From an uncultured Bacteroidia bacterium (lineage in GTDB: Bacteria; Bacteroidota; Bacteroidia; NS11-12g; UBA9320), in NCBI GenBank assembly GCA_905478335.1, contig CAJQIC010000009.1, positions 1 to 64,000 of the forward strand: a stretch of 64,000 nt of DNA, written 5' to 3'. Made by a program: the position numbers and the translations under genes. The notes beneath the pieces are model-generated. The model saw only the letters and a list, made by a program, of their open reading frames with translations, had not been told where the DNA came from and made no database searches. Positions 1 to 64,000 of the stretch are shown in pieces. How positions within the stretch are numbered: position 1 is the stretch's first letter; every line of letters starts with the position of its first letter.

Positions 1-134
1 AAAAGACTTTCGTAGAGTTCAAAGAAAACTTCTCAAGTCTTGATTTTTCCGCCGGCAGGCGGACACGTTTGTTTCGTTTTTTTATCAAGAAAAAAATGAA
101 AAGCGGGTTATAGGGGTGCTAACCCCTTAGCGAG
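1..134 (+). repeat. Dispersed inverted-repeat element, copy A (right end only)
   Basis: This is the right end of an element found again at 3405, 7470 and (left part) 25341. It holds a CCGCC/GGCGG palindrome (about 50-62), the right arm with the words TTTGTTTCGTTTTTT and GCGGGTTATAGGGG, and a terminal hairpin AGGGG-tgctaa-CCCCT at 112-127. Its left part lies outside the window. It is non-coding by appearance and sits just upstream of the first gene. Confidence 0.75.
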
Positions 135-250
135 TAACAAATAAAATCTAAGGTTATATGGCGAAAGCCCAAAGCGACCAACCATCAAGAAAAAATAAAA
201 CCTTAAAAGGTTACGTTTTACTAAAACCAACATTAACCTTAAAAAGAATC

Positions 251-1831
251 ATGAAAAATGTAATCCGCATCTTGTTCCTTATTTGTTTTATCGGCATTCA
301 AACAATTACCTATGCCCAACTAAACACCAAACGCATAGAGACCAAACAGTTTCACAAAAAAACTGACCCAGTGCATTATAAGTATGTAGACATGGATTTT
401 AACAGCAGTGCGATACAAAACAAACTTAGCCGAATCAATGCTGAGGAAGTACAATCTATTACACTCGTTTACACACAGTTTAAACTTGTTGAGCGGTTCG
501 ACCAATTGGCACTAAACACAAAGCGTATAGACCTATTGCTAAAAAAATTCCCAAAATTTAAACACCCAAATATCAAATGGTATTGGGTTGCACAAACTGG
601 ATGCAGTGACCCAGAAGCCTGTGGCGAATATTTTCATGGTTTCGAAATTCGAACAAAAACTAAAGCTGAAGTAATGGCGGCAACTGCGGCCACCAATTTA
701 CTTGATTATTATATGGATCTCTACAGTGGTAAGGAAACGGGTTCAAGTGTTGACTCACTCATCGATATTGGTGAATCATCATTGATTAAGGTGTGTGATA
801 CAACATCCAAAAGCCGAATCTATCATAGTCGACTAGGTGCGCTACAAGGCGTACGCCAAACGAGCAAGAAATTGTTCTTCGAACGACTTAAAATTTATAA
901 AGTAAAACCAGAACCCGTTGTAGTGATTCAAACAGACGAGCGAAATCGGGTAACTTCTGTTACTGGTGTCGACCATGGTCAAGAACGTATCTTTTTAGCT
1001 AGTCTTAAACGTTACTATCGTTTTCGGACATCACGGTTTGAAGGCAAACGTGTGCTAACAGAGTATACCTTGCACTTCAAAGAACCTAAAGGCGCCTATT
1101 ACCGTGATTTTGATATCATGGTCACACCGTTAAATATGGAGGGTGTCGCTTATACCAGTTTCGAAGACAAAAAAGTAGTTACCACGACGGAATCTTGCTA
1201 TTATACCGACACCTCAATGTCTGCCGTTTACGGCACTGCTCCTGACAATGTGGTAACCGAGGTGTTTGAGCGGAATCCACAATGGCAGAACTGCATAATC
1301 GCAACTGACGTAACGGGAAGCATGTATCCATATATGGGTCAGTTTTTAGTATGGCACGAAAAGAACTTAGACAAACGTAAAGGCAACCACGACTTCGTAT
1401 TTTTCAACGATGGCGATATGTTGCCAAATGAATTAAAAAAAACAGGTGAAACGGGCGGCACATACTATGTACAAACAGCCAATTACCACAGTTTGAAAGA
1501 AAAAATGACAGTGGCTATGACCAAAGGCGGTGGTGGCGATCAACCAGAAAATAACCTGGAAGCTATCCTATTTGGATTACAAAAAAATCCCGATTGTAAA
1601 GAGGTAATCCTAATTGCCGATAATTGGGCAACACCACGCGACATGGCATTACTAAACAAAATCAAAGTGCCAGTTCATGTGATCTTATGTGGGTCTACTT
1701 CCCTAAATTTGGAATACGTCAAAGTTGCCCGCAAAACAAAAGGCAGCATTCACACCATTGAGCATGACTTGTACAACTTGGATAAAATCGAGTTTTCTAA
1801 AAACGGTAAATGGGTAGATGTAAAGAACTAG
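251..1831 (+). CDS. Secreted protein with a VWA-like domain
   Basis: About 526 residues from the ATG at 251. I chose this start over the one at 158 because it begins directly with a signal peptide (MKNVIRILF...TYAQ), while the 31 residues before it derive from the repeat element. The C-terminal third has a DVTGSMYPYMG segment after a hydrophobic strand (around residues 355-370), resembling a VWA MIDAS motif DxTxS. It is followed by a glycine-rich TKGGGGDQPEN turn and a strand ending in IADNW, also usual in VWA folds. The N-terminal two thirds are not recognised. It is probably periplasmic or outer-membrane associated; no lipobox is seen. It ends convergently with the sugar dehydrogenase gene, 36 bp away. 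Confidence 0.7.
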   Translation: MKNVIRILFLICFIGIQTITYAQLNTKRIETKQFHKKTDPVHYKYVDMDFNSSAIQNKLSRINAEEVQSITLVYTQFKLVERFDQLALNTKRIDLLLKKFPKFKHPNIKWYWVAQTGCSDPEACGEYFHGFEIRTKTKAEVMAATAATNLLDYYMDLYSGKETGSSVDSLIDIGESSLIKVCDTTSKSRIYHSRLGALQGVRQTSKKLFFERLKIYKVKPEPVVVIQTDERNRVTSVTGVDHGQERIFLASLKRYYRFRTSRFEGKRVLTEYTLHFKEPKGAYYRDFDIMVTPLNMEGVAYTSFEDKKVVTTTESCYYTDTSMSAVYGTAPDNVVTEVFERNPQWQNCIIATDVTGSMYPYMGQFLVWHEKNLDKRKGNHDFVFFNDGDMLPNELKKTGETGGTYYVQTANYHSLKEKMTVAMTKGGGGDQPENNLEAILFGLQKNPDCKEVILIADNWATPRDMALLNKIKVPVHVILCGSTSLNLEYVKVARKTKGSIHTIEHDLYNLDKIEFSKNGKWVDVKN

Positions 1832-1867
1832 TCTCGAGAGTCGCACATCCGCTGAAACAATTACAAA

Positions 1868-3247
1868 CTATTCAACAACGAGCTTGCCGTCTTTCACCAA
1901 ACCATTTTCGAGTGTGATTCGCCAAATATACATTCCAGCACGAGGTTGAAATTTAATCTCTGACGTCGGGTCTACGTGTTGCTGATAAACAGGTCTTCCG
2001 AGCATATCTGTCAAATAGAAAACCCCTTTTGCATTTTGCGGCATGGTTAGCTTCAAAGATTGTCCAGCATTCAATGGATTTGGGCTAAGGCGAACATTTC
2101 TATACGGATACGGCACATCAATAGAGGCGTTATAGTCTTCGTTTTTTAGCTCAACAATGGTGTGTGTAAACGGGTTGTTGTTACGCCAAGAATTCCCACT
2201 TGTTGCTAAATATATCGTTCCATCTGGTGACACGCAGATGTCGCGCAACCGCTGAAACTCATTCTTAAAAAACTTGGTCTGTTTGATTACAGAATCTCCA
2301 GCCTCATTAAACTCAAAGGCAATCAGGCTTTTGTCTTTGAGCACCGTCATGAGTAACTTGTTTCTAAATTCTGGGATTTGCCAACTATCATACCATAGGA
2401 TATCTGACGGAGCAATGGTTGGTGTCCACACTACCAAAGGTTCAACGACATTGCTGTCGTTGCAAAACTCAACTTCAGGCGGACTATCACATAAACCATG
2501 GACTCTCGGCCAACCATAGTTTCGGTCAGGCTTCAGGATATTTAACTCATCATCGGTAGTTGGCCCGTGTTCTGAACTATACAACTTACCATTTGGCGCC
2601 AGCCATAAACCTTGTGCATTTCTATGCCCAGACGACCACACCAAACTATTTGGATCAGGGTTGTCTGCCGGTATTGTTCCATCTAGGTTCATCCGCAAGA
2701 CCTTACCAGACAAAGAACTTCTGTCTTGAGGCAGAGATTGATTTTGTGCATCACCCGTGGTCATAAGTAAAGTCATATCTGGCATAATCCATAAGCGACA
2801 ACCAATATGCGTGGTGTTCCCTACAATATCGCCAACCAAGGTATCAGCAGGAATCAGTTTAGTTCCATCGTAGTTAAACCTTACAAGACGCTCACGAATC
2901 TTGCTTCCGTCTAAATACGTGTAGGCAATGAAAACATGAGGATTGTTTTTAAAATCAGGATGCAAAGCCATTCCCATCATACCTGACTCCGAGTTTTGGT
3001 AAACGTCATTCGACAAATCAAGAATGACATCTTGGTCTCCAGTTTCAACGTTTATTCGACTGACTCGCCCGTAGCGCTCAGTCATCCAAATATGGTCGTC
3101 TGAACCCCAAAGAATTTCCCATGGGATGTCTAACGAATCTGCTACAACGCGCGATGTTAAGGTTGTCGAATCTAGCACATGACTGCCTTGCGCATGCGCA
3201 CTCAATGCAATTCCAATTGTCAAAAACAGGGTAAATAGTCTTTTCAT
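1868..3247 (-). CDS. PQQ-dependent sugar dehydrogenase with T9SS type A sorting domain
   Basis: 459 residues with a signal peptide ending SAHAQ. The mature part is a six-bladed beta-propeller of the glucose/sorbosone dehydrogenase (soluble aldose dehydrogenase) family. Diagnostic words are WSSGHRNAQGL, LYSSEHGPTTDDELN and NYGWPRVHG. Members oxidise aldoses using PQQ and calcium. The last ~75 residues form a T9SS type A sorting domain (LSPNPLNAGQ, MLGRPVY, ending KLVVE), so the enzyme is predicted to be exported through the outer membrane and anchored or released. No PQQ synthesis gene lies in the window, so the cofactor would come from elsewhere. Confidence 0.88.
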   Translation of the reverse strand: MKRLFTLFLTIGIALSAHAQGSHVLDSTTLTSRVVADSLDIPWEILWGSDDHIWMTERYGRVSRINVETGDQDVILDLSNDVYQNSESGMMGMALHPDFKNNPHVFIAYTYLDGSKIRERLVRFNYDGTKLIPADTLVGDIVGNTTHIGCRLWIMPDMTLLMTTGDAQNQSLPQDRSSLSGKVLRMNLDGTIPADNPDPNSLVWSSGHRNAQGLWLAPNGKLYSSEHGPTTDDELNILKPDRNYGWPRVHGLCDSPPEVEFCNDSNVVEPLVVWTPTIAPSDILWYDSWQIPEFRNKLLMTVLKDKSLIAFEFNEAGDSVIKQTKFFKNEFQRLRDICVSPDGTIYLATSGNSWRNNNPFTHTIVELKNEDYNASIDVPYPYRNVRLSPNPLNAGQSLKLTMPQNAKGVFYLTDMLGRPVYQQHVDPTSEIKFQPRAGMYIWRITLENGLVKDGKLVVE

Positions 3248-3404
3248 GTCTATCTATCTAAAAGAATATGGGAACTTAATGGTTTTGGTTTGAGAATTCA
3301 ATGCTTCAGCGATTTATGACAGAATATTAATAGAACGCCTTTGAGACTGCTTAGTATTGCTGTTTTCTTGAGAATTGGGTTATGCCTTTTGTCTCCGGGT
3401 CCCT

Positions 3405-3897
3405 GAGGCTTATCAGTCCGCCAGTAGTCGGACAGGCTCTATAACCGATTTTCATTTTTGAGACCAAAAACGAAACAAAAAGTCTCCCCAAAAATATGCT
3501 CCCTAACACACCGGCCAGCGCGTCCCCCGCATTTTTGGTGGGCCATGGCTCATTGATTCGTGCATGATTGAAGATGACCTTTGAAGTTTTCTGTAGAAAT
3601 CGAGGAAGGCTTTTGTGTGTTGGCCTTGCGCTAAGCAGGCAGGAAAGCGAAGCGGCTTTGGCTGAGGGAAAGAAAAGCCTTTCGTAGATTTCAAAGAAAA
3701 CTTCTGAAGTCTTGATTTTTCGGCCAGTGGGCGGACACGTTTGTTTCGTTTTTTTATCAAGAAAAAAATGAAAGCCGGGTTGTAGGGGTGGCAACCCCTT
3801 AGAGAGCAACAAATGAACTCCAAGTTTATAGGGCGGAAGCCCTAAGCGAACATCCATCAAGGAAAAAAAAGAAATCCCGTTTTAGGGCGCAAGCCCT
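3405..3897 (+). repeat. Dispersed inverted-repeat (MITE/REP-like) element, copy B
   Basis: Complete copy lying between two divergent genes. The left arm (about 3440-3480) contains TATAACCGATTTTCATTTTT and ACGAAACAAAAAG. The right arm (about 3741-3784) is its imperfect reverse complement. The left hairpin region is interrupted by an extra GTCCG/CGGAC palindrome (3416-3432). After the right arm come three outward hairpins: AGGGG/CCCCT at 3784-3799, AGGGC-GGAA-GCCCT at 3830-3843 and AGGGC-GCAA-GCCCT at 3884-3897, the last two with GNRA-type loops. Two overlapping minus-strand open frames run through it; I treat them as chance frames. Confidence 0.8.
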
Positions 3898-4011
3898 AAG
3901 ACACCACTAGTGGGATAAAAAAATTTAACAATTTGGGAATGTATACATAACCTTGCTTGTCCAACGTTAAATAGGAATAAAATACCCAAATTGACAAACG
4001 CAGACCTCCAT

Positions 4012-4722
4012 ATGTTTTCACCAATATCTTTATCCGAAATGGATGAGGTAAAGCTCATGAAACGCATGGACACCAAGTTTGTAGTCAACTTTAATCTAGT
4101 CCCTGAAATACTTGCGAGCATCGCTGGGGATTACCGCATATTGGAGATTGACAACAATCGCTTAATGACTTACGATTCGAAGTACTACGACACAGATGAT
4201 TTGTCATTTTACCATAACCACCATAACAAAAGAACCAATCGAATAAAAATTCGTAAGCGCAATTATGTCGAATCAGGTATAACATTTCTGGAAATAAAAC
4301 GAAAAGACAATAAAGGAATTACACACAAATCTCGAATTCCAATTAACAATTTCAATACTGCCTTATCCGCTGAAGGACAGGATTTTATAACTGAAACAGT
4401 CCAAAAACCGCTCGACATAAATATGTCGATTTCAAATCGGTTTAATCGTATAACGCTGGTTAGCAATAATGCTGTTGAGCGTGTAACGATGGATTTTAAC
4501 CTTGGTTTTAATGGAACTGTCATGAACCAAAATCTAGTCATTATTGAACTCAAACAAGAAAAACTAGACCGGACGTCAAAGTTATTTCAAGCACTGAAGC
4601 AAAGACAAGTGCACCCATATTCGATTAGTAAATACTGCATGGGGATGGCCACTACAAAGCCTCAGCTGAAACAGAATTATTTTAAGCATAAGATTATTAC
4701 AATTAACAAAAAAACAGCCTAA
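4012..4722 (+). CDS. VTC-domain polyphosphate polymerase-like protein
   Basis: 236 residues from the ATG at 4012; a TTG at 3991 in frame would add seven residues but looks less likely. The protein fits the VTC fold of the tunnel-shaped triphosphate-tunnel enzymes. It has MDTKFV near residue 20, the basic strand RTNRIKIRKR (74-83), the ExKxK strand FLEIKRK (92-98), ELKQEK near residue 180 and SKYCMGM near the end, which correspond to the charged residues that bind nucleotide and phosphate in yeast Vtc4. There is no SPX domain or membrane helix. Polyphosphate synthesis is inferred from the family only. It is the first gene of a four-gene operon and overlaps the next gene by one base (TAATG). 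Confidence 0.83.
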   Translation: MFSPISLSEMDEVKLMKRMDTKFVVNFNLVPEILASIAGDYRILEIDNNRLMTYDSKYYDTDDLSFYHNHHNKRTNRIKIRKRNYVESGITFLEIKRKDNKGITHKSRIPINNFNTALSAEGQDFITETVQKPLDINMSISNRFNRITLVSNNAVERVTMDFNLGFNGTVMNQNLVIIELKQEKLDRTSKLFQALKQRQVHPYSISKYCMGMATTKPQLKQNYFKHKIITINKKTA

Positions 4723-5324
4723 TGGAAGACATTCTAAACATCCCATTGTTCGACGACGACTTTTACAAAATGACGTTCCGATTTTTCATGAACATCGGCT
4801 TTTTATCTTTAATCATAAACTGGCTTTATTATTCTAAAACCAAAAGAAGAGACTACCTCTTCACGTATTACATGATTGGCATCATTGTCTTTTTCTTGTG
4901 TTTTACGCTTAAAAAATACGAGCTAGATATTGGGATGGCTCTGGGTTTGTTTGCCATTTTTGGTATCATTCGTTACCGGACGGATGCCATCGCCATTAAA
5001 GAGATGACCTATTTGTTTGTGGTGATTGGGGTTTCAGTAATGAACTCTTTGGCAAATCAAAAAATGAGTTTTGCCGAAATCATCACAGCTAACGTGCTCA
5101 TTGTAACCGCTCTTTTCTTTATGGAAAAGTTATGGTTATCAAAAACGAAGCTTTCGAAGAACATCCAATACGAAAAGATTGAAAATATTAAGCCAGAGAA
5201 TTACGACGCTTTGAAAGCTGATTTAGAAGACCGACTAGGTCTTACACTCGACAGCATTACAATTGGCAATGTCGATTTTTTGAAGGATTCTGCAACCATA
5301 ACTGTTACGTACTCAAATGACTAA
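4722..5324 (+). CDS. DUF4956 integral membrane protein
   Basis: 200 residues with about four hydrophobic helices in the first two thirds (including LSLIINWLYY and FLCFTLKKYELDIG) and a soluble C-terminal domain of ~70 residues ending ITVTYSND. The FGIIRYRTDAIAIKEMTYLF segment is the conserved core of DUF4956. The family has no known activity but repeatedly occurs beside VTC-domain and CotH genes. Here it is coupled by one base to the VTC gene and by 8 bases to the next gene, which suggests it is the inner-membrane partner of the VTC protein. Confidence 0.85.
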   Translation: MEDILNIPLFDDDFYKMTFRFFMNIGFLSLIINWLYYSKTKRRDYLFTYYMIGIIVFFLCFTLKKYELDIGMALGLFAIFGIIRYRTDAIAIKEMTYLFVVIGVSVMNSLANQKMSFAEIITANVLIVTALFFMEKLWLSKTKLSKNIQYEKIENIKPENYDALKADLEDRLGLTLDSITIGNVDFLKDSATITVTYSND

Positions 5325-6042
5325 ACATCTTAAGAATTTATTCGCATGTATGATTCTGCTGAGCATAGGATTGCCCCTGGCTATAGCACAATCAGGAACG
5401 TATTACACCGTGCAAGATTTCCAATTTTGGTCGGCTGTAGAACTAAAATATAAAGCAAGCAAGAAGCTAAGTTTAACACTCGAACAACAATTACGTTTAA
5501 GAGATGATGCGAGCAACGTTGACATCTACTTCACAGAACTAGGATTAGGATACAAAATTGATAAACACTTTGGTTTGGGATTAAACGGACGGTTTATCCG
5601 CGACAACGATGATCAAGGCAAAATTCAGGGCTATGAAAATCACTTTAGATGGAATATTGATGGGAGTTACAAACACGACATCAAAAGACTTGATCTTAAA
5701 TACCGTCTTCGTTTTCAATCGAAAAATGAAATGGGCTTAGCAGCCGATCAGCAAGAGCCAGCAACAAGCACAGCACGACTAAAAGTTGGTGCAGACTATA
5801 ATTTCAAAAGTTGGAAATTAGATCCAGAGTTCTCAACTGAAATATTCGACCAACTCGGCTCTGACGACCAATTTGACAAAATACGTTTCACCTTGGGTAC
5901 AACCTATCAAACCAAGTCTTATGGCGACTTTAGCGCATTTTTTAGAATGGAAAAAGAGCTTAAAAGTTTATATCCCAAGACGACCAATATTGTTGGGTTC
6001 AAATACAGATACACCTTAAAGCGGAAGAAAAATGAAAAATAA
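5317..6042 (+). CDS. DUF2490 outer-membrane protein
   Basis: 241 residues with a signal peptide ending LPLAIAQ. The mature part is made of alternating amphipathic strands (LSLTLEQQLRLRDD, HFGLGLNGRFI, KYRLRFQSKNE, KYRYTLKRK), as in DUF2490 barrels of Bacteroidota. It starts inside the DUF4956 gene (8 bp overlap) and its end overlaps the CotH gene by 11 bp. Given this coupling it may provide an outer-membrane channel or anchor for whatever the operon makes; that is inference. Confidence 0.8.
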   Translation: MTKHLKNLFACMILLSIGLPLAIAQSGTYYTVQDFQFWSAVELKYKASKKLSLTLEQQLRLRDDASNVDIYFTELGLGYKIDKHFGLGLNGRFIRDNDDQGKIQGYENHFRWNIDGSYKHDIKRLDLKYRLRFQSKNEMGLAADQQEPATSTARLKVGADYNFKSWKLDPEFSTEIFDQLGSDDQFDKIRFTLGTTYQTKSYGDFSAFFRMEKELKSLYPKTTNIVGFKYRYTLKRKKNEK

Positions 6043-7369
6043 GTCAATACTACTTTTCAACGCCATAGCAATGGTATGCACCATATCGTCCTGCAAAAAG
6101 GTTGTTTTTGTGCCGAGCGCAACATCGGGCAGTGGCATTGCTAGCCACGATAATGGATTTGACGCCAATTATGATATTGTTTTTGACGACTCCAAGGTGC
6201 ATCGAATAGACTTTGTTCTTACCGCCGACGAGTGGTCAGACATGCAGGCGGACTTGGCTGATAAAACCAGTGGTGGCGGAGGGCCAGGCGGAACATTTTC
6301 AAGTGAAAATCCTGAATACTTCCCTTGTGATGTGCATTACAATGATTTAACATGGGAAAATGTCGGGATACGTTATAAAGGAAATTCTTCATTACGAGCT
6401 AGAAGCGGCAAACTCCCTTTACGTTTGGATTTTGACGAATTCGAAGATGACTATCCAGAAATCTTAAACCAACGTTTCTACGGATTCAAAGAGCTTTCAA
6501 TGAGTAGCAATTACAATGATGCGGCATTGATGAGAGAGAAATCTGCAGATGATTTGTTTCGCGACTTCGGAGTACCAGCTGTGCATACAGCGTTTTATGA
6601 AGTGTACATCGATAACGGTAATGGAAATGGCCCTGAATACTACGGGGTATACACCATGTGTGAGGTTGTTTTTGACACGTACTTAAAATCAGAATTTGGT
6701 AGCAAATCGGGTAACTGTTACAAGCCCGAAAACGATGGTGCTCAGTTTGATCAAAGTGGTTTCAACCTTGAAGACTTTGCTTTAAAAACCAACGAAGAGA
6801 TTGGAGACAAAAGCGACATTCAGCAAATGTTCGATTACTTACACGCTTCAACTCGGACGAGTGATGTTACCAAATGGAAAAGTGACTTAGAATCGGTTTT
6901 TGACGTTGATGGTTTTCTTAAATATTTGGCAGTAAACAACACCATTCAAAACTGGGACACCTATGGTAGAATGTCTCACAACTACTATCTCTATAATGAC
7001 CCTGCTGATAATTTGATTAAATGGATTGTATGGGATAATAATGAAGCTTTTGAAGAAGGCAAGATGGGTGGGGCCGTTTCATTTGGTATGACGGAAATCG
7101 GTACCGATTGGCCTTTGATTAATTACATCATCGCTGACGCAGGCTATTTAGCTACTTATAAATCGTACATCAAATCGTTTATTGAAACGTCTTTTGAAAC
7201 AACGCGTATGAGTGGTATTTATAGCGACCAAAAATCATTGCTTAGTGCATCTGCGAATGCTGAACGATCAGGGTACTCCTATGTAAATGGGCAGTTTAGT
7301 TCTGCGGTGTCGACGCTGAAGTCTCATAATGTGACAAGGGTTGCGGCGGCGCAGGATTACATTGATTAG
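6032..7369 (+). CDS. CotH kinase family lipoprotein
   Basis: 445 residues. The N-terminus is a lipoprotein signal with an ISSC lipobox (Cys21 followed by KK). The rest is a CotH-type atypical kinase domain: RYKGNSSLR and KLPLRLDFDEF near residues 115-140, LMREKSADDLFRDFGVP, EYYGVYTMCE, then AVNNTIQNWDTYG and IKWIVWDNNEAFE, where the aspartates match the metal and catalytic positions of CotH. Spore-coat CotH phosphorylates secreted proteins; this organism is not expected to sporulate, so the substrate is unknown. A GGGGPGG linker lies near residue 83. It is the last gene of the VTC-DUF4956-DUF2490 operon. Confidence 0.86.
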   Translation: MKNKSILLFNAIAMVCTISSCKKVVFVPSATSGSGIASHDNGFDANYDIVFDDSKVHRIDFVLTADEWSDMQADLADKTSGGGGPGGTFSSENPEYFPCDVHYNDLTWENVGIRYKGNSSLRARSGKLPLRLDFDEFEDDYPEILNQRFYGFKELSMSSNYNDAALMREKSADDLFRDFGVPAVHTAFYEVYIDNGNGNGPEYYGVYTMCEVVFDTYLKSEFGSKSGNCYKPENDGAQFDQSGFNLEDFALKTNEEIGDKSDIQQMFDYLHASTRTSDVTKWKSDLESVFDVDGFLKYLAVNNTIQNWDTYGRMSHNYYLYNDPADNLIKWIVWDNNEAFEEGKMGGAVSFGMTEIGTDWPLINYIIADAGYLATYKSYIKSFIETSFETTRMSGIYSDQKSLLSASANAERSGYSYVNGQFSSAVSTLKSHNVTRVAAAQDYID

Positions 7370-7469
7370 TTTTCTTAAGAGATCAGATTTTCAATTGTCT
7401 AGGATTAGGGGTTGTTAATTCGCTGGTGGGCGGACGGGTACTAGGACCTGTCTTTTCCTGACGTCGCTT

Positions 7470-7898
7470 AGGCTTATCAGCCTTCTCTTCGTCCATTAGG
7501 CTTATCAGCCTATAACCGATTTTCATTTTTGAGACCAAAAACGAAACAAAAAGTCTTACCAAAAATATGCTCCCTAACACACTGGCCAGCGCGTCCCCCG
7601 CATTTTTGGTGGTCCAACGCTCTTGTTCAGCGTCAGGTAAATATAACAGCGATACGAAGTGCGAGTGGCCAAAAATAATCGGCGACGTGCGAAGGCGGGT
7701 TTTGGTGGCCTAGATGAGGTGGAGGGTTGAGCGTACCAAAACGAAGGGCTTATTATTTTTAAGGCTTTTCTTGTTTCGTTCTTTTTGCCTAAAAAGAATG
7801 AAATCGGGTTATAGGGCAGACGCCCTAAGCAATGAAAGACTTTGTCGAATTCAAGGAAAAAATGAAAGCCGGGTTATAGGGGTGCTAACCCCTAAGCG
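7470..7898 (+). repeat. Dispersed inverted-repeat (MITE/REP-like) element, copy C
   Basis: Complete copy in the gap between the convergent CotH and thyA genes. The left end has two copies of the palindrome AGGCTTATCAGCCT (7470-7483 and 7498-7511), then the left arm to about 7552. The right arm (about 7771-7814) is its inverted counterpart, ending in hairpin AGGGC-AGAC-GCCCT (7813-7826). A second partial right end follows, with hairpin AGGGG-tgctaa-CCCCT at 7878-7893. The central ~200 bp differ from copy B. Confidence 0.8.
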
Positions 7899-7935
7899 AA
7901 AAAAATAAAACACGCCACCCGCAGGCGTAAAAGAA

Positions 7936-8736
7936 CTACACTGCCACCGCCCCTTTTATAAGTGGATGCGGGTCATAACCAACAAGTTCAAAGTCCTTAA
8001 AATCAAAATCAAAAAGATCTTTGATGTCTTTATTCATGTTCATCGTAGGATAAGGACGGGCGTCCCTACTTAACTGTAATTCTACTTGTTCAAAGTGATT
8101 TGAGTAAATATGAGCGTCTCCAAACGTATGTACATATTCACCTAACTCAAGTCCAGTTACTTGCGCAATCATCATGGTCAATAGCGCATAAGAGGCAATA
8201 TTAAAGGGCACTCCCAAAAACAAATCGGCACTGCGTTGATACAACTGACAACTCAGTTTCCCATCAGCTGCGTAAAACTGAAACATACAGTGACACGGGC
8301 TTAAAGCCATTTTAGACAAGTCCCCAACATTCCATGCATTTACGATAATTCGCCTACTATCTGGATTGTTTTCTAGCAAATCTAGAACCTGCTTAACTTG
8401 ATCAATAACTTGCCCATCAGGGGTTTCCCAACTACGCCACTGCTTACCATAAACTGGGCCAAGGTCCCCATTTTCGTCTGCCCATTCATTCCAAATACGC
8501 ACACCGTTGTCTGTAAGGTATTTGATATTCGTATCGCCCTTTAAAAACCAAAGCAACTCATATATGATTGACTTCAGATGCACCTTTTTAGTGGTGATCA
8601 TCGGAAAGCCCTCATTTAAGTCAAATCGGAGTTGGCCACCAAACACACTGCGGGTGCCTGTTCCCGTTCGATCACTTTTATCAGTTCCGTTCTCGAATAC
8701 GTGTCTTAAAAAATCCTCATATTGTGTCATAGGCAA
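7936..8736 (-). CDS. thyA: Thymidylate synthase ThyA
   Basis: 266 residues. Converts dUMP to dTMP using methylene-tetrahydrofolate. Landmarks in order: [11 protein letters not shown] near the N-terminus, [31 protein letters not shown], the nucleophile loop [32 protein letters not shown] and [10 protein letters not shown]. All catalytic regions are intact and the length is normal. Two in-frame ATGs (8736 and 8730) are possible; the shorter would begin MTQYEDF. No dihydrofolate reductase gene follows, although the two are often adjacent. Confidence 0.97.
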
Positions 8737-8829
8737 TTTGTTTCAACGCCTGAACATTCGGGCATTTTGATTGTTCAAATTAAGCGAACATAAGGCGGTT
8801 GTTTTCAACAATATTTAAACCTTATATAT

Positions 8830-8837
8830 TAGTTTTG
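8830..8837 (+). promoter_or_regulatory. -7 box TAGTTTTG of the E2 gene
   Basis: Exact match to the Bacteroidota -7 consensus TAnnTTTG, 19 bases before the ATG at 8857 and followed by the common CAC. No well-spaced -33 TTG is evident. Confidence 0.5.
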
Positions 8838-8856
8838 CACTTTGTAAAAAGAGAAT

Positions 8857-10077
8857 ATGGCTGTAGCAATTAAGTTACCTAAGATGAGTGACACCATGGA
8901 AGAGGGTGTAATCGTATCGTGGCAAGTAAAAGTAGGCGACGAAATTAAGTCTGGGGATATCCTTGCAGAGGTTGAAACCGACAAGGCTACAATGGACTTG
9001 GACAACTACGAAAAAGGTACTGTTCTGCATCTAAATGCAGAAGAAGGCGATACTATTCCTATTGACAGTGTTATTGCCATTGTTGGCACAAAAGGTGAAG
9101 ATTTCGCTGATTTACTAACCGCTGCCCCAGCCGTAAAAGAAGACGCTCCTGCTGAAGAAGAAGTTAAGACTCCTGAAGCACCAACAGCTCAACCAGCAGC
9201 TCCAATTGCTGCGCCTGTTGTGTCTTCGCCTTCAACTTCCAACGGTCGTGTATTAGCGTCTCCTTTAGCCAAAAAAATGGCAGCAGATAAAGGCCTTGAC
9301 ATTAACCAAATTAGTGGTTCAGGTGAAGGTGGACGCGTTGTAAAAAAAGACATTGAAAACTTTACGCCAAGTGTTGGATCTACGGTTACTGGAGTTGAAT
9401 CCTTTACCACGGTTCCTGTTTCGCAAATGCGTAAAACAATTGCAAGACGCTTAGGTGAAAGTAAGTTTACCGCGCCGCATTTCTACTTAACAATGGAAAT
9501 CCGAATGGATAACGCCATTGCGGCTAGAAAGCAAATGAATGAATACTCAGAGGTTAAAATCTCTATGAATGACGTAATTGTTAAAGCCGCATCCATTGCT
9601 TTACAACGTCATCCAAAAATAAACGCAGCATGGATGGGTGACCATATCCGCATGAACAACCATATCCACGTTGGGGTTGCTATGGCTGTTGACGAAGGGT
9701 TATTGGTACCTGTTGTCCGCTTTGCTGATTCAAAATCATTGTCTCAAATTTCGACTGAGGTAAAAGCTTACTCGGTAAAAGCCAAAGACAAAAAACTACA
9801 ACCAAGCGATTGGGAAGGAAACACATTCACCATTTCTAACTTGGGTATGTTTGGCATTGAAGAATTCACTGCCATCATCAATTCTCCAGATGCTTGTATC
9901 ATGGCAGTTGGAGCAGCAAAAGAAACGGTTGTTGTTGACAATGGCGAAATGAAAGTAGGTAACGTAATGAAGGTTACTTTATCATGCGACCACCGTGTTG
10001 TTGACGGCGTTGTAGGCTCTCAATTCTTGCAAACGTTTAAAGCGTTGATGGAGAATCCGGTGAAGTTACTTGTGTAG
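8857..10077 (+). CDS. Pyruvate dehydrogenase complex E2 (dihydrolipoamide acetyltransferase)
   Basis: 406 residues, with domains in order: one lipoyl domain (1-80) with the lipoylated lysine in EVETDKATM; an Ala/Pro/Glu linker (90-125); the E3/E1-binding domain (LASPLAKKMAADKGLDI to GGRVVKKDIENF, about 128-167); and the catalytic acyltransferase domain with LSCDHRVVDGVVG near the end, holding the catalytic His and Asp. The N-terminus (KLPKMSDTMEEG) is typical of pyruvate rather than 2-oxoglutarate E2. E1 and E3 genes are not adjacent. It is read as a single gene from its own -7 box. Confidence 0.92.
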   Translation: MAVAIKLPKMSDTMEEGVIVSWQVKVGDEIKSGDILAEVETDKATMDLDNYEKGTVLHLNAEEGDTIPIDSVIAIVGTKGEDFADLLTAAPAVKEDAPAEEEVKTPEAPTAQPAAPIAAPVVSSPSTSNGRVLASPLAKKMAADKGLDINQISGSGEGGRVVKKDIENFTPSVGSTVTGVESFTTVPVSQMRKTIARRLGESKFTAPHFYLTMEIRMDNAIAARKQMNEYSEVKISMNDVIVKAASIALQRHPKINAAWMGDHIRMNNHIHVGVAMAVDEGLLVPVVRFADSKSLSQISTEVKAYSVKAKDKKLQPSDWEGNTFTISNLGMFGIEEFTAIINSPDACIMAVGAAKETVVVDNGEMKVGNVMKVTLSCDHRVVDGVVGSQFLQTFKALMENPVKLLV

Positions 10078-10082
10078 GCGAT

Positions 10083-10128
10083 AGCTGCTAGCTGTTAGCT
10101 GTTAGCTGTTAGCTGTTAGCTGTTAGCT
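10083..10128. repeat. Heptamer tandem array (AGCTGTT)n
   Basis: About 6.6 copies of AGCTGTT (the first is AGCTGCT), beginning 6 bp after the E2 stop codon. The unit is not a multiple of three and the array is non-coding. The same heptamer and its inverse form the hairpin at 10290-10306. Confidence 0.9.
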
Positions 10129-10289
10129 AAAATCTCATTCTCAAATTCAAACATAAACTAATTGTATTTAGAGGGGCGGGTCATTAGACAAAACATTTCA
10201 TATTCCTTTTCGCCTCCGCCCTTTACCCTCAACCTCCATTCAACCAATGCCTAGGTTGGTTATTCCTGCATATTTGGCGTTATGTTGTT

Positions 10290-10306
10290 TAACAGCTACG
10301 CTGTTA
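10290..10306. repeat. Perfect hairpin TAACAGC-tac-GCTGTTA
   Basis: Seven-base arms with a three-base spacer. The right arm is a rotation of the AGCTGTT heptamer that forms the tandem array 160 bp upstream, so one unit has been placed next to its inverse. Confidence 0.7.
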
Positions 10307-10393
10307 GTCTTCTCAGTTCATTGTTTGAAGTTTTTTTCCTTTACACTCCAACCCCAACTCGACCTAACTTTATTTAGATGAGCGATCGCCAAG

Positions 10394-10414
10394 AGCCAAT
10401 AGACAAAAGCCAAT
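10394..10414. repeat. Degenerate heptamers AGCCAAT-AGACAAA-AGCCAAT
   Basis: Three consecutive seven-base units; the outer two are identical to the unit of the array at 49226-49267. Confidence 0.6.
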
Positions 10415-10473
10415 TCCCGAGATTCTCCTGTCGTCGAACCTGTGAATGACGCGGAGCATAATCCTTCAAACCT

Positions 10474-11592
10474 TTACCCCCTCTTGGCCCAAATCTTTGT
10501 CATAAGAGTCAAGAATAACGCTAGACCTCCAACGATACCAAAAATAAGTACAACTACGGCTAGGGTTTCTTGACCACTGCACGACAACTCGCAGGCCAAT
10601 ATCGCTGTTAAGTACAATATTATAGCCAGCAAAGCCAGTGCTAAAATGGTTAATAGAATGTTTAGAAGAACCTCTTCGGTCTTGGGTTTTTCAAATTCAA
10701 CAATGTTACTATTTTGAGGAACGTTAGTATTGACGGTTAATACATTCGTAATACTTGCACCAACTGAGTCTGAATTAGATTCCTGACTTGAGATATTACC
10801 GAAAGAGGTGAGAAGAGCCAATGTAATGGTTCCAAAAACTAAGTCTTGAATTTTACGTCGCAGCAGACTCGATCTAAACAATTTGAGTTTACTTTTCTTA
10901 CTTGGATAGGCCAGTATGTTCAAGGCTAGAACAACTGATAATATAGCAGTAGTTTTGGCTGAAATAACGTATCCAACGTCTGCTGCCAGCGCCCCCAATT
11001 GCAGACCTATTAATCCTAAAAATACACGAGAAGCAATCAGCATGCCTCGTGCCAACTTCTTATTCTTCTTCGCCCATTCAACATGTTTGCGCAGTTTACC
11101 TCGACCAAGTAACATGAATAATGATATATAGCTTGTTATTGCTGCTGTACCTGCAAGGATCAAACTATTCTTATTTTTCGAGCCATAGTTGGTTACAGTT
11201 GTTTCTTTTGTTTTGGCTCTTGGCGGATGCAGAACATCAATCTCATCAAATTTTGCTTTAGTGTCGCTTGTTCTAATTCTTTTAATTGGATGTTCCGCAG
11301 AAATAGGTTCAAGATGCTTATTAACTTGCAAAACAGGCTGGTACGTATTCTTAAGAGATTGTTGAATTGAGGTCAACTCGCTTAATCCATAAGCGGAATC
11401 TTTCCCCTTCCAAGTTGACACAATATTGTTTGGTAGCCGGCCATGAAAGGGTCTTATAGAATTTACTTTAACGTTTTGATGTTTTTTGGAACCCACCCTA
11501 ATTGTAAGGTGTCCATACCTTCTTTGTGTGCAAGAACTAACAACAATACATACTAATAAAAGAACACTGATTGATAATTGGCTTAGTTTCAT
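10474..11592 (-). CDS. Unknown lipoprotein with several membrane helices
   Basis: 372 residues, not recognised. It starts with a lipoprotein signal (VVSSC, Cys21), then a soluble ~110-residue stretch rich in Lys/Arg and Ser/Thr. Hydrophobic segments follow at about 145-162, 185-205, 210-228, 248-265, 310-335 and 345-365. A signal-peptidase II site followed by multiple transmembrane helices is an odd combination. Its neighbourhood is the most repeat-rich part of the window. No function is proposed. Confidence 0.65.
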   Translation of the reverse strand: MKLSQLSISVLLLVCIVVSSCTQRRYGHLTIRVGSKKHQNVKVNSIRPFHGRLPNNIVSTWKGKDSAYGLSELTSIQQSLKNTYQPVLQVNKHLEPISAEHPIKRIRTSDTKAKFDEIDVLHPPRAKTKETTVTNYGSKNKNSLILAGTAAITSYISLFMLLGRGKLRKHVEWAKKNKKLARGMLIASRVFLGLIGLQLGALAADVGYVISAKTTAILSVVLALNILAYPSKKSKLKLFRSSLLRRKIQDLVFGTITLALLTSFGNISSQESNSDSVGASITNVLTVNTNVPQNSNIVEFEKPKTEEVLLNILLTILALALLAIILYLTAILACELSCSGQETLAVVVLIFGIVGGLALFLTLMTKIWAKRG

Positions 11593-11954
11593 GTCTAAAT
11601 TGTCTTTTGTAGATTACAATGAACCTTGTCCCTTTTGAATGGTAATGGTCATTAAGCTCAAAGGTGCTTTACTTGTGTCTCTCAAAATGATTGAATATTT
11701 CCATTCGGCAAGTTAAGTTACTTCAATCTTACTTTCTCGCTACATATTAAATCGGACTTATCAAATAATGCCAATTACACCCTTGTACATGAGTTAATTT
11801 ACAAATACCGATAATTAGCAGGCCGCATTTGTTCTAAATTAGTTAAAACAGTTAATTACTGTATTGATTTAGTCGTGGTTTCGTTGGATACTGTTTCCGT
11901 GTAAACAGGAATCAGCTGCGCTCCGAATGAATTACTGAACAGCTCCAACTAGGC
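11593..11954. other. Gene-free stretch upstream of the unknown lipoprotein gene
   Basis: AT-rich DNA between the start of the minus-strand lipoprotein gene and the repeat island at 11955-12135. I see no gene, hairpin or clear -7 box in it. It should contain that gene's promoter. Confidence 0.4.
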
Positions 11955-12053
11955 TCTTCAATCCTTCAGACATTGATTTTTAGCCACTTGCCACTAGGAA
12001 TTAGGAGTTAGGAGTTAGTTCACGAAGAAAAGAGAATATAGAACATAGAGAAT
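11955..12053. repeat. Mosaic of short phased repeats with different units
   Basis: Successive short arrays: CTTCAATC/CTTCAGAC (11955-11970), GCCACTT x2 (11983-11996), AGGAATT/AGGAGTT/AGGAGTT (11996-12016) and AGAAAAG/AGAATAT/AGAACAT/AGAGAAT (12026-12053). The unit changes while the seven-base length is mostly kept. Confidence 0.75.
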
Positions 12054-12065
12054 CGACCGTCAATT

Positions 12066-12135
12066 CCTTCAGCCCTTCAATCCTTCAATCCTTCAATCCT
12101 TCAATCCTTCAGACATTCAGACATTCAGACATTCG
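12066..12135. repeat. Octamer tandem array (CCTTCAAT / CATTCAGA)
   Basis: About 8.7 consecutive octamers: CCTTCAGC, four CCTTCAAT, CCTTCAGA, two CATTCAGA and a partial unit. It ends 3 bp from the stop codon of the M1 peptidase gene. Confidence 0.9.
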
Positions 12136-12138
12136 CCC

Positions 12139-15100
12139 CTAACCTCCCTGGGCTAACTTAAATATATCACTCATACTCTTATCCTGCATAAAGTTGAAGT
12201 TTAACTTGAACGTTATGCGTTGACCTAAGTCCTCAATCCCTTGAAGCTTTTGTGCTTCTTTGATCATATTCGAGCTAAATAAAGGCACGTAAATCTCGAT
12301 GAAATCAGGTATCACTTTTACAGCTAATCCACCATTGTAAATAAAAGGCTCTCCTTTTTCAACATTTGGCAAATCCTTCATGTCGTTAAAAGTAAAAGCA
12401 TCAAAATATACACCAAGTGGCAACTTTAATGGCAAATCGGATTTTAAGTTAACCGCCAACGTCCATTGGCTAATATTGGCAAATGTGCCAGGCTCTTTCA
12501 AAAACACGTCGTTCTCTATAACTTGCTGGCTAAACAATCCATCCGTAGCGCCTCTTCCCATAAGGATTTGATCATACGTATAATCCCACTTCCCTGCGCC
12601 AGACTCCATTCTATAGTGGTACAGGCCATTTTCCGCTTCATCCAAAAATGTTCCACCAAAAACCCTGATATCCAATCCTTTACCTTTTAATTTATAGGTA
12701 ATACGTTTCTTATATTCGAGGTTCAACTTGACGTAATTGTCGCCCACTGTTGAGGTAGACAACATATTGGATGAGGTATCAACAACGTGTATGACATTCG
12801 AAGGCATTCCCATCTCCAAGCGCACCGTCCATTGTGATGGATTAATCGTTTTCGCATTTTCAAATCGATACTCGGCCTGAATAAATTTATCTCCTAATTG
12901 CTCGATAACCGTTCGTCGCCCATAGGCCGTTCCAGAATCCTGCAATAAACTATTGATAGACGCGTCTTGATCGAAGTTTGGCGTAAATGATAGTAGCGTT
13001 GACCGTAACGTTAGCCTTGAAGAAATCGGACTGCGTTTATCCGGATTTCTGAAATCAAGTTTAACATACGGCACAATTCGATTGTAACTATATTTTGCAT
13101 CGTCAAAAGCAAATCGAGAACCTTTTACGCCAATCTCAAAAGCACTTAATGCTTTATTCTGTGCCTTCATGTAATGCACATTGGCATACCCATTTACGTC
13201 ACCCGTATTGGGGCTATACAATGGACTTGCCGAAAAGCCAAAATTACGTCTCGGTGTTACCACATTGTTTAACCATAAACCAAACATCATTTTATTGTGG
13301 ATGTTGTAACCGATCAGCGGAAGTACGTTTAATGACGTTCGATTCGGCTCGTGTATAACCGACATAAACTTAACTTCTAGCGGTTCAACCTTTTTAAATA
13401 TTCCTCCGGTTCTAATGGTGTTATTTTGACGGTTTACCTCTGGCATCGTTACATGCGGATCTATTTTAACAACGTCAAAAACGCCCTCAGGCATCTCCAT
13501 AAACAACTCGCCTTCTCCTCCTTGAACCCATATACTTTCCATCATCTCACCGTCTTTGAAGAATCCAACTTCAAATGGCGCAGCCACTCCTCCATTGTTT
13601 TGAACAAACAACTTTCCGTCTTCAATGCGATTCATGGCATAGTCGATATGCGCCTCAGAACCAATTAATCCTTTAAAAAACCAGTTTAAATTTTCTCCTG
13701 ACACACGTTCAAAAACATCTTGAATATCGCCAGGCAACGGGTGCTTAAACTTCCATTCGTTAAAGAGTGCTTTAAAACACGCGTCCACCCCGTCTTGGCT
13801 TAGATAATCTCTTAAATACGCAAACGCATCAGAACCTTTGCCATAAACAATAAGTCCGTAATTCATGTTGGTTAACGCAGCGCTCTTCTCTCCTACCGCT
13901 TGGTGCATCTCTGATGACTCAATCTGTCGGTACCCAAGAGACATGGCTGAACTGTTAAAACCACCTTCATTGAACTTGCGATTTTTCAGCTGAGCTGCCG
14001 GTTTTTCTTTACCGCCATGTATGGCTTCATGTTCGAAATAAGAATTTATTGATTCATCCATCCAAGGATATAAGCGTTCGTTGTTTGCCAAAATCCCATA
14101 AAACCAGTTATGACCAACTTCGTGCACGATAACTTCTTTTCCAAGACTTGCAACAACCGTAATCATTGGATATTCCATTCCACCACCTGCTTTAAGTGCG
14201 CCTTTAACCAAGGTGCAGTGGCTATACGGGTAATAACCACAATGGTCGGAATAGTAATTTAGAGCTGTTTTAATATCGTCTGTGTAATTCAAATTTGTTT
14301 GGTCAGCAAACACATATGCTTTCACTACCTGACCATTGGAAAGTGTTACATCTTCCTGTTTGACATTAAACCTTTTATCGGCAAACCAAGCAAAATCATG
14401 AACATTGTCTTGCACATAGGTTATGGTCTTTTTCTCATCGGCAGTAGGCAACTTTTTTTTGCCTCGAATGGGATTGTTTGTTCTATCAAGTAAAAAATCG
14501 TGCTCCTCTTGTTCTTGCAGTTCTCCTGTTGCAGCCACTACATAATTATCTGGAACAGTAATCTTGACTTCAAATTTGCCAAACTCTGAATAAAACTCCC
14601 CTTGATTCAGATATGGCATTGGGTTCCATCCATTCACATCATAAACAGAAGGTTTAGGGTACCATTGGGTGATCTGATAACTTTGTCCTACGTGGCCAAA
14701 CCGGCTAAAACTTCCTGGAATTTTAACAAAAAATGGCGTTGTAATTTCAACGGATTCACCAGGTTTTAGGTCCCTGTTTAACGTGATTACAGCAATGTCA
14801 ATTTGATTGTTATAGTAAGACCAAGTTGCCTTTTTCCCATTTACCTTAAAATCTAACCGATCAATATATCCGCGAAGCGAGTCATCAGCGAAATGAAACT
14901 TGGTCGACCCATTAGCTACTTGCTGAATAGCAAAATCAGTCAAATCGTCCTTGTATGCATTGGGCCAAATATGAAAATACATCTTGGTTAATGTGTTTGG
15001 ACTGTTATTGGTATATACAAATCGAGCATCACCAGATAAGGTGTGTGCCTTATCATCTAGACTAACATTGATGTAGTAATCACAGCTTTGTTGCCAATCC

Positions 15101-15177
15101 GCTTGTCGAATTTTAGGTTGTGCCGAAACAAAAACAGCAAGACAAATTGAAAGGGTGGTAGTAAATCCAGATTTCAT
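12139..15177 (-). CDS. M1 family metallopeptidase (aminopeptidase N-like), secreted
   Basis: About 1,012 residues from the ATG at 15177. This start is preferred to 15219 because the signal peptide (MKSGFTTTLSICLAVFVSAQ) begins there. The M1 catalytic region is intact: the substrate loop GGGMEYP (near residue 330), zinc site HEVGHNWF (near 350), then DESINSYFEHE with the third zinc ligand Glu. The long C-terminal third carries beta-strand-rich sequence (VYFDAFTFND, FIEIYVPLFSS, ITFKLNFNFMQ), so it could be a membrane-associated barrel-like domain; that is tentative. It ends next to an octamer array. Confidence 0.88.
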   Translation of the reverse strand: MKSGFTTTLSICLAVFVSAQPKIRQADWQQSCDYYINVSLDDKAHTLSGDARFVYTNNSPNTLTKMYFHIWPNAYKDDLTDFAIQQVANGSTKFHFADDSLRGYIDRLDFKVNGKKATWSYYNNQIDIAVITLNRDLKPGESVEITTPFFVKIPGSFSRFGHVGQSYQITQWYPKPSVYDVNGWNPMPYLNQGEFYSEFGKFEVKITVPDNYVVAATGELQEQEEHDFLLDRTNNPIRGKKKLPTADEKKTITYVQDNVHDFAWFADKRFNVKQEDVTLSNGQVVKAYVFADQTNLNYTDDIKTALNYYSDHCGYYPYSHCTLVKGALKAGGGMEYPMITVVASLGKEVIVHEVGHNWFYGILANNERLYPWMDESINSYFEHEAIHGGKEKPAAQLKNRKFNEGGFNSSAMSLGYRQIESSEMHQAVGEKSAALTNMNYGLIVYGKGSDAFAYLRDYLSQDGVDACFKALFNEWKFKHPLPGDIQDVFERVSGENLNWFFKGLIGSEAHIDYAMNRIEDGKLFVQNNGGVAAPFEVGFFKDGEMMESIWVQGGEGELFMEMPEGVFDVVKIDPHVTMPEVNRQNNTIRTGGIFKKVEPLEVKFMSVIHEPNRTSLNVLPLIGYNIHNKMMFGLWLNNVVTPRRNFGFSASPLYSPNTGDVNGYANVHYMKAQNKALSAFEIGVKGSRFAFDDAKYSYNRIVPYVKLDFRNPDKRSPISSRLTLRSTLLSFTPNFDQDASINSLLQDSGTAYGRRTVIEQLGDKFIQAEYRFENAKTINPSQWTVRLEMGMPSNVIHVVDTSSNMLSTSTVGDNYVKLNLEYKKRITYKLKGKGLDIRVFGGTFLDEAENGLYHYRMESGAGKWDYTYDQILMGRGATDGLFSQQVIENDVFLKEPGTFANISQWTLAVNLKSDLPLKLPLGVYFDAFTFNDMKDLPNVEKGEPFIYNGGLAVKVIPDFIEIYVPLFSSNMIKEAQKLQGIEDLGQRITFKLNFNFMQDKSMSDIFKLAQGG

Positions 15178-15247
15178 CGCTAAAAATTTTGTGGGAAAAT
15201 TAAAGATAAAAGCGCTCAATTGTTCCGCATGTTTTGCACGTTTTGTC

Positions 15248-15255
15248 TAGCTTTG
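15248..15255 (+). promoter_or_regulatory. -7 box TAGCTTTG of the TPR-comA operon
   Basis: Exact TAnnTTTG match 16 bases before the ATG at 15272, in the 94-bp gap between divergent genes. Confidence 0.5.
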
Positions 15256-15271
15256 TACAAACACGACCAGT

Positions 15272-16678
15272 ATGGACGGAGAGGAAATAACGGACGGGGA
15301 GTTAAAAGACCTCATCAAACGGTTTGAGATAAATTATTCAGAGGGCGAATACGACTATTACACACCTGAGAATTTAAATCACATTATCGATTACTATATT
15401 GACAAACCAAACTACAAAACCGCATTAAAAGTTGCCCAAGTTGGCATTGACCAACATCCATTCGACGCTTCGTTTTACTCCAAAAAATCTTTCATTAATA
15501 CCATTACGGACAACACAGATTTAGCATTACAGCTAGTTGATGTGGCCCTTGATTTAGACCCAAATAATCCAGATTATCTGGCTCAGAAAGGAAGTATTTT
15601 AGAATTGATGAACAGACCTTTGGAGGCCTTGGAGCAGTTTGACCTGGCCCTTGAACATGGCGCTGAGCATAATGACGTTTTGGTGTTAAAGATGTTTGTC
15701 TACTTCAACATAGGCAACCCTTCTTTGGCCATTAATATGATTGAGCAAATATTTAGTCGCAAGGTTGAAGAAGATAGATTGATTTTAGAATCACATTTTT
15801 GCCTTCAGCTTATGGATGCCTACGAAGAAGGCATCCGCATATTTGAATCATACCTTGACACAGACCCTTACCACGAAGTGGTTTGGCTGACCTTAGGACA
15901 AATGTATGTTGCTGTTGATGCGTATGACAAAGCACTAAGTGCATTCGAATTTGCCATTGCTATTGATGATGAATATGCTGAAGCTTATTTTGAAAAAGGC
16001 CAATGCCTCATTGAGACTAACGACTATGTTGAGGCATCAAAAAGTTTTGATGAATATATCAAGTTAGAAGGCCCAGACCAATTTGCCTATGTCAATTTAG
16101 GCGATTGTTACAAAGCTATGCACCGAATCTCCAAAAGTCGGATGTACTACAAACTCGCCTTAAAAATTGACCCAAAATTCGGGCACGCTTGGTACGGATT
16201 AGGACAAACCTATGTAATGGAAGACAACCATCACGAGGCGCTGACTTTTCTAAAAAAGGCCAATAACATTTTGCCAGATGATGAATACATCTTACTAGAA
16301 ATGGTTAAAACGCAAATCACCATTGGACAGGTAGATGAAGCGAGAAAAACACTTGAAGACATGCGCACAACGATTCCTTACAGAGAGTCTGTTTGGTTGT
16401 TGTTGGCCAGTCTGCACGAGCAATATGGGCAAACCGATGACGCCATTGCCACACTTTACGAAGGATTAAAAATCATTACCCAGAGCGCTAAAATTATGTA
16501 CAAACTGGCTGCATACTGTTTTATTGCAGAACGCAGCGAGGAGGCATATGACCGACTGACTGACGCGTTATTGTTGGACTACAGTGCACATGAATTGTTG
16601 TTTGTTGATGCACCGCATCTAGAAAACAACCAAGCCGTTCGTGACGTGATTGACTTATATAGAAACGACAACGATTAA
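15272..16678 (+). CDS. Tetratricopeptide repeat protein
   Basis: 468 residues without a signal peptide or membrane helix, so probably cytoplasmic. At least eight TPR-like helix pairs run from about residue 45 to 440, for example DPNNPDYLAQKGSILELMNR, EYAEAYFEKGQCLIETNDY and DPKFGHAWYGLGQTYVMED. The N-terminus is acidic. TPR arrays mediate protein contacts and no enzymatic motif is present. It lies 10 bp upstream of comA and is likely co-transcribed with it. Similar TPR genes sit in this position in other Bacteroidota as far as I recall, but I cannot confirm that here. Confidence 0.85.
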   Translation: MDGEEITDGELKDLIKRFEINYSEGEYDYYTPENLNHIIDYYIDKPNYKTALKVAQVGIDQHPFDASFYSKKSFINTITDNTDLALQLVDVALDLDPNNPDYLAQKGSILELMNRPLEALEQFDLALEHGAEHNDVLVLKMFVYFNIGNPSLAINMIEQIFSRKVEEDRLILESHFCLQLMDAYEEGIRIFESYLDTDPYHEVVWLTLGQMYVAVDAYDKALSAFEFAIAIDDEYAEAYFEKGQCLIETNDYVEASKSFDEYIKLEGPDQFAYVNLGDCYKAMHRISKSRMYYKLALKIDPKFGHAWYGLGQTYVMEDNHHEALTFLKKANNILPDDEYILLEMVKTQITIGQVDEARKTLEDMRTTIPYRESVWLLLASLHEQYGQTDDAIATLYEGLKIITQSAKIMYKLAAYCFIAERSEEAYDRLTDALLLDYSAHELLFVDAPHLENNQAVRDVIDLYRNDND

Positions 16679-16688
16679 AAGATTAGAA

Positions 16689-17456
16689 ATGAATAAAACA
16701 TACAATTACCAACTTCCACAATTACCCGAGAGAACTATTAAGCCTCGTGAAAAAGGAATGACTATGGTAATGGATAAGGGCTTAAGCCTAAGAGAAGCAG
16801 AAGACTTCTTATCGATGACTGAACAGTATGTAGACGTAATTAAATTGGGTTTTGGAACATCTATCGTGTCTCCAAACTTGAAAGAAAAAATTGCTTTATA
16901 CAAAGAAGCAGGGATACCTGTTTATTTTGGAGGAACTCTTTTTGAGGCCTTTTTGGTGCGAAACAAGTTGGACGACTACCTGAAATACCTTGACAAATAC
17001 GACATTCAGCATATTGAAGTAAGTGACGGTAGTATTGAAATATCTCAAGACGAGAAATGTGAATATATCTCACGATTATCAAAGGACTTCACCGTATTGT
17101 CTGAAGTAGGATCTAAAGATGCAGAGAAAATCATCCCTCCATATAAATGGATTGCTATGATGAAAGCGGAACTTGAAGCTGGAGCTTGGAAAGTTATTGC
17201 AGAGGCACGCGAAAGCGGTACAGTTGGTATTTTTAGAAAATCTGGAGAAGTTAGATCAGGTCTGGTAGAAGAGATTTTGACACAAATTCCTCAAGAGAAA
17301 ATTTTATGGGAAGCCCCGCAAAAAGTACAACAACTCTGGTTTATCAAGTTATATGGTAGTAATGTAAGCTTAGGCAACATTGCACCAAACGAGGTAATAC
17401 CGCTCGAGACTTTGAGAATTGGTTTGCGTGGAGACACGTTTAACTTTTTCTTATAA
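16689..17456 (+). CDS. comA: Phosphosulfolactate synthase ComA
   Basis: 255 residues from the ATG at 16689; an upstream in-frame ATG at 16650 lies inside the TPR gene. The TIM-barrel family adds sulfite to phosphoenolpyruvate to give phosphosulfolactate. Supporting segments are TMVMDKGLSL, VDVIKLGFGTS, IPVYFGGTLFEAF, IEVSDGSI, LSEVGSKD, KVIAEARESGTVGIF, ILWEAPQK and LETLRIGLRGDTF. In methanogens this starts coenzyme M synthesis. In Bacteroidota a sulfonate product such as sulfolactate or sulfonolipid precursors is more likely, but no later-step gene is in the window. Confidence 0.9.
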   Translation: MNKTYNYQLPQLPERTIKPREKGMTMVMDKGLSLREAEDFLSMTEQYVDVIKLGFGTSIVSPNLKEKIALYKEAGIPVYFGGTLFEAFLVRNKLDDYLKYLDKYDIQHIEVSDGSIEISQDEKCEYISRLSKDFTVLSEVGSKDAEKIIPPYKWIAMMKAELEAGAWKVIAEARESGTVGIFRKSGEVRSGLVEEILTQIPQEKILWEAPQKVQQLWFIKLYGSNVSLGNIAPNEVIPLETLRIGLRGDTFNFFL

Positions 17457-17474
17457 AAGCTGTATTTTTAATCC

Positions 17475-18167
17475 ATGAAACGTGTAAAACTCCTGTTCTT
17501 CCTTCTGATTTGCAGTGTAACAAGTTCTTATGCGCAATGGTCAATGGGAATTGGGGTTAATACGGTTTTACCACAAGGAGTTATTTCGCAGCAGAACTAC
17601 CCCTTGGGTATTGGAGGTGACTTTACATTATTGAGCCCAACGGTTCTTAACAAGGAATCGAACTTTAAACTCCAGTTTGGCATTAATTTTGGCGGTAGCG
17701 ACAATGGCCGAAAGTCATTTAAAACCAATGGCCAATTCGAAGAAGGTTCACTTAATTTTTACAACTGCATTGCCAATAGTCAGGTGACTTCGCGTCTTAC
17801 GTATATCCCCCACCCAAGATTTGGTTTATTTTCAGAAATTATAGCCAGTCGTACTTTATTTCATTCTGGATTAAACGAAGTAACTGAAACGGATGATAGC
17901 TACAATCACTACCACAAGGTGGTTGCTTCAAAAGGTTTATTCAGGTATGGTGCAGGATTTGGTGGATCTTATTATGTCAATCACTTGGTTCGGCTTGACT
18001 TACGCTTTGACTACACAAAAGGCGAGTCTGTCGAATTTATTGATATGTCTTCCACTAGGCGGACAGAAGACGGATATAATTTTGACAAAGGCACAGCTAG
18101 CCAATCAGATTTAGTTAACATCCAATTGAGAGTCAGTTGGTTACTTCGGATAAAACAACAAGGCTAA
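17475..18167 (+). CDS. Outer-membrane beta-barrel protein, paralogue 1
   Basis: 230 residues with a signal peptide ending SSYAQ and amphipathic strands to the C-terminus (LVNIQLRVSWLLRI). It resembles the next gene along its length: both have a QWxxG start, a FRYGxGxG strand and a LxLRxDYTxGxxxxF strand. It starts 18 bp after comA. Family and function are not recognised. Confidence 0.75.
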   Translation: MKRVKLLFFLLICSVTSSYAQWSMGIGVNTVLPQGVISQQNYPLGIGGDFTLLSPTVLNKESNFKLQFGINFGGSDNGRKSFKTNGQFEEGSLNFYNCIANSQVTSRLTYIPHPRFGLFSEIIASRTLFHSGLNEVTETDDSYNHYHKVVASKGLFRYGAGFGGSYYVNHLVRLDLRFDYTKGESVEFIDMSSTRRTEDGYNFDKGTASQSDLVNIQLRVSWLLRIKQQG

Positions 18168-18231
18168 ATAAGATGTTTAACTGGTACAGTTTATGTATTA
18201 ACTATATCATACAAGCACTAAAGACTGAATT

Positions 18232-19104
18232 ATGAAAACAAAAGTACTTTTAGCATCTTTATTAATCCTAAGCGGTTTGAGCGTTTCAGCCCAATGGCAA
18301 TTCGGATTTGGCGGGATGGGTTTAGGCCCAGTGGATCGTTTTGATAGTTCGGTATACAAACCTGGTGCTGGCTTTTTCATGAACATAACATCACAGTCGG
18401 TACTTCCTAAAGCGTCTCCGTACGAAATTCGATTTGGCATATACCTAGACCACATGTGGTCTGGCTCAAAGAACTTTGATGTTGATTTGGCCGACCCAAT
18501 TACTGAGCAAGGCCAAACCACTTTTCAGAATAGCAGTGTTGGCAATCACTTTATTACACGATTTGGGTACAAAGCAAGTCCGAAAATCACCTTGTTTACC
18601 GACGGTATTATTGGTCATCGAAAGTTTTATTCGCAAACCACCACAGGTGTTAAGGGTGGATCTGAAGAATATGAAGACGACATCAATCGCGTTTTCACTT
18701 CACGAACCTTTAGATATGGCATTGGTGTTGGAACACGCTTCAATCTTGGTAAATCTTTCGGTATTGAATTACGGGCCGATTACACCCGAGGAAACGAAGC
18801 ATCATACTTCGACTTAGATGAAATCAAGGAAACAACAACGTCTTTTGAGTATGCCGATGAAACATGGGCGCACTCAGACCTTTTTGTTTATGGGATTGCA
18901 CTGAACTGGAAGTTGTTTCGCATTCAAAGCTCTGGAAGTTATAACGGCTCAAACGACGCTCCGAATAATTATACCCCATCGCCAACCTATCGAAGAACAT
19001 ATCCTAGACGGAGAACAACAACCCGAACCACTAAGCCTAAAAAGAAGGTGACGCCAAAAAAGGATATTAAAAAGAAAGAAAAAGAGGTCCCAATTACGTG
19101 GTAA
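18232..19104 (+). CDS. Outer-membrane beta-barrel protein, paralogue 2, with basic tail
   Basis: 290 residues, signal peptide ending LSVSAQ. It is homologous to the preceding gene (FRYGIGVGTRF, IELRADYTRGNEA). After the last predicted strand (ALNWKLFRIQ) it has an extra ~60-residue hydrophilic tail rich in Arg, Thr, Pro and Lys (TYPRRRTTTRTT, KPKKKVTPKKD). A strongly basic tail behind the final strand of a barrel is unusual, because that end is normally the assembly signal. Convergent with the next gene, 2 bp away. Confidence 0.75.
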   Translation: MKTKVLLASLLILSGLSVSAQWQFGFGGMGLGPVDRFDSSVYKPGAGFFMNITSQSVLPKASPYEIRFGIYLDHMWSGSKNFDVDLADPITEQGQTTFQNSSVGNHFITRFGYKASPKITLFTDGIIGHRKFYSQTTTGVKGGSEEYEDDINRVFTSRTFRYGIGVGTRFNLGKSFGIELRADYTRGNEASYFDLDEIKETTTSFEYADETWAHSDLFVYGIALNWKLFRIQSSGSYNGSNDAPNNYTPSPTYRRTYPRRRTTTRTTKPKKKVTPKKDIKKKEKEVPITW

Positions 19105-19106
19105 TC

Positions 19107-19742
19107 CTAACCAAGGTTGTACACCAACCCCACGCTAAACCATCTGTTAAACATACCAATACGGTTAAATATACGTCTTGAATTGGTAGGCAATTTGCTG
19201 CTTATTTTATTTAACGAATAGGCGTGTCTTACCCTGAATCCCAGCTGATCGCTAAAATCGTACGTCGACCCCAGTAAAAAAGCTATTTCTAAAGGGTTGA
19301 ATTCAGCATCTGTGGCTGTTATGCCGTCGTCAATAGTTCCACCAAGATTTACGTCTACAGACAAACCGGTGTGAAATGTAAGTTGCTCTACAGTTGGAAG
19401 CCTTTTGGTATACACCAACGGGAAATCGATATAATTAGACTTAATGATATAGATGGGTTGTAACGCGGCGTCTGGGTCATTGACCAGCTTACTCCCTTTC
19501 TGCGCATAGAGTATTTCAAAACCCAATGACGCTGTTTCATCCAGGTCATGATATATCCCTATGCCAGCATTTAAACCCAACTTATTGTATCCGGCGATAT
19601 GATCTCCATCAACCTGAGCAAAATTTGCCGAACCGATGACACTAGCTTTAAAAAACTGCGCTTGACTTTGTTCTGCAACTAGAATCACAGATAGGCTAAA
19701 AACGATTCTTGTGAGATAGATGTAATATTGGGAGAAATTCAT
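19107..19742 (-). CDS. Porin family (PorT-like) outer-membrane beta-barrel protein
   Basis: 211 residues from the ATG at 19742; the upstream start at 19799 precedes a well-formed signal peptide and is unlikely. The signal peptide ends SQAQ. The mature part shows the small-barrel pattern common in Bacteroidota: GLNAGIGIYHDL, LGFEILYAQKGSKL, YIDFPLVYTKRL, FRVRHAYSLNKI and a final strand WFSVGLVYNLG. Function is unknown. A perfect -7 box lies 24 bp upstream. Confidence 0.82.
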   Translation of the reverse strand: MNFSQYYIYLTRIVFSLSVILVAEQSQAQFFKASVIGSANFAQVDGDHIAGYNKLGLNAGIGIYHDLDETASLGFEILYAQKGSKLVNDPDAALQPIYIIKSNYIDFPLVYTKRLPTVEQLTFHTGLSVDVNLGGTIDDGITATDAEFNPLEIAFLLGSTYDFSDQLGFRVRHAYSLNKISSKLPTNSRRIFNRIGMFNRWFSVGLVYNLG

Positions 19743-19765
19743 TGAAATGTTGTTTCGATTTGAAT

Positions 19766-19773
19766 CAAAAATA
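19766..19773 (-). promoter_or_regulatory. -7 box TATTTTTG (minus strand)
   Basis: On the minus strand this reads TATTTTTG, an exact TAnnTTTG match, 23 bases before the ATG at 19742 of the porin-family gene. Confidence 0.5.
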
Positions 19774-19800
19774 AATAAACTTGTATGTAAGTGACGCACA

Positions 19801-20154
19801 ATGACAAAAGCTCAGTTTAACAAAGACATTACAGGCTACTTAATTTTATCAATCCTTGCTGAAGCCGACGGTGATTTCGATGCTCGCGAAGGATCAGTAA
19901 TTGTAGATTACATCAATAAAAATTTCCCGTTTGGCGGAAACCTAGAATTGGCGGCTGAAGAACTAAGTTCCTTAAATTCTGACGATTATGAAGACAAAAT
20001 GCTTTCTCTTGCGCAAGACTTCTATGCTGAAAGCAACCCTAAAGAACGTACAGAATTTTTGCGTTTTGCCATGAAACTGGTGCGCGCTGACGATCAAATA
20101 GCTGATGAAGAAAATGTTTTAATTACCAAGCTATTTGAAGCCTGGGACATTTAG
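19801..20154 (+). CDS. TerB-like small acidic protein
   Basis: 117 residues, all helical and acidic, no signal peptide. The pattern ILAEADGDFDAREG near the start and VRADDQIADEENVLITKLFE at the end is the paired D-x-x acid motif of the TerB/tellurite-resistance domain, a possible metal-binding helical bundle. No other ter gene is near, so a tellurite role is not supported. Its last 4 bp overlap the end of rnc. Confidence 0.72.
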   Translation: MTKAQFNKDITGYLILSILAEADGDFDAREGSVIVDYINKNFPFGGNLELAAEELSSLNSDDYEDKMLSLAQDFYAESNPKERTEFLRFAMKLVRADDQIADEENVLITKLFEAWDI

Positions 20155-20885
20155 GTTTTAGGCGAAAGTTCCAAAATTGTTGCGGCTTTAGCACAACATA
20201 TTTTTTCTGCATTCTTCTTGGAGTAGTTTTCTGCAGTACAAATTTCTTCACCGTCTACTTCTAAACCGATCTTAAACTTGCCATTTTTTGAGTCTCCTTT
20301 GTCCTTAATCACAGTAAACACAAGCTTCTTTTTGTTCTTTTGTGCCCACTGATTCACCAAACTCTTATAGTTGATGTATTGATTTTGAATCTCGTCCAAG
20401 TCTATGTGGGGTTTGAGTAACTTTTTATATACAAAGGACTTGGTCTTGCCATATCCTCTATCTAAGTAAATCGCGCCCACAAGTGCCTCCAAAGCATTAC
20501 CAGCTAGTGAACCCATCACGTGTCGGTTTTTCTGCAACACATTCTCCACTTCTATAAAGGATGGAATACCAATTTTTATGGCCATAAAACTTAATTGTTT
20601 ACGACTCACAATCTTACTTCTTACCTCAGTTAGAAAGCCTTCGCCTTTAAACGGAAACTTTTTAAATATGATTTCAGCGATAACCATATCCAGTACGGCA
20701 TCCCCTAGGTATTCTAATCTTTCGTTGCTGTTTTTTTGGCTTGTATACTGGATGTTTTCCGATGCCGAAAGATGTCTAAATGCCTTTTTGTAAAGCTTAA
20801 GGTTTTTGGGCTTAAACCCAATGAGTTGCTTAATACTTGCCCGAGTTTGTTTATCCTTTTTATTTTGGAAAAGCGTCAAAGGCAT
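20151..20885 (-). CDS. rnc: Ribonuclease III
   Basis: 244 residues. The N-terminal RNase III domain has the signature ERLEYLGDAVLD (around residue 60) and the second acidic cluster NALEALVGAIYLD (near residue 130) that bind the catalytic magnesium ions. The C-terminal ~70 residues are a double-stranded RNA-binding domain (NYKSLVNQWAQ to KNAEKICCAKAA). It processes rRNA and other structured RNA. It lies 7 bp after fabF in an acpP-fabF-rnc operon. Confidence 0.95.
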   Translation of the reverse strand: MPLTLFQNKKDKQTRASIKQLIGFKPKNLKLYKKAFRHLSASENIQYTSQKNSNERLEYLGDAVLDMVIAEIIFKKFPFKGEGFLTEVRSKIVSRKQLSFMAIKIGIPSFIEVENVLQKNRHVMGSLAGNALEALVGAIYLDRGYGKTKSFVYKKLLKPHIDLDEIQNQYINYKSLVNQWAQKNKKKLVFTVIKDKGDSKNGKFKIGLEVDGEEICTAENYSKKNAEKICCAKAATILELSPKT

Positions 20886-20892
20886 TTGAGAT

Positions 20893-22149
20893 TTAAGCCT
20901 GGAACTTTTTCATAATGAGCGATACATTATGCCCTCCGAAACCAAACGTATTGCTTAACGCGGCGTTAACTTCTCGTTTTTCAGCCTTATTAAATGTAAA
21001 ATTCAGTTTTGGATCAAGTTGTTCATCGTCGGTAAAATGATTTATCGTCGGTGGAACTATACCTTTGGTAATGGCCATTATACAGGCTACCGCTTCAACA
21101 GCACCCGCTGCACCTAACAAGTGACCAGTCATAGATTTTGTTGAACTGATATTCAAGTTATATGCATGGTCGCCAAATACACTTTGAATTGCCTTTGTTT
21201 CGGCAATATCACCTAGTGGCGTTGAGGTTCCGTGCACATTGACATAATCAATGTCTGAAATGTCCATTTCAGCATCTGCAAGTGCATAACGCATGGCGTT
21301 ACTTGCACCTAGTCCATCTGGATGTGGTGCAGTAATATGATGCGCGTCAGCCGATAATCCGCCACCACCTACTTCGCAATAAATGTGGGCTCCTCTTGCT
21401 TGAGCGTGTTCTAAAGTTTCCAATACAAGACCTGCCGCACCTTCACCTAGAACAAAGCCGTCTCTGTCATTATCAAAAGGACGACTTGCCGTTTTAGGAT
21501 CGTCGTTACGTCCGCTTAAGGCTTTCATTGAATTGAACCCACCCATGGCAAGTTCATTGACACAGGCTTCTGAACCACCTGTAATCATAACATCAGCTTT
21601 ACCCATTCGTAAATAGGTAAATGCATCCATTATGGCATTGTTTGAAGAGGCGCACGCACTTACCGTAGTAAAGTTTGGCCCTCTAAAATTATATTTCATT
21701 GAGATATAACCACTGGCTATATCCGAGATCATCATTGGAATAAAGAATGGACTAATACGCGGTGTACCATCACCCTCTATAAATGTTCTGGTCTCTGTTA
21801 ATAGTGTATGTAAACCACCAATTCCTGAGCCCCAGATTACGCCAGCCCGATCTGGATCAACAGCACCTTCACCAGTTAGCTTCGCATCTTCCATCGCTTC
21901 TTGTGCAACAACCATTGCATAGTGCGTGTACGGGTCCATGCGTCGTGCTTCACGACGGTCCAAGAAATCCTCAACTTTAAAATCCTTTACCTCACAGGCA
22001 AAGCGAGTTTTAAATTTGTCCGGGTCGAAACGTGTAATAAAATCGGCACCACTAACACCCGCTGCAAGATTGTTCCAATATTCTTCTTTGGAATTCCCGA
22101 TAGGTGTTAGTGCCCCGATACCAGTTACAACAACTCTTTTGAATTGCAT
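20893..22149 (-). CDS. fabF: Beta-ketoacyl-ACP synthase II
   Basis: 418 residues, full length. The Cys-His-His triad is visible: nucleophile in TVSACASSNNAI (about residue 165), VNVHGTSTPLGD (about 305) and STKSMTGHLLGAAGAVEA (about 340). It elongates acyl-ACP in type II fatty-acid synthesis. It follows acpP by 9 bp on the same strand, and rnc follows it, the usual Bacteroidota order. Confidence 0.97.
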   Translation of the reverse strand: MQFKRVVVTGIGALTPIGNSKEEYWNNLAAGVSGADFITRFDPDKFKTRFACEVKDFKVEDFLDRREARRMDPYTHYAMVVAQEAMEDAKLTGEGAVDPDRAGVIWGSGIGGLHTLLTETRTFIEGDGTPRISPFFIPMMISDIASGYISMKYNFRGPNFTTVSACASSNNAIMDAFTYLRMGKADVMITGGSEACVNELAMGGFNSMKALSGRNDDPKTASRPFDNDRDGFVLGEGAAGLVLETLEHAQARGAHIYCEVGGGGLSADAHHITAPHPDGLGASNAMRYALADAEMDISDIDYVNVHGTSTPLGDIAETKAIQSVFGDHAYNLNISSTKSMTGHLLGAAGAVEAVACIMAITKGIVPPTINHFTDDEQLDPKLNFTFNKAEKREVNAALSNTFGFGGHNVSLIMKKFQA

Positions 22150-22158
22150 GCAACTAAA

Positions 22159-22395
22159 TTACTTTGTGTTTTCTTCGATGTAAGAAACAGCTTGTCCAAC
22201 TGTTCCAATTTTTTCAGCTTGCTCATCAGGAATGGCGATATTGAATTCCTTTTCGAATTCCATAATCAATTCCACTGTATCTAATGAATCAGCGCCTAAA
22301 TCATTTGTAAAACTAGCTTCTAATGTAACTTCTGAGCTTTCAACACCGAGCTTGTCTACGATGATGTCTGTTACTTTTGATGCAATTTCTGACAT
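22159..22395 (-). CDS. acpP: Acyl carrier protein
   Basis: 78 residues, highly acidic. The phosphopantetheine site is the serine in [17 protein letters not shown]. Length and helices match AcpP. First gene of the acpP-fabF-rnc operon. Confidence 0.97.
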
Positions 22396-22473
22396 TGTTT
22401 TTACTTTTTAAGTCGTTAAGGGTGCAAAGAACATTTTTTTCATTAAAAAACACAAGTAAAATATTATCCCGCT

Positions 22474-22481
22474 TAATTTTG
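22474..22481 (+). promoter_or_regulatory. -7 box TAATTTTG of the pyk operon
   Basis: Exact TAnnTTTG match, 18 bases before the ATG at 22500, in the gap to divergent acpP. Confidence 0.5.
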
Positions 22482-22499
22482 ACAATTCTTTAAATTTTA

Positions 22500-22916
22500 A
22501 TGAAACGCCACTTTTTAAGGGAAACACAGGAGCATCCGAATCGGATTTATGGATTGGTATGTGCAAAACCTTTTACACAGATGGTATGGAATCTATCCGA
22601 AATGTTGGATATCCCCTTTGAAAGAGACATAGATATAACACTTAATAACAAAACTGAAACAAAGCGTTGGCCAAGATTTACCTATATAGATGAAGACATG
22701 AAAACCACATTTTCTGTAGTAAAAAATAAAGGAGTGGACAATATACTTGCCCCTGAATTACGAAACGTGGATGCTTTTCTGATAGAAACAAATCATTCCT
22801 TGACATTTCAGTTAAGTTTGGATAAAGTTTCTAAAACAAGTTTTATAGACTTTTGTTTTGAAGTAACACCTAAAATGATAAACGAAGAGACTGACCTATT
22901 ACTCTATATAGATTAA
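22500..22916 (+). CDS. IPExxxVDY-like family protein
   Basis: 138 residues, no signal peptide. Called mainly from position: a short gene divergent from acpP-fabF-rnc and directly upstream of pyk is the hallmark location of this Bacteroidota family. The signature region here reads IPFERDIDI, a weak version of the naming motif. It ends in LLLYID. Biochemical function is unknown. The next gene starts 14 bp downstream, so it is probably co-transcribed with pyk. Confidence 0.75.
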   Translation: MKRHFLRETQEHPNRIYGLVCAKPFTQMVWNLSEMLDIPFERDIDITLNNKTETKRWPRFTYIDEDMKTTFSVVKNKGVDNILAPELRNVDAFLIETNHSLTFQLSLDKVSKTSFIDFCFEVTPKMINEETDLLLYID

Positions 22917-22930
22917 GGTCAGCACATATT

Positions 22931-24367
22931 ATGGCAACTGATTTAACATACAACAAGACCAAAATAATAGCGACAATTGGTCCTGCAACCTCAGACAAGG
23001 ATACTTTGCGCAAGCTAATCGAGTCTGGGATGGACGTGGTTCGGATAAACTTTTCTCATGGCAGCCACGAACAGCACCTTAAAGTAGTAACCAACATCAA
23101 ACAACTAAACCTTGAAATGAACCGCAGTATTTCTATACTGGGTGACCTTCAAGGACCAAAACTTCGAATAGGTGAAGTCAAAGAAGGTACGTTCTTAAAG
23201 GAAGGTCATGAACTAACGATAACGACTACCGAATGTGTTGGAGATAGCGATCAGTTATATGTAAACTACCCTGCACTGCCTACCGACATAAAGGTCGGAG
23301 ACCCTGTTCTTATCGATGATGGGAATATCTCTGTTGAGGTTATTGAGAAAGTTGACGACAAAAACTTTAGAGTAAAAGTCATTTATGGTGGCCCAATTTC
23401 GTCTAAAAAAGGTTTTAACTTACCCAATACCGACATCAGTTTACCTAGTTTAACGCCTAAAGATATTGTTGACTTAGAATTTGCGGTAAAACATTATTTC
23501 GACTGGATTGGCTTATCTTTTGTTCGTAAAGGTGCTGACGTAACAGACCTTAGAAAAAGAATAAATGATCTAAACGGCACAGCACGGATTATTGCCAAAG
23601 TAGAAAAACCTCAAGCCATCAGATACATCAAGTCTATAGTAAAAAAGGCGGATGCGGTTATGGTAGCGCGTGGTGACTTAGGTGTTGAAATGCCTCTGGA
23701 ACAAGTTCCGATGCTACAGAAGAAAATTGTAAATCGTTGTCTTGACTTTTCAAAACCTGTAATTATCGCTACCCAAATGATGGAAAGCATGATTAACAAT
23801 GCCCGACCTACACGTGCAGAAGCTAGTGATGTGGCAAACGCCGTTATGGATGGAGCTGATGCGGTGATGTTAAGTGCTGAGACTTCTGTTGGAAAATACC
23901 CACTTGAAGCCGTTCAAGCGGTTCAGAAGATTGTTAAATCTACAGAAGACGGTTGGGACGACATATACCACAAAGGAAAAAAGCCTTCAAAATCGTCTCC
24001 AACATTCCTGTCGGACCAGATTTGTTTTTCAGCTGTCCAAATTAGCGAACAAATACACGCTTCGGCAATCATTAGCATGACACAGTCTGGGTACACGGCT
24101 TTTAAAATAGCAAGTTGTCGTCCTAAATGTCACATATTTATATTTACCAGTAACAAGTACATTTTTAGACTACTGAACTTAGTTTGGAATGTGCGTGTTT
24201 TCTATTATGACAGAATGGAAAGTACGGATCAAACCATGAACGATGTGCTTGACATTTTAAAGACAGAGCAATTAATCGCAGAGGGTGATTTGGTTATTCA
24301 TACGGCAAGTATGCCAATCTTAAGCAAGTCAAAAACAAATGCGTTAAAAATTAGTAGAGTTGACTAA
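22931..24367 (+). CDS. pyk: Pyruvate kinase
   Basis: 478 residues. Makes pyruvate and ATP from phosphoenolpyruvate. Visible motifs: TKIIATIGPATSD, VRINFSHGSHEQH, LGDLQGPKLRIGEV, IAKVEKPQA with the active-site lysine region, and VMVARGDLGVEMP followed by MMESM and ADAVMLSAETSVGKYP. All domains are present. Its stop overlaps the next start by one base. Confidence 0.97.
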   Translation: MATDLTYNKTKIIATIGPATSDKDTLRKLIESGMDVVRINFSHGSHEQHLKVVTNIKQLNLEMNRSISILGDLQGPKLRIGEVKEGTFLKEGHELTITTTECVGDSDQLYVNYPALPTDIKVGDPVLIDDGNISVEVIEKVDDKNFRVKVIYGGPISSKKGFNLPNTDISLPSLTPKDIVDLEFAVKHYFDWIGLSFVRKGADVTDLRKRINDLNGTARIIAKVEKPQAIRYIKSIVKKADAVMVARGDLGVEMPLEQVPMLQKKIVNRCLDFSKPVIIATQMMESMINNARPTRAEASDVANAVMDGADAVMLSAETSVGKYPLEAVQAVQKIVKSTEDGWDDIYHKGKKPSKSSPTFLSDQICFSAVQISEQIHASAIISMTQSGYTAFKIASCRPKCHIFIFTSNKYIFRLLNLVWNVRVFYYDRMESTDQTMNDVLDILKTEQLIAEGDLVIHTASMPILSKSKTNALKISRVD

Positions 24368-24876
24368 TGGATGAAATTGTAAATAAAGTTGCGAATAGCC
24401 CACTAATTACCTTCAACCTAGAAGAGTACTATGACCAATCTGAGGTTGCGGAATTCGACATGAAGGACCATCTCTTTCAAGGCCTTATTTTAAGGGAAAA
24501 AGACTTCAGGTTGTTTATCAAAGAATGTGATTGGTCGACTTACCAAGATAAGAATGTTGCCTTGTTTTGCAGTGCTGATGCCATTGTACCAACATGGGCA
24601 TACATGTTGGTTGCCAATAAACTTGCAGGCATTGCCAACCACGTTCATTACGGTAATGCAACCGACATGCAACAGGCAATAATCCTTGACAAACTAAACG
24701 ACATTGACATCGAATCATATAGAGACAAGATGATTGTGGTTAAAGGTTGCAGTGATTTAGATGTGCCGATTGGCGCCTATGTAGCCATCACAGAGAAGTT
24801 TACACCAGTAGTTAAAAGCATCATGTTTGGAGAACCGTGTAGCACGGTGCCAATTTACAAAAAGAAACGTGTCTAA
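24367..24876 (+). CDS. DUF2480 family protein
   Basis: 169 residues, soluble, no signal peptide. It matches the Bacteroidota-specific DUF2480 pattern: LITFNLEEYY, a conserved LREKDFR block, CSADAIVPTWAYML and VVKGCSDLDVPIGAYV, the last resembling a conserved Cys/Asp loop. Translationally coupled to pyk and to the DUF423 gene (8 bp overlap). No known activity. Confidence 0.85.
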   Translation: MDEIVNKVANSPLITFNLEEYYDQSEVAEFDMKDHLFQGLILREKDFRLFIKECDWSTYQDKNVALFCSADAIVPTWAYMLVANKLAGIANHVHYGNATDMQQAIILDKLNDIDIESYRDKMIVVKGCSDLDVPIGAYVAITEKFTPVVKSIMFGEPCSTVPIYKKKRV

Positions 24877-25249
24877 ACAGGCCAGAACATTCTTAACCAT
24901 TGGAGCAATCCTTGGCGCAATAAGCGTTGCAGTTGGTGCATTCGGAGCCCATGGACTAAATGACTTTTTGGAAGAAGCTGGCCGTATCGATACCTTTAAG
25001 ACTGCCGTGAATTATTTGTGGTATCACACATTTGCGGTCTTGTTGGTTGGTTTAATATCCATGCACAAACCGTCAAAACTCATTCACCTCGCTGGATATT
25101 TATTTCTGCTCGGTATTCTTCTTTTTTCTGGATCACTCTTTCTCCTTATAAAAACGAGCAACCCTAGCTTGGGTGCTGTTACCCCTTTTGGGGGTTTAAT
25201 GTTTATTGTTGGGTGGGTGTTGCTAGCGGTTGGTATTTTTAAAAGATAG
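24869..25249 (+). CDS. DUF423 small membrane protein
   Basis: 126 residues from a GTG at 24869. The ATG at 24827 in frame would lie 50 bp inside the upstream gene and add an unrelated hydrophilic peptide. Four membrane helices with the family word GAFGAHGL near the start, WYHTFAVLL in helix 2 and VTPFGGLMFIVGW in the last. Relative of E. coli YgdD, of unknown function. Confidence 0.82.
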   Translation: MSKQARTFLTIGAILGAISVAVGAFGAHGLNDFLEEAGRIDTFKTAVNYLWYHTFAVLLVGLISMHKPSKLIHLAGYLFLLGILLFSGSLFLLIKTSNPSLGAVTPFGGLMFIVGWVLLAVGIFKR

Positions 25250-25340
25250 CCTATAATCCTACAACGCAGGATAAACGTAAGAAACCTGACCGTCCGCAGG
25301 CAAGAGCCCTATCTCTTTGACTTCAGTCTCATAGTCCCGT
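25250..25340. other. Spacer before repeat copy D
   Basis: Part of the 439-bp gap between convergent genes DUF423 and tamB. It shows a CCGTCCGC word resembling the palindromes of the dispersed element but no gene or terminator. Confidence 0.35.
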
Positions 25341-25610
25341 AGGGCTTAGCAGCCCTATAACCCGCTCATACTTTTTGAGCGCAAAAAGTAGGCAAAAACG
25401 CTCTCCAGAAATATGCTCCCTCTCTTTCGTCTGCCAAGAAAATCTAAAAAAAGAGTTCAGCCAAACGACTGAAAATCCAAGCACTTTTATTGATTTTCTA
25501 CGGCATCCTCAATTCACCCCGTCGCTTACCCGCATTTCTGTTGGGCCAACACGCTTTAAATAATGCTTGATTTACGACGACCTTTGAAATTCACTCCAGT
25601 GGGCGGATGC
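25341..25610 (+). repeat. Dispersed inverted-repeat element, copy D (right end missing)
   Basis: The left end is clear: hairpin AGGGCT-TAGC-AGCCCT at 25341-25356, then TATAACCCGCTCATACTTTT and ATATGCTCCCT, matching copies B and C. The middle shares ACGACCTTTGAAAT with copy B. It stops at the GGGCGGA word around 25601-25607, so the right arm and its hairpins are absent. An open frame inside it is taken as spurious. Confidence 0.7.
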
Positions 25611-25632
25611 ATGAATTTAACATTAGTGACTT

Positions 25633-25695
25633 TCCGCTATCCGCTGTCAACTATCAATTGTTAATTACTAATTGCTATTTGTCAATTGCTATTTG
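25633..25695. repeat. Degenerate heptamer array overlapping the tamB stop
   Basis: Nine consecutive seven-base words in register: TCCGCTA, TCCGCTG, TCAACTA, TCAATTG, TTAATTA, CTAATTG, CTATTTG, TCAATTG, CTATTTG. The last unit contains the tamB stop codon (25689-25691), so the array reaches into the final codons of the gene. Confidence 0.75.
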
Positions 25696-28600
25696 CCTTT
25701 CTTCTTCCGAAGCCGTATCCGATCAAACTGCTTTCGGAAATAGAATCCAACTCCCGTCGTGGTCACATTGGTTACATCACCTAACGTAGGATCACTGGCT
25801 CTTTTGTGATAAGCCTTCAGTTTGAGTGTGCCATCCTTTTTCACTTTATAGACCAAATCCAGATTATAGGGATCTTTAGCCGCACTGGAATTTGCGTTGT
25901 ATTCAACGGCCAACTCTATACGCTCATTCATCAACTTTCTTCGTGCAGATACAATGAGTTCTGCCCGTTCTTGGTCGGTGATTCCGCTACGGGTTTTGTA
26001 GTCGACCCCTAGTTCTAAGTTTTTATCGTACTCGCTGATCCAATTATTGACTTGATTCGAAAGAAACGTCCCAACACTGGCGCTGACGATGTCTCTATAG
26101 TCGTTTGAGGAAGACAACCCTATCCCAAAATTTGACGCTGGCGAAAAGGAGCCAAACGTGATTAGCGAAAACACCTGCCGATTCATCTCATCAGGGTCGG
26201 CTTCAATTTTTTTCACTAAAGAGTTAAACTCTGTAAACGTGTTTGACGTGATATCTGGGAACTCCCAATCAAATGAGATATCTGGATTAAACAATTCTCC
26301 TTTCAACTTCAACAATACATTCATCTTGATTTGTGTATTATACGCCTCTTCGTTACCGTCCACTAAGCCAATCATGAGGTCTAAAGGATTGGCTCTATTT
26401 CTTGCCACTGCAGCTGCAAGATCAATTTTCGCATTGTATGGGTCCCCATTCCACACGACTTGGCCGCCTGGCCTGATATCAAATTTCTCGCTGACTAACG
26501 TTGGCGATGAAAAAGGATAAATACCCTTAGTGATTTCAAAAACACCATACATAAATAAATCCTCACCTGACGCATATTGAATTTTTACGTTCCCGAATCC
26601 ACTTCCTGTAATTTTATCGTCTAATACTTCATCAAACAACAAGATAAACTCCGCATCCTCGGTTAAATCTATTTCTAACAACATGCTAATCTTTTGGTCA
26701 CTTTCAATTTCTTGTTCTGACTTGACTGCTGAAGTATCATCCTCGTGCTTCTTAAATGTTATGTAATCCTCGTAGGCATTGTCCGAATCATCATAAATAG
26801 GAATGGTGAGTGTAGAACCACGATTCGTTTTGGCTTTTATACTGATTACTAAATCCTCCACTGGCCCTTTAAAATCTGCTCTTCCGGTGGCAAACCCAGT
26901 GCCATAGAATACTTCATTTTGTGCTTTTGTTGTATTCAGCACCATGATGTTGTTGGCTTCTGTCACCGCGACATTCATAACCATATCCGCAAAAAAATCA
27001 TGTTTTATTTGACCACGAACCTTTGCCGTATTACCAAGTTCATCTCTAACAACCAAGCCTCTAAAATCAATTGACTTGTTAGACAAACCGATTTTATCGT
27101 CAACAAAATAACGGGTATTCAAGTAGTCAACAACGATGCTAACTTCATGTGTTTCAATAACGCCTTTAAATTGGGGATCTTCAAATGTGCCCAATAGTCG
27201 AATATTTCCTGACGCGGTCCCATTAAATTCGGAAGCCAAGTCTTTAAATATAGGTTCTAGTGGCTTTATCGCTGCGTCATTGGCCGTTACAATCATGTCC
27301 AAACGTCCGTCTTCCTTCGAAAGGTCCAATGTCCCTTTTGCACTTACGTCTTTCAGCAACCCTTGTTTAACAGTTGCTTCCACATACATTTTTAACGGGT
27401 TTTCTTTGGAACTTGTTTCTATTTCAAAATTCCCAAGGGTATCGCCATTCACGGCAAGGTTTTCTATTTCAATATTTCCTTGAATTACAGGCCTACTCAT
27501 GGCTTGATAAATACTTATTGAATCATCAGACACTCCACCAAGTTCTAATTCCCATTGTTTCAATAAGGGATTAAAACTGCTTAAGTCAAGACGTTTAGTA
27601 TTAATGACCACATGATGGTTCGGCACGTCATCAACAATACCGTTTACGTATAATTTCTGGTTGCCGTGGGTCAACGACAAGTTGGTTAATTCAAGCCCAT
27701 TCCGTGAATACATAGCATGGTTGTCGTTATTGAATCGCCAAGGTTTTTGATCTAGATATAGTTTCGACTCTTCGAGTTGCAACATGATTGAGTCGTTTTG
27801 AAAGGTTAAATTTCCAAATGACCGCAATGCAAGTACATCCGTCGTGTCTGCAAAATCCAATAAAAATTCGAGGTAGTTTGGTAGAATACTCATATTCAGC
27901 ACCAGGTTGTCCGTCACGGTATCTCCTCCATTTTGAACCAGTGTTTTGACATCAGAACTTAAGTTGAGTAGTTGATGCGGACGCTTGCGCACGACCAAAT
28001 CATTGTCGACCAATCGATATTGACCATACTCCAAATAATCAAACAACGCCCTTGATTCTAAACTTTCTTCCTCTGTATTGTAACTAATGACCACCTTGCC
28101 ATTACCCAGTTTCATTGGATAAGGCGTCCAATAATCAATCAGTTCATTGGCTGTGATTTGAAATGCGGCGTTGGCTATAATCTTGTCTTTTAACTCAACA
28201 GAATCATAAAAATCTGGAAACAGCGTATGTAAGAAATCCGTATACACGACGCCAATGTTTTTCAGACTAAACTCTCCTGACAAATTCCCATTAAGGTAAT
28301 CCGAAACCACCGTCAGACTTCGTGACGAATTTGTAATGGCACTGCGCACTTCAAGGTTTTTTAGGTTTAATTCTTGATTATCCCGTTTTACCTGAATGTT
28401 TTGCAGATTGGCATAGCCTTGCATATTATCCGGATCATTTCCGCGCAGTTGAATATCCATTTTCGCGGCGATCTTGGTGTCTATGGTGTCTAGCCCTAGT
28501 GCCTTCAGGTCTATGTTCCCGATATCAGCAGTAAAATCAAACTTAGGCAGTGCGCTTTTAAAATCTATTCTCCCATTAAACACAAATTCCAACTTCTCGT

Positions 28601-30098
28601 CATTCAGCCACGCTTTACCATCAAAATTCTGGTCGGTGTACAAACCGTTTGCTTTAATATCGGATATGCGTTTCCCATTGTATTCAACAAAATTAATTTG
28701 GCTTTTAAAACGCGTTCTAAGATTATCAAACGTCAAACCATAACCCTCTTCCAAATCAAAATTGAAACTGGTCAAGCCCAACTGTTCATCTCCTAAAAAC
28801 CCGCCTACATCAAAATCAGTCGCCTGAAGATTGCCAAAGTATCGTGCTGCGTCATCCTGTAAAAGTTTAAAATTTATGCGAGAATTGAGTTTCCCCAAGC
28901 TAGACAGTAGCACGCCATCCGCAGCGAAGTCAGAATAAAATCCGGTTAAATGTCCTGTAAAATTGAATTCATCAAATCGTTTGACTTTTTCTTGAAGATC
29001 CAAGTTCAATATCCGCTCAACTTCACTTGTATTTGAAACCAGTTTATTCAATTTCAATTTGATAAACGAGCTTCTCCAGTCTGGCAGGCCATTTAAATCC
29101 ACGTCTCCTACCAGCCTTGTATTGTTCCCTAAGCCAATATCAAAATCATCGATTTTAAAATTTCTAATTGTCCCCTGCGCATCCCCGGTCACGGTGGCAA
29201 TGTTGTGTGCATATGGTAATAAGTTGTAAGAGAAATAGGCTAAATCTTCGGTATTAATCTCCGCCCTATCCAAATGAGATGTAATCTGCACATCGTCAAT
29301 AAACTGTTTAAAGTCTCCAAAACTTGTGTATTCAAAAGCGATAAAATCTTGAATCGTTGATCTGTTCGTTTTGAATTGTAAATCGCGGTACTCCATTCCT
29401 CGAGAATGAATCTTCGCCTTACACACCATTCGTTTGACAGCCAATCCATGCTTCTCAACAGTCGACAGCGACTTAATTTTAAAATCTAGGGAATCCCCTA
29501 TTAAATAAAAATCTTTGAATGATCCGTTAATCTGATTAAAAGTAAAATCATTTTCGTCAAACTTCCGATCTTGTGGGGGAGCGATTCCTTCAAGTCTATA
29601 CCTAAACGACCCGTCTTCCATATTTAATGCCTTAAACAAAACATTCCAGACCTTTCCTGTAGGGGTTTGCTTGCGACTTAGGTCTACCAAAAATTGGTAG
29701 TTCATTTCTGTTTCGCCTCGTCGTTGAATAAAGTTTACAATCGGTCTTTTAAGCATCACATCACCTAACTTCATTTGCTGCGTGGATCGGCTAAACTGAT
29801 GCACCTTGAATCGGACTTGTTCTATAAAAAACATCGAATCTGCATGTTTGTCTCGCACTAAAACGTCATGTAGAACTACTTGGCCGTTCCAACTGAAATT
29901 CACAGACTTGATTTTCACTTCCGTTTCTATAGATTTTGACACGGAATAACTGACCTCATTCACTATGGCCGTTTGAATAGCAGGAATACTTACTAAAACA
30001 GACACAACAAGCACTAACAAGACGAGTATTATCAACGTCCGCAGTCCAAATTTTGCTATTTTTGAAAAAACCTTTTTCAACAATTCGAAATTAGTCAA
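25689..30098 (-). CDS. tamB: Translocation and assembly module protein TamB
   Basis: About 1,469 residues. A long open frame upstream to 30350 runs antisense through tsaD, so the true start is probably a TTG between 30125 and 30080; I give 30098 as a best guess. The N-terminus has one inner-membrane helix (TLIILVLLVLVVSVLV), followed by over 1,300 residues of repetitive beta-strand sequence and the DUF490/TamB C-terminal domain (YDSDNAYEDYITF, GIYPFSSPTLVSEKFDIRPG, ISFDWEFPDI, FGSFSPASNFG). TamB bridges the periplasm for outer-membrane protein or lipid transfer. It ends FYFRKQFDRIRLRKKKGK. Confidence 0.86.
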   Translation of the reverse strand: MTNFELLKKVFSKIAKFGLRTLIILVLLVLVVSVLVSIPAIQTAIVNEVSYSVSKSIETEVKIKSVNFSWNGQVVLHDVLVRDKHADSMFFIEQVRFKVHQFSRSTQQMKLGDVMLKRPIVNFIQRRGETEMNYQFLVDLSRKQTPTGKVWNVLFKALNMEDGSFRYRLEGIAPPQDRKFDENDFTFNQINGSFKDFYLIGDSLDFKIKSLSTVEKHGLAVKRMVCKAKIHSRGMEYRDLQFKTNRSTIQDFIAFEYTSFGDFKQFIDDVQITSHLDRAEINTEDLAYFSYNLLPYAHNIATVTGDAQGTIRNFKIDDFDIGLGNNTRLVGDVDLNGLPDWRSSFIKLKLNKLVSNTSEVERILNLDLQEKVKRFDEFNFTGHLTGFYSDFAADGVLLSSLGKLNSRINFKLLQDDAARYFGNLQATDFDVGGFLGDEQLGLTSFNFDLEEGYGLTFDNLRTRFKSQINFVEYNGKRISDIKANGLYTDQNFDGKAWLNDEKLEFVFNGRIDFKSALPKFDFTADIGNIDLKALGLDTIDTKIAAKMDIQLRGNDPDNMQGYANLQNIQVKRDNQELNLKNLEVRSAITNSSRSLTVVSDYLNGNLSGEFSLKNIGVVYTDFLHTLFPDFYDSVELKDKIIANAAFQITANELIDYWTPYPMKLGNGKVVISYNTEEESLESRALFDYLEYGQYRLVDNDLVVRKRPHQLLNLSSDVKTLVQNGGDTVTDNLVLNMSILPNYLEFLLDFADTTDVLALRSFGNLTFQNDSIMLQLEESKLYLDQKPWRFNNDNHAMYSRNGLELTNLSLTHGNQKLYVNGIVDDVPNHHVVINTKRLDLSSFNPLLKQWELELGGVSDDSISIYQAMSRPVIQGNIEIENLAVNGDTLGNFEIETSSKENPLKMYVEATVKQGLLKDVSAKGTLDLSKEDGRLDMIVTANDAAIKPLEPIFKDLASEFNGTASGNIRLLGTFEDPQFKGVIETHEVSIVVDYLNTRYFVDDKIGLSNKSIDFRGLVVRDELGNTAKVRGQIKHDFFADMVMNVAVTEANNIMVLNTTKAQNEVFYGTGFATGRADFKGPVEDLVISIKAKTNRGSTLTIPIYDDSDNAYEDYITFKKHEDDTSAVKSEQEIESDQKISMLLEIDLTEDAEFILLFDEVLDDKITGSGFGNVKIQYASGEDLFMYGVFEITKGIYPFSSPTLVSEKFDIRPGGQVVWNGDPYNAKIDLAAAVARNRANPLDLMIGLVDGNEEAYNTQIKMNVLLKLKGELFNPDISFDWEFPDITSNTFTEFNSLVKKIEADPDEMNRQVFSLITFGSFSPASNFGIGLSSSNDYRDIVSASVGTFLSNQVNNWISEYDKNLELGVDYKTRSGITDQERAELIVSARRKLMNERIELAVEYNANSSAAKDPYNLDLVYKVKKDGTLKLKAYHKRASDPTLGDVTNVTTTGVGFYFRKQFDRIRLRKKKGK
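30057..30064 (+). promoter_or_regulatory. -7 box TATTTTTG of the tsaD operon
   Basis: Exact TAnnTTTG match 67 bases before the GTG of tsaD. It lies within the first codons of tamB on the other strand. Confidence 0.4.
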
Positions 30099-30131
30099 AC
30101 TCCCGTCAAATCGAGTATTAATCAACCCGTA

Positions 30132-31148
30132 GTGCCTGATAAAAAAGACATAATTATTCTTGCGATTGAATCGTCTTGTGACGATACTGGAGCTTCTATT
30201 ATACATAATGGCAAAATCCAGTCCAATATTGTTGCAAGCCAACAAGTTCATGAACAATACGGGGGAGTAGTTCCAGAATTGGCTTCTAGGGCTCATCAAC
30301 AACACGTCCTTCCCGTTGTTGACGCGGCGTTGAAGGAGGCCAATGTACAAAGCTCAGCACTAAGCGCAATTGCCTTTACGCAAGGTCCAGGATTACTTGG
30401 CTCACTAATGGTTGGCGCTAGCTTCGCCAAGTCAATGGCACTTGGCCTTGATATTCCAATCATTGGTGTGAATCACTTAGACGCTCATGTTCTGGCTCAC
30501 TTTATAGACGCAACTGAAGTCAAGTTCCCCTATCTATGTTTATTGGTTAGTGGAGGTCATACCCAGATCGTAAAAGTGATAAGTCCTGAACATATCGAAA
30601 TACTTGGCAAAACACGGGACGATGCAGCAGGAGAAGCATTTGATAAGGCAGCTAAAATGCTGGGATTACCCTACCCCGGTGGCCCAGTGCTCGACAAACT
30701 TGCTCAAAAAGGGGACCCTCTTTCATTTAAATTCCCAGACTCGAGAGTAGACCAACTGGATTTTAGTTTTTCAGGGTTAAAGACAGCAGTCCGTTACTTC
30801 ATTCGAGACATGCCTGAGACCAACCCCAATTTTGTGGAACAAAATTTGAACAATATCTGTGCATCTATTCAGCACACCATTGTGTCTTACTTGATGAGAA
30901 AATTGATAAAAGCAGTGAAAGAAACGGGGATAAATGAAATTGCTATTGCGGGTGGCGTTTCTGCAAACAGCAGCTTGCGTAACACGATTCAATCCAAAGC
31001 TGCGGAATTGGGATGGACCGTTCACATCCCTGCTTTAGAATACTGTACGGATAATGCAGCGATGATTGCTCAGGCTGGTCATTTCCAGTATCTGGCAGAT
31101 AATTTTGTAGGCCAAGATGCCGTACCATATGCGCGATTAGGAAAATAA
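30132..31148 (+). CDS. tsaD: tRNA N6-adenosine threonylcarbamoyltransferase TsaD
   Basis: 338 residues from a GTG. The start IIILAIESSCDDTGASI matches the family N-terminus closely. Metal-binding motifs are present: ELASRAHQQHV (HxxxH), GVNHLDAHVLAHF, the glycine loop LLVSGGHTQIV, AGEAFDKAAKMLGLPYPGG, GGVSANSSLR and DNAAMIA. It installs t6A37 on ANN-decoding tRNAs together with TsaB/C/E, which are not in the window. First gene of a four-gene operon; divergent from tamB. Confidence 0.96.
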   Translation: MPDKKDIIILAIESSCDDTGASIIHNGKIQSNIVASQQVHEQYGGVVPELASRAHQQHVLPVVDAALKEANVQSSALSAIAFTQGPGLLGSLMVGASFAKSMALGLDIPIIGVNHLDAHVLAHFIDATEVKFPYLCLLVSGGHTQIVKVISPEHIEILGKTRDDAAGEAFDKAAKMLGLPYPGGPVLDKLAQKGDPLSFKFPDSRVDQLDFSFSGLKTAVRYFIRDMPETNPNFVEQNLNNICASIQHTIVSYLMRKLIKAVKETGINEIAIAGGVSANSSLRNTIQSKAAELGWTVHIPALEYCTDNAAMIAQAGHFQYLADNFVGQDAVPYARLGK

Positions 31149-31149
31149 T

Positions 31150-31965
31150 ATGAGAAAACTACTCACAACAACCATAACACTTTGCTTGTCGATACTATCT
31201 ATCGGACAGGTTCATGATACCACGATGTATAGACAGAATAAAGTGAAGTCTGTAAGCACTTGGGTTCACATGATCGCCTTCGAAAAATCGAACGACACCT
31301 GCTTGTCGGCTGTTAAGGAAATCAATAAACAAGGGAGCCCGACCTATGTCAAGATGGATTACCATTGTCAAGGGTGGGACGTCATTAATGAGCTCAAATA
31401 CACCTACGACGAAAACAACTTTATGAGTGGTTTAACAACCTTACAAAATGACCAAGTCATTAGCGAGTTGGCTGTCACGGTCGACAGTTTTGGACGTATT
31501 CGAACTGAAAAGAACAAGTTTTTCGAACCTTATACTGAAATAGAAGTTAGAAACGTATACTTCGGAGAAGGAAAAGATGCGGACTCGATGTACGCCGCAG
31601 AGGTAAGCGGAACCGACACTACCTATTTTATGACCAAATATACCTACAGTAACAACAGGTTGATAAAATCAAATACAGTGAACGCTACTACAAACAAACC
31701 TGTGAATATGCTAACCAACAGGTTCGATCAAAAGGGGCGATTAACCCGTTCTGAGTTTATCTACTTTTTGGGTTACGACAACGATAACATTACGAAATAC
31801 GAATACAACGATAAAGATCAAATCATAAAAACGAAAAGTGAATTGACCGATTTGGTCGCTGAGTTCTACTACACCAAAGATGGCCTGCCTACAAAAACGT
31901 TTTATTACAATAAATTTGGGGCATTAGAAGGCGAAGTGTGGTACAAATACACCTATTATGAATAA
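31150..31965 (+). CDS. Secreted protein of unknown function, YD-repeat-like
   Basis: 271 residues, signal peptide ending LSIGQ. The mature part is built of short beta-hairpins with Tyr/Asn/Asp turns (LKYTYDENNFMSG, TKYTYSNNRLIKS, TKYEYNDKDQIIK, YYTKDGLPTKTFYYN) reminiscent of YD/RHS-type repeats, but without an RHS core. It starts 1 bp after tsaD and overlaps crcB by 8 bp. I do not recognise a family. Confidence 0.72.
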   Translation: MRKLLTTTITLCLSILSIGQVHDTTMYRQNKVKSVSTWVHMIAFEKSNDTCLSAVKEINKQGSPTYVKMDYHCQGWDVINELKYTYDENNFMSGLTTLQNDQVISELAVTVDSFGRIRTEKNKFFEPYTEIEVRNVYFGEGKDADSMYAAEVSGTDTTYFMTKYTYSNNRLIKSNTVNATTNKPVNMLTNRFDQKGRLTRSEFIYFLGYDNDNITKYEYNDKDQIIKTKSELTDLVAEFYYTKDGLPTKTFYYNKFGALEGEVWYKYTYYE

Positions 31966-32332
31966 CATGTTGGTTTTGTGGATAGGATTAGGTGGCGGCT
32001 TAGGGGCGATATTTCGTTACGCTCTTTCTGTCCTGATTAATACAAAATCAGAACACACTTTTCCGTGGTCTACACTAACAGTAAACTTACTGGGTTGCTT
32101 TTTAATCGGTTTGTTATGGCAATACTTGAGTAAAAGCACCAACCTGAATGCTTTTTGGTTAATTGGTTTTTTGGGTGGATTTACCACTTTTTCTAGCTTT
32201 GGCTTAGATGGTCTAAAACTATTTAATTCTGGAGCATTTACCCAATTGATTACATATGTATTGATAAGTAATATAGTTGGCTTATTACTCGTTTTTATAG
32301 GGACTAAAGTAGCCGACTTAACACTGGTATAA
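31958..32332 (+). CDS. crcB: Fluoride efflux channel CrcB/Fluc
   Basis: 124 residues, four membrane helices. Family words: GGGLGAIFRYALS in helix 1, TLTVNLLGCFLIGLL in helix 2, and GFLGGFTTFSSFGLDG, the phenylalanine-lined pore segment. Exports fluoride as a dual-topology dimer. Embedded in an operon; no fluoride riboswitch is seen upstream. Confidence 0.94.
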   Translation: MNNMLVLWIGLGGGLGAIFRYALSVLINTKSEHTFPWSTLTVNLLGCFLIGLLWQYLSKSTNLNAFWLIGFLGGFTTFSSFGLDGLKLFNSGAFTQLITYVLISNIVGLLLVFIGTKVADLTLV

Positions 32333-32336
32333 AATC

Positions 32337-33596
32337 ATGAAGAAACTTACATCCATCATATTGTTATTATTTATCGGCATAGCCGCTCAGGCTGAATACC
32401 TGCTTATACCGATGGATGATTCTCAAAAAGATCACCTCAAAGCATACGGCATTGCATATTCTGTTTTGGAATTTGATAAAGAAGTTGAATGGTTGTTGAA
32501 TTATAAGGGTGGTGCTTTTATGACCGCATATTATGAAGACTTTGAGAAGCTCTGCCTTTTAAGAGGTGTTGGTTACAAAAAAATATCAAACAGTCAAGCG
32601 CAGGTAATTAGGGACGAAATAGAAAACCCAGTTGTTAACGCCAGCATAGTTAAACTGCTTACGGCACCAAAGATTGCGGTTTACACACCAACTTCAGCTC
32701 AACCTTGGGACGACGCCGTTACCATGGTGTTAGAATATGCTGAAATCCCTTATGAGAAAGTGTTTGACGACGAAGTGCTCACCGGCGATTTGCCACTGTA
32801 TGACTGGCTGCACCTTCACCACGAAGATTTCACTGGCCAATACGGCAAGTTTTATGCACACTACCGCAACGCGCCTTGGTATAAAGAACAAGTAAAAGAG
32901 GCTGAAGAAATGGCGGCTAAACATGGCTATGAAAAAGTGTCTGAACTGAAACGTGCTGTCGCTAAAAAAATAAGAGACTTCACCCTTGGTGGTGGGTTTT
33001 TATTTGCGATGTGTTCTGCTACAGATAGCTACGACATTGCCCTGGCGGCAGATGATGTTGATATCTGTGCTGACATGTACGATGGTGATGCTGCAGACCC
33101 TCAAGCGCAGTCTAAGCTTGACTTCAGCAAGACATTTGCATTCGAAGGCATTCAACTCGAGCGAAACCCATATGTTTATGAATACTCCAATATTGACGTA
33201 AATCCCGCGACAAGAGGCGTAACAGAAGCCAACGACGTTTTTGTGTTAAATGAGTTCTCTGCAAAGTGGGATGTTGTTCCAACCATCTTGACTCAAAATC
33301 ATGAAAAAGTGATCAAAGGTTTTATGGGCCAAACAACGGCTTTCAGAAAAGAAGTCGTAAAGAGTAGCACCATTATAATGGGTGAAAACAAAGCACTTAA
33401 CGAAGTGCGTTATTTACATGGCACAATGGGCAAAGGCACCTGGACTTTTTACGGCGGACATGACCCGGAAGATTATAGACACTTGGTTAATGAACCACCG
33501 ACCGACTTATCGTTGCATCCTAATTCGCCAGGCTACAGACTAATCCTGAACAACTTGTTATTCCCATCGGCTAAGAAGGAGAAGCAGAAAACGTAA
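32337..33596 (+). CDS. Secreted protein of the family often labelled asparagine synthetase B (Bacteroidota)
   Basis: 419 residues, signal peptide ending AAQAE, then YLLIPMDDSQKDHLKAYGIA. I recall this family being labelled asparagine synthetase B in databases, yet a signal peptide and the lack of an N-terminal Cys or an ATP-binding SGGxDS loop argue against that activity. The central part (PKIAVYTPTSAQPWDD, YDWLHLHHEDFTG, GGGFLFAMCSATDSYDIALA) looks like a class I glutamine-amidotransferase-like fold with a Cys after a strand. Its 3' end overlaps the convergent T9SS gene by 39 bp. Confidence 0.68.
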   Translation: MKKLTSIILLLFIGIAAQAEYLLIPMDDSQKDHLKAYGIAYSVLEFDKEVEWLLNYKGGAFMTAYYEDFEKLCLLRGVGYKKISNSQAQVIRDEIENPVVNASIVKLLTAPKIAVYTPTSAQPWDDAVTMVLEYAEIPYEKVFDDEVLTGDLPLYDWLHLHHEDFTGQYGKFYAHYRNAPWYKEQVKEAEEMAAKHGYEKVSELKRAVAKKIRDFTLGGGFLFAMCSATDSYDIALAADDVDICADMYDGDAADPQAQSKLDFSKTFAFEGIQLERNPYVYEYSNIDVNPATRGVTEANDVFVLNEFSAKWDVVPTILTQNHEKVIKGFMGQTTAFRKEVVKSSTIIMGENKALNEVRYLHGTMGKGTWTFYGGHDPEDYRHLVNEPPTDLSLHPNSPGYRLILNNLLFPSAKKEKQKT

Positions 33597-35498
33597 TAGT
33601 TGATAGTTCTCCTGGTCGCTCTTCACAAACTTCGTTACATAAACCTCTTGACCAACTGTGATAATAACAGAATAAATACCACTCGAAAGGTCTGAGCAAT
33701 CAACGTAGTTCTCGTCTGTCCTAATATTCGACACTTTGGCTCCTAACACATCGTAAATCGTGATAGCTTCAAGTACTCCTTTCCCCTTCATCTGAATGGT
33801 AAATCCGTTTAATACGGGATTTGGATAAAGAACTATTTCTTGGAAGTCAATCGGAGAGATGGAACCATTCTTCAAATTGAGAACCTTATCGGTATAACAA
33901 TTATCGCCTCCTTTGTTGTGTGTTTGTAAGCGCACATTAACCAACGAATCGGTATACCCAGATACATCAATTACTGCATTTATGTCGGATGAATTAGAGT
34001 CTTTTACAGTCCACCTATAACTAGCAAGTGAATCAATATCTGGTGTCAGTTTCAACAATTTAGTGGAAAGATCCAGGTCCATGGTAAAGTCGATACAGGG
34101 TGTTCTATGGACGAAAAAGTTAATGATACTTTCTGGTGCTGGACAACCACCAGCTCCTTCATTCAACGTCGCTTTCACGCGTACATTGGTTGAAACCTCC
34201 TTGTCAGTTGTAAAAGTGAATAATGTTGAATTTGCGGAATCATTTCCAAAACTGCCGCCATCAAGTGCTTCCCATTTTACCTTACGACCAAAAGTTGGTT
34301 TGGCGTCGACCCAAACTTGCATAATATCACTGTACCAAGTAAAACTAGAATCATCGCTCACTTCTAACTTTTCAGCCTTATTGATTGTCACTTCTACGCT
34401 ATCCGAACCCTGACATCCATAAATATCTGTATAGAAATACTTAATCTCAATTGGAGTACCAATGACCGTTGCTTTTGAAGGATCAAATTGGCTACCTGAA
34501 ATTGTTGCTGGATTATCAGATGACCACGTACCACCTGCGTAATTTGCATTCAAGGACTTTATCGATTCCGTCGAACAATAATCAAACGGTGCCGTAGAGT
34601 CAAATGGAGTTGACAGCGCATTTAAGTCAATTTTTGACTCAGGAAGCCCGCGAATAGTCAGTGTGGCATCACTTACCGAAACGCAGCCCGACCTATCGTG
34701 AAAATATCGCATTTGGTATCTTTCGAAATCTTTTTCCGCAGGACGTGGCGTAACTAGTGTATTTAATGTATCACCATTCAAAGTGTCTCCCCTGAGGGCT
34801 GAATTTAAGCCAGAAGCGGACGCAAAACCTGATGAGTCTATTGCCCTCCAAACACCATCGCTCGGGGTAACTTGTGACATAGATTTAAGGTCAACGATAC
34901 CTTCATCCCAGCACAAATCGCGGAATCCTTGATGACTAATAATTGTTGTTTTCCTCACGGCGACCATGGCTGTGTCTAAGGCAGAACAACCATTAGAATC
35001 GCGGTATTCTATTTGAACTATAATAGAATCTGTCTGCTTGGTCCCAAGTGGCATTGATGCCGCATCAAGGTGTAAATAATAATCTGGATGTGTTAAGGTA
35101 CCTTTATTTTCTATTAAGTCACTTGGCTTATACGGACCACAGTCAATACATTTTAAGAAAACATCCACCTGTCCAACATTTGACGGGTTTACCACGATTC
35201 CAGTTTCTGCAATTTTAAGTTCACGACTGGGTTGACAAATGGCAACATCCTGGGTCGTCAGTCCAGGTATAGGATAAAAATTTATAATAATGCTTGATGT
35301 ATCAGAACAGGCTAAAGAATCGGTAACGATTACTGCATAACTCCCGCTTTTCTTAATGATAAACTTAGTATCCGATTTTTGATATTTGTTTGATTCCCAC
35401 AGCGAAATATCAAGAGAAGAACCCTGCTTTATTTTCGTTGAGAGCGTGTCACGTGGATCATCCCAGAATGCAAATTGGACACTTGGTTCAATAATCAC
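33558..35498 (-). pseudogene. C-terminal half of an amber-split T9SS surface protein
   Basis: 646 residues from the first possible start (GTG) after an in-frame TAG. It is in the same frame as the upstream half and separated from it only by that stop codon and seven sense codons (DACGDET). The content is a run of Ig/PKD-like beta-sandwich repeats (for example CDEGIVDLK-type and YFYTDIYGCQGSDSVEV strands) and a T9SS type A sorting domain (LYPNPVLNGF, VLGAKVS, SSGIYSVII). After VTKFVK, where such domains normally end, there are about 20 more residues with a leucine-rich stretch, overlapping the neighbouring gene. It may be translated only if the TAG is read through or the gene re-initiates, but without a signal peptide. 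Confidence 0.75.
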
Positions 35499-35519
35499 TG
35501 TCTCATCTCCGCATGCGTC

Positions 35520-37391
35520 CTACTTACTTATAAACGCCCCAATAACCGGGCGTGGTCTCTGCATTACGGTGGTTTCACTTTCTGCCGAACAACCTCGCGC
35601 ATCTTTTACCTGTACACTTACCTTATCAATAAGCACCGAGTCTGGCAAATTTGCTACGCCAGTTTTTGTAGCGTCGCCTGTTGACCATAAATAGGTGTAA
35701 GGGGTAGAACCATTCACTACAGAAACCGATAATGTTTTGGGTGTGCCTTGACAAACAAATGTATCAGCGCCATCTGTAAATTTTGCTACCATTACATCTG
35801 TAACAGTTACTGTGTCAAAATATGTGGAAGGGCATTTTTCGCGGTTATTGATTATGTGCTGAATGACATATGTACCGGCTGCTTTAAACTGAATGGTGTC
35901 TTTGGCTGCTCTTGAAACTAATGAATTTGACGAATTAAACTCAGGCAAAATGTCGTCAGGCATTGTTTTGCCATTAATGTCAGTCACCACCCAACTATAT
36001 TGTGGTGTTAACGTACTTGTGGAATCTATCTCACTCTTCACAGCATATTGGCCACAACCTAACGAATCTATGGCAACCACTACCTTTGCCCGAGGCTTTA
36101 CTAGGATTTGTATGGCATAATAGGAAATGGCATTAGCCGGGCAATTGTTGTCATTGATTTTAATGTCAAATTGATAAGGCAACGTACGAGCAGCCCCTGC
36201 CTTTGGCGTCCAACAAAACCTTCCAATTTGGTTAAGTGCCGTATCATTGATTATGCTAAATGTTCCATCAGGTATTCCTCGATTCCAAGAAATTTTAGTG
36301 GAATCTGGATCTGGTTTCGGTTGAGGAGGAGGTGGAATCTTCACTTGGTCTTGTGTTGTAAAGTTTACGCAAAGTGACTTACCTTCGCATACCGAATAAT
36401 GTCTTGCAGCTGCAAGTACTGGTGGATTATTCCCCTTTCCTAACAAGACGGAGTACATCATATCTCTGCGCACCAAACCTATGTTTTGATACTTTCCGTT
36501 AGCGTCTTTCCGCCATTCGCGGACTTCAAATACCATCGTTGTATGTTCGTCACATTTGGTAGGGGTGAAAATCAGTTGGCCCGTTTCCTTATCAAAATAA
36601 AAACCAATCGGCGGAATTGAATTTGGGTTATTGTATGGATATTTAAGTGTTCCTGGGTAATAACTGGTAAATGGCGGAACTGATGTTGTTATAGCGGTGT
36701 TAATTGCACTTTTTGGTTGAACAATTGCATATGACAGCGAGTCACCATCCAGCGTATCAATTGTGCCTACAGAGTAATACACGGGTTGGTTACAAAGAAA
36801 GTTTGGTATTGGTGGAAGTGCAAACTCGGGTGACGAATTTCTCCCTCCATCTTTTAGACTCAGCACGGCATAATTAAACAGGTTTTTGTTTGCTGCACCC
36901 GTCGTTTGTGAAGAATTTCTACAACATAAACCGATCTCGAACCGGATATCAGTGCAGCCAGATTTAATCAGGTTGGCGAATTTCGCAACTCTAAAGTCAA
37001 CGGTATCTCGATACACTTGCACCTCTACTCCGTTGCCACTGCGTGTTTTATTTTTCCCAGAACAATTAGGCCCTAAGGTGTCACATAGCGTTTGCAACTC
37101 TTTGATAGAAACAAGCTTTAAAGACAAATTGACCTTGCTTCCTGACGTCTGGCAAACCACGTTGGCCGCTGATGAAGGGTTATTAAATGTGACCCCAGCA
37201 CATGAGCGGTAGAAAACAAAGTTCACTTCATAGGTCAATGTGTCAATCCAACGGTATGTGATTTCATTGGACGAAACATGGCCTGCTTTTGCCTTAATAG
37301 GGGCCGTAAGGATTAATAAGGTTACTAATCCAACAACTGCTATCTTGTATACGCTCACTAAGCTTTTTTCTTGGTTACTTAAATATGACAC
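35520..37391 (-). CDS. N-terminal half of an amber-split T9SS surface protein
   Basis: 623 residues from a GTG at 37391 (another GTG at 37358 is possible), with a signal peptide (IAVVGLVTLLILTAPIKAKAG). It begins with the HVSSNEITYRWIDTLTYEV domain common in large gliding/adhesin-like Bacteroidota proteins, followed by Cys-pair sandwiches and PKD-like modules (CPSTYFDTVTVTD, SVSVVNGSTPYTYLWSTGD). Translation ends at TAG after GAFISK; sequence resumes in frame as DACGDETVIIEPSV. Without the rest it lacks a sorting domain and would be trapped in the periplasm. Confidence 0.78.
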   Translation of the reverse strand: MSYLSNQEKSLVSVYKIAVVGLVTLLILTAPIKAKAGHVSSNEITYRWIDTLTYEVNFVFYRSCAGVTFNNPSSAANVVCQTSGSKVNLSLKLVSIKELQTLCDTLGPNCSGKNKTRSGNGVEVQVYRDTVDFRVAKFANLIKSGCTDIRFEIGLCCRNSSQTTGAANKNLFNYAVLSLKDGGRNSSPEFALPPIPNFLCNQPVYYSVGTIDTLDGDSLSYAIVQPKSAINTAITTSVPPFTSYYPGTLKYPYNNPNSIPPIGFYFDKETGQLIFTPTKCDEHTTMVFEVREWRKDANGKYQNIGLVRRDMMYSVLLGKGNNPPVLAAARHYSVCEGKSLCVNFTTQDQVKIPPPPQPKPDPDSTKISWNRGIPDGTFSIINDTALNQIGRFCWTPKAGAARTLPYQFDIKINDNNCPANAISYYAIQILVKPRAKVVVAIDSLGCGQYAVKSEIDSTSTLTPQYSWVVTDINGKTMPDDILPEFNSSNSLVSRAAKDTIQFKAAGTYVIQHIINNREKCPSTYFDTVTVTDVMVAKFTDGADTFVCQGTPKTLSVSVVNGSTPYTYLWSTGDATKTGVANLPDSVLIDKVSVQVKDARGCSAESETTVMQRPRPVIGAFISK

Positions 37392-37418
37392 AATTCGGTT
37401 TGTATTCGCTGCTTTGTG

Positions 37419-37446
37419 AATGTTGAATTTTTAATGTTCAATGTTT
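37419..37446. repeat. Degenerate heptamers AATGTTG-AATTTTT-AATGTTC-AATGTTT
   Basis: Four consecutive seven-base words in register, 28 bp upstream of the T9SS gene start, in the 255-bp gap to fumC. The rest of the gap shows no gene. Confidence 0.55.
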
Positions 37447-37646
37447 ATTACAATTGTATGTCCGCCGTAAACCTAGAGCCGTTTGATGAAGAAAAAAGAG
37501 AAAAAAAGCAACAGCAACAATTTGCTTAATTTGGTTCATAGTCTAAAGTTAGATATAAGTTTATTAAAATGCGCAATGGCCAATTGCGATCTTACTTATA
37601 AAGACACAAATTTCACAAAAAGGTTGCCTAGATTAGGCAAATAGGT

Positions 37647-39047
37647 CTAATACACGTTGACGTCTCCAACCATGTTTTCTGGCCTTACCCATTCATCGAA
37701 TTGGGCTTCGGTCAACAACTCTAGCTCCAACGCGGCCGCTTTTAAAGTTGTATTTTCCGTATGTGCCTTCTTGGCAATTTTAGCGGCATTGTCGTATCCA
37801 ATATGGGGATTTAATGCGGTTACAAGCATCAGAGAATTTTCTAATTTGTTTAGAATTTCTGAGTGATTGGGTTCTATTCCCTGTACACAGTTGTCGTTAA
37901 AGCTCAAACACGCTTGTCCGAGTATACGTGCTGATTGCAATAAGTTAGCCGCTATTAAAGGTTTGAAAACGTTTAGTTCAAAATGTCCATTACTTCCGCC
38001 TACGGTGACGGCAACATCATTGCCCATAACTTGCGCACAAACCATGGTAAGTGCCTCGCATTGTGTTGGGTTTACTTTTCCTGGCATAATGCTAGACCCA
38101 GGCTCGTTGGCTGGAATTATGATTTCTCCAATGCCACTTCTTGGCCCACTGCTCAGCATTCGAATATCGTTGCCAATCTTCATTAGACTGACTGCTGCTC
38201 TTTTTAAAGAACCGTGCAGTTCAACCATAGCATCATGAGCAGCCAAAGCTTCAAACTTGTTTACTGCTGTAATCAATGGCAACTCCGTTTCTTTAGCAAT
38301 TTTTGTAGCTACAAGGTCTGCATAGCCTGTAGGCGTATTTAAACCCGTTCCTACAGCTGTTCCTCCAAGCGCCAATTCTGACGCTGTTTCCATACCTTTC
38401 TCTATGGCCTCGATACTTAAAACCAATTGGCGATGATAGGCTGAAAACTCTTGTCCAAGTGTAAGTGGAGTGGCATCCATAAAATGCGTTCGCCCAATCT
38501 TTACAACTTCTCGAAAATCGCGGGCTTTCTTCTTAAACGTATCTTTCAATACTTGTAAACCAGGAATGGCAAAATCTACCATTTGTTGGTACACCGCAAT
38601 TGTCATGGCCGTTGGGAAGGTATCATTGCTACTTTGGGATTTGTTAACGTCATCATTCGGATGTAATACCTTATCAACATCAGTAAGCTTACCACCAGCC
38701 AATACGTGCGCTCTATTGGCAATAACCTCGTTCACGTTCATGTTTGACTGAGTACCGGAACCCGTCTGCCAAATAACCAATGGGAATTGATCACTTAACT
38801 GGCCTGCAGAAATTTCATCACATACCGCAGCAATCAAGTCTGCTTTTTCTTGTGGCAGAACACCAAGATCAGCATTCGTTTGTGCAGCACACTTTTTCAA
38901 AACCGCGAAAGCTTTTATGATTTCAATCGGCATTTTCTGGTTGCCAATTTTAAAGTTTTCTAACGATCGTTGTGTTTGTGCACCCCAATATTTATCGGCC
39001 GCAACTTGTATTTCGCCAATGCTATCTTTCTCAATTCTGAATTCCAT
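37647..39047 (-). CDS. fumC: Fumarate hydratase class II
   Basis: 466 residues. Interconverts fumarate and malate in the TCA cycle. The fumarase/aspartase signature [15 protein letters not shown] is present, as are [35 protein letters not shown] and [16 protein letters not shown] with the catalytic His/Ser region. Length and domains are complete. A perfect -7 box precedes it. Confidence 0.97.
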
Positions 39048-39069
39048 AGTTATACGCCTTTAGACGGCA

Positions 39070-39077
39070 CAAATTTA
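39070..39077 (-). promoter_or_regulatory. -7 box TAAATTTG of fumC
   Basis: On the minus strand this reads TAAATTTG, an exact TAnnTTTG match, 22 bases before the fumC start at 39047. Confidence 0.5.
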
Positions 39078-39271
39078 ACTCTATTGCATGGAATCTGCGA
39101 ATGGGTTCACACAATTTTAGGGCAAACACATAAGAAAATAAGTGCCTATGATTCCTAAAAAGTGTGCAGAATTCTGGAGGGATTTTCACCATGTTTAATA
39201 ACAATTCAAGTCGAAAGTTCATAAACATCGAATTCCTCAATAATATTGAGCATCTAAACACAGTACATCAC

Positions 39272-39841
39272 ATGAATCTGATCAAAATATTTGCAGTTTT
39301 AGTCCTTTCGGTTTTTGCTATAAACAGTGCTCAAGCTCAGAAGTTACCAAAAGCAGAAAAGAAGAGACTCAAAAAAGAGCTAAAACAGTACAAGAAAAAT
39401 CTGATCACTTACAAAAAGGCTAAACAAAAAACCAAGCTTGAAATTGACAATCGCGACCAAATAATAGTTGAGTTAACAGAGCAACTAGATCAACAAAATC
39501 TTAAGCTTCGTCGGATGCAAGATTCTTTAAATGTGATGAACAAGAAGTACCGCAACTTGCTAGCCGCTGGATCTACTAAGATTCCGAGTGGAACGATCTA
39601 TGCCGTACAAATAGGGTATTTCGAATTGCTTCAATTGGAAGAATTTAACAGTCGAATTCGAACCGTACGCGCCGAAAAGCAGGATGGTGGAAAGCGCTAT
39701 GTTATTGGATATTTTAAAAATCTTGACCAAGCCATTAAATTTGGCGATGAGATCAAAACCATTGGCATAGACGACGCCTTTGTGTCGCAATACATTGACG
39801 GTCAAAGAAATATGGCATTCGACGCGCAAGACCCAGACTAA
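39272..39841 (+). CDS. Secreted coiled-coil protein with SPOR-like C-terminus
   Basis: 189 residues from the ATG at 39272. The upstream frame from 39164 lacks signal character before this point, whereas MNLIKIFAVLVLSVFAINSAQAQ is a clear signal peptide. Residues ~25-100 are Lys/Glu/Gln-rich and predicted coiled coil (KKRLKKELKQYKKNL, LTEQLDQQNLKLRRMQDSLN). The C-terminal ~70 residues (TIYAVQIGYFELLQLEEF, RYVIGYFKNLDQAIKFGDEI) resemble a SPOR domain, which binds denuded peptidoglycan. Probably periplasmic. Similar proteins are sometimes named ezrin-like because of the coiled coil. Confidence 0.75.
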   Translation: MNLIKIFAVLVLSVFAINSAQAQKLPKAEKKRLKKELKQYKKNLITYKKAKQKTKLEIDNRDQIIVELTEQLDQQNLKLRRMQDSLNVMNKKYRNLLAAGSTKIPSGTIYAVQIGYFELLQLEEFNSRIRTVRAEKQDGGKRYVIGYFKNLDQAIKFGDEIKTIGIDDAFVSQYIDGQRNMAFDAQDPD

Positions 39842-39849
39842 GTCTAGCC

Positions 39850-39975
39850 ACGCATCTCACGCCTGGAGGCTCAATCTGGTAGAAAGGATAATTACCCTTG
39901 AGTCTGCCCTCTGCAACCAGATACTTTTTCCATGTAACGATTGCTCACCGTCATGCTCATAACTCAGGAGGTTAT
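39850..39975 (+). ncRNA. Candidate structured RNA or leader
   Basis: In the 243-bp gap before the ccm operon, an outer stem ATCTGGT (39874-39880) / ACCAGAT (39916-39922) encloses an inner stem AAGG/CCTT (39884-39899). A separate hairpin ATAAC/GTTAT lies at 39959-39975. The sequence matches no RNA family I know. It could be a small RNA, a long leader of ccm, or chance. Confidence 0.25.
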
Positions 39976-40068
39976 GGCAAAATCTTGTCTCAGAAAATGT
40001 AAGAAAATAATGACCAAAATGATGCGGTTTTAATTTCAGACAGGGATAGTCTGTTTATGTGAATACAC

Positions 40069-40076
40069 TATCTTTG
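40069..40076 (+). promoter_or_regulatory. -7 box TATCTTTG of the ccm operon
   Basis: Exact TAnnTTTG match ending 8 bases before the ATG at 40085, implying a very short or absent 5' leader. A CAGAC/GTCTG hairpin lies just upstream at 40037-40053. Confidence 0.5.
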
Positions 40077-40084
40077 TCCGTCGA

Positions 40085-41176
40085 ATGAGCACCTTTCCTT
40101 TCAAAAAAAATTGGTGGAAATATCTTGGCGCTGTGCTGGTTATATACAGCATCGTCATTGGAACCATGACCAAAGTTGGTCCAGGCGTTGTGAGCGTGTC
40201 TCCCTCCCACGTTGATGGTCGTTATGATTTCGAAATAGACATAGAAGGGTACAATACGTCTTTCACAAAGCTGGACAAAGGTGAAAACCAGAAAAACGAA
40301 CTGACTGTTTGGGTCAAACTTGGCAATACATTTAATAGAGCCAACCTAGCCGATATTATCGACGACAACCATATCCGTTGCTATTTCCGGCCGATTGACT
40401 TGATTGTTGATAGTGCTTATTCTCAAACAGGAAGCGTCGTTATTGAAGACAAATATCACGGCATTTTCTTAGGCCCTGACATGGTTCATGTCGACTTTAC
40501 ACCAGACAAAGACAACGGACTCCGTCAGTTGGTAAACCAAGGAGAACCTCCTTACAAATACCAGCTGTCTTATTTTGCCTTCCCATATCGTTATATCCTT
40601 AACGAAACGATACGAAACTTGAATTTTCATGTACCCATGTGGTTTGCCATGATGACCATGCTTTTCGTGTCTTTTATATTCTCAATCAAGTACCTTGCGA
40701 CCAAAAGTGTTTCAGACGACATTTGGGCAAACGGTTTTGCTAAAGTTGGATTACTTTTTGGCATCATGGGCATTGCCACTGGCATGTTTTGGGCGAATTA
40801 CACTTGGGGTACGCCATGGACAAACGACCCCAAACTTAACGGAGCGGCTGTAGCCGTGTTAATGTATATCGCATACGAAATATTGAGAAGTTCTCTCGAA
40901 GATGAGAACTTGGTGGGTAGAATTTCTGCCGTATACAACATATTTGCTTTCCCTATATTTATCGTTTTGATTATCGTGCTGCCTAGAATGGCTGAGTTTT
41001 CATTACATCCAGGGGCAGGCGATAGTGTTGGATTTAACACCTATGACTTAGACAATAACTTGCGAAAAGTATTCTACCCTGCCGTGTTGGGGTGGATATT
41101 GGTTGGCACATGGATATCGCAGCTAACCGTTCGCGTAGATAAACTTATAAAACAAGACGAAGAATGTTACGGTTAA
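40085..41176 (+). CDS. ccsA: CcmC/CcsA-type haem-handling membrane protein
   Basis: 363 residues, longer than typical CcmC (~240). Helix 1 (LGAVLVIYSIVIG) is followed by an inserted ~145-residue extracytoplasmic domain (about 32-175) and then five helices. The haem-liganding histidines are in NFHVPMWFAMM and EFSLHPGAGD. The Trp-rich loop is WANYTWGTPWTNDPKLNG, a variant of the WWD domain. Delivers haem to CcmE. Overlaps ccmD by 13 bp. No ccmA or ccmB gene is adjacent. Confidence 0.9.
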   Translation: MSTFPFKKNWWKYLGAVLVIYSIVIGTMTKVGPGVVSVSPSHVDGRYDFEIDIEGYNTSFTKLDKGENQKNELTVWVKLGNTFNRANLADIIDDNHIRCYFRPIDLIVDSAYSQTGSVVIEDKYHGIFLGPDMVHVDFTPDKDNGLRQLVNQGEPPYKYQLSYFAFPYRYILNETIRNLNFHVPMWFAMMTMLFVSFIFSIKYLATKSVSDDIWANGFAKVGLLFGIMGIATGMFWANYTWGTPWTNDPKLNGAAVAVLMYIAYEILRSSLEDENLVGRISAVYNIFAFPIFIVLIIVLPRMAEFSLHPGAGDSVGFNTYDLDNNLRKVFYPAVLGWILVGTWISQLTVRVDKLIKQDEECYG

Positions 41177-41373
41177 AACACATATTTACTTGCATAGCCT
41201 TCTTGTGTTTGAACATCACAGTGTTTGCAAAACAGCAAGAAGATCAGGATTTCTTTTTTAGATCTGGGAAGTACTACGTGGTTGCTTCTGTATTGGTAAT
41301 CCTTTTTATCCTGTTGTTTATTTACCTGAGAAGAATGGATAAACGAGTAAAAAAATTAGAACGAAGAGCGTGA
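41164..41373 (+). CDS. ccmD: CcmD family protein
   Basis: 69 residues with one central helix (YYVVASVLVILFILLFIYL) and a basic tail RRMDKRVKKLERRA. There is also an N-terminal signal-like stretch. Small size, single helix and position between ccmC and ccmE identify it as CcmD, which helps release holo-CcmE. Overlaps ccmE by 4 bp. Confidence 0.8.
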   Translation: MLRLKHIFTCIAFLCLNITVFAKQQEDQDFFFRSGKYYVVASVLVILFILLFIYLRRMDKRVKKLERRA

Positions 41374-41756
41374 AAAGTAAACACATAGTTCTGTTGGTAA
41401 TTATTGCTGTTGGTATTGCTGCCATTTTAGGCACGTATGGCGATGCCAGCACTACGGTTTCATTTGAAGAAGCCGCCAAAAACCCTGATAAAAGTTTCCA
41501 TGTCAAAACCTCCTTGGTAAAGGAAAAAGGCATTGAGTACGATGCAGAGGTGGATCCTGAAAAATTTGTTTTTTACGGCAAGGATGACAAAGGCGAAATA
41601 CGCCGGGTAATCTGCCTAAAAGAAAAACCATTTGATTTCGAACGCGCTGAAGAAATCAAGTTAATCGGACATGCAAAAGGAAGTGACGAATTTGTAGCCA
41701 CTGACTTTCAAACCAAATGTCCAAGTAAATACGAAAACGAAATCCAAGACATATAA
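41370..41756 (+). CDS. ccmE: Cytochrome c maturation haem chaperone CcmE, CxxxY type
   Basis: 128 residues from a GTG (GTGA overlap with ccmD). An N-terminal membrane anchor (HIVLLVIIAVGIAAIL) is followed by an OB-fold core (VKTSLVKEKGIEYD, FVFYGKDDKGEIRRVI, IKLIGHAKGSDEFVATDFQTK). The haem-attachment motif, normally H-x3-Y, is C117-P-S-K-Y121. A cysteine-type CcmE is known from Desulfovibrio and some archaea with reduced Ccm systems. Confidence 0.9.
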   Translation: MKSKHIVLLVIIAVGIAAILGTYGDASTTVSFEEAAKNPDKSFHVKTSLVKEKGIEYDAEVDPEKFVFYGKDDKGEIRRVICLKEKPFDFERAEEIKLIGHAKGSDEFVATDFQTKCPSKYENEIQDI

Positions 41757-44374
41757 TGGAAACGATTACGTTTAATGGGGAACACCTCATTCCTGGCAAC
41801 CTTGGGCACCTGTTTGTTGTACTGAGTTTTATCACAGCACTGTTCGGTGCATTTACATTTGCCTTGCACACCAAGTCGAATAACCCAACACATAAACTCA
41901 TTGCAAAAACTACGTTCTACGTTCATTTTGTCAGTGTGATGGGCATCATCGCATCGCTCTTTTACATCATCTACAATCACTATTTCGAATACCAATACGC
42001 TTGGCAACACTCTTCACTTGAGCTCCCAACCCACTATATGATTAGTTGTTTTTGGGAAGGTCAAGAAGGCAGCTTTCTGCTTTGGCTATTCTGGGAGGCT
42101 GTGTTGGGTTTAGCCATAGTGCTTAAACCGAGCCAATGGCAAAGTCCAGTCATTGCTGTTATTCTTTTGTCTCAAGCCGTTTTGAGTTCTATGCTTTTAG
42201 GCATAGAAATTCCATTTATCACTGACTACAAATTTGGAAGCAGTCCATTTATATTGCTTCGAGAGGCGGATCCTTCTGTATTGCAGTTGCCGGTTTTAAC
42301 CATGCAAGGTATTGCCAAGGCAGACTATATGCAGGTCGTTTTAAACGGTACTGGCTTAAACCCATTGCTTCAGAATTATTGGATGGTCATACACCCGCCA
42401 ACCTTATTCTTTGGATTTGCAACGACAATTATACCTTTTGCCTACGCTGTTGCTGGCTTATGGACCAGACAATATAAAGCTTGGATGAAGCCGGCTTTAC
42501 CTTGGGCTTTGATCTCTGTCATGGTACTTGGTGCTGGTATAATTATGGGCGGAGTTTGGGCTTACGAGTCACTAAGTTTTGGCGGCTATTGGGCGTGGGA
42601 TCCTGTTGAAAATGCTTCCTTAATTCCTTGGGTGGTTTTGATTGCCGGCGTCCATGTAATGCTCATTAATCGCATAACGGGCTCCTCCCTAATCTTGTCT
42701 TATCTTTTAATTTTAGGTACGTTTATTTTAGTACTATATGCCACATTCTTAACGCGAAGTGGGGTGCTGGGTGATACGTCCGTGCATTCATTTACAGACT
42801 TAGGCTTATCTCGACAATTACTCGTTTTCTTAATGATGTTTGTTTTGCTTCCGGTAATCGTCTCGTTTAAATATGATCGTGCAAGGTGGATGTATTTAGC
42901 TACGATGTTTGTACTGTTTATCATCAATGTGATTGTAGGTAAGTTCATCGTATGGTTGAACCTTCTTTTTATTATTGGTTCGGCAGTCGCATTTATTCAG
43001 AACTTCAACATGCATCTTCCGCTTAACAAAAAGGAAGAAAGTACGTATAGTCGCGAATTTTGGATGTTTGTTGGTTCACTGGTGCTTCTGTTGTCAGCCA
43101 TACAGGTTTTCAGTACGACGAGCATCCCAGTATTCAATAAAATTACCTCTGCCCTTGGCTTTTTATTTGAGCCGCTGTACAATTTAACAAATGCAGAAGT
43201 TTTCAAAAACATGGCTGAAGGCAATGTCGCTCAACCTATTGAGATTATTCGTCACTACAATACGTGGCAGCTACCGATTGCTGTTATCATCGCATTTTTG
43301 ACCGGTTTAACTCAGTTTTTTGCGTACAAAAAGACAAGTAAAAAAGCTCTTGGTCGCAATCTTTTAATAATTACGGGGGCATCATTGGTGCTGTCGTTTG
43401 CCTTGATGCCTTTATTTAAGTTGACGTTCTCGGACGGCTTCTTATTGATTCTATTCTTGTTTGCCTCAACGTTTGCTGTTACAGGTAACGCCTGGTTTAT
43501 TTACAAAGCGTTAAGGTTCAAGTGGAAATTATCAGGGGCGTCTTTGGCGCACATTGGTTTTGGTTTGATGATGATTGGCATACTTGTGAGCTCTGCAAAA
43601 AAACAGGTGATTTCAGAAAATCGTTTGTACTCGTACGGAGAAAACTTTAGTGATGCTGAGAACCGTGAAAACATTTTGCTGTATAAAGACAAGCCATTCA
43701 AAATGGCGCATTACGTTGTCACCTATAAAGGCGACACGACGATTGGTCCAAATACATTTTACGAAGTTCATTATTTTGATACTGCACGCAACCAAGAGTT
43801 TTCGCTTTATCCAAATGCCCAGTACAATGAAAATCAAGGCTTAATGCCCAATCCAGATACCCGTCATTACTTAACCCGCGATATCTATACCCACGTTTCT
43901 TTGGTCCCAAAATCGGGTGAAGGAGAATGGGAAGAAGATGGTAAACATGCGATGTCGATTGGAGATACTATGGTTATTAACAAATCTCTGGTTATTTTAG
44001 AGGGAGTTGACAGAACACTTGGCGACACCATAAGTAAACAACTGGCCGGACATGATTTGCATATTGCCCGTGTCAAAGTAATTACTGGTGACAGTTCCGT
44101 CATTGCAAGACCTGTTTTTGGCGTTAAAGATGGACAGAGTTATTACAACATTTTCTCCATTGCTGAATTGGCACGTATACGATTCGATTATGCACCAAAA
44201 GAGGTGGATGGCGTGTTGACACATGAATTGGAAACGGATATTCAACCACAACGCTACATCGTAATGAAAGCCATTGCGTTTCCTTACATAAACTTGCTTT
44301 GGACAGGAACCATAATTATGTTGCTTGGATTCTTTATGGCCATTAGACGCCGATTGAAGGAAAATAGAAAATGA
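41756..44374 (+). CDS. ccmF: CcmF/NrfE-type cytochrome c haem lyase
   Basis: 872 residues with about 15 membrane helices. Haem-lyase features: SCFWEGQEGSFLLW, NYWMVIHPPTLFFGF with a histidine ligand, and the WWD-type loop GGYWAWDPVENASLIPW. The C-terminal part has an extracytoplasmic domain of ~200 residues and a last helix. Attaches haem to apocytochrome cysteines. One-base overlap with ccmE and 4-bp overlap with the next gene. Confidence 0.93.
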   Translation: METITFNGEHLIPGNLGHLFVVLSFITALFGAFTFALHTKSNNPTHKLIAKTTFYVHFVSVMGIIASLFYIIYNHYFEYQYAWQHSSLELPTHYMISCFWEGQEGSFLLWLFWEAVLGLAIVLKPSQWQSPVIAVILLSQAVLSSMLLGIEIPFITDYKFGSSPFILLREADPSVLQLPVLTMQGIAKADYMQVVLNGTGLNPLLQNYWMVIHPPTLFFGFATTIIPFAYAVAGLWTRQYKAWMKPALPWALISVMVLGAGIIMGGVWAYESLSFGGYWAWDPVENASLIPWVVLIAGVHVMLINRITGSSLILSYLLILGTFILVLYATFLTRSGVLGDTSVHSFTDLGLSRQLLVFLMMFVLLPVIVSFKYDRARWMYLATMFVLFIINVIVGKFIVWLNLLFIIGSAVAFIQNFNMHLPLNKKEESTYSREFWMFVGSLVLLLSAIQVFSTTSIPVFNKITSALGFLFEPLYNLTNAEVFKNMAEGNVAQPIEIIRHYNTWQLPIAVIIAFLTGLTQFFAYKKTSKKALGRNLLIITGASLVLSFALMPLFKLTFSDGFLLILFLFASTFAVTGNAWFIYKALRFKWKLSGASLAHIGFGLMMIGILVSSAKKQVISENRLYSYGENFSDAENRENILLYKDKPFKMAHYVVTYKGDTTIGPNTFYEVHYFDTARNQEFSLYPNAQYNENQGLMPNPDTRHYLTRDIYTHVSLVPKSGEGEWEEDGKHAMSIGDTMVINKSLVILEGVDRTLGDTISKQLAGHDLHIARVKVITGDSSVIARPVFGVKDGQSYYNIFSIAELARIRFDYAPKEVDGVLTHELETDIQPQRYIVMKAIAFPYINLLWTGTIIMLLGFFMAIRRRLKENRK

Positions 44375-45141
44375 AACTAAGAATAGGGTTTATCGGTTCA
44401 GGAAATGTGGCAACACATCTTTCACATGCGATGAACACTAATGGACACGACATTGTCCAAATCATCAGCCAAAATGTCGACAATGCGCAGGCCTTAGCAT
44501 CAGCATTCAACTGTGATTTCACAGACGATGTTACCTTGATGGATCAAACGGTTGATGTTTATTTTATCTGTGTATCTGACAATCAAATTGAAAACGTAGC
44601 CCAGCAACTCCCAGCGTCTGACTGTGTGGTTGTGCATACCTGTGGTTCTGTTGATTTACAGGTCTTGGCTTCAGTTGGGCCAAACACTGGCGTGTTTTAT
44701 CCGCTACAATCATTCTCGAAAGAAAGACAACTCGATGTACAAGGCATACCTTTCTTGTTAGAAGCTTCTAATCCTGAAACGCTTATAATTTTGCGTACAG
44801 TGACCCATAGCTTGTCTCATTATGTCTTGACCGCCGATTCAGAAACGCGCCTAAAATATCACCTCTCAGCAGTACTTGCAAACAACTTTGTTAATCACTT
44901 ATATACTGAATCTGCTAGATTACTAGAAGAGAGTGACCTTGATTTCAATGTGCTTAAACCGATCATTAAGGAAACGGCTCTTAAAATTCAAAACCTACCG
45001 CCTTCTAAAGCACAAACCGGCCCGGCTAAGCGAGGGGACGAGCGGACCATAGAAAAACATTTGGACTTAATCAAGCACGACAAAGAATTGTCGAAACTGT
45101 ATAGACAATTGACAGAGGCAATCGCCAAAAGTAATGCATAG
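44371..45141 (+). CDS. Rossmann-fold DUF2520 oxidoreductase-like protein
   Basis: 256 residues. The N-terminal nucleotide-binding loop is GFIGSGNVATHL; FYPLQSFSKER and the helical C-terminal half (LSAVLANNFVNHLY, ETALKIQNLPPSKAQTGPAKRGD) are typical of DUF2520. Related to F420-dependent or 6-phosphogluconate-type NADP oxidoreductases; the substrate is unknown. Coupled to ccmF by a 4-bp overlap, which is probably positional. Confidence 0.88.
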   Translation: MKLRIGFIGSGNVATHLSHAMNTNGHDIVQIISQNVDNAQALASAFNCDFTDDVTLMDQTVDVYFICVSDNQIENVAQQLPASDCVVVHTCGSVDLQVLASVGPNTGVFYPLQSFSKERQLDVQGIPFLLEASNPETLIILRTVTHSLSHYVLTADSETRLKYHLSAVLANNFVNHLYTESARLLEESDLDFNVLKPIIKETALKIQNLPPSKAQTGPAKRGDERTIEKHLDLIKHDKELSKLYRQLTEAIAKSNA

Positions 45142-45275
45142 TGCCTGTTTTGTTTAAATAACAAGACGGTTCAGCCTATTTTGTTAAGCAAAAAAGCTAC
45201 AGAAGCTCTCTAAAACAAAGGAAAACCGGTGCGGAACAAGGTTTGCATTATCTGGGTTGACCCAACAATCCAATT

Positions 45276-46049
45276 ATGAAGTATTACCTATCCTTCTTGT
45301 TTATCACAATTTGCAGTCTGAGTACTACCGCTCAAATCATTGACCAAATAAAAGATGCTTCTGATAGACATACCGACACCAAAAACAGCAGTACCTCAGG
45401 CAGCAGTGACGAGTCCTATTATGAAGAATCAAATGACGAGGGAACGTACTATTATGATGATAATGACTATGGCTATTCTCCAGACTTGTTTACGTATGCA
45501 GATCCCATACTGTGGCTAGAAAAAAAACGCGCTGATTCTACGTATAAATTCGCGGCACTAAACGTCCTTTACCGGCAAACAACTTCTAGCGGACAAGTCT
45601 CTTTTATGGTTCCAGAAGTACAAATAAAACTGGCTGCTTTTTATAGCTCTGTCCGAGTAACCTCATTAATTGAAGAAGGAGTTACCAAAGAAGATCAATA
45701 CCAAACCGTCGACTTTCAACTGTTCGGAATTCAAACAAACCCTAAGGGCACGCTAGTGTATAATATGAGTGTCGGGCTGGTTGGAGAACAGTATTCGGGC
45801 AAAACTTTTGCCGAAGATCTTATTGGCTTAAGACTACAACCTTCAAACCGACTGGCATTGGCCTGGGAGGGCAGATTGGCTGGCGACGAATTTGTTCGTA
45901 TGCGGTCTGAAAATAACTTTATCGCTTCCTACGCCGTTATTAAAAACAGTGATGTGTCAGTTGAGGCAAGCGTATTTGGCACCGCCGCGACATACTATCA
46001 AGAAGTCGAAGTAAAAGGATTTGGATTCGGACTTGGACTCAGATTCTAG
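45276..46049 (+). CDS. Secreted beta-barrel-like protein with acidic Ser/Tyr-rich segment
   Basis: 257 residues, signal peptide ending STTAQ. Residues ~30-70 are low complexity (STSGSSDESYYEESNDEG, YYYDDNDYGYS). The rest is beta-rich (VSFMVPEVQIKLAAFYSSV, LVYNMSVGLVGEQYSGK) and ends with a Phe-terminated strand (GFGFGLGLRF), which suggests an outer-membrane barrel. An inverted repeat TGGGT/ACCCA lies ~20 bp before the start. Family not recognised. Confidence 0.7.
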   Translation: MKYYLSFLFITICSLSTTAQIIDQIKDASDRHTDTKNSSTSGSSDESYYEESNDEGTYYYDDNDYGYSPDLFTYADPILWLEKKRADSTYKFAALNVLYRQTTSSGQVSFMVPEVQIKLAAFYSSVRVTSLIEEGVTKEDQYQTVDFQLFGIQTNPKGTLVYNMSVGLVGEQYSGKTFAEDLIGLRLQPSNRLALAWEGRLAGDEFVRMRSENNFIASYAVIKNSDVSVEASVFGTAATYYQEVEVKGFGFGLGLRF

Positions 46050-46053
46050 TCAC

Positions 46054-46296
46054 TTAATCTTTACCATTCTCAACATAGTCCATCTTGCATGTTGGACAAA
46101 CTCCAGCGCTGTCAGACCCGCTTCCTTTGCAATGCATCGGACAAATGAATTTAGCAGTATACTCTGGCCCGGAGTGATTGATCTGTCGATTTAAGTGATC
46201 ATGTTGGGTACGTGCTTTTCTTTGATGGGCACTTTCACCACACGCGGTTAACATAAAGGCTGCACTCAACGCAATAAATAGTAATCGAGATTTCAT
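46054..46296 (-). CDS. Lipoprotein with heavy-metal-binding (HMBD-type) motif
   Basis: 80 residues. Lipoprotein signal with LTAC lipobox (Cys19). The C-terminal part FICPMHCKGSGSD and GVCPTCKMDYVE matches the CPMH...CPxCxM domain found at the N-terminus of copper-efflux and CusB-like proteins, with Cys/His/Met ligands. Stand-alone form. Likely periplasmic or outer-membrane metal binding. Confidence 0.8.
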   Translation of the reverse strand: MKSRLLFIALSAAFMLTACGESAHQRKARTQHDHLNRQINHSGPEYTAKFICPMHCKGSGSDSAGVCPTCKMDYVENGKD

Positions 46297-46414
46297 TGGG
46301 CAAATTTATATCTCTATTTAGTCAAATAAAATATTTCTCGTTGAAAGCCAATGATATAGCTCATATTGTCCGAAATGACATGGTTTCAGTCAATTTGTGT
46401 TGTATGTTTACGCT

Positions 46415-46567
46415 ATGGAGAAAAAGATGGAAAACCGATTAGAAGCTTTTACATCTAGTAAGCATACGACAGCTGGTTACGATTACTTTACGATATGTCA
46501 TTCGTTCGTTAGCCAAATGAAAAAGTTTAATGAATTGAGAAAGCTCAAAACAATTAAACCGATTTAA
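46415..46567 (+). CDS. Possible small protein (50 residues)
   Basis: Uninterrupted 50-codon frame, starting MEKKMENRLEAF and ending KTIKPI. It sits alone in a 285-bp gap, preceded by TATGTTTA (one mismatch from TAnnTTTG) 7 bases before the ATG, and ends 14 bp before the next gene. Basic, no signal peptide. It might be a short regulatory or leader ORF. Coding status unproven. Confidence 0.35.
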   Translation: MEKKMENRLEAFTSSKHTTAGYDYFTICHSFVSQMKKFNELRKLKTIKPI

Positions 46568-46581
46568 CGTATTACTTCTAT

Positions 46582-47001
46582 ATGCACATGTTCTCAAAAT
46601 TAGGCTTGCTGATATGTCTTATGACACTATCATTTAATGCGCATGCGCAAGGAGTAGAAATTAACCCCGCTGTTAAGTGGAAGTTTGTTATCAGTCATGA
46701 CCTCACTTTTGAGTCTGGCAACTTCATTATGTACGAATTTCCGGCAGAAAAGAATTACGATTATATCTTCAACATCACCCATAATCAAGACAGCCTTCAT
46801 GCTGTAATTATGGTATATGACTTACAAGACGGTTTGCAGGACAAGATGATATTAGACAACAATCAACTTTCTATTGACCTACCCTTTGACGTCTCACAAT
46901 CTGGCACTTACAAGGTCATCATTGGCCTCACGGATCCAAATGGATCCAAAGGGTTACCCATCGATTCTCGATTTACCTTAATCAGAAGGCCAAAAGTTTA
47001 A
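46582..47001 (+). CDS. Small secreted beta-sandwich protein
   Basis: 139 residues, signal peptide ending FNAHAQ (start at 46582 or the ATG at 46588). The mature ~115 residues alternate strands (KWKFVISHDLTF, YDYIFNITHNQD, GTYKVIIGLTDP, SRFTLIRRPKV), as in pre-peptidase-like or calcium-binding sandwich domains. Not assigned to a family. Confidence 0.68.
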   Translation: MHMFSKLGLLICLMTLSFNAHAQGVEINPAVKWKFVISHDLTFESGNFIMYEFPAEKNYDYIFNITHNQDSLHAVIMVYDLQDGLQDKMILDNNQLSIDLPFDVSQSGTYKVIIGLTDPNGSKGLPIDSRFTLIRRPKV

Positions 47002-47026
47002 ATAAACGTTCATTTCGCGTTTACCA

Positions 47027-47061
47027 TTTTATTTCAGCCCGTATATACGTCTGAAATAAAA
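47027..47061 (+). promoter_or_regulatory. Perfect 11-bp inverted repeat before the MuiA-like gene
   Basis: TTTTATTTCAG (47027-47037) and its exact reverse complement CTGAAATAAAA (47051-47061) flank a 13-base loop that itself contains GTATATAC. The repeat ends 6 bases before the ATG at 47068. It could be an operator or an RNA hairpin controlling initiation. Confidence 0.5.
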
Positions 47062-47067
47062 AATGAA

Positions 47068-48750
47068 ATGAAACACATTGTAATCTTAATCACCCTAATC
47101 ACATCTATTTTTTCCCAATCTTTTTCTGCCGACACTGAGAAAGTTATTAAGTCAAAACTTTCTAAAGTAACCGTCTTCATGCAAGACGCTCAAGTAACTC
47201 GAAAAGGATATGCTGCCGTACCAAAAGGCACCTCGACCATCGTTATTGAGGGCGTTTCTCCATACATCAACCAACAAAGCATAAAGGCATCTGGCAAAGG
47301 CAAATTCACCATACTTGATGTGCAATACAGATACGTTTATCCAGAACCTATTGAACGGAACACAAAGAAACTAAGTGCTATCGATAAAAAAATAAAACGC
47401 ATTCAGGATTCTATTAATGATCACAGTTATTACCTCGCCAATGTACGTGCAAAGAAAAAAGCCGTCGACACGGAAAGAGGTTTGTTACTCAATCATCCGC
47501 TAATGCGTGGTAAAGCCAAACCAGATTCGCTCGATTTACTGAAAGGTACCATGGCTTTTATTGAAAAAAAGTTGGTTGATTTAGCCAATCGATATTTAAA
47601 AATAAGCCTTAAAGAAGCGAAAATGGTTAAAGAGCAAACTGCTATGAACCAACGAATTAACGAACTACGTTTGTTTAAAAGCAACCTCCCTCAACCTGCG
47701 CCAAACCAGCCCAAGCACCAAGTACTGGTAGCAGTTACGGCAAACGCTGCGACTTCTGGGTCGATAGAAATCTCTTATAAAGTTAATCAAGCAGGTTGGT
47801 CACCATGGTACGATATAACGGCTAAAGATGCTGGCTACGACATTGAACTTATTTATAAGGCTTCGGTGTATCAAAACACAGGTGAAGATTGGAGCAATGT
47901 ACGCTTACGTATATCCAATGCAAATCCAAACAGAAGTAACATCAAACCAACAATTCCGAGATGGTACATTGATTACTTCCGATATGTAAAGCGAGAAGTA
48001 AAGAAAGCAGGCCGCTACTTTAAAGCGAAAGATGCGCGTACCACAAGCGACATGGCCGTAGCAGAAAGCTTTGATGAGGTTGCTGAAAAATTTTTACCAG
48101 TAGCCGGAATGGTATATGACTACAGTCAAAAAATGCAAAACTTTTCAAGTATTGAATTCGACATTGACTTACCCTACAATATAAAATCTGATGGCAAAAC
48201 GCATTTTGTCACCGTACAAAAGCACAACCTAAAAGCGTCATTTAAGCACTACTTGGTTCCTAAACTTGACAAAGATGCATTTGTGGTTGCCCGCATTGTT
48301 GATTGGGAAAATTTAGACCTGTTGGTGGGTAATGCCAATATATACTTTGGTAACACCTTTGTAGGAAGAACTGTTATTGACCCTTCCATCGTTTCTGATA
48401 CGCTTGAAGTTTCTATGGGTCGGTATAGATCATTGGCTGTAAAACGCACCAAACTCAAATCGAATACGAAAAAGCAAATTGTTGGGAGTCATAAACTATA
48501 CACGGCGACCTATCAAATTGAATTACGCAACAACAGTGGCAACGACATTGACTTGGTACTGGAAGATCAAATTCCGTTAGCACGAAGAGCAGAAATTGAA
48601 GTAGAGGTCACTAAGATTGATGGCGGCACGCTTAACGAACACACCGGGCTCATAACCTGGGACCTAAAACTTGCACCCCACAAAAAGAAAACCATCACGT
48701 TTACGTATACCGTGAAATACCCTAAAGAAGAAGAAATAACTGGGTTGTAA
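47068..48750 (+). CDS. DUF4139 / MuiA family protein
   Basis: 560 residues, signal peptide ending FSQSFSA. N-terminal DUF4140 domain (KVTVFMQDAQVTRKGYAAV, IVIEGVSPYINQQSIKASG), a coiled-coil middle (NTKKLSAIDKKIKRIQDSI) and a C-terminal DUF4139 domain (EISYKVNQAGWSPWYDITA, ELRNNSGNDIDLVLEDQIPL, NEHTGLITWDLKLAP). MuiA was named as a mucoidy inhibitor; its mechanism is unknown. The ATG at 47063 is out of frame, so 47068 is the start. A terminator follows. Confidence 0.88.
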   Translation: MKHIVILITLITSIFSQSFSADTEKVIKSKLSKVTVFMQDAQVTRKGYAAVPKGTSTIVIEGVSPYINQQSIKASGKGKFTILDVQYRYVYPEPIERNTKKLSAIDKKIKRIQDSINDHSYYLANVRAKKKAVDTERGLLLNHPLMRGKAKPDSLDLLKGTMAFIEKKLVDLANRYLKISLKEAKMVKEQTAMNQRINELRLFKSNLPQPAPNQPKHQVLVAVTANAATSGSIEISYKVNQAGWSPWYDITAKDAGYDIELIYKASVYQNTGEDWSNVRLRISNANPNRSNIKPTIPRWYIDYFRYVKREVKKAGRYFKAKDARTTSDMAVAESFDEVAEKFLPVAGMVYDYSQKMQNFSSIEFDIDLPYNIKSDGKTHFVTVQKHNLKASFKHYLVPKLDKDAFVVARIVDWENLDLLVGNANIYFGNTFVGRTVIDPSIVSDTLEVSMGRYRSLAVKRTKLKSNTKKQIVGSHKLYTATYQIELRNNSGNDIDLVLEDQIPLARRAEIEVEVTKIDGGTLNEHTGLITWDLKLAPHKKKTITFTYTVKYPKEEEITGL

Positions 48751-48751
48751 C

Positions 48752-48786
48752 AAAAGGTGGGCCTCACGAAAGTAGGGCCTTTTTTG
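48752..48786 (+). terminator. Rho-independent terminator after the MuiA-like gene
   Basis: AAAAGG pairs with CCTTTT, and an inner CCTcAC-GAAA-GTAGG hairpin has a GAAA tetraloop. A run of Ts follows. It begins just after the stop codon at 48750. Confidence 0.72.
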
Positions 48787-48820
48787 TAACTTAGAGCCAA
48801 ATAAACTGTAATACCTATAC

Positions 48821-49105
48821 ATGAGTTTTGGCGTATATACCAGAGTAGATAAAACGAACAGAAATTTGTTGCGTAACAAATCTCGGTATGCCAACACCAA
48901 GAAGAGTGCTTATGAGGTTAACAGGAGGGTTAAACTGGAGTACCCCACTTATTCTCCTGAAGAGTTACGCAAAATCAAAAAAAAGATTTGGGCAGACATT
49001 CGCAAAGATCAAAAACGAAGGCGTACAGTTTTGTTGATTAGCATCTTATGCGGGCTTGTTGTAGCAACTTGGTTGGTGTATACGTTTCAATACAAAGTGC
49101 TATAA
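48821..49105 (+). CDS. Small basic protein with C-terminal membrane helix
   Basis: 94 residues. The first ~65 are very basic and helical (YSPEELRKIKKKIWADIRKDQKRRR), followed by a single helix (TVLLISILCGLVVATWLVYTF). Tail-anchored in the inner membrane with a positive cytoplasmic part. Not recognised; no enzymatic motif. Confidence 0.65.
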   Translation: MSFGVYTRVDKTNRNLLRNKSRYANTKKSAYEVNRRVKLEYPTYSPEELRKIKKKIWADIRKDQKRRRTVLLISILCGLVVATWLVYTFQYKVL

Positions 49106-49225
49106 CCACCACTTGAAATCTACAAGAACAAACGACGTAAACATACTAGAGACAACAAGGCTTTATTCAGGTTTGCTAAACGGACAAAGACTAAATCTAA
49201 CTCCAGGCTTGAGGTGTTGAGGACG

Positions 49226-49267
49226 AGCCAATAGCCAATAGCCAATAGCCAATAGCCAATAGCCAAT
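49226..49267. repeat. Heptamer tandem array (AGCCAAT)6
   Basis: Six perfect copies of AGCCAAT that stop exactly at the stop codon of the 12-haem cytochrome gene (49268). The same unit occurs twice at 10394-10414. Confidence 0.92.
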
Positions 49268-51808
49268 TTAAACTCGTTTCCTGCGCATTCTACGAATCAA
49301 CCAAAACAGCAAAAACACACCAAAAAGCACAGCCAACACCTGTGCCCACGCTGCAATTCGCGTTGATTTGTTTAATATTTTATTGTGTCGGTCTTTATCG
49401 ATTTCAATGTCGCTATACTTCGCCACATGACTGAGCAAATCCACAGCGATGCTTTGGTCTGGAACCGTCTGATGACAACTCATACAAACGCCCCTCCTAT
49501 CCAACTTCATCAATTCCTCTTTATTCAGCGGCCTAGATCCAGAAAAATGATGCCCCACAGTCTGCAGCTGATTACCGTCTTCATCAATGATTGCCGACCA
49601 GTCATGCTCTAAATTTTCTATTCTATTAAACTGCGTGTCGACTTGTTTTGCCATCACGCGACCATCAGCAGCTGTTAAATCCATTACAATATTGGAATCA
49701 GGACGGAAGTATAAACTTCCATTTTCAATGCCGTACCCCATGGCTTTTGGGTTCGTATGGCAGCTCTCGCAACTCCGTGCTTTCTTTTGGATTGTATGTG
49801 GCTGAACCGGGCTCATGTCGATAGCATTGATGCCTTCCTCTCCAGCACCTTCAGCATTTTTGATTTTAAAAATGTGGTTCTTTAATAATATTTCTCCGTC
49901 CTCACCTTTTACGGTAACTGTTGTTTGGCAACCTGGGATGGCCGGTGAAATACGATGATCTCCGTTCACAACCAATGGTGGGTCTTCCCATCGTAAATAA
50001 CTGCGCTCTTCTTTTATCTCCCCATTAATCACGTATTCTTCAATGCTGTTCTTTTCACGCTGACTAATCACTTCGCCGGTCTCGCCATTTTCATTTTGCG
50101 TTTTCGCAGCAGCAACCCAATCAAGCTTTTGCTTTCCAGTACTGTAATCTATCTTGATGTGGCAACCATAACATTGTGGCGCCCATGTGGCATGGCACGC
50201 ATAACACTCCATCTTTTCCATATGCAAACCTGTCTGCACCATGGCTACCTTGCCTTCCATCGACAAGGCATCTTCTTTCACTAACTTTTTAAGCGGACTA
50301 AATTCAATGTTTTTCCCGCTCGCAGAAAACAACACGACTTTGTTCCCTTGTTTAACCACGTGCGGCATTGGATTCCCACGCGCGCTTAACAAATAGCCAT
50401 CTAGTTTGTCGTTGACGGAGCCGTACGTTAGATACGTCGGCAACTCCTCTGCGACTCCTCTAGCATCGCCTGTTTGAGGCGCCTCTCCTGCGATTTCGTC
50501 ACCATAGCCAATCGGCAATTCCCATGGATACTGATTGGGCGTACCGTGGCAATCTTGGCATTCTATTTCTACTGCGCCTTGGATGGCTCCAGACAAATCA
50601 CCCAAGCTGTGAATATCACCTGACGTATGACAATCTTGACAAAACATACCCTTTTTTAAATGGACGTCGCTTTGTAAATGGATGTAATTCTTTTTATGGA
50701 TTTTCTCCTGATCGCCGCCAGTTCCCATATATGGCGAATGATATCCTGACTCCATTAATCCTTCATAACTTACCCCAATTCGTCTACCGCGATTGTGACA
50801 GGCTGTACATGTTTTGGTAGGCACGCCACTATATTCTTGATCGTGCACCTTCACTTTGGCATCCCGACTCGCTTGAAAACTATGTACCAGCATGTGGCCC
50901 GCTTCTGTCTTGTCGATGGTTGGGTCATCTCCTTCATACAAACCGTTGTTTGAATAGGGAGAATGACAGCTACTACAACCTATTCCGCGGTAATCTCCTT
51001 TTGCGTTGTGTCCTTTGACCCCCGTGTGGCATCGTTGACAATCTTGCCTTAGGTACGTATACACCGAAAGTTTAGGATTAATCTTCACCTGCTCTGCGGT
51101 TGGTGCTTCAGGCAAAGCCGTCATTTTTCCAGGAAAAACCTGAGGCTCCGCTTTTTTAAGCTCCGCCATGTATTGTTTGTAAATGTCTGAGCCTAATCTG
51201 TCGTGCACTTCCAACTCGTCTACTTCCTGATTGGCCACATTGTGGTCGTATCCTTGGAGACCGCCAAACCCCCATGTGGTTCCTTGAATTTTACCAGCTT
51301 CTGTAAACATCAAACTGGTAAACTGTGTGCTCACTTGTTCTTGGTGACACATTCCACATGTATTTTGGTTGATGTAAGGGCTTCCAGGATCAGGATAAAA
51401 AGCTTTTGGCCCTTCCTTGGCTAGGAAATAATCGATCGAACCATCATGAGCAGCATTCGCTGTTGTTGCTTCTGGATTTCCACCATGGCAAACGATACAA
51501 CTATTGTCCTTATAGCCAGCCAATTCTGCTTTTTCGAAGATTTCGTGCATCATCTCTGACTTCAAAGACCGAATATGCTCAATCCCATCGTGACACGTTA
51601 GGCACTTATTGTTCGTCGGGTCGTAGACAACTTCATCTAAATCTGACTCATAACTTTTAGGACAGACTTGAGGTTCAGATTGGGTTATGACTTGTTCCGC
51701 AGGCTTAGCACAATTCCAATTGCTCAGCACGCTTAAGGTTAGCCCGCTAACAACAAACACCGCAATTGCTAACTTCTTTTTAGAAAAATGCTTTCGCCCT
51801 AACCCCAT
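49268..51808 (-). CDS. Twelve-haem cytochrome c, membrane-anchored
   Basis: 846 residues with twelve C-x2-C-H haem sites: CLTCH, CIVCH, CGMCH, CQRCH, CSSCH, CTACH, CQDCH twice, CYACH, CYGCH, CESCH and CMSCH, spread from about residue 60 to 795. An N-terminal hydrophobic segment (AIAVFVVSGLTLSVL) and a C-terminal one (WAQVLAVLFGVFLLFWLI) followed by RRMRRKRV suggest anchoring, with the haem domain extracytoplasmic. Likely an electron carrier or oxidoreductase; the substrate cannot be read from sequence. The gene starts 48 bp after the HmuY lipoprotein gene on the same strand. Confidence 0.88.
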   Translation of the reverse strand: MGLGRKHFSKKKLAIAVFVVSGLTLSVLSNWNCAKPAEQVITQSEPQVCPKSYESDLDEVVYDPTNNKCLTCHDGIEHIRSLKSEMMHEIFEKAELAGYKDNSCIVCHGGNPEATTANAAHDGSIDYFLAKEGPKAFYPDPGSPYINQNTCGMCHQEQVSTQFTSLMFTEAGKIQGTTWGFGGLQGYDHNVANQEVDELEVHDRLGSDIYKQYMAELKKAEPQVFPGKMTALPEAPTAEQVKINPKLSVYTYLRQDCQRCHTGVKGHNAKGDYRGIGCSSCHSPYSNNGLYEGDDPTIDKTEAGHMLVHSFQASRDAKVKVHDQEYSGVPTKTCTACHNRGRRIGVSYEGLMESGYHSPYMGTGGDQEKIHKKNYIHLQSDVHLKKGMFCQDCHTSGDIHSLGDLSGAIQGAVEIECQDCHGTPNQYPWELPIGYGDEIAGEAPQTGDARGVAEELPTYLTYGSVNDKLDGYLLSARGNPMPHVVKQGNKVVLFSASGKNIEFSPLKKLVKEDALSMEGKVAMVQTGLHMEKMECYACHATWAPQCYGCHIKIDYSTGKQKLDWVAAAKTQNENGETGEVISQREKNSIEEYVINGEIKEERSYLRWEDPPLVVNGDHRISPAIPGCQTTVTVKGEDGEILLKNHIFKIKNAEGAGEEGINAIDMSPVQPHTIQKKARSCESCHTNPKAMGYGIENGSLYFRPDSNIVMDLTAADGRVMAKQVDTQFNRIENLEHDWSAIIDEDGNQLQTVGHHFSGSRPLNKEELMKLDRRGVCMSCHQTVPDQSIAVDLLSHVAKYSDIEIDKDRHNKILNKSTRIAAWAQVLAVLFGVFLLFWLIRRMRRKRV

Positions 51809-51856
51809 GCTTCAAGGTTAAGGAAGATGTCGAGAATAAAAAAACGAAATAAATGT

Positions 51857-52816
51857 TTACAACAACTTAAACTCTACCTTGGGGTAGCCACGTTCTCCTG
51901 ACGTATTATAGAAGTCGACAAAGTGGAATTTGTAAAAGAAGCCTAAAGAGGTTCGGATGATGAAGTTTTTATCTGGATAGACCACATAGACGCCTTCATC
52001 AATATTGAACTCTTTCCAATCGTAGCCGATTACATCTTGTTGACTACTAAATGAATAGGACGTTGTATCGTCTATTGTGATGTCAGCAAAGTCTTTGTCG
52101 TTTATAGACAAGACGCTAGTATTGGTTGGATTATACAATGCCCCAACAACGCTATATGGCAAATCTTCCACTTCGAAGTAATAGATATATTGACGGAAAA
52201 TTAAATCGTATGCCGTTTTAACTGGTTCAATGTCTTCCTGCGTGCCAGTTTCAAACGAAAAATACACACGGTTGTAGATATCGTCTTTACCCATAATCAC
52301 TGAACGTTCTGATCGTTGACCAATCATGCCGTATTGAATGACAAGACTATCATTTTGCAGTTCAAATTTCGCCTTCACATAACCACGGTGTTGGTTGTCT
52401 AAGGTATACCCTAAGTCTAACACAGCCACTTTACCATGAGTTTCCCAGTTGTACAAAACCGTACTGTCATCTTTTCCATTACTCCAATCCCAAGTAAAAT
52501 CTAAACCCGCGGTATCGTTCACTTCAGAAATTTGATTCTTGTCGGTAATTGCTCCATACATGCTGTTGCCTGTATTCATGTAAATGGAATTATTCCCTGC
52601 TTCACACGAAAAAGCGACATCCCATGCATCACGATCGTTGCTTTTTACCACTTGGTTTTGTGCAAAACTGTAATACAACTGTTGCGTGTATTTGGGCCCA
52701 ACTTCCAACGAAAAACCTTCCACTTCACCTCTTGGAAACGGCTGAATCGGTTCGTCGTTTTCAAAACATCCTGTCAGGAATGTCATGCCTAATAGTATGG
52801 TTAATGCAACTCTCAT
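51857..52816 (-). CDS. HmuY-family haem-binding lipoprotein
   Basis: 319 residues, lipobox LTGC (Cys17) followed by acidic FENDEP, which resembles a surface-export signal. The HmuY pattern is DAWDVAFSC, YDLIFRQY, DVIGYDWKEF and a C-terminal FFYKFHFVDFYN strand. Family members pick up haem at the surface and pass it to a TonB receptor. Its start overlaps the receptor stop by 4 bp. Confidence 0.85.
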   Translation of the reverse strand: MRVALTILLGMTFLTGCFENDEPIQPFPRGEVEGFSLEVGPKYTQQLYYSFAQNQVVKSNDRDAWDVAFSCEAGNNSIYMNTGNSMYGAITDKNQISEVNDTAGLDFTWDWSNGKDDSTVLYNWETHGKVAVLDLGYTLDNQHRGYVKAKFELQNDSLVIQYGMIGQRSERSVIMGKDDIYNRVYFSFETGTQEDIEPVKTAYDLIFRQYIYYFEVEDLPYSVVGALYNPTNTSVLSINDKDFADITIDDTTSYSFSSQQDVIGYDWKEFNIDEGVYVVYPDKNFIIRTSLGFFYKFHFVDFYNTSGERGYPKVEFKLL

Positions 52817-55038
52817 TTTGTTAATCTAATGATGGACTTAATAAAATAGCTTCTGCCAGTTCCAACGGCTAAATCAGCAGGGGCAGAAGTGTGTACGCTA
52901 CCAAGTTGTAATTCGTTGTTTACGTTTTGCACATCGAATACATTCTTGATTCCAACATTAAGTTGAACACGTTTTTTAGCCAAACTTCTTCCCATTTGAA
53001 AATCGCTCAACACGTAATGATTGATACGACTTTCGGAGACTTCTCCATTTTCTAAATTGATGTTAAACACCGTTCTTGGACCGTTATACTTTACGAAGTA
53101 ATTGAACGTATAATGACCTACTGTTCTCGAAATATTTCCATTAAACTCACTATAAGCAAAAGAACTCCCTCGACCATCGTTACTACCAGAATATGAAATT
53201 ACAGACGTTCTAGAATACCCAACATTCACCTTGGTCTTATTACCTGCAATACCCAATCTAACATTACCCCCTTTACTCCTAAATTTATCAAGATTAACGT
53301 AGGTGTATTCGATACCTTGAATACCAGCCAACGTAATTTTATCTGTAATGTCATTATAAAAAACAGAAGCGGAAGGTCTTATGAGCAATCCTTTCAGTTT
53401 ATGAAAACCCGTGGCGGAAGCTTGGATATTATGTGACCTTTCGGCCTGTAAATCTTTATTTCCGATCACATTATGATTCACATCAACAAACGACAAATAC
53501 AACTCTTTTAAATCAGGAGCTCTAAATCCTCGACCGTAGCTCACCCGATATACATAGTCTTTGTGTTTATAACGTGCAGAAAGTGTTGGAGCAATAGGCG
53601 CCTCATAACTTGTATTGTAGGCGATTCTCACACCGGGCTTTAACGTAATCTTCTTTTTAAGCGTTATCTCAGAGGTCATGAATAGCGCAAAATCCGAAAT
53701 GGTTTTTTCGCCAGATTCTATTCGAGAGCCGACACCTGTTTGACTAATAACATCGTACCCTAATTGAAAGCTAACGGGTTTCTTCAACGAGAAGTAATTG
53801 TATGTTCCACGTGCCATAATCGCGTTAAAGGCTGTGGTGTCATCACCTCCATCGGTTAACACTTGCCGAGATTGAAGCGTAACTAGGTCTTTAAAAAACT
53901 TATTTCTTACACGACTGTAATGGTTGTACGCCAAATAACCAGAGAACGTTCGGTTACTATCCATTTGGCGATTTAGCTGAATTTTTTGATCAAACCTTTT
54001 GGTATAAAATTCCTCATCAAATGCGGTTTCAAAATACGATGGCAATGGTCGGCCTTTGTTCAATAACAGCTCTGTAAAAACCTCCGACTTAATCAACAAC
54101 TGTGTTTTTGTTCCATTACGGCTAATTTGAAATCTGCCGTTATATTGTTCTTTCGGTTTCCAAAGATCATATCGTCCACCGTCGGTGGGGTTCCACCCTC
54201 CAAAGAAATTACGACTTCCACCAACACGTATGTTGTACTTTTTAATTTGCTTTCCAGCGACTACAGAAATGTTGTCTTGCCCGTTCGTTTCGTGATAACC
54301 GTCAACAGTCAACTCGCCACTTGTAGATGTTTTTTTCTTGGTGATTACGTTAATCACACCTGCTAGCGCATTGCTTCCATAGGCTGTAGATACAGGCCCT
54401 TCAATGACCTCTATGCGTTCAATGTCGTTGATGTTAATTTGTGACAAATCAATATTCCCATCCAGACGTCCAATCACTGGAACCCCGTCGATAAGAATCT
54501 TCACATTTTGACCTGACACCCCCATTAAACTGACTGAACTTCCGGTGGAATTGTCGTTGCTTATCTGGAAATTCATTTGCTGCGTCAGCGCATCTCTTAA
54601 ATTAAAGACTGAACGACTGTCAAGTTCCTTTTTGGACAACACCAATATTTTCTCGACCGACTTTGTTGAAGATTGAGGTCGCGACTGAACAGTCACGACT
54701 GTTTGCCCCAACATCTCGTCGGTTGGTTCAATCAAAAGTGGATAGGTTGAAGAACCATTAACTCTAATATCTTGAATTAAGTCTTCGTAACCGACAGCTA
54801 CCACTTTTATATAGAATAGCCCATTTGGCAATGTCACATTGGCTACGCCAAATTCATCCGCTGCTGCATAAGTAATGACATCGATGGGTTTAAAAGATTT
54901 GGTTTTTGATACAAGCACTTCTGCATATCCACCAACTTCAGCATCTCTTGATGAAGAAATCTCTATACGCAACTGATTCTGTGCTAGACTTAAGCTGCAC
55001 AGAACCAATTGAAAGAAAATAAAAATTGCGAATCGCAA
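52813..55038 (-). CDS. TonB-dependent outer-membrane receptor (haem-type)
   Basis: 741 residues, signal peptide ending LSLAQ, a short carboxypeptidase-like beta-sandwich (about 25-105), plug domain (GSSVSLMGVSGQNVKILIDG, IDLSQININDIERIEVIEGP, SNALAGVINVITKK) and a beta-barrel ending ATFIKSIIRL-type strand (RSYFIKSIIRLTK). Position between two HmuY-like genes points to haem as ligand; other siderophore or cobalamin ligands cannot be excluded. Confidence 0.88.
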   Translation of the reverse strand: MRFAIFIFFQLVLCSLSLAQNQLRIEISSSRDAEVGGYAEVLVSKTKSFKPIDVITYAAADEFGVANVTLPNGLFYIKVVAVGYEDLIQDIRVNGSSTYPLLIEPTDEMLGQTVVTVQSRPQSSTKSVEKILVLSKKELDSRSVFNLRDALTQQMNFQISNDNSTGSSVSLMGVSGQNVKILIDGVPVIGRLDGNIDLSQININDIERIEVIEGPVSTAYGSNALAGVINVITKKKTSTSGELTVDGYHETNGQDNISVVAGKQIKKYNIRVGGSRNFFGGWNPTDGGRYDLWKPKEQYNGRFQISRNGTKTQLLIKSEVFTELLLNKGRPLPSYFETAFDEEFYTKRFDQKIQLNRQMDSNRTFSGYLAYNHYSRVRNKFFKDLVTLQSRQVLTDGGDDTTAFNAIMARGTYNYFSLKKPVSFQLGYDVISQTGVGSRIESGEKTISDFALFMTSEITLKKKITLKPGVRIAYNTSYEAPIAPTLSARYKHKDYVYRVSYGRGFRAPDLKELYLSFVDVNHNVIGNKDLQAERSHNIQASATGFHKLKGLLIRPSASVFYNDITDKITLAGIQGIEYTYVNLDKFRSKGGNVRLGIAGNKTKVNVGYSRTSVISYSGSNDGRGSSFAYSEFNGNISRTVGHYTFNYFVKYNGPRTVFNINLENGEVSESRINHYVLSDFQMGRSLAKKRVQLNVGIKNVFDVQNVNNELQLGSVHTSAPADLAVGTGRSYFIKSIIRLTK

Positions 55039-55042
55039 AAAT

Positions 55043-56272
55043 CTATTTGATTATAAGTCTTTTAACCGCAGAACCTTGTGCTGTTTCAATGGCAACAAAG
55101 TATACTCCTGCTGTAAGATTTGACGTGTTAATAGTAGACGCACTTTGTTGAGCAACCAACTGCATTGATTGGTTAAACACGTTAACTTGCTCTAACTGAT
55201 TGCCATTATTCAAAGCAATGTTTACGATTTGATTTGCACTTGGATTGGGGAATATGACAACCGATGAAGCCGCCAATTCTTTAACACTAGCGCCCGTTTC
55301 TATTTTCTCCAATGTGTAATAGAAATTACCCGCTGGGCCACCTTCATACTTAGTGAAATAAATTTTCCAAACTGAACCACCATCAAGCTTAACAAAATAC
55401 GTTCTGTCTTTGGCATACTCATATCTCATTTCTGCTCTGTTAAAGGTTTTCCAATCAGAACCTATCTCGGTGATATTCATGTTCCAATTCAAACCTGTAG
55501 TATCATCACTCGTAACCGCAATACCATCACGTTGTGCAACCACAACACCTTTGTTAATTTTAATTCCAGTAACAGGATAGTTTTGAAACGTTCCAGGACC
55601 TGTTGGTATTGGTGTAACAAATTCGGTAAAGACTACATCCCAATCTGATGTTGCTGGCTCTCTTGTTAAAACCTTTTCGTCGACAATAGAGTAATAGCCA
55701 AAATTTTGACTGCCCATATCCATTTTGGTCACTTCTTTTTTCATTTCACTTGTTCCATCAATGTTGGCATAAGTAAATGTATAGGTACCAGCAGATAAGT
55801 CATTCACATAAATCTTTTTGTATGAACCATCTTCCAGTTGTAGCAAGAAAACGCTATCCCCGGTAATGATATGGTTCTGTACGTTATACTTACCCCAGCC
55901 AAGATCGAAATCGTTGCCTGGTTCTAGTTGTTGATTAAATGCACCATTCGACCAAGAAGAAGTCGAGTTCAAATACTCTACCCAAGTTGACATACCAGCC
56001 GTATCAAACTTTGCCCAATCAGCAATTGTGTAAGGTGAAGTATAGAGCTTCATTCCTTTCTGGCTATTAATGAGTACCGATGCTGTTGTTCCCAAAGTCT
56101 CAAAAGCCAAGTCCCAATTGTCTCTGTCTACATAGGTTTTTGACCCACTATTAAGCTCTAGATAAACATCCTGTGTATTACCATTGGTCATAGCTGTATC
56201 CGTATATTCTTGAGCTGAGACCAATCCAAAGCCCATTAATGTAATAACTGCTGCTGCGTAAATGCGTTTCAT
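55043..56272 (-). CDS. HmuY-like protein with T9SS type A sorting domain
   Basis: 409 residues, signal peptide ending GLVSAQ. HmuY-like repeats DRDNWDLAFETLG, SDWDVVFTEFV and GSDWKTFNRAEM with WKIYFTKYEGG support haem-protein homology. The last ~75 residues form a T9SS domain (VIFPNPSANQI, LTAGVYFVAIETA, ending RLIIK). So this is a HmuY relative exported by T9SS instead of being lipidated. First gene of the operon; the TonB receptor starts 4 bp downstream. Confidence 0.82.
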   Translation of the reverse strand: MKRIYAAAVITLMGFGLVSAQEYTDTAMTNGNTQDVYLELNSGSKTYVDRDNWDLAFETLGTTASVLINSQKGMKLYTSPYTIADWAKFDTAGMSTWVEYLNSTSSWSNGAFNQQLEPGNDFDLGWGKYNVQNHIITGDSVFLLQLEDGSYKKIYVNDLSAGTYTFTYANIDGTSEMKKEVTKMDMGSQNFGYYSIVDEKVLTREPATSDWDVVFTEFVTPIPTGPGTFQNYPVTGIKINKGVVVAQRDGIAVTSDDTTGLNWNMNITEIGSDWKTFNRAEMRYEYAKDRTYFVKLDGGSVWKIYFTKYEGGPAGNFYYTLEKIETGASVKELAASSVVIFPNPSANQIVNIALNNGNQLEQVNVFNQSMQLVAQQSASTINTSNLTAGVYFVAIETAQGSAVKRLIIK

Positions 56273-56300
56273 TTGTTTGTTATAATTTGAATTTGTGGTG

Positions 56301-56308
56301 CAAATGTG
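56301..56308 (-). promoter_or_regulatory. Possible -7 box CACATTTG of the haem operon
   Basis: On the minus strand this reads CACATTTG, one mismatch from TAnnTTTG, followed by CACC. It lies 28 bases before the start at 56272. Confidence 0.3.
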
Positions 56309-56323
56309 TCCGCATTTAATAGT

Positions 56324-56331
56324 TATTTTTG
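56324..56331 (+). promoter_or_regulatory. -7 box TATTTTTG of the AraC gene
   Basis: Exact TAnnTTTG match, 104 bases before the ATG at 56436, in the divergent regulatory gap. Confidence 0.4.
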
Positions 56332-56435
56332 CCGCTCGATGGAAAAATAATATCGCTAAAAGTTGAAACTACACGCTCAGCTTTTATGCGCTGTGACATA
56401 GGATTATCAAGGGATGACGAAAAACAGAAGAAAAC

Positions 56436-57314
56436 ATGACAAACGACAGTATCGATAAAAGCGGCATAATAGAAAGGTTGAATTCGACACATGCCAAAAT
56501 GATATCTTTTGACTGCAATCAGAAGCCGTTGAACTACGAAACCAAACTTGGGAATCACCACGTTCACTTGTTTTTCTGCAAACAAGGAAATCCCATATTT
56601 CAGTTCTCTGAACATTATCAACGACCACTACCCGAAGGGTCTTACTTCACCATATACGACCAAAGCAAAACGCTGGATTTAATCATACATGCTCAGTCGT
56701 GCAAACTTGTTTATGTTTCATTGCCACCCCAAGATGTACACGAAATATTAATTGATGATCGCAAGAGCCTGGTACAATTGGGATTCGAAGGTTTTGGTGT
56801 TCGAGAATATTCTGTTAAGGATATCAACTTTGCCACCGACTTGGTTCTGGACAGCATTTTGAACCCTAGCCTAGAACCCAACCTACTAAAATCTGTTTTT
56901 TACCGATCTAAGGTTCTTGAGTTATTGAGTTTCACCTTTGATGTAGAAGAGAGTCAGCTCTATGAAGTATGTCCGTTTCTAAAGGAAAAAGACAACGTTG
57001 AGCGCATTAAAAATGCCCGAAACATCCTTATTGACAATTTGGACAGCCCTCCTAGCCTTCCAGAACTTGCCAAGCAAATTGGCATGAATGAATACAATCT
57101 GAAGGTTGGTTTTAAAAATGTATATGGCCTACCACCGTTTAAGTATTTACAAGAATATCGGCTCAATTTGTCAAAAAAACTGTTGGCCGAAGGTCAGTGG
57201 CAAGTTGCTGAAATTGCGGATAAAATAGGTTACACCAGTTCCAGTCATTTTATTGAAGCTTTTCGAAAGAAATTCGGCAATACGCCCAAGAAATTTATGC
57301 TTGCAAATGCGTAA
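56436..57314 (+). CDS. AraC-family regulator, PchR-like
   Basis: 292 residues. An N-terminal ligand domain is followed by the AraC double helix-turn-helix (about 200-290): PSLPELAKQIGMNEYNLK, then FKNVYGLPPFKYLQEYRLN and AEIADKIGYTSSSHFIEAFRK. The NEYNLKVGFKNVYG pattern is characteristic of PchR-type regulators of iron/haem uptake. Divergent from the HmuY operon, 163 bp apart, and likely its regulator. Confidence 0.88.
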   Translation: MTNDSIDKSGIIERLNSTHAKMISFDCNQKPLNYETKLGNHHVHLFFCKQGNPIFQFSEHYQRPLPEGSYFTIYDQSKTLDLIIHAQSCKLVYVSLPPQDVHEILIDDRKSLVQLGFEGFGVREYSVKDINFATDLVLDSILNPSLEPNLLKSVFYRSKVLELLSFTFDVEESQLYEVCPFLKEKDNVERIKNARNILIDNLDSPPSLPELAKQIGMNEYNLKVGFKNVYGLPPFKYLQEYRLNLSKKLLAEGQWQVAEIADKIGYTSSSHFIEAFRKKFGNTPKKFMLANA

Positions 57315-57316
57315 CG

Positions 57317-57844
57317 CTATTTTTGGTTAGCACGTTTAAACGCTTCATTCAATTGCTTGAAATCAAGTTTGCCGTTCACTTCTTTTAGGTAGTCCACAAC
57401 CACCATGGCTTTTTTAATTCGAATCTCACTAGATTTAGGTTTTCCAACAAGATGTAGCAACGTGCGCTGTTTGCCGGGAGTTAATGTATGAAAAACCTTG
57501 TCTCCTTCGGCATCCATATCGAAAATGGCCTGCAACTCTTCAGGCATGGGCAAGCCATATTTACTTTTGTCTGGCACGATAGAAACTTGCACTTCATCTC
57601 CAACTGATAAGCTCAGTTTCTTCTGTAATTGTACATTGACATTGACGAAATATCTTCCTTGGCCTGCTGGCATTAAAGCGCATTGATATGTTTCTTGATT
57701 ATTTAAAGTGCACACCACTCTTTTATAGCCTGAGCCCTTATATTTTAAAGCAACTTCCATGGGCACCTCCGCACCCACGCTCCAAACGTCGCCGTTCATT
57801 GAAACTACACTCGACACAAAACTGTCTTGCCTTTCCTCTTTCAT
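57317..57844 (-). CDS. DUF1905 / YdeI-OmpD-associated family protein
   Basis: 175 residues, cytoplasmic. N-terminal DUF1905 small barrel (YKRVVCTLNNQETYQCALM, GRYFVNVNVQLQKKL, VGDEVQVSIVPD) and a helical YdeI-like C-terminus (TPGKQRTLLHLVGKPKSSEIRIKKA is in this region). Function unknown; some relatives are annotated as bacteriocin-protection proteins. Convergent with araC. Confidence 0.8.
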   Translation of the reverse strand: MKEERQDSFVSSVVSMNGDVWSVGAEVPMEVALKYKGSGYKRVVCTLNNQETYQCALMPAGQGRYFVNVNVQLQKKLSLSVGDEVQVSIVPDKSKYGLPMPEELQAIFDMDAEGDKVFHTLTPGKQRTLLHLVGKPKSSEIRIKKAMVVVDYLKEVNGKLDFKQLNEAFKRANQK

Positions 57845-57884
57845 TTCTCAGACAAATTTGCTATATTTAAAAGACTACTACAAG

Positions 57885-57908
57885 CGAAACCCGTTTTCGT
57901 AATTTTTT
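57885..57908 (+). terminator. Hairpin with T-run (orientation uncertain)
   Basis: CGAAA-cccgt-TTTCG hairpin at 57885-57899 followed by a run of Ts. Terminator-like on the plus strand, but no plus-strand gene ends nearby, so its role is unclear. Confidence 0.25.
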
Positions 57909-58063
57909 TTGGACAATTATTAACATGCTACTACTACTCACACTTTACCTCACTCGTAAATATAAACTGCGTCGTTTCTAACTAGAATACGTTTGCTAAT
58001 TTTTTGACACCAAACAACTGACTTTTCATGGTTGTTCACTACCTCTATGTCTAGGTTTTTGCG

Positions 58064-58826
58064 TTAATCCTCTTTAACATACACACGGTAAATCATGTAG
58101 ATTATGCCAGGAACGATGATTACCTCCAACCTGAATAGGTTGCGCGTTGAAAGACCTTGATTCATATGAATCAATATGAGCAGGATAGCCACAATAACAA
58201 AAAGAATTGTGATCACTTTGGCTTTTCTAGTTTTGTAAAAACTTTCTTTCTGGGTTAAATATTCCTTTGGTGCCTCCTGTTGCTCCTCGCCTATCCGTTT
58301 TTCGGTTGACACTTTAGACATCGTGGCATCTCGTGACCGCCGCTCAACGGCAACAAGCTGTAAGAATGTATCTCTAAAGGTTTCGAAACCTGACTTATCT
58401 CGCTGATTTGTTATCCAAATTTGCCCAGAAGATTTTTTAAGAAACAGTTTGATATATTCATACTCTTGTTCTTGTCTTGTCAAAATCGTGTTTAAACGAC
58501 TTGATATCTTTCCAAACAAAAGATTTATGTCCCTCCTTTTTGCGGATCGCATAGGGTATAAAACGTCGGGTTAAAAGCGTTATGACTTCAGAATGCAGCG
58601 CATAGGTCACCTTCCCGACTTTGAAGCCATAAACCAAACAAATACCACCAATTAAGGCGATCATAGAAATCAGTATTGGCGCACCTAACATAATGGTCAC
58701 AAACATTAGCCCCATCCCTCCTACTGTTGCAATCGCAATGGAAGACTGAGGATTTTCAATAAACCCATTCGTTGTAAATTCAAATATTAGCTTTTCGCTA
58801 CTCGCCAAAGTTGTCTCCATGTCCAT
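58064..58826 (-). pseudogene. Frameshifted membrane protein with PH-like domain
   Basis: Two overlapping minus-strand frames read as one protein. The 5' part (ATG at 58826) has two membrane helices (MGLMFVTIMLGAPILISMIALIGG region) and a PH-like start (SFVWKDIKSFKHDFDKTRTR), then stops. The 3' part, in the +1 frame, continues YEYIKLFLKKSSGQIWITNQ and GFETFRDTF, then a hydrophilic linker and two C-terminal helices, ending at 58064. The switch occurs at an ACAAG-rich slip site near 58470-58485. A one-base change would restore a ~245-residue protein. Could be a pseudogene, an assembly error or programmed frameshifting. Confidence 0.65.
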
Positions 58827-58892
58827 TCCTACTTTAATAAAGCTTTTGTATCTTCGAAAATACTTCAAAGAAAATTGACAAACGGATTACGC

Positions 58893-61800
58893 ATGAAACA
58901 AGTAAAGTTGAGACTCTATCTCTTCTCATGGGTCATGATGATATTTAATTATTCATCTGGACAACTGCATACCATTAATGCAGACAACAGTATTTCCTTT
59001 CACACAACCGACATTGAAAAACATAAGATTAAAGTTATTGGGGTCAATGACTTTCTCCTCAATTCATTTGACTTAAATCAGCAGCACGCTTTTGTTGTTC
59101 GCAATTCGACAACCGACTTACTCGGTCAAACGCATATCCGGTATACACACACATGGAATGGCCATAAGATTATAGGCAGCGACGTGGTGTGCCATTTTAA
59201 GAACGACATTCTGCAGAGTATAAATGGCCGATTAAGGATTCCATCAACCTCACCGTCAACGCTGGTTGAAAAATCAACGGCATTACAGGACGCAAAAGAA
59301 TCAAGTGGTGCCGCTTCGTTCAAATGGGAATTCCCATCAGAAGAGAAGATGTTGAAGCTCTGGAAGGACGATACTGCGGCGACCTATTTCCCTACAGGAG
59401 AATTGGTGTATGTGCCAAAAAACTTGGATTTCAGTAACGACATGGCATTGTGTTACGCATTTGAAATCAATTCGGAAGAACCATTGATGAGAAAAAATAT
59501 GTACATCAATGCAGAAACAGGAAGCTTCTGGGCCGACGAAGACCTATTACATATCATTGATGTCAAAGGATCTGCAAATACAAAGTATCGTGGGGTTAAG
59601 CCGATTACAACAGATAGCACAGCACCTGGAAATTACAGACTGCGCGAAACAGGTCGAGGCAAGGGTATTGAAACGTATGACATGAACACGGGCACCAATT
59701 ACAGTCGTGCTGTTGACTTTACAGACACGGACAATTATTGGAACAATTACAATGCAAATTTCGATGAAATAGGAGGCGATGCGCACTATGGTGCCGAGAT
59801 GACTTATGACTACTTCAAACAGAATTTCAATCGAAATAGTTTTGACGGGAACGGAGCTAAAATAAGGAGTTATGTGCATTACAGAGGTAATTACGTAAAC
59901 GCCTTTTGGAATGGCAGCGTGATGACTTACGGTGATGGCAACGGCACTTCCATAACTCCGCTTACTAGCGTCGATATCTGTGGGCACGAAATTGCGCATG
60001 CCGTTACCACGAATAGTGCGGGTTTAATTTATCGAAATGAAAGCGGCGCCTTGAATGAATCGTTTAGCGACATCTTTGGCAACGCCATTGAATGGTTTGC
60101 AGATTCAACTCAATTCTCTTGGAGAATGGGTGAAGATATTATGGCCAGTGCCAATGGAATCCGGAACATGCAAAATCCAAAAACGCATCGAGACCCGGGC
60201 ACGTACAAAGGACAATACTGGTATGGTGGAACGGGAGACAATGGAGGCGTTCACACCAACAGTGGTGTTCAGAATTTCTGGTTTTATCTGCTCGTTAATG
60301 GGGCAACAGGTAAGAACGACAATGGAGATAATTACACGGTCGACAGTTTAGGCATTAAAAAAGCCGAGCAAATAGCCTACCGAAACCTCACCGTATATTT
60401 AACCAGCTCTTCTGACTACGATGAAGCGCGTTATTACGCGATTCAATCTGCCACCGACCTTTATGGCGACTGTAGTTTTGAAGTGCAAACGACAACCAAC
60501 GCGTGGTACGCTGTTGGTGTTGGTGACGAATATGACAGCAGCGCGGTTGTGGCTGAATTCGAAGCAGATACGACGTATTGTGATGCGAGCGAAACAGTTC
60601 AATTTGTCAATAAATCTATTAATGCCAAAGCATATCTGTGGGACTTTGGAGACGGCGATACTTCAAGCCAATCCAACCCAAATCACATCTACCCTTCTCA
60701 AGGAGCGTACACGGTTACGCTAATAGCTGAAAGTTGTTTCAATAGCAATTTTGACACAATCAGCAAGAAAGACTTTATCAGCATAGACAGCAATCAGGAC
60801 ATTTGCAATGGCTACCTATTGCCCAAAGGAACTTGGTCAACAGTGCATGCATGTCATGGATTTATATACGACCATAACGGAGAGTCTGACTATCAAGGAT
60901 TGCTGAGAGATACACTAACCATTGACTTTGGACAGAGTGATAGTGCACAAATTACCTTCCAAGAAATGGATTACGAAAATCGGTATGATTCGATTTATGT
61001 ATACGACGGTGCTTCCACCAGCACAACTCTGCTTGGTGGGTTTACGGGAAGGAATCTCCCTTTCTTAGGACAAACAAAAACACTTTACAATGGAGCCGTG
61101 ACCATCCGTCATTTCTCTGACCCATATGTTGTGGGTACTGGATTTAAAGTCAAATTTGAAACCTTTAAGCAACCACTGCAATTATATAAGCCTGGAAATA
61201 GAAGGGTATGTTATAATGAATCCGTAACGCTAACGGCTTTAGGCCGCGGTGGCGATGTGGCAGATCATGCCTACTTCTGGAATGGTGTGAAAGGCGGAAA
61301 ATCTATCACGTTTACTGCAACAAAAGACACCTTAATTTATATCACATTCGGAGACGAATGCATGAAGGAATACCTGTATGATTCTATACGTATATCGGTA
61401 AGGCCAGAAATAGCATTCACTCAAAGCAACGATACTTCAATTTGCGAAGGTCAAGCGACCCAGCTTTGGGTAAAACCAACAGGCGGTAAAAACACGTATG
61501 ATTTTGAAACGTCTGACGGCAATTCAGGCAGTGGAGTAAGTTTTACATACAACACCGGCAACTTGACGCCAGGAACACATAAATACTGGATACGGTTTAC
61601 TGATAATTGTACCTACCCTGAAGACACGGCTTTTTACACCATTAAAGTTGGTGATTCGCTACGTTTAACAACAAGTGCAGACACAACCATCTGTTATGGC
61701 ACTTCTGCGACGTTAGTTGCAAACGCTTCTGGCGGCAGTTTCGGCAGTTATTTGTTTGACTGGGGTCTAGGTTCAAATACAGCAAACACATTCAGTGTTC

Positions 61801-63134
61801 AACCAAATACACACCAGACGTATACGGTGCGGTTAAGTGATAATTGTTCGTCGTTTGAGCCAACAGCTTCTGTGACAGTTTCCGTTTTGGATTCGATACT
61901 TGTGGCCATTCAAGGGCCCGACACCGCATGTTATGGCGAGCGTATTAACATGACCAGTATTGTTACTGGAGGTAAATCGAATCAGTATACGTACAATTGG
62001 TTTCCTGGTGGAACAACATCAGAAATTGAAACAGATATACTCCGATCAACCAAAGAATATCGGTTAACGGTATCTGATGGCTGTACACCTACAAATGGAA
62101 CATCGACCCATACCATAGTGGCCAGAAAACCCTTATCACTGGTTACGTCTAAAGACACCGTATTGTGCTTCGGCGAATCTACATCCATGACAGTCACGCC
62201 AAACGGGGGGATTGAAGGACAACATGAAGTAACTTGGAACCATGGACTCGGGACAGGATTGTCTAAAACCGTGACACCTAATAAAACCGACACATATCAC
62301 GTGACACTATGGGATAGATGTAGCGACTCCGTTTCTGCAGATATTCAGGTGCAGGTAAATCCATTACCAATCGTTAATTTTTACACGGCAAGTAGCGTTT
62401 ATTGTACTGGGTTGCCGGTGCATTTTTTTGACTCTTCTAGCTCATCTCTACCAAATAGCTTTTCATGGAACTTTAGCAACGGTGAATCCAGTTCTGTTCA
62501 AAACCCAACACTGCTCTTTAATTCTACAGGATTGATTGACGTTAAACTAAAAGTGACAAACAGTTTCGGTTGTGTTGACAGCTTAAGTAAAGCGTCATTC
62601 GTTCGTATCGTAGACCATCCTATTGCAGATTTCACCTTTTCACCTCAAGACCCGAGCTTCTTGCAATCAAAAGTTGAATACGTTAATACCTCAAAACACT
62701 ATACCTCTAGCCTATGGGATTTTGGAGACGGCATTTCGAGTAGAGATCAGAACGCATCAAACATCTACCGTGATTCGGGATTGTACACCATTGTTTTACG
62801 GGTCGAAAACGGCATAGGATGTTTTGACGAAATTTCTAAATCGGTGTATGTCGCCGACGACGTCGTGATCCACGTCCCTACAGCATTTAGCCCTAACAAG
62901 GATGGCATCAACGATGATTTTCGGCCCTTCATAAGAGGCATGAAGTCGTATGATTTAATGATTTACAATCGATGGGGTGAAGTCCTGTTTACATCAACCG
63001 AAAGCACCAAATATTGGGACGGCATGGCCAATGGAGAAAGAGCCATTCTTGGCTTTTACTTTTATCGATTAACCGGTGTTGACATGAACGGAAAAGAAGT
63101 TGAACGAAATGGTAGATTAAACGTAATCTATTAA
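58893..63134 (+). CDS. M4 metallopeptidase with CUB, PKD repeats and T9SS type B sorting domain
   Basis: 1,413 residues from the ATG at 58893; an upstream TTG at 58875 is unlikely. Signal peptide (VKLRLYLFSWVMMIFNYSSGQ), FTP-like propeptide (RYTHTWNGHKIIGSDVV), thermolysin-like catalytic domain with HEIAH (His365) and ESGALNESFSDIFG carrying the third zinc ligand, and GGVHTNSGVQNFWFYLL. Then a PKD domain (WDFGDGDTSSQSN), a CUB domain (ITFQEMDYENRYDSIYVYDG), four related Ig-like modules, two more PKD domains and a C-terminal T9SS type B (gliding-associated) signal (PTAFSPNKDGINDDF, YNRWGEVLF). A secreted protease predicted to be anchored on the cell surface. Confidence 0.92.
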   Translation: MKQVKLRLYLFSWVMMIFNYSSGQLHTINADNSISFHTTDIEKHKIKVIGVNDFLLNSFDLNQQHAFVVRNSTTDLLGQTHIRYTHTWNGHKIIGSDVVCHFKNDILQSINGRLRIPSTSPSTLVEKSTALQDAKESSGAASFKWEFPSEEKMLKLWKDDTAATYFPTGELVYVPKNLDFSNDMALCYAFEINSEEPLMRKNMYINAETGSFWADEDLLHIIDVKGSANTKYRGVKPITTDSTAPGNYRLRETGRGKGIETYDMNTGTNYSRAVDFTDTDNYWNNYNANFDEIGGDAHYGAEMTYDYFKQNFNRNSFDGNGAKIRSYVHYRGNYVNAFWNGSVMTYGDGNGTSITPLTSVDICGHEIAHAVTTNSAGLIYRNESGALNESFSDIFGNAIEWFADSTQFSWRMGEDIMASANGIRNMQNPKTHRDPGTYKGQYWYGGTGDNGGVHTNSGVQNFWFYLLVNGATGKNDNGDNYTVDSLGIKKAEQIAYRNLTVYLTSSSDYDEARYYAIQSATDLYGDCSFEVQTTTNAWYAVGVGDEYDSSAVVAEFEADTTYCDASETVQFVNKSINAKAYLWDFGDGDTSSQSNPNHIYPSQGAYTVTLIAESCFNSNFDTISKKDFISIDSNQDICNGYLLPKGTWSTVHACHGFIYDHNGESDYQGLLRDTLTIDFGQSDSAQITFQEMDYENRYDSIYVYDGASTSTTLLGGFTGRNLPFLGQTKTLYNGAVTIRHFSDPYVVGTGFKVKFETFKQPLQLYKPGNRRVCYNESVTLTALGRGGDVADHAYFWNGVKGGKSITFTATKDTLIYITFGDECMKEYLYDSIRISVRPEIAFTQSNDTSICEGQATQLWVKPTGGKNTYDFETSDGNSGSGVSFTYNTGNLTPGTHKYWIRFTDNCTYPEDTAFYTIKVGDSLRLTTSADTTICYGTSATLVANASGGSFGSYLFDWGLGSNTANTFSVQPNTHQTYTVRLSDNCSSFEPTASVTVSVLDSILVAIQGPDTACYGERINMTSIVTGGKSNQYTYNWFPGGTTSEIETDILRSTKEYRLTVSDGCTPTNGTSTHTIVARKPLSLVTSKDTVLCFGESTSMTVTPNGGIEGQHEVTWNHGLGTGLSKTVTPNKTDTYHVTLWDRCSDSVSADIQVQVNPLPIVNFYTASSVYCTGLPVHFFDSSSSSLPNSFSWNFSNGESSSVQNPTLLFNSTGLIDVKLKVTNSFGCVDSLSKASFVRIVDHPIADFTFSPQDPSFLQSKVEYVNTSKHYTSSLWDFGDGISSRDQNASNIYRDSGLYTIVLRVENGIGCFDEISKSVYVADDVVIHVPTAFSPNKDGINDDFRPFIRGMKSYDLMIYNRWGEVLFTSTESTKYWDGMANGERAILGFYFYRLTGVDMNGKEVERNGRLNVIY

Positions 63135-63283
63135 GCATCTTGTCCGAGAGTTTTTCTGAATCCTGCTTTAATTCAATAGATTTCAGTCGTCCAATTTGGG
63201 CAAAGGCGGGGTGAATTAATATTACCAGAAATCTAGAAACGACGTTTAAAAAAGTTTCGAAAAGAATAAGTAACTTTCGCCCA

Positions 63284-63931
63284 ATGCGTAGAAGAAATGG
63301 TTTTGCAATCGCTTGTGCGTGGCCAAAAACTTGGTGTAAAGCGCCCGGTTCTTGGTACGACAAGCTTATGAACGACATTGGCATTAGTCAGAATGGCTAT
63401 TACCGTGTTGGTCATGCAGCTCTTATACTGGTTGACAAGGATACCGGAACTTGCAGTTATTATGACTTCGGACGTTACGGTACTCCTGATGGATATGGGC
63501 GCGTAAGAAACCCATCTGACGACCATGATTTAAAGATTCAAACCACGGCCATTATCGAGGGCAACCACATCCTTAACCTTAAAGAAATTTTGGAGGAAAT
63601 GTACGACAGCAATTCCAGCTGTTGTGCCGGTCCACTGTTTGGTACATATGCTTCTGTTCGACTTGAAAAAGTAGAATCAAAAATCGACAAATTGATTGAA
63701 GCAAAACACATTGAATACGGGCCATTTATCGTTAAAGGCACAAACTGTGCGCGGTTTGTAAACAAAGTAATCCGGGCAGGGCGACCAGGACTTGACCGAC
63801 ATACCTTACTCAAATTCCCACTTACCATTAGCCCTACGCCTATGTGGAATTTGCGTGCGCTGCAAAACGACATCATTCAAGTTGGCGAAACAGAATCTGC
63901 ACAAGAATCTGCTCCAATAGCTATTTCGTAA
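63284..63931 (+). CDS. Papain-fold-like protein, possibly DUF6695
   Basis: 215 residues, no signal peptide. GHAALILVDKDTG and YYDFGRYGTPDGYGRVRNP are followed by VKGTNCARFVNKVIRAG, so an early His and a later Cys in an N-C-x-x-F context, as in permuted NlpC/P60 or YiiX-like amidases. The pattern resembles the Bacteroidota family DUF6695. A weak -7 box TAACTTTC lies 10 bases upstream. Target unknown. Confidence 0.65.
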   Translation: MRRRNGFAIACAWPKTWCKAPGSWYDKLMNDIGISQNGYYRVGHAALILVDKDTGTCSYYDFGRYGTPDGYGRVRNPSDDHDLKIQTTAIIEGNHILNLKEILEEMYDSNSSCCAGPLFGTYASVRLEKVESKIDKLIEAKHIEYGPFIVKGTNCARFVNKVIRAGRPGLDRHTLLKFPLTISPTPMWNLRALQNDIIQVGETESAQESAPIAIS

Positions 63932-64000
63932 GCAGTAGAATCGTTTAACTTTACCACGTGGATGTTTTAAGGGATTTTCTGAATCAACATATTGCGTTAT

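Follow-up and report, generated by a model that had tools for sequence, protein, structure and literature searches.

Tandem arrays of 7- and 8-bp units with a common strand polarity in the intergenic DNA of an uncultured Bacteroidia bacterium

Why do short tandem arrays of 7 to 8 bp lie next to the stop codons of several genes in this DNA? To our knowledge, intergenic heptameric repeats have been known for years in Cyanobacteria, Xanthomonas, Beggiatoaceae and Bacteroidetes, and there is no agreed function for them. We analyzed a stretch of 64,000 bp (bases 1–64000 of contig C9; hereafter the window), which is part of a 2.78-Mb assembly of 74 contigs. The arrays in the window were located by TRF and by reading of the sequence. 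The names of the E2, Peptidase_M1, TamB and multihaem cytochrome genes were confirmed by Pfam; ORF calls were mechanical. The features are as follows.

10075–10077, plus strand: stop codon TAG of E2 (sequence, phase test).
10082–10128, plus strand: heptamer array TAGCTGT/TTAGCTG, 6.7 copies (TRF, sequence).
11957–11974, plus strand: two octamers, TTCAATCC TTCAGACA (sequence).
11983–12018, plus strand: heptamers GCCACTA GGAATTAGGAGTTAGGAGTTAG, TTAGNNN class (TRF, sequence).
12066–12134, minus strand: octamer array MTTCANNC, with TTCAATCC five times and TTCAGACA three times on the plus strand (TRF, sequence).
25630–25696, minus strand: degenerate heptamers enclosing the tamB stop codon at 25689–25691 (sequence, ortholog comparison).
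37419–37447, plus strand: weak heptamer array AATGTTC, four copies, 80% matches (TRF, sequence).
49226–49267, plus strand: (AGCCAAT)6 adjoining the stop of the multihaem cytochrome at 49268 (gene 49268–51808, minus strand) (TRF, sequence).

The first array begins 4–5 bp past the E2 stop, and this TAG is 7 bp ahead of the first TAG of the array (10082–10084), that is, in phase with it. Between 11957 and 12018 two octamers are followed by TTAGGAG heptamers. The octamers at 12066–12134 stop 4 bp short of the M1-peptidase stop (12139–12141; gene 12139–15219, minus strand), and the sense units around the tamB stop are CAATTGA, CAAATAG, CAATTAG, TAATTAA, CAATTGA and TAGTTGA. A sequence-only reading had listed these arrays at gene ends, and they are present as it described them, with two exceptions: the array at 37419–37447 has no stop beside it but a called start (gene 35520–37391, minus strand), from which it is 28 bp upstream, and no array was detected by TRF at 10394–10414.

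We extended the search to 937 kb of the same genome, taken as stretches with the window included (a further 381 kb was added later), and to 640 kb and 452 kb of two congeners, G004 and G001. Four congeners were found (G001–G004), and orthologous gaps were compared in G001, G002 and G004. The nearest relative among the genomes compared is G001, the MAG 'Bacteroidetes bacterium bin.63' (contig JAIBDD010000018), whose stretches were picked partly for octamer matches. The samples cover less than half of each genome, and many stretches begin at contig ends. The array counts below treat each array separately, and arrays within one family are non-independent.

The arrays are a real, genome-wide feature. 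In the 937 kb there were 27 perfect runs with 7-bp units and 26 with 8-bp units, no other period from 2 to 13 had more than four, and the shuffled control had none. In a search that tolerated mismatches, intergenic DNA had 24 arrays of heptamers and 16 of octamers, and coding DNA had 0 and 2, respectively (40/42 intergenic); multiples of 7 and 8 were the next most frequent periods. They are of a kind already described, intergenic heptameric tandem repeats, since 7-bp units, an excess in non-coding DNA, a deficit in divergent gaps and variation between relatives were all found. Octamers are as common as heptamers here, which widens the definition of that kind. The period peaks of G004 are at 6, 7 and 8, and the dominant array unit on its contig C5 is the 6-bp GTTGAA, with 11 sites. 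Thus, the preferred unit length differs within one genus.

Arrays occur in 26% of the convergent gaps of the own genome and 32% of those of G004, in 7% of tandem gaps and in 3–5% of divergent gaps, so their frequency is about 10 times higher in convergent than in divergent gaps. The fraction of bases in arrays was flat from 0 to 400 bp past stops (5–8%, own genome) and was 0.2–1% within 50 bp of starts. When arrays were shifted circularly within their gaps, contacts with stops showed no excess in the own genome (22 vs. 20.5 expected, P = 0.40) or in G004 (16 vs. 14.6 expected, P = 0.37). However, contacts with starts were below expectation in both (2 vs. 7.3, P = 0.004, and 1 vs. 6.4, P = 0.002). 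Attraction to stop codons is therefore ruled out; the arrays seem to abut stops because starts are avoided, not because stops are sought. The sequence-only reading had tied the arrays to stop codons and had named a lack of enrichment near stops across the genome as the observation that would speak against this. Contacts at the chance level are what was found, and this proposal is refuted.

Unexpectedly, the two strands of an array are oriented relative to the genes: the one richer in G, which usually has TGA, TAG or TAA in all three frames, leads away from the nearer ORF. This strand polarity was first noticed after looking at the data and was then checked in new sequence. Among arrays not more than 15 bp from a stop, the sense strand, as defined by the upstream gene, was the richer one in stop triplets by 20:1 in the discovery set and, in small replication sets, by 2:0 in new sequence of the own genome, 9:2 in G001 and 12:4 in G004. 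On this strand G also exceeded C, by 49:12 in the pooled data. The polarity is independent of gene direction: when all arrays were considered, the nearer ORF was 5' of the G-rich strand by 46:20 (own genome), 17:2 (G001) and 31:17 (G004); the polarity is weaker in G004 (P = 0.059), where many words are strand-symmetric. The few arrays near starts also obeyed it (8:2, 4:0 and 5:3 in the same order).

In gaps with at least two oriented arrays, the outermost ones faced inward in 20 cases (7 + 5 + 8) and outward in none, and these inward-facing pairs use many different combinations of left and right words. In the convergent gaps of the discovery set the polarity held on both sides (5:0 left, 9:1 right). 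Because it is mirrored across these gaps, replication direction is excluded as its cause. An artefact of ORF calling, in which arrays that lack stops would be read through into genes, is also rejected as the main cause, since a looser detector placed only 1/79, 0/22 and 6/62 arrays of the three genome sets within called ORFs. In the window, the G-rich, stop-bearing strand of the array at 12066–12134 (GGATTGAA) points away from the M1-peptidase stop. The TTAGCCA/AATAGCC class fits the polarity poorly, and the array at 49226–49267, which belongs to it, is an exception when judged by stop triplets. Among 16 arrays in 951 kb of other Bacteroidota loci we found no polarity (7:8), and thus it is not universal.

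Our leading reading of the polarity, unproven and with a probability of roughly 40%, is that the arrays may act as two-way Rho-dependent insulators, termination being judged from base composition. The arrays would arise through slippage by whole units and through the spread of pre-formed arrays, and their polarity would be retained for the two-way insulation that it provides. A transcript leaving one gene would first meet stops in every frame, by which its RNA would be freed of ribosomes. The RNA would then become C-rich, G-poor and unstructured just ahead of the neighbouring gene, forming a rut-like segment at which Rho could end read-through or antisense transcription. A Rho gene is present in the genome.

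The composition of the RNA that runs through an array towards an ORF is consistent with this. It had 0.165, 0.171 and 0.134 YC per nucleotide in the three species, compared with 0.080, 0.080 and 0.088 at array-free stops, and its C minus G per 60 nt was +8.5, +8.7 and +6.9, compared with about 0. C outnumbered G by at least 8 per 60 bases at 57–61% of array ends and at 5–9% of array-free stops. The RNA entering genes thus has the C-rich, G-poor, unstructured composition of rut sites, whereas the opposite strand does not; a rut that would act on sense transcripts from the upstream gene is ruled out, since the sense strand is G-rich. The spacing of YC in the arrays matches no fixed rut rule. In B. 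subtilis, rut sites are YC-rich, have more U/C than G, are unstructured and are mostly antisense to genes (PMC12350095), and those of E. coli are C-rich and G-poor (PMC9160355).

The arrays resemble rut sites and Rho-dependent terminators in that the gene-ward RNA is C-rich, G-poor and YC-rich, lacks structure and is antisense to the gene beside it. The arrays differ in being tandem repeats, a form that rut sites are not known to take. Hairpin (intrinsic) terminators are ruled out: convergent gaps with arrays had no more hairpin structure than gaps without arrays, and a hairpin with a T run stood at only 2 of 58 array stops, compared with 8.5 expected from length-matched controls (Poisson P ~0.009). 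The suggestion that the arrays have a termination function at 3' ends does not hold for the stop codon itself; for transcription, it is supported indirectly by the polarity and by how few intrinsic terminators there are. Polarity across words without G-quadruplexes, together with this shortage, makes a specific and cheap test of Rho-dependent termination possible, and two array units can be compared as RNA for Rho binding, (UUCAAUCC)n and (GGAUUGAA)n. If Rho-dependent termination fails, the case becomes stronger for slippage by whole units with selection acting as a filter.

The units of the arrays had been described as unrelated; in fact, a few degenerate words, shared across many loci, underlie them, and the units are variants of these in the same phase. 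The 22 octamer sites have only 7 words among them (20.4 expected) and the 29 heptamer sites have 18 (28.2 expected). The octamer class MTTCANNC includes TTCAATCC, TTCAGACA and TTCACTCA; the heptamer class YTGANAR includes TTGATAG, TTGAGAG and TTGAAAA; the TTAGNNN class includes TTAGCTG, TTAGGAG and TTAGCCA/ATAGCCA; and there are GACTNAG-like and GAAYATA-like classes. In octamer arrays, variation at positions 5, 6 and 8 is about threefold that at the remaining positions, and the same goes for positions 5 and 7 of TTGANAR heptamers; since copies share ancestry, the computed P values are too small. One composite heptamer phrase has 18 occurrences in the own genome and two in G004. Mobile elements of the MITE/REP type have fixed boundaries and a sequence conserved among copies; here composite phrases do recur, with matches that end at varying positions and with differing words. 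Internal duplications of about 200 bp that contain arrays and unique sequence were seen in the gaps L119:2111-2736, L119:5589-6003 and L124:8821-9408, which suggests recombination between arrays. The unit length is indeed kept (7 or 8, and also 6 in one congener), and the view that no one mobile sequence explains the arrays is supported.

The same sites differ between congeners. At the cytochrome stop, G001 has eight perfect AGCCAAT units and a GGAGTTAG besides, compared with six units in the window, in flanking DNA of about 81% identity, and the orthologous gaps of G002 and G004 have no AGCCAAT array. In the gap between E2 and M1, TTCAATCC and TTCAGACA occur once and twice in G001 and five and three times in the window. 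This gap in G001 is without the heptamer array at 10082–10128 (AGCTGTT in another phase), which is missing together with about 1.9 kb that includes an ORF. Around 37.4 kb, G004 has an octamer array of ATTCTATA at the site of the window's heptamers, and at the tamB site related heptamers are found in the window and G004 and none in G001. We found no arrays in 80 kb of G002. Such copy-number differences at one site (6 vs. 8 AGCCAAT; TTCAATCC five times vs. once) make the slippage-type process that had been proposed plausible, and turnover this fast means that the arrays cannot be essential. In congeners without the arrays, the E2, M1 and cytochrome proteins end at the same place or within a few codons of it, which does not support arrays as a source of new gene ends. 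In Bacteroidia, a TTGANAR heptamer array was found in 28/295 genomes and 18/155 genera, and three-copy AGCCAAT arrays in 3/395 genomes. Among 149 genomes searched, the octamer array proper was confined to the own genome; two other matches were essentially TTCA tetranucleotide runs.

Neutral slippage and spread, to which we give weight equal to that of the insulator, could well explain everything except the polarity among different words. Polymerase slippage in steps of 7–8 nt and recombination between arrays would multiply words in unconstrained DNA, and purifying selection would clear them from genes, promoters and ribosome-binding sites. The differences in copy number and word between congeners, the recurring composite phrases and the array-bearing duplications all agree with this, and so does the avoidance of starts and divergent gaps with no part of the 3' flank avoided. 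Slippage related to the polymerase footprint is an earlier hypothesis for heptamers, cited in PMC4692102. The polarity, which slippage alone does not predict, might then be a by-product of composite phrases (TTGA... ...TCAA), whose reverse complement faces inward equally. However, 20:0 inward with many word pairs, and with other words in G004, argues against one ancestral phrase. Units also vary at fixed positions with a core kept (TTCA..C.,.TGA.A.), an objection that the shared ancestry of units weakens.

It is improbable that the arrays are translational safety stops, in which one stop triplet per unit catches ribosomes that have read through or shifted frame past the gene. A unit of 7 or 8 bp is not divisible by 3, so that its stop triplet falls in all three frames, and for arrays not more than 15 bp from a stop this was so on the sense strand in 21/24 and on the antisense strand in 5/24. 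The real stop shared the phase of the array in more cases than expected in four sets (8 vs. 3.6, 2 vs. 0.3, 4 vs. 1.6 and 5 vs. 2.6), an excess that comes mostly from arrays containing the stop. However, the start ends show the same polarity (G > C away from the gene in 17, toward it in 5), where it has no translational meaning. The conserved positions of the units reach beyond the stop triplet, the hexamers of G004 are a multiple of 3, genes already end in a stop, and back-up stops are not enriched after array-free stops (0.065 vs. 0.072).

For the TAACTGA repeats of Beggiatoaceae, MacGregor proposed that a regulator binds them. If the arrays were sites for such a dedicated DNA- or RNA-binding protein, this would account for a degenerate consensus with fixed core positions and for words reused between loci, but it is very improbable here, because the arrays lie downstream of genes and are depleted at starts, the reverse of Beggiatoaceae (mostly just upstream of starts, PMC4679880), and congeners differ in words and unit length.

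Rehm et al. (2015, PMC4692102) reported the same polarity for GGGAATC heptamers in Xanthomonas and Nostoc. The GGGAATC and GGGGA(C/T)T repeats of these bacteria are also 7-bp intergenic units that are rarer between divergent ORFs, lie on the coding strand near stops and on the non-coding strand near starts, and differ in length between relatives in the same gap. However, they are G-run repeats forming G-quadruplexes, whereas the words of the window genome are mostly AT-rich, without G runs and many per genome, with 8-bp units as often as 7 and with inward-facing pairs. The dominant words TTCAATCC, TTGATAG, AGCCAAT and TTAGCTG have no GGG on either strand and so lack what defines G-quadruplex heptamers. 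Since most words are without a run of three G, G-quadruplexes are not needed for the polarity. Given the published data, we regard it as possible, if unlikely, that one polarity rule holds across Bacteroidota, Xanthomonas and Nostoc, and that it reflects repeat-built bidirectional Rho-dependent insulators between genes with a sequence-independent function. If true, this would supply one shared function for bacterial heptameric repeats, which have long gone unexplained.

The TAACTGA repeats of Beggiatoaceae, Cyanobacteria and some Bacteroidetes (MacGregor 2015, PMC4679880) are likewise intergenic heptamers, patchy across phyla, often mixed with other heptamers and subject to 7-nt indels between strains. 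Those of Beggiatoaceae lie just upstream of start codons, whereas starts are avoided in the window genome, and TAACTGA is absent from the 18 perfect-array heptamer words of our sample. The Class I (TDNGATT) and Class II (NNTGAGT) repeats of the Nostoc tRNA-Leu intron (PMC4476775) are also degenerate heptamers with a fixed core whose units are gained and lost. However, their place is in a group I intron, where they make up the paired P6b stem, whereas the arrays studied here are intergenic and have no excess of structure.

Several other observations concern the gaps themselves. The convergent E2–M1 gap (10078–12020) is an insertion hot spot: it measures about 1.9 kb in the window and about 100 bp in G001, and it holds about 7 kb of other DNA in G002 and about 3.8 kb in G004. 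The ORF at 10474–11592 in this gap encodes 372 aa and has no Pfam match. In the gap before the tamB stop, a block at 25343–25591 has two more copies elsewhere on the G001 contig (75–79% identity) and is a dispersed intergenic repeat without short-period structure. In the E2–M1 gap of G004 (end of contig C6, L190), repeated inverted units CACTCGGC ... GCCGAGTG flank TTTACAT/TTTTCAT heptamers, and these inverted units are perhaps another dispersed intergenic element.
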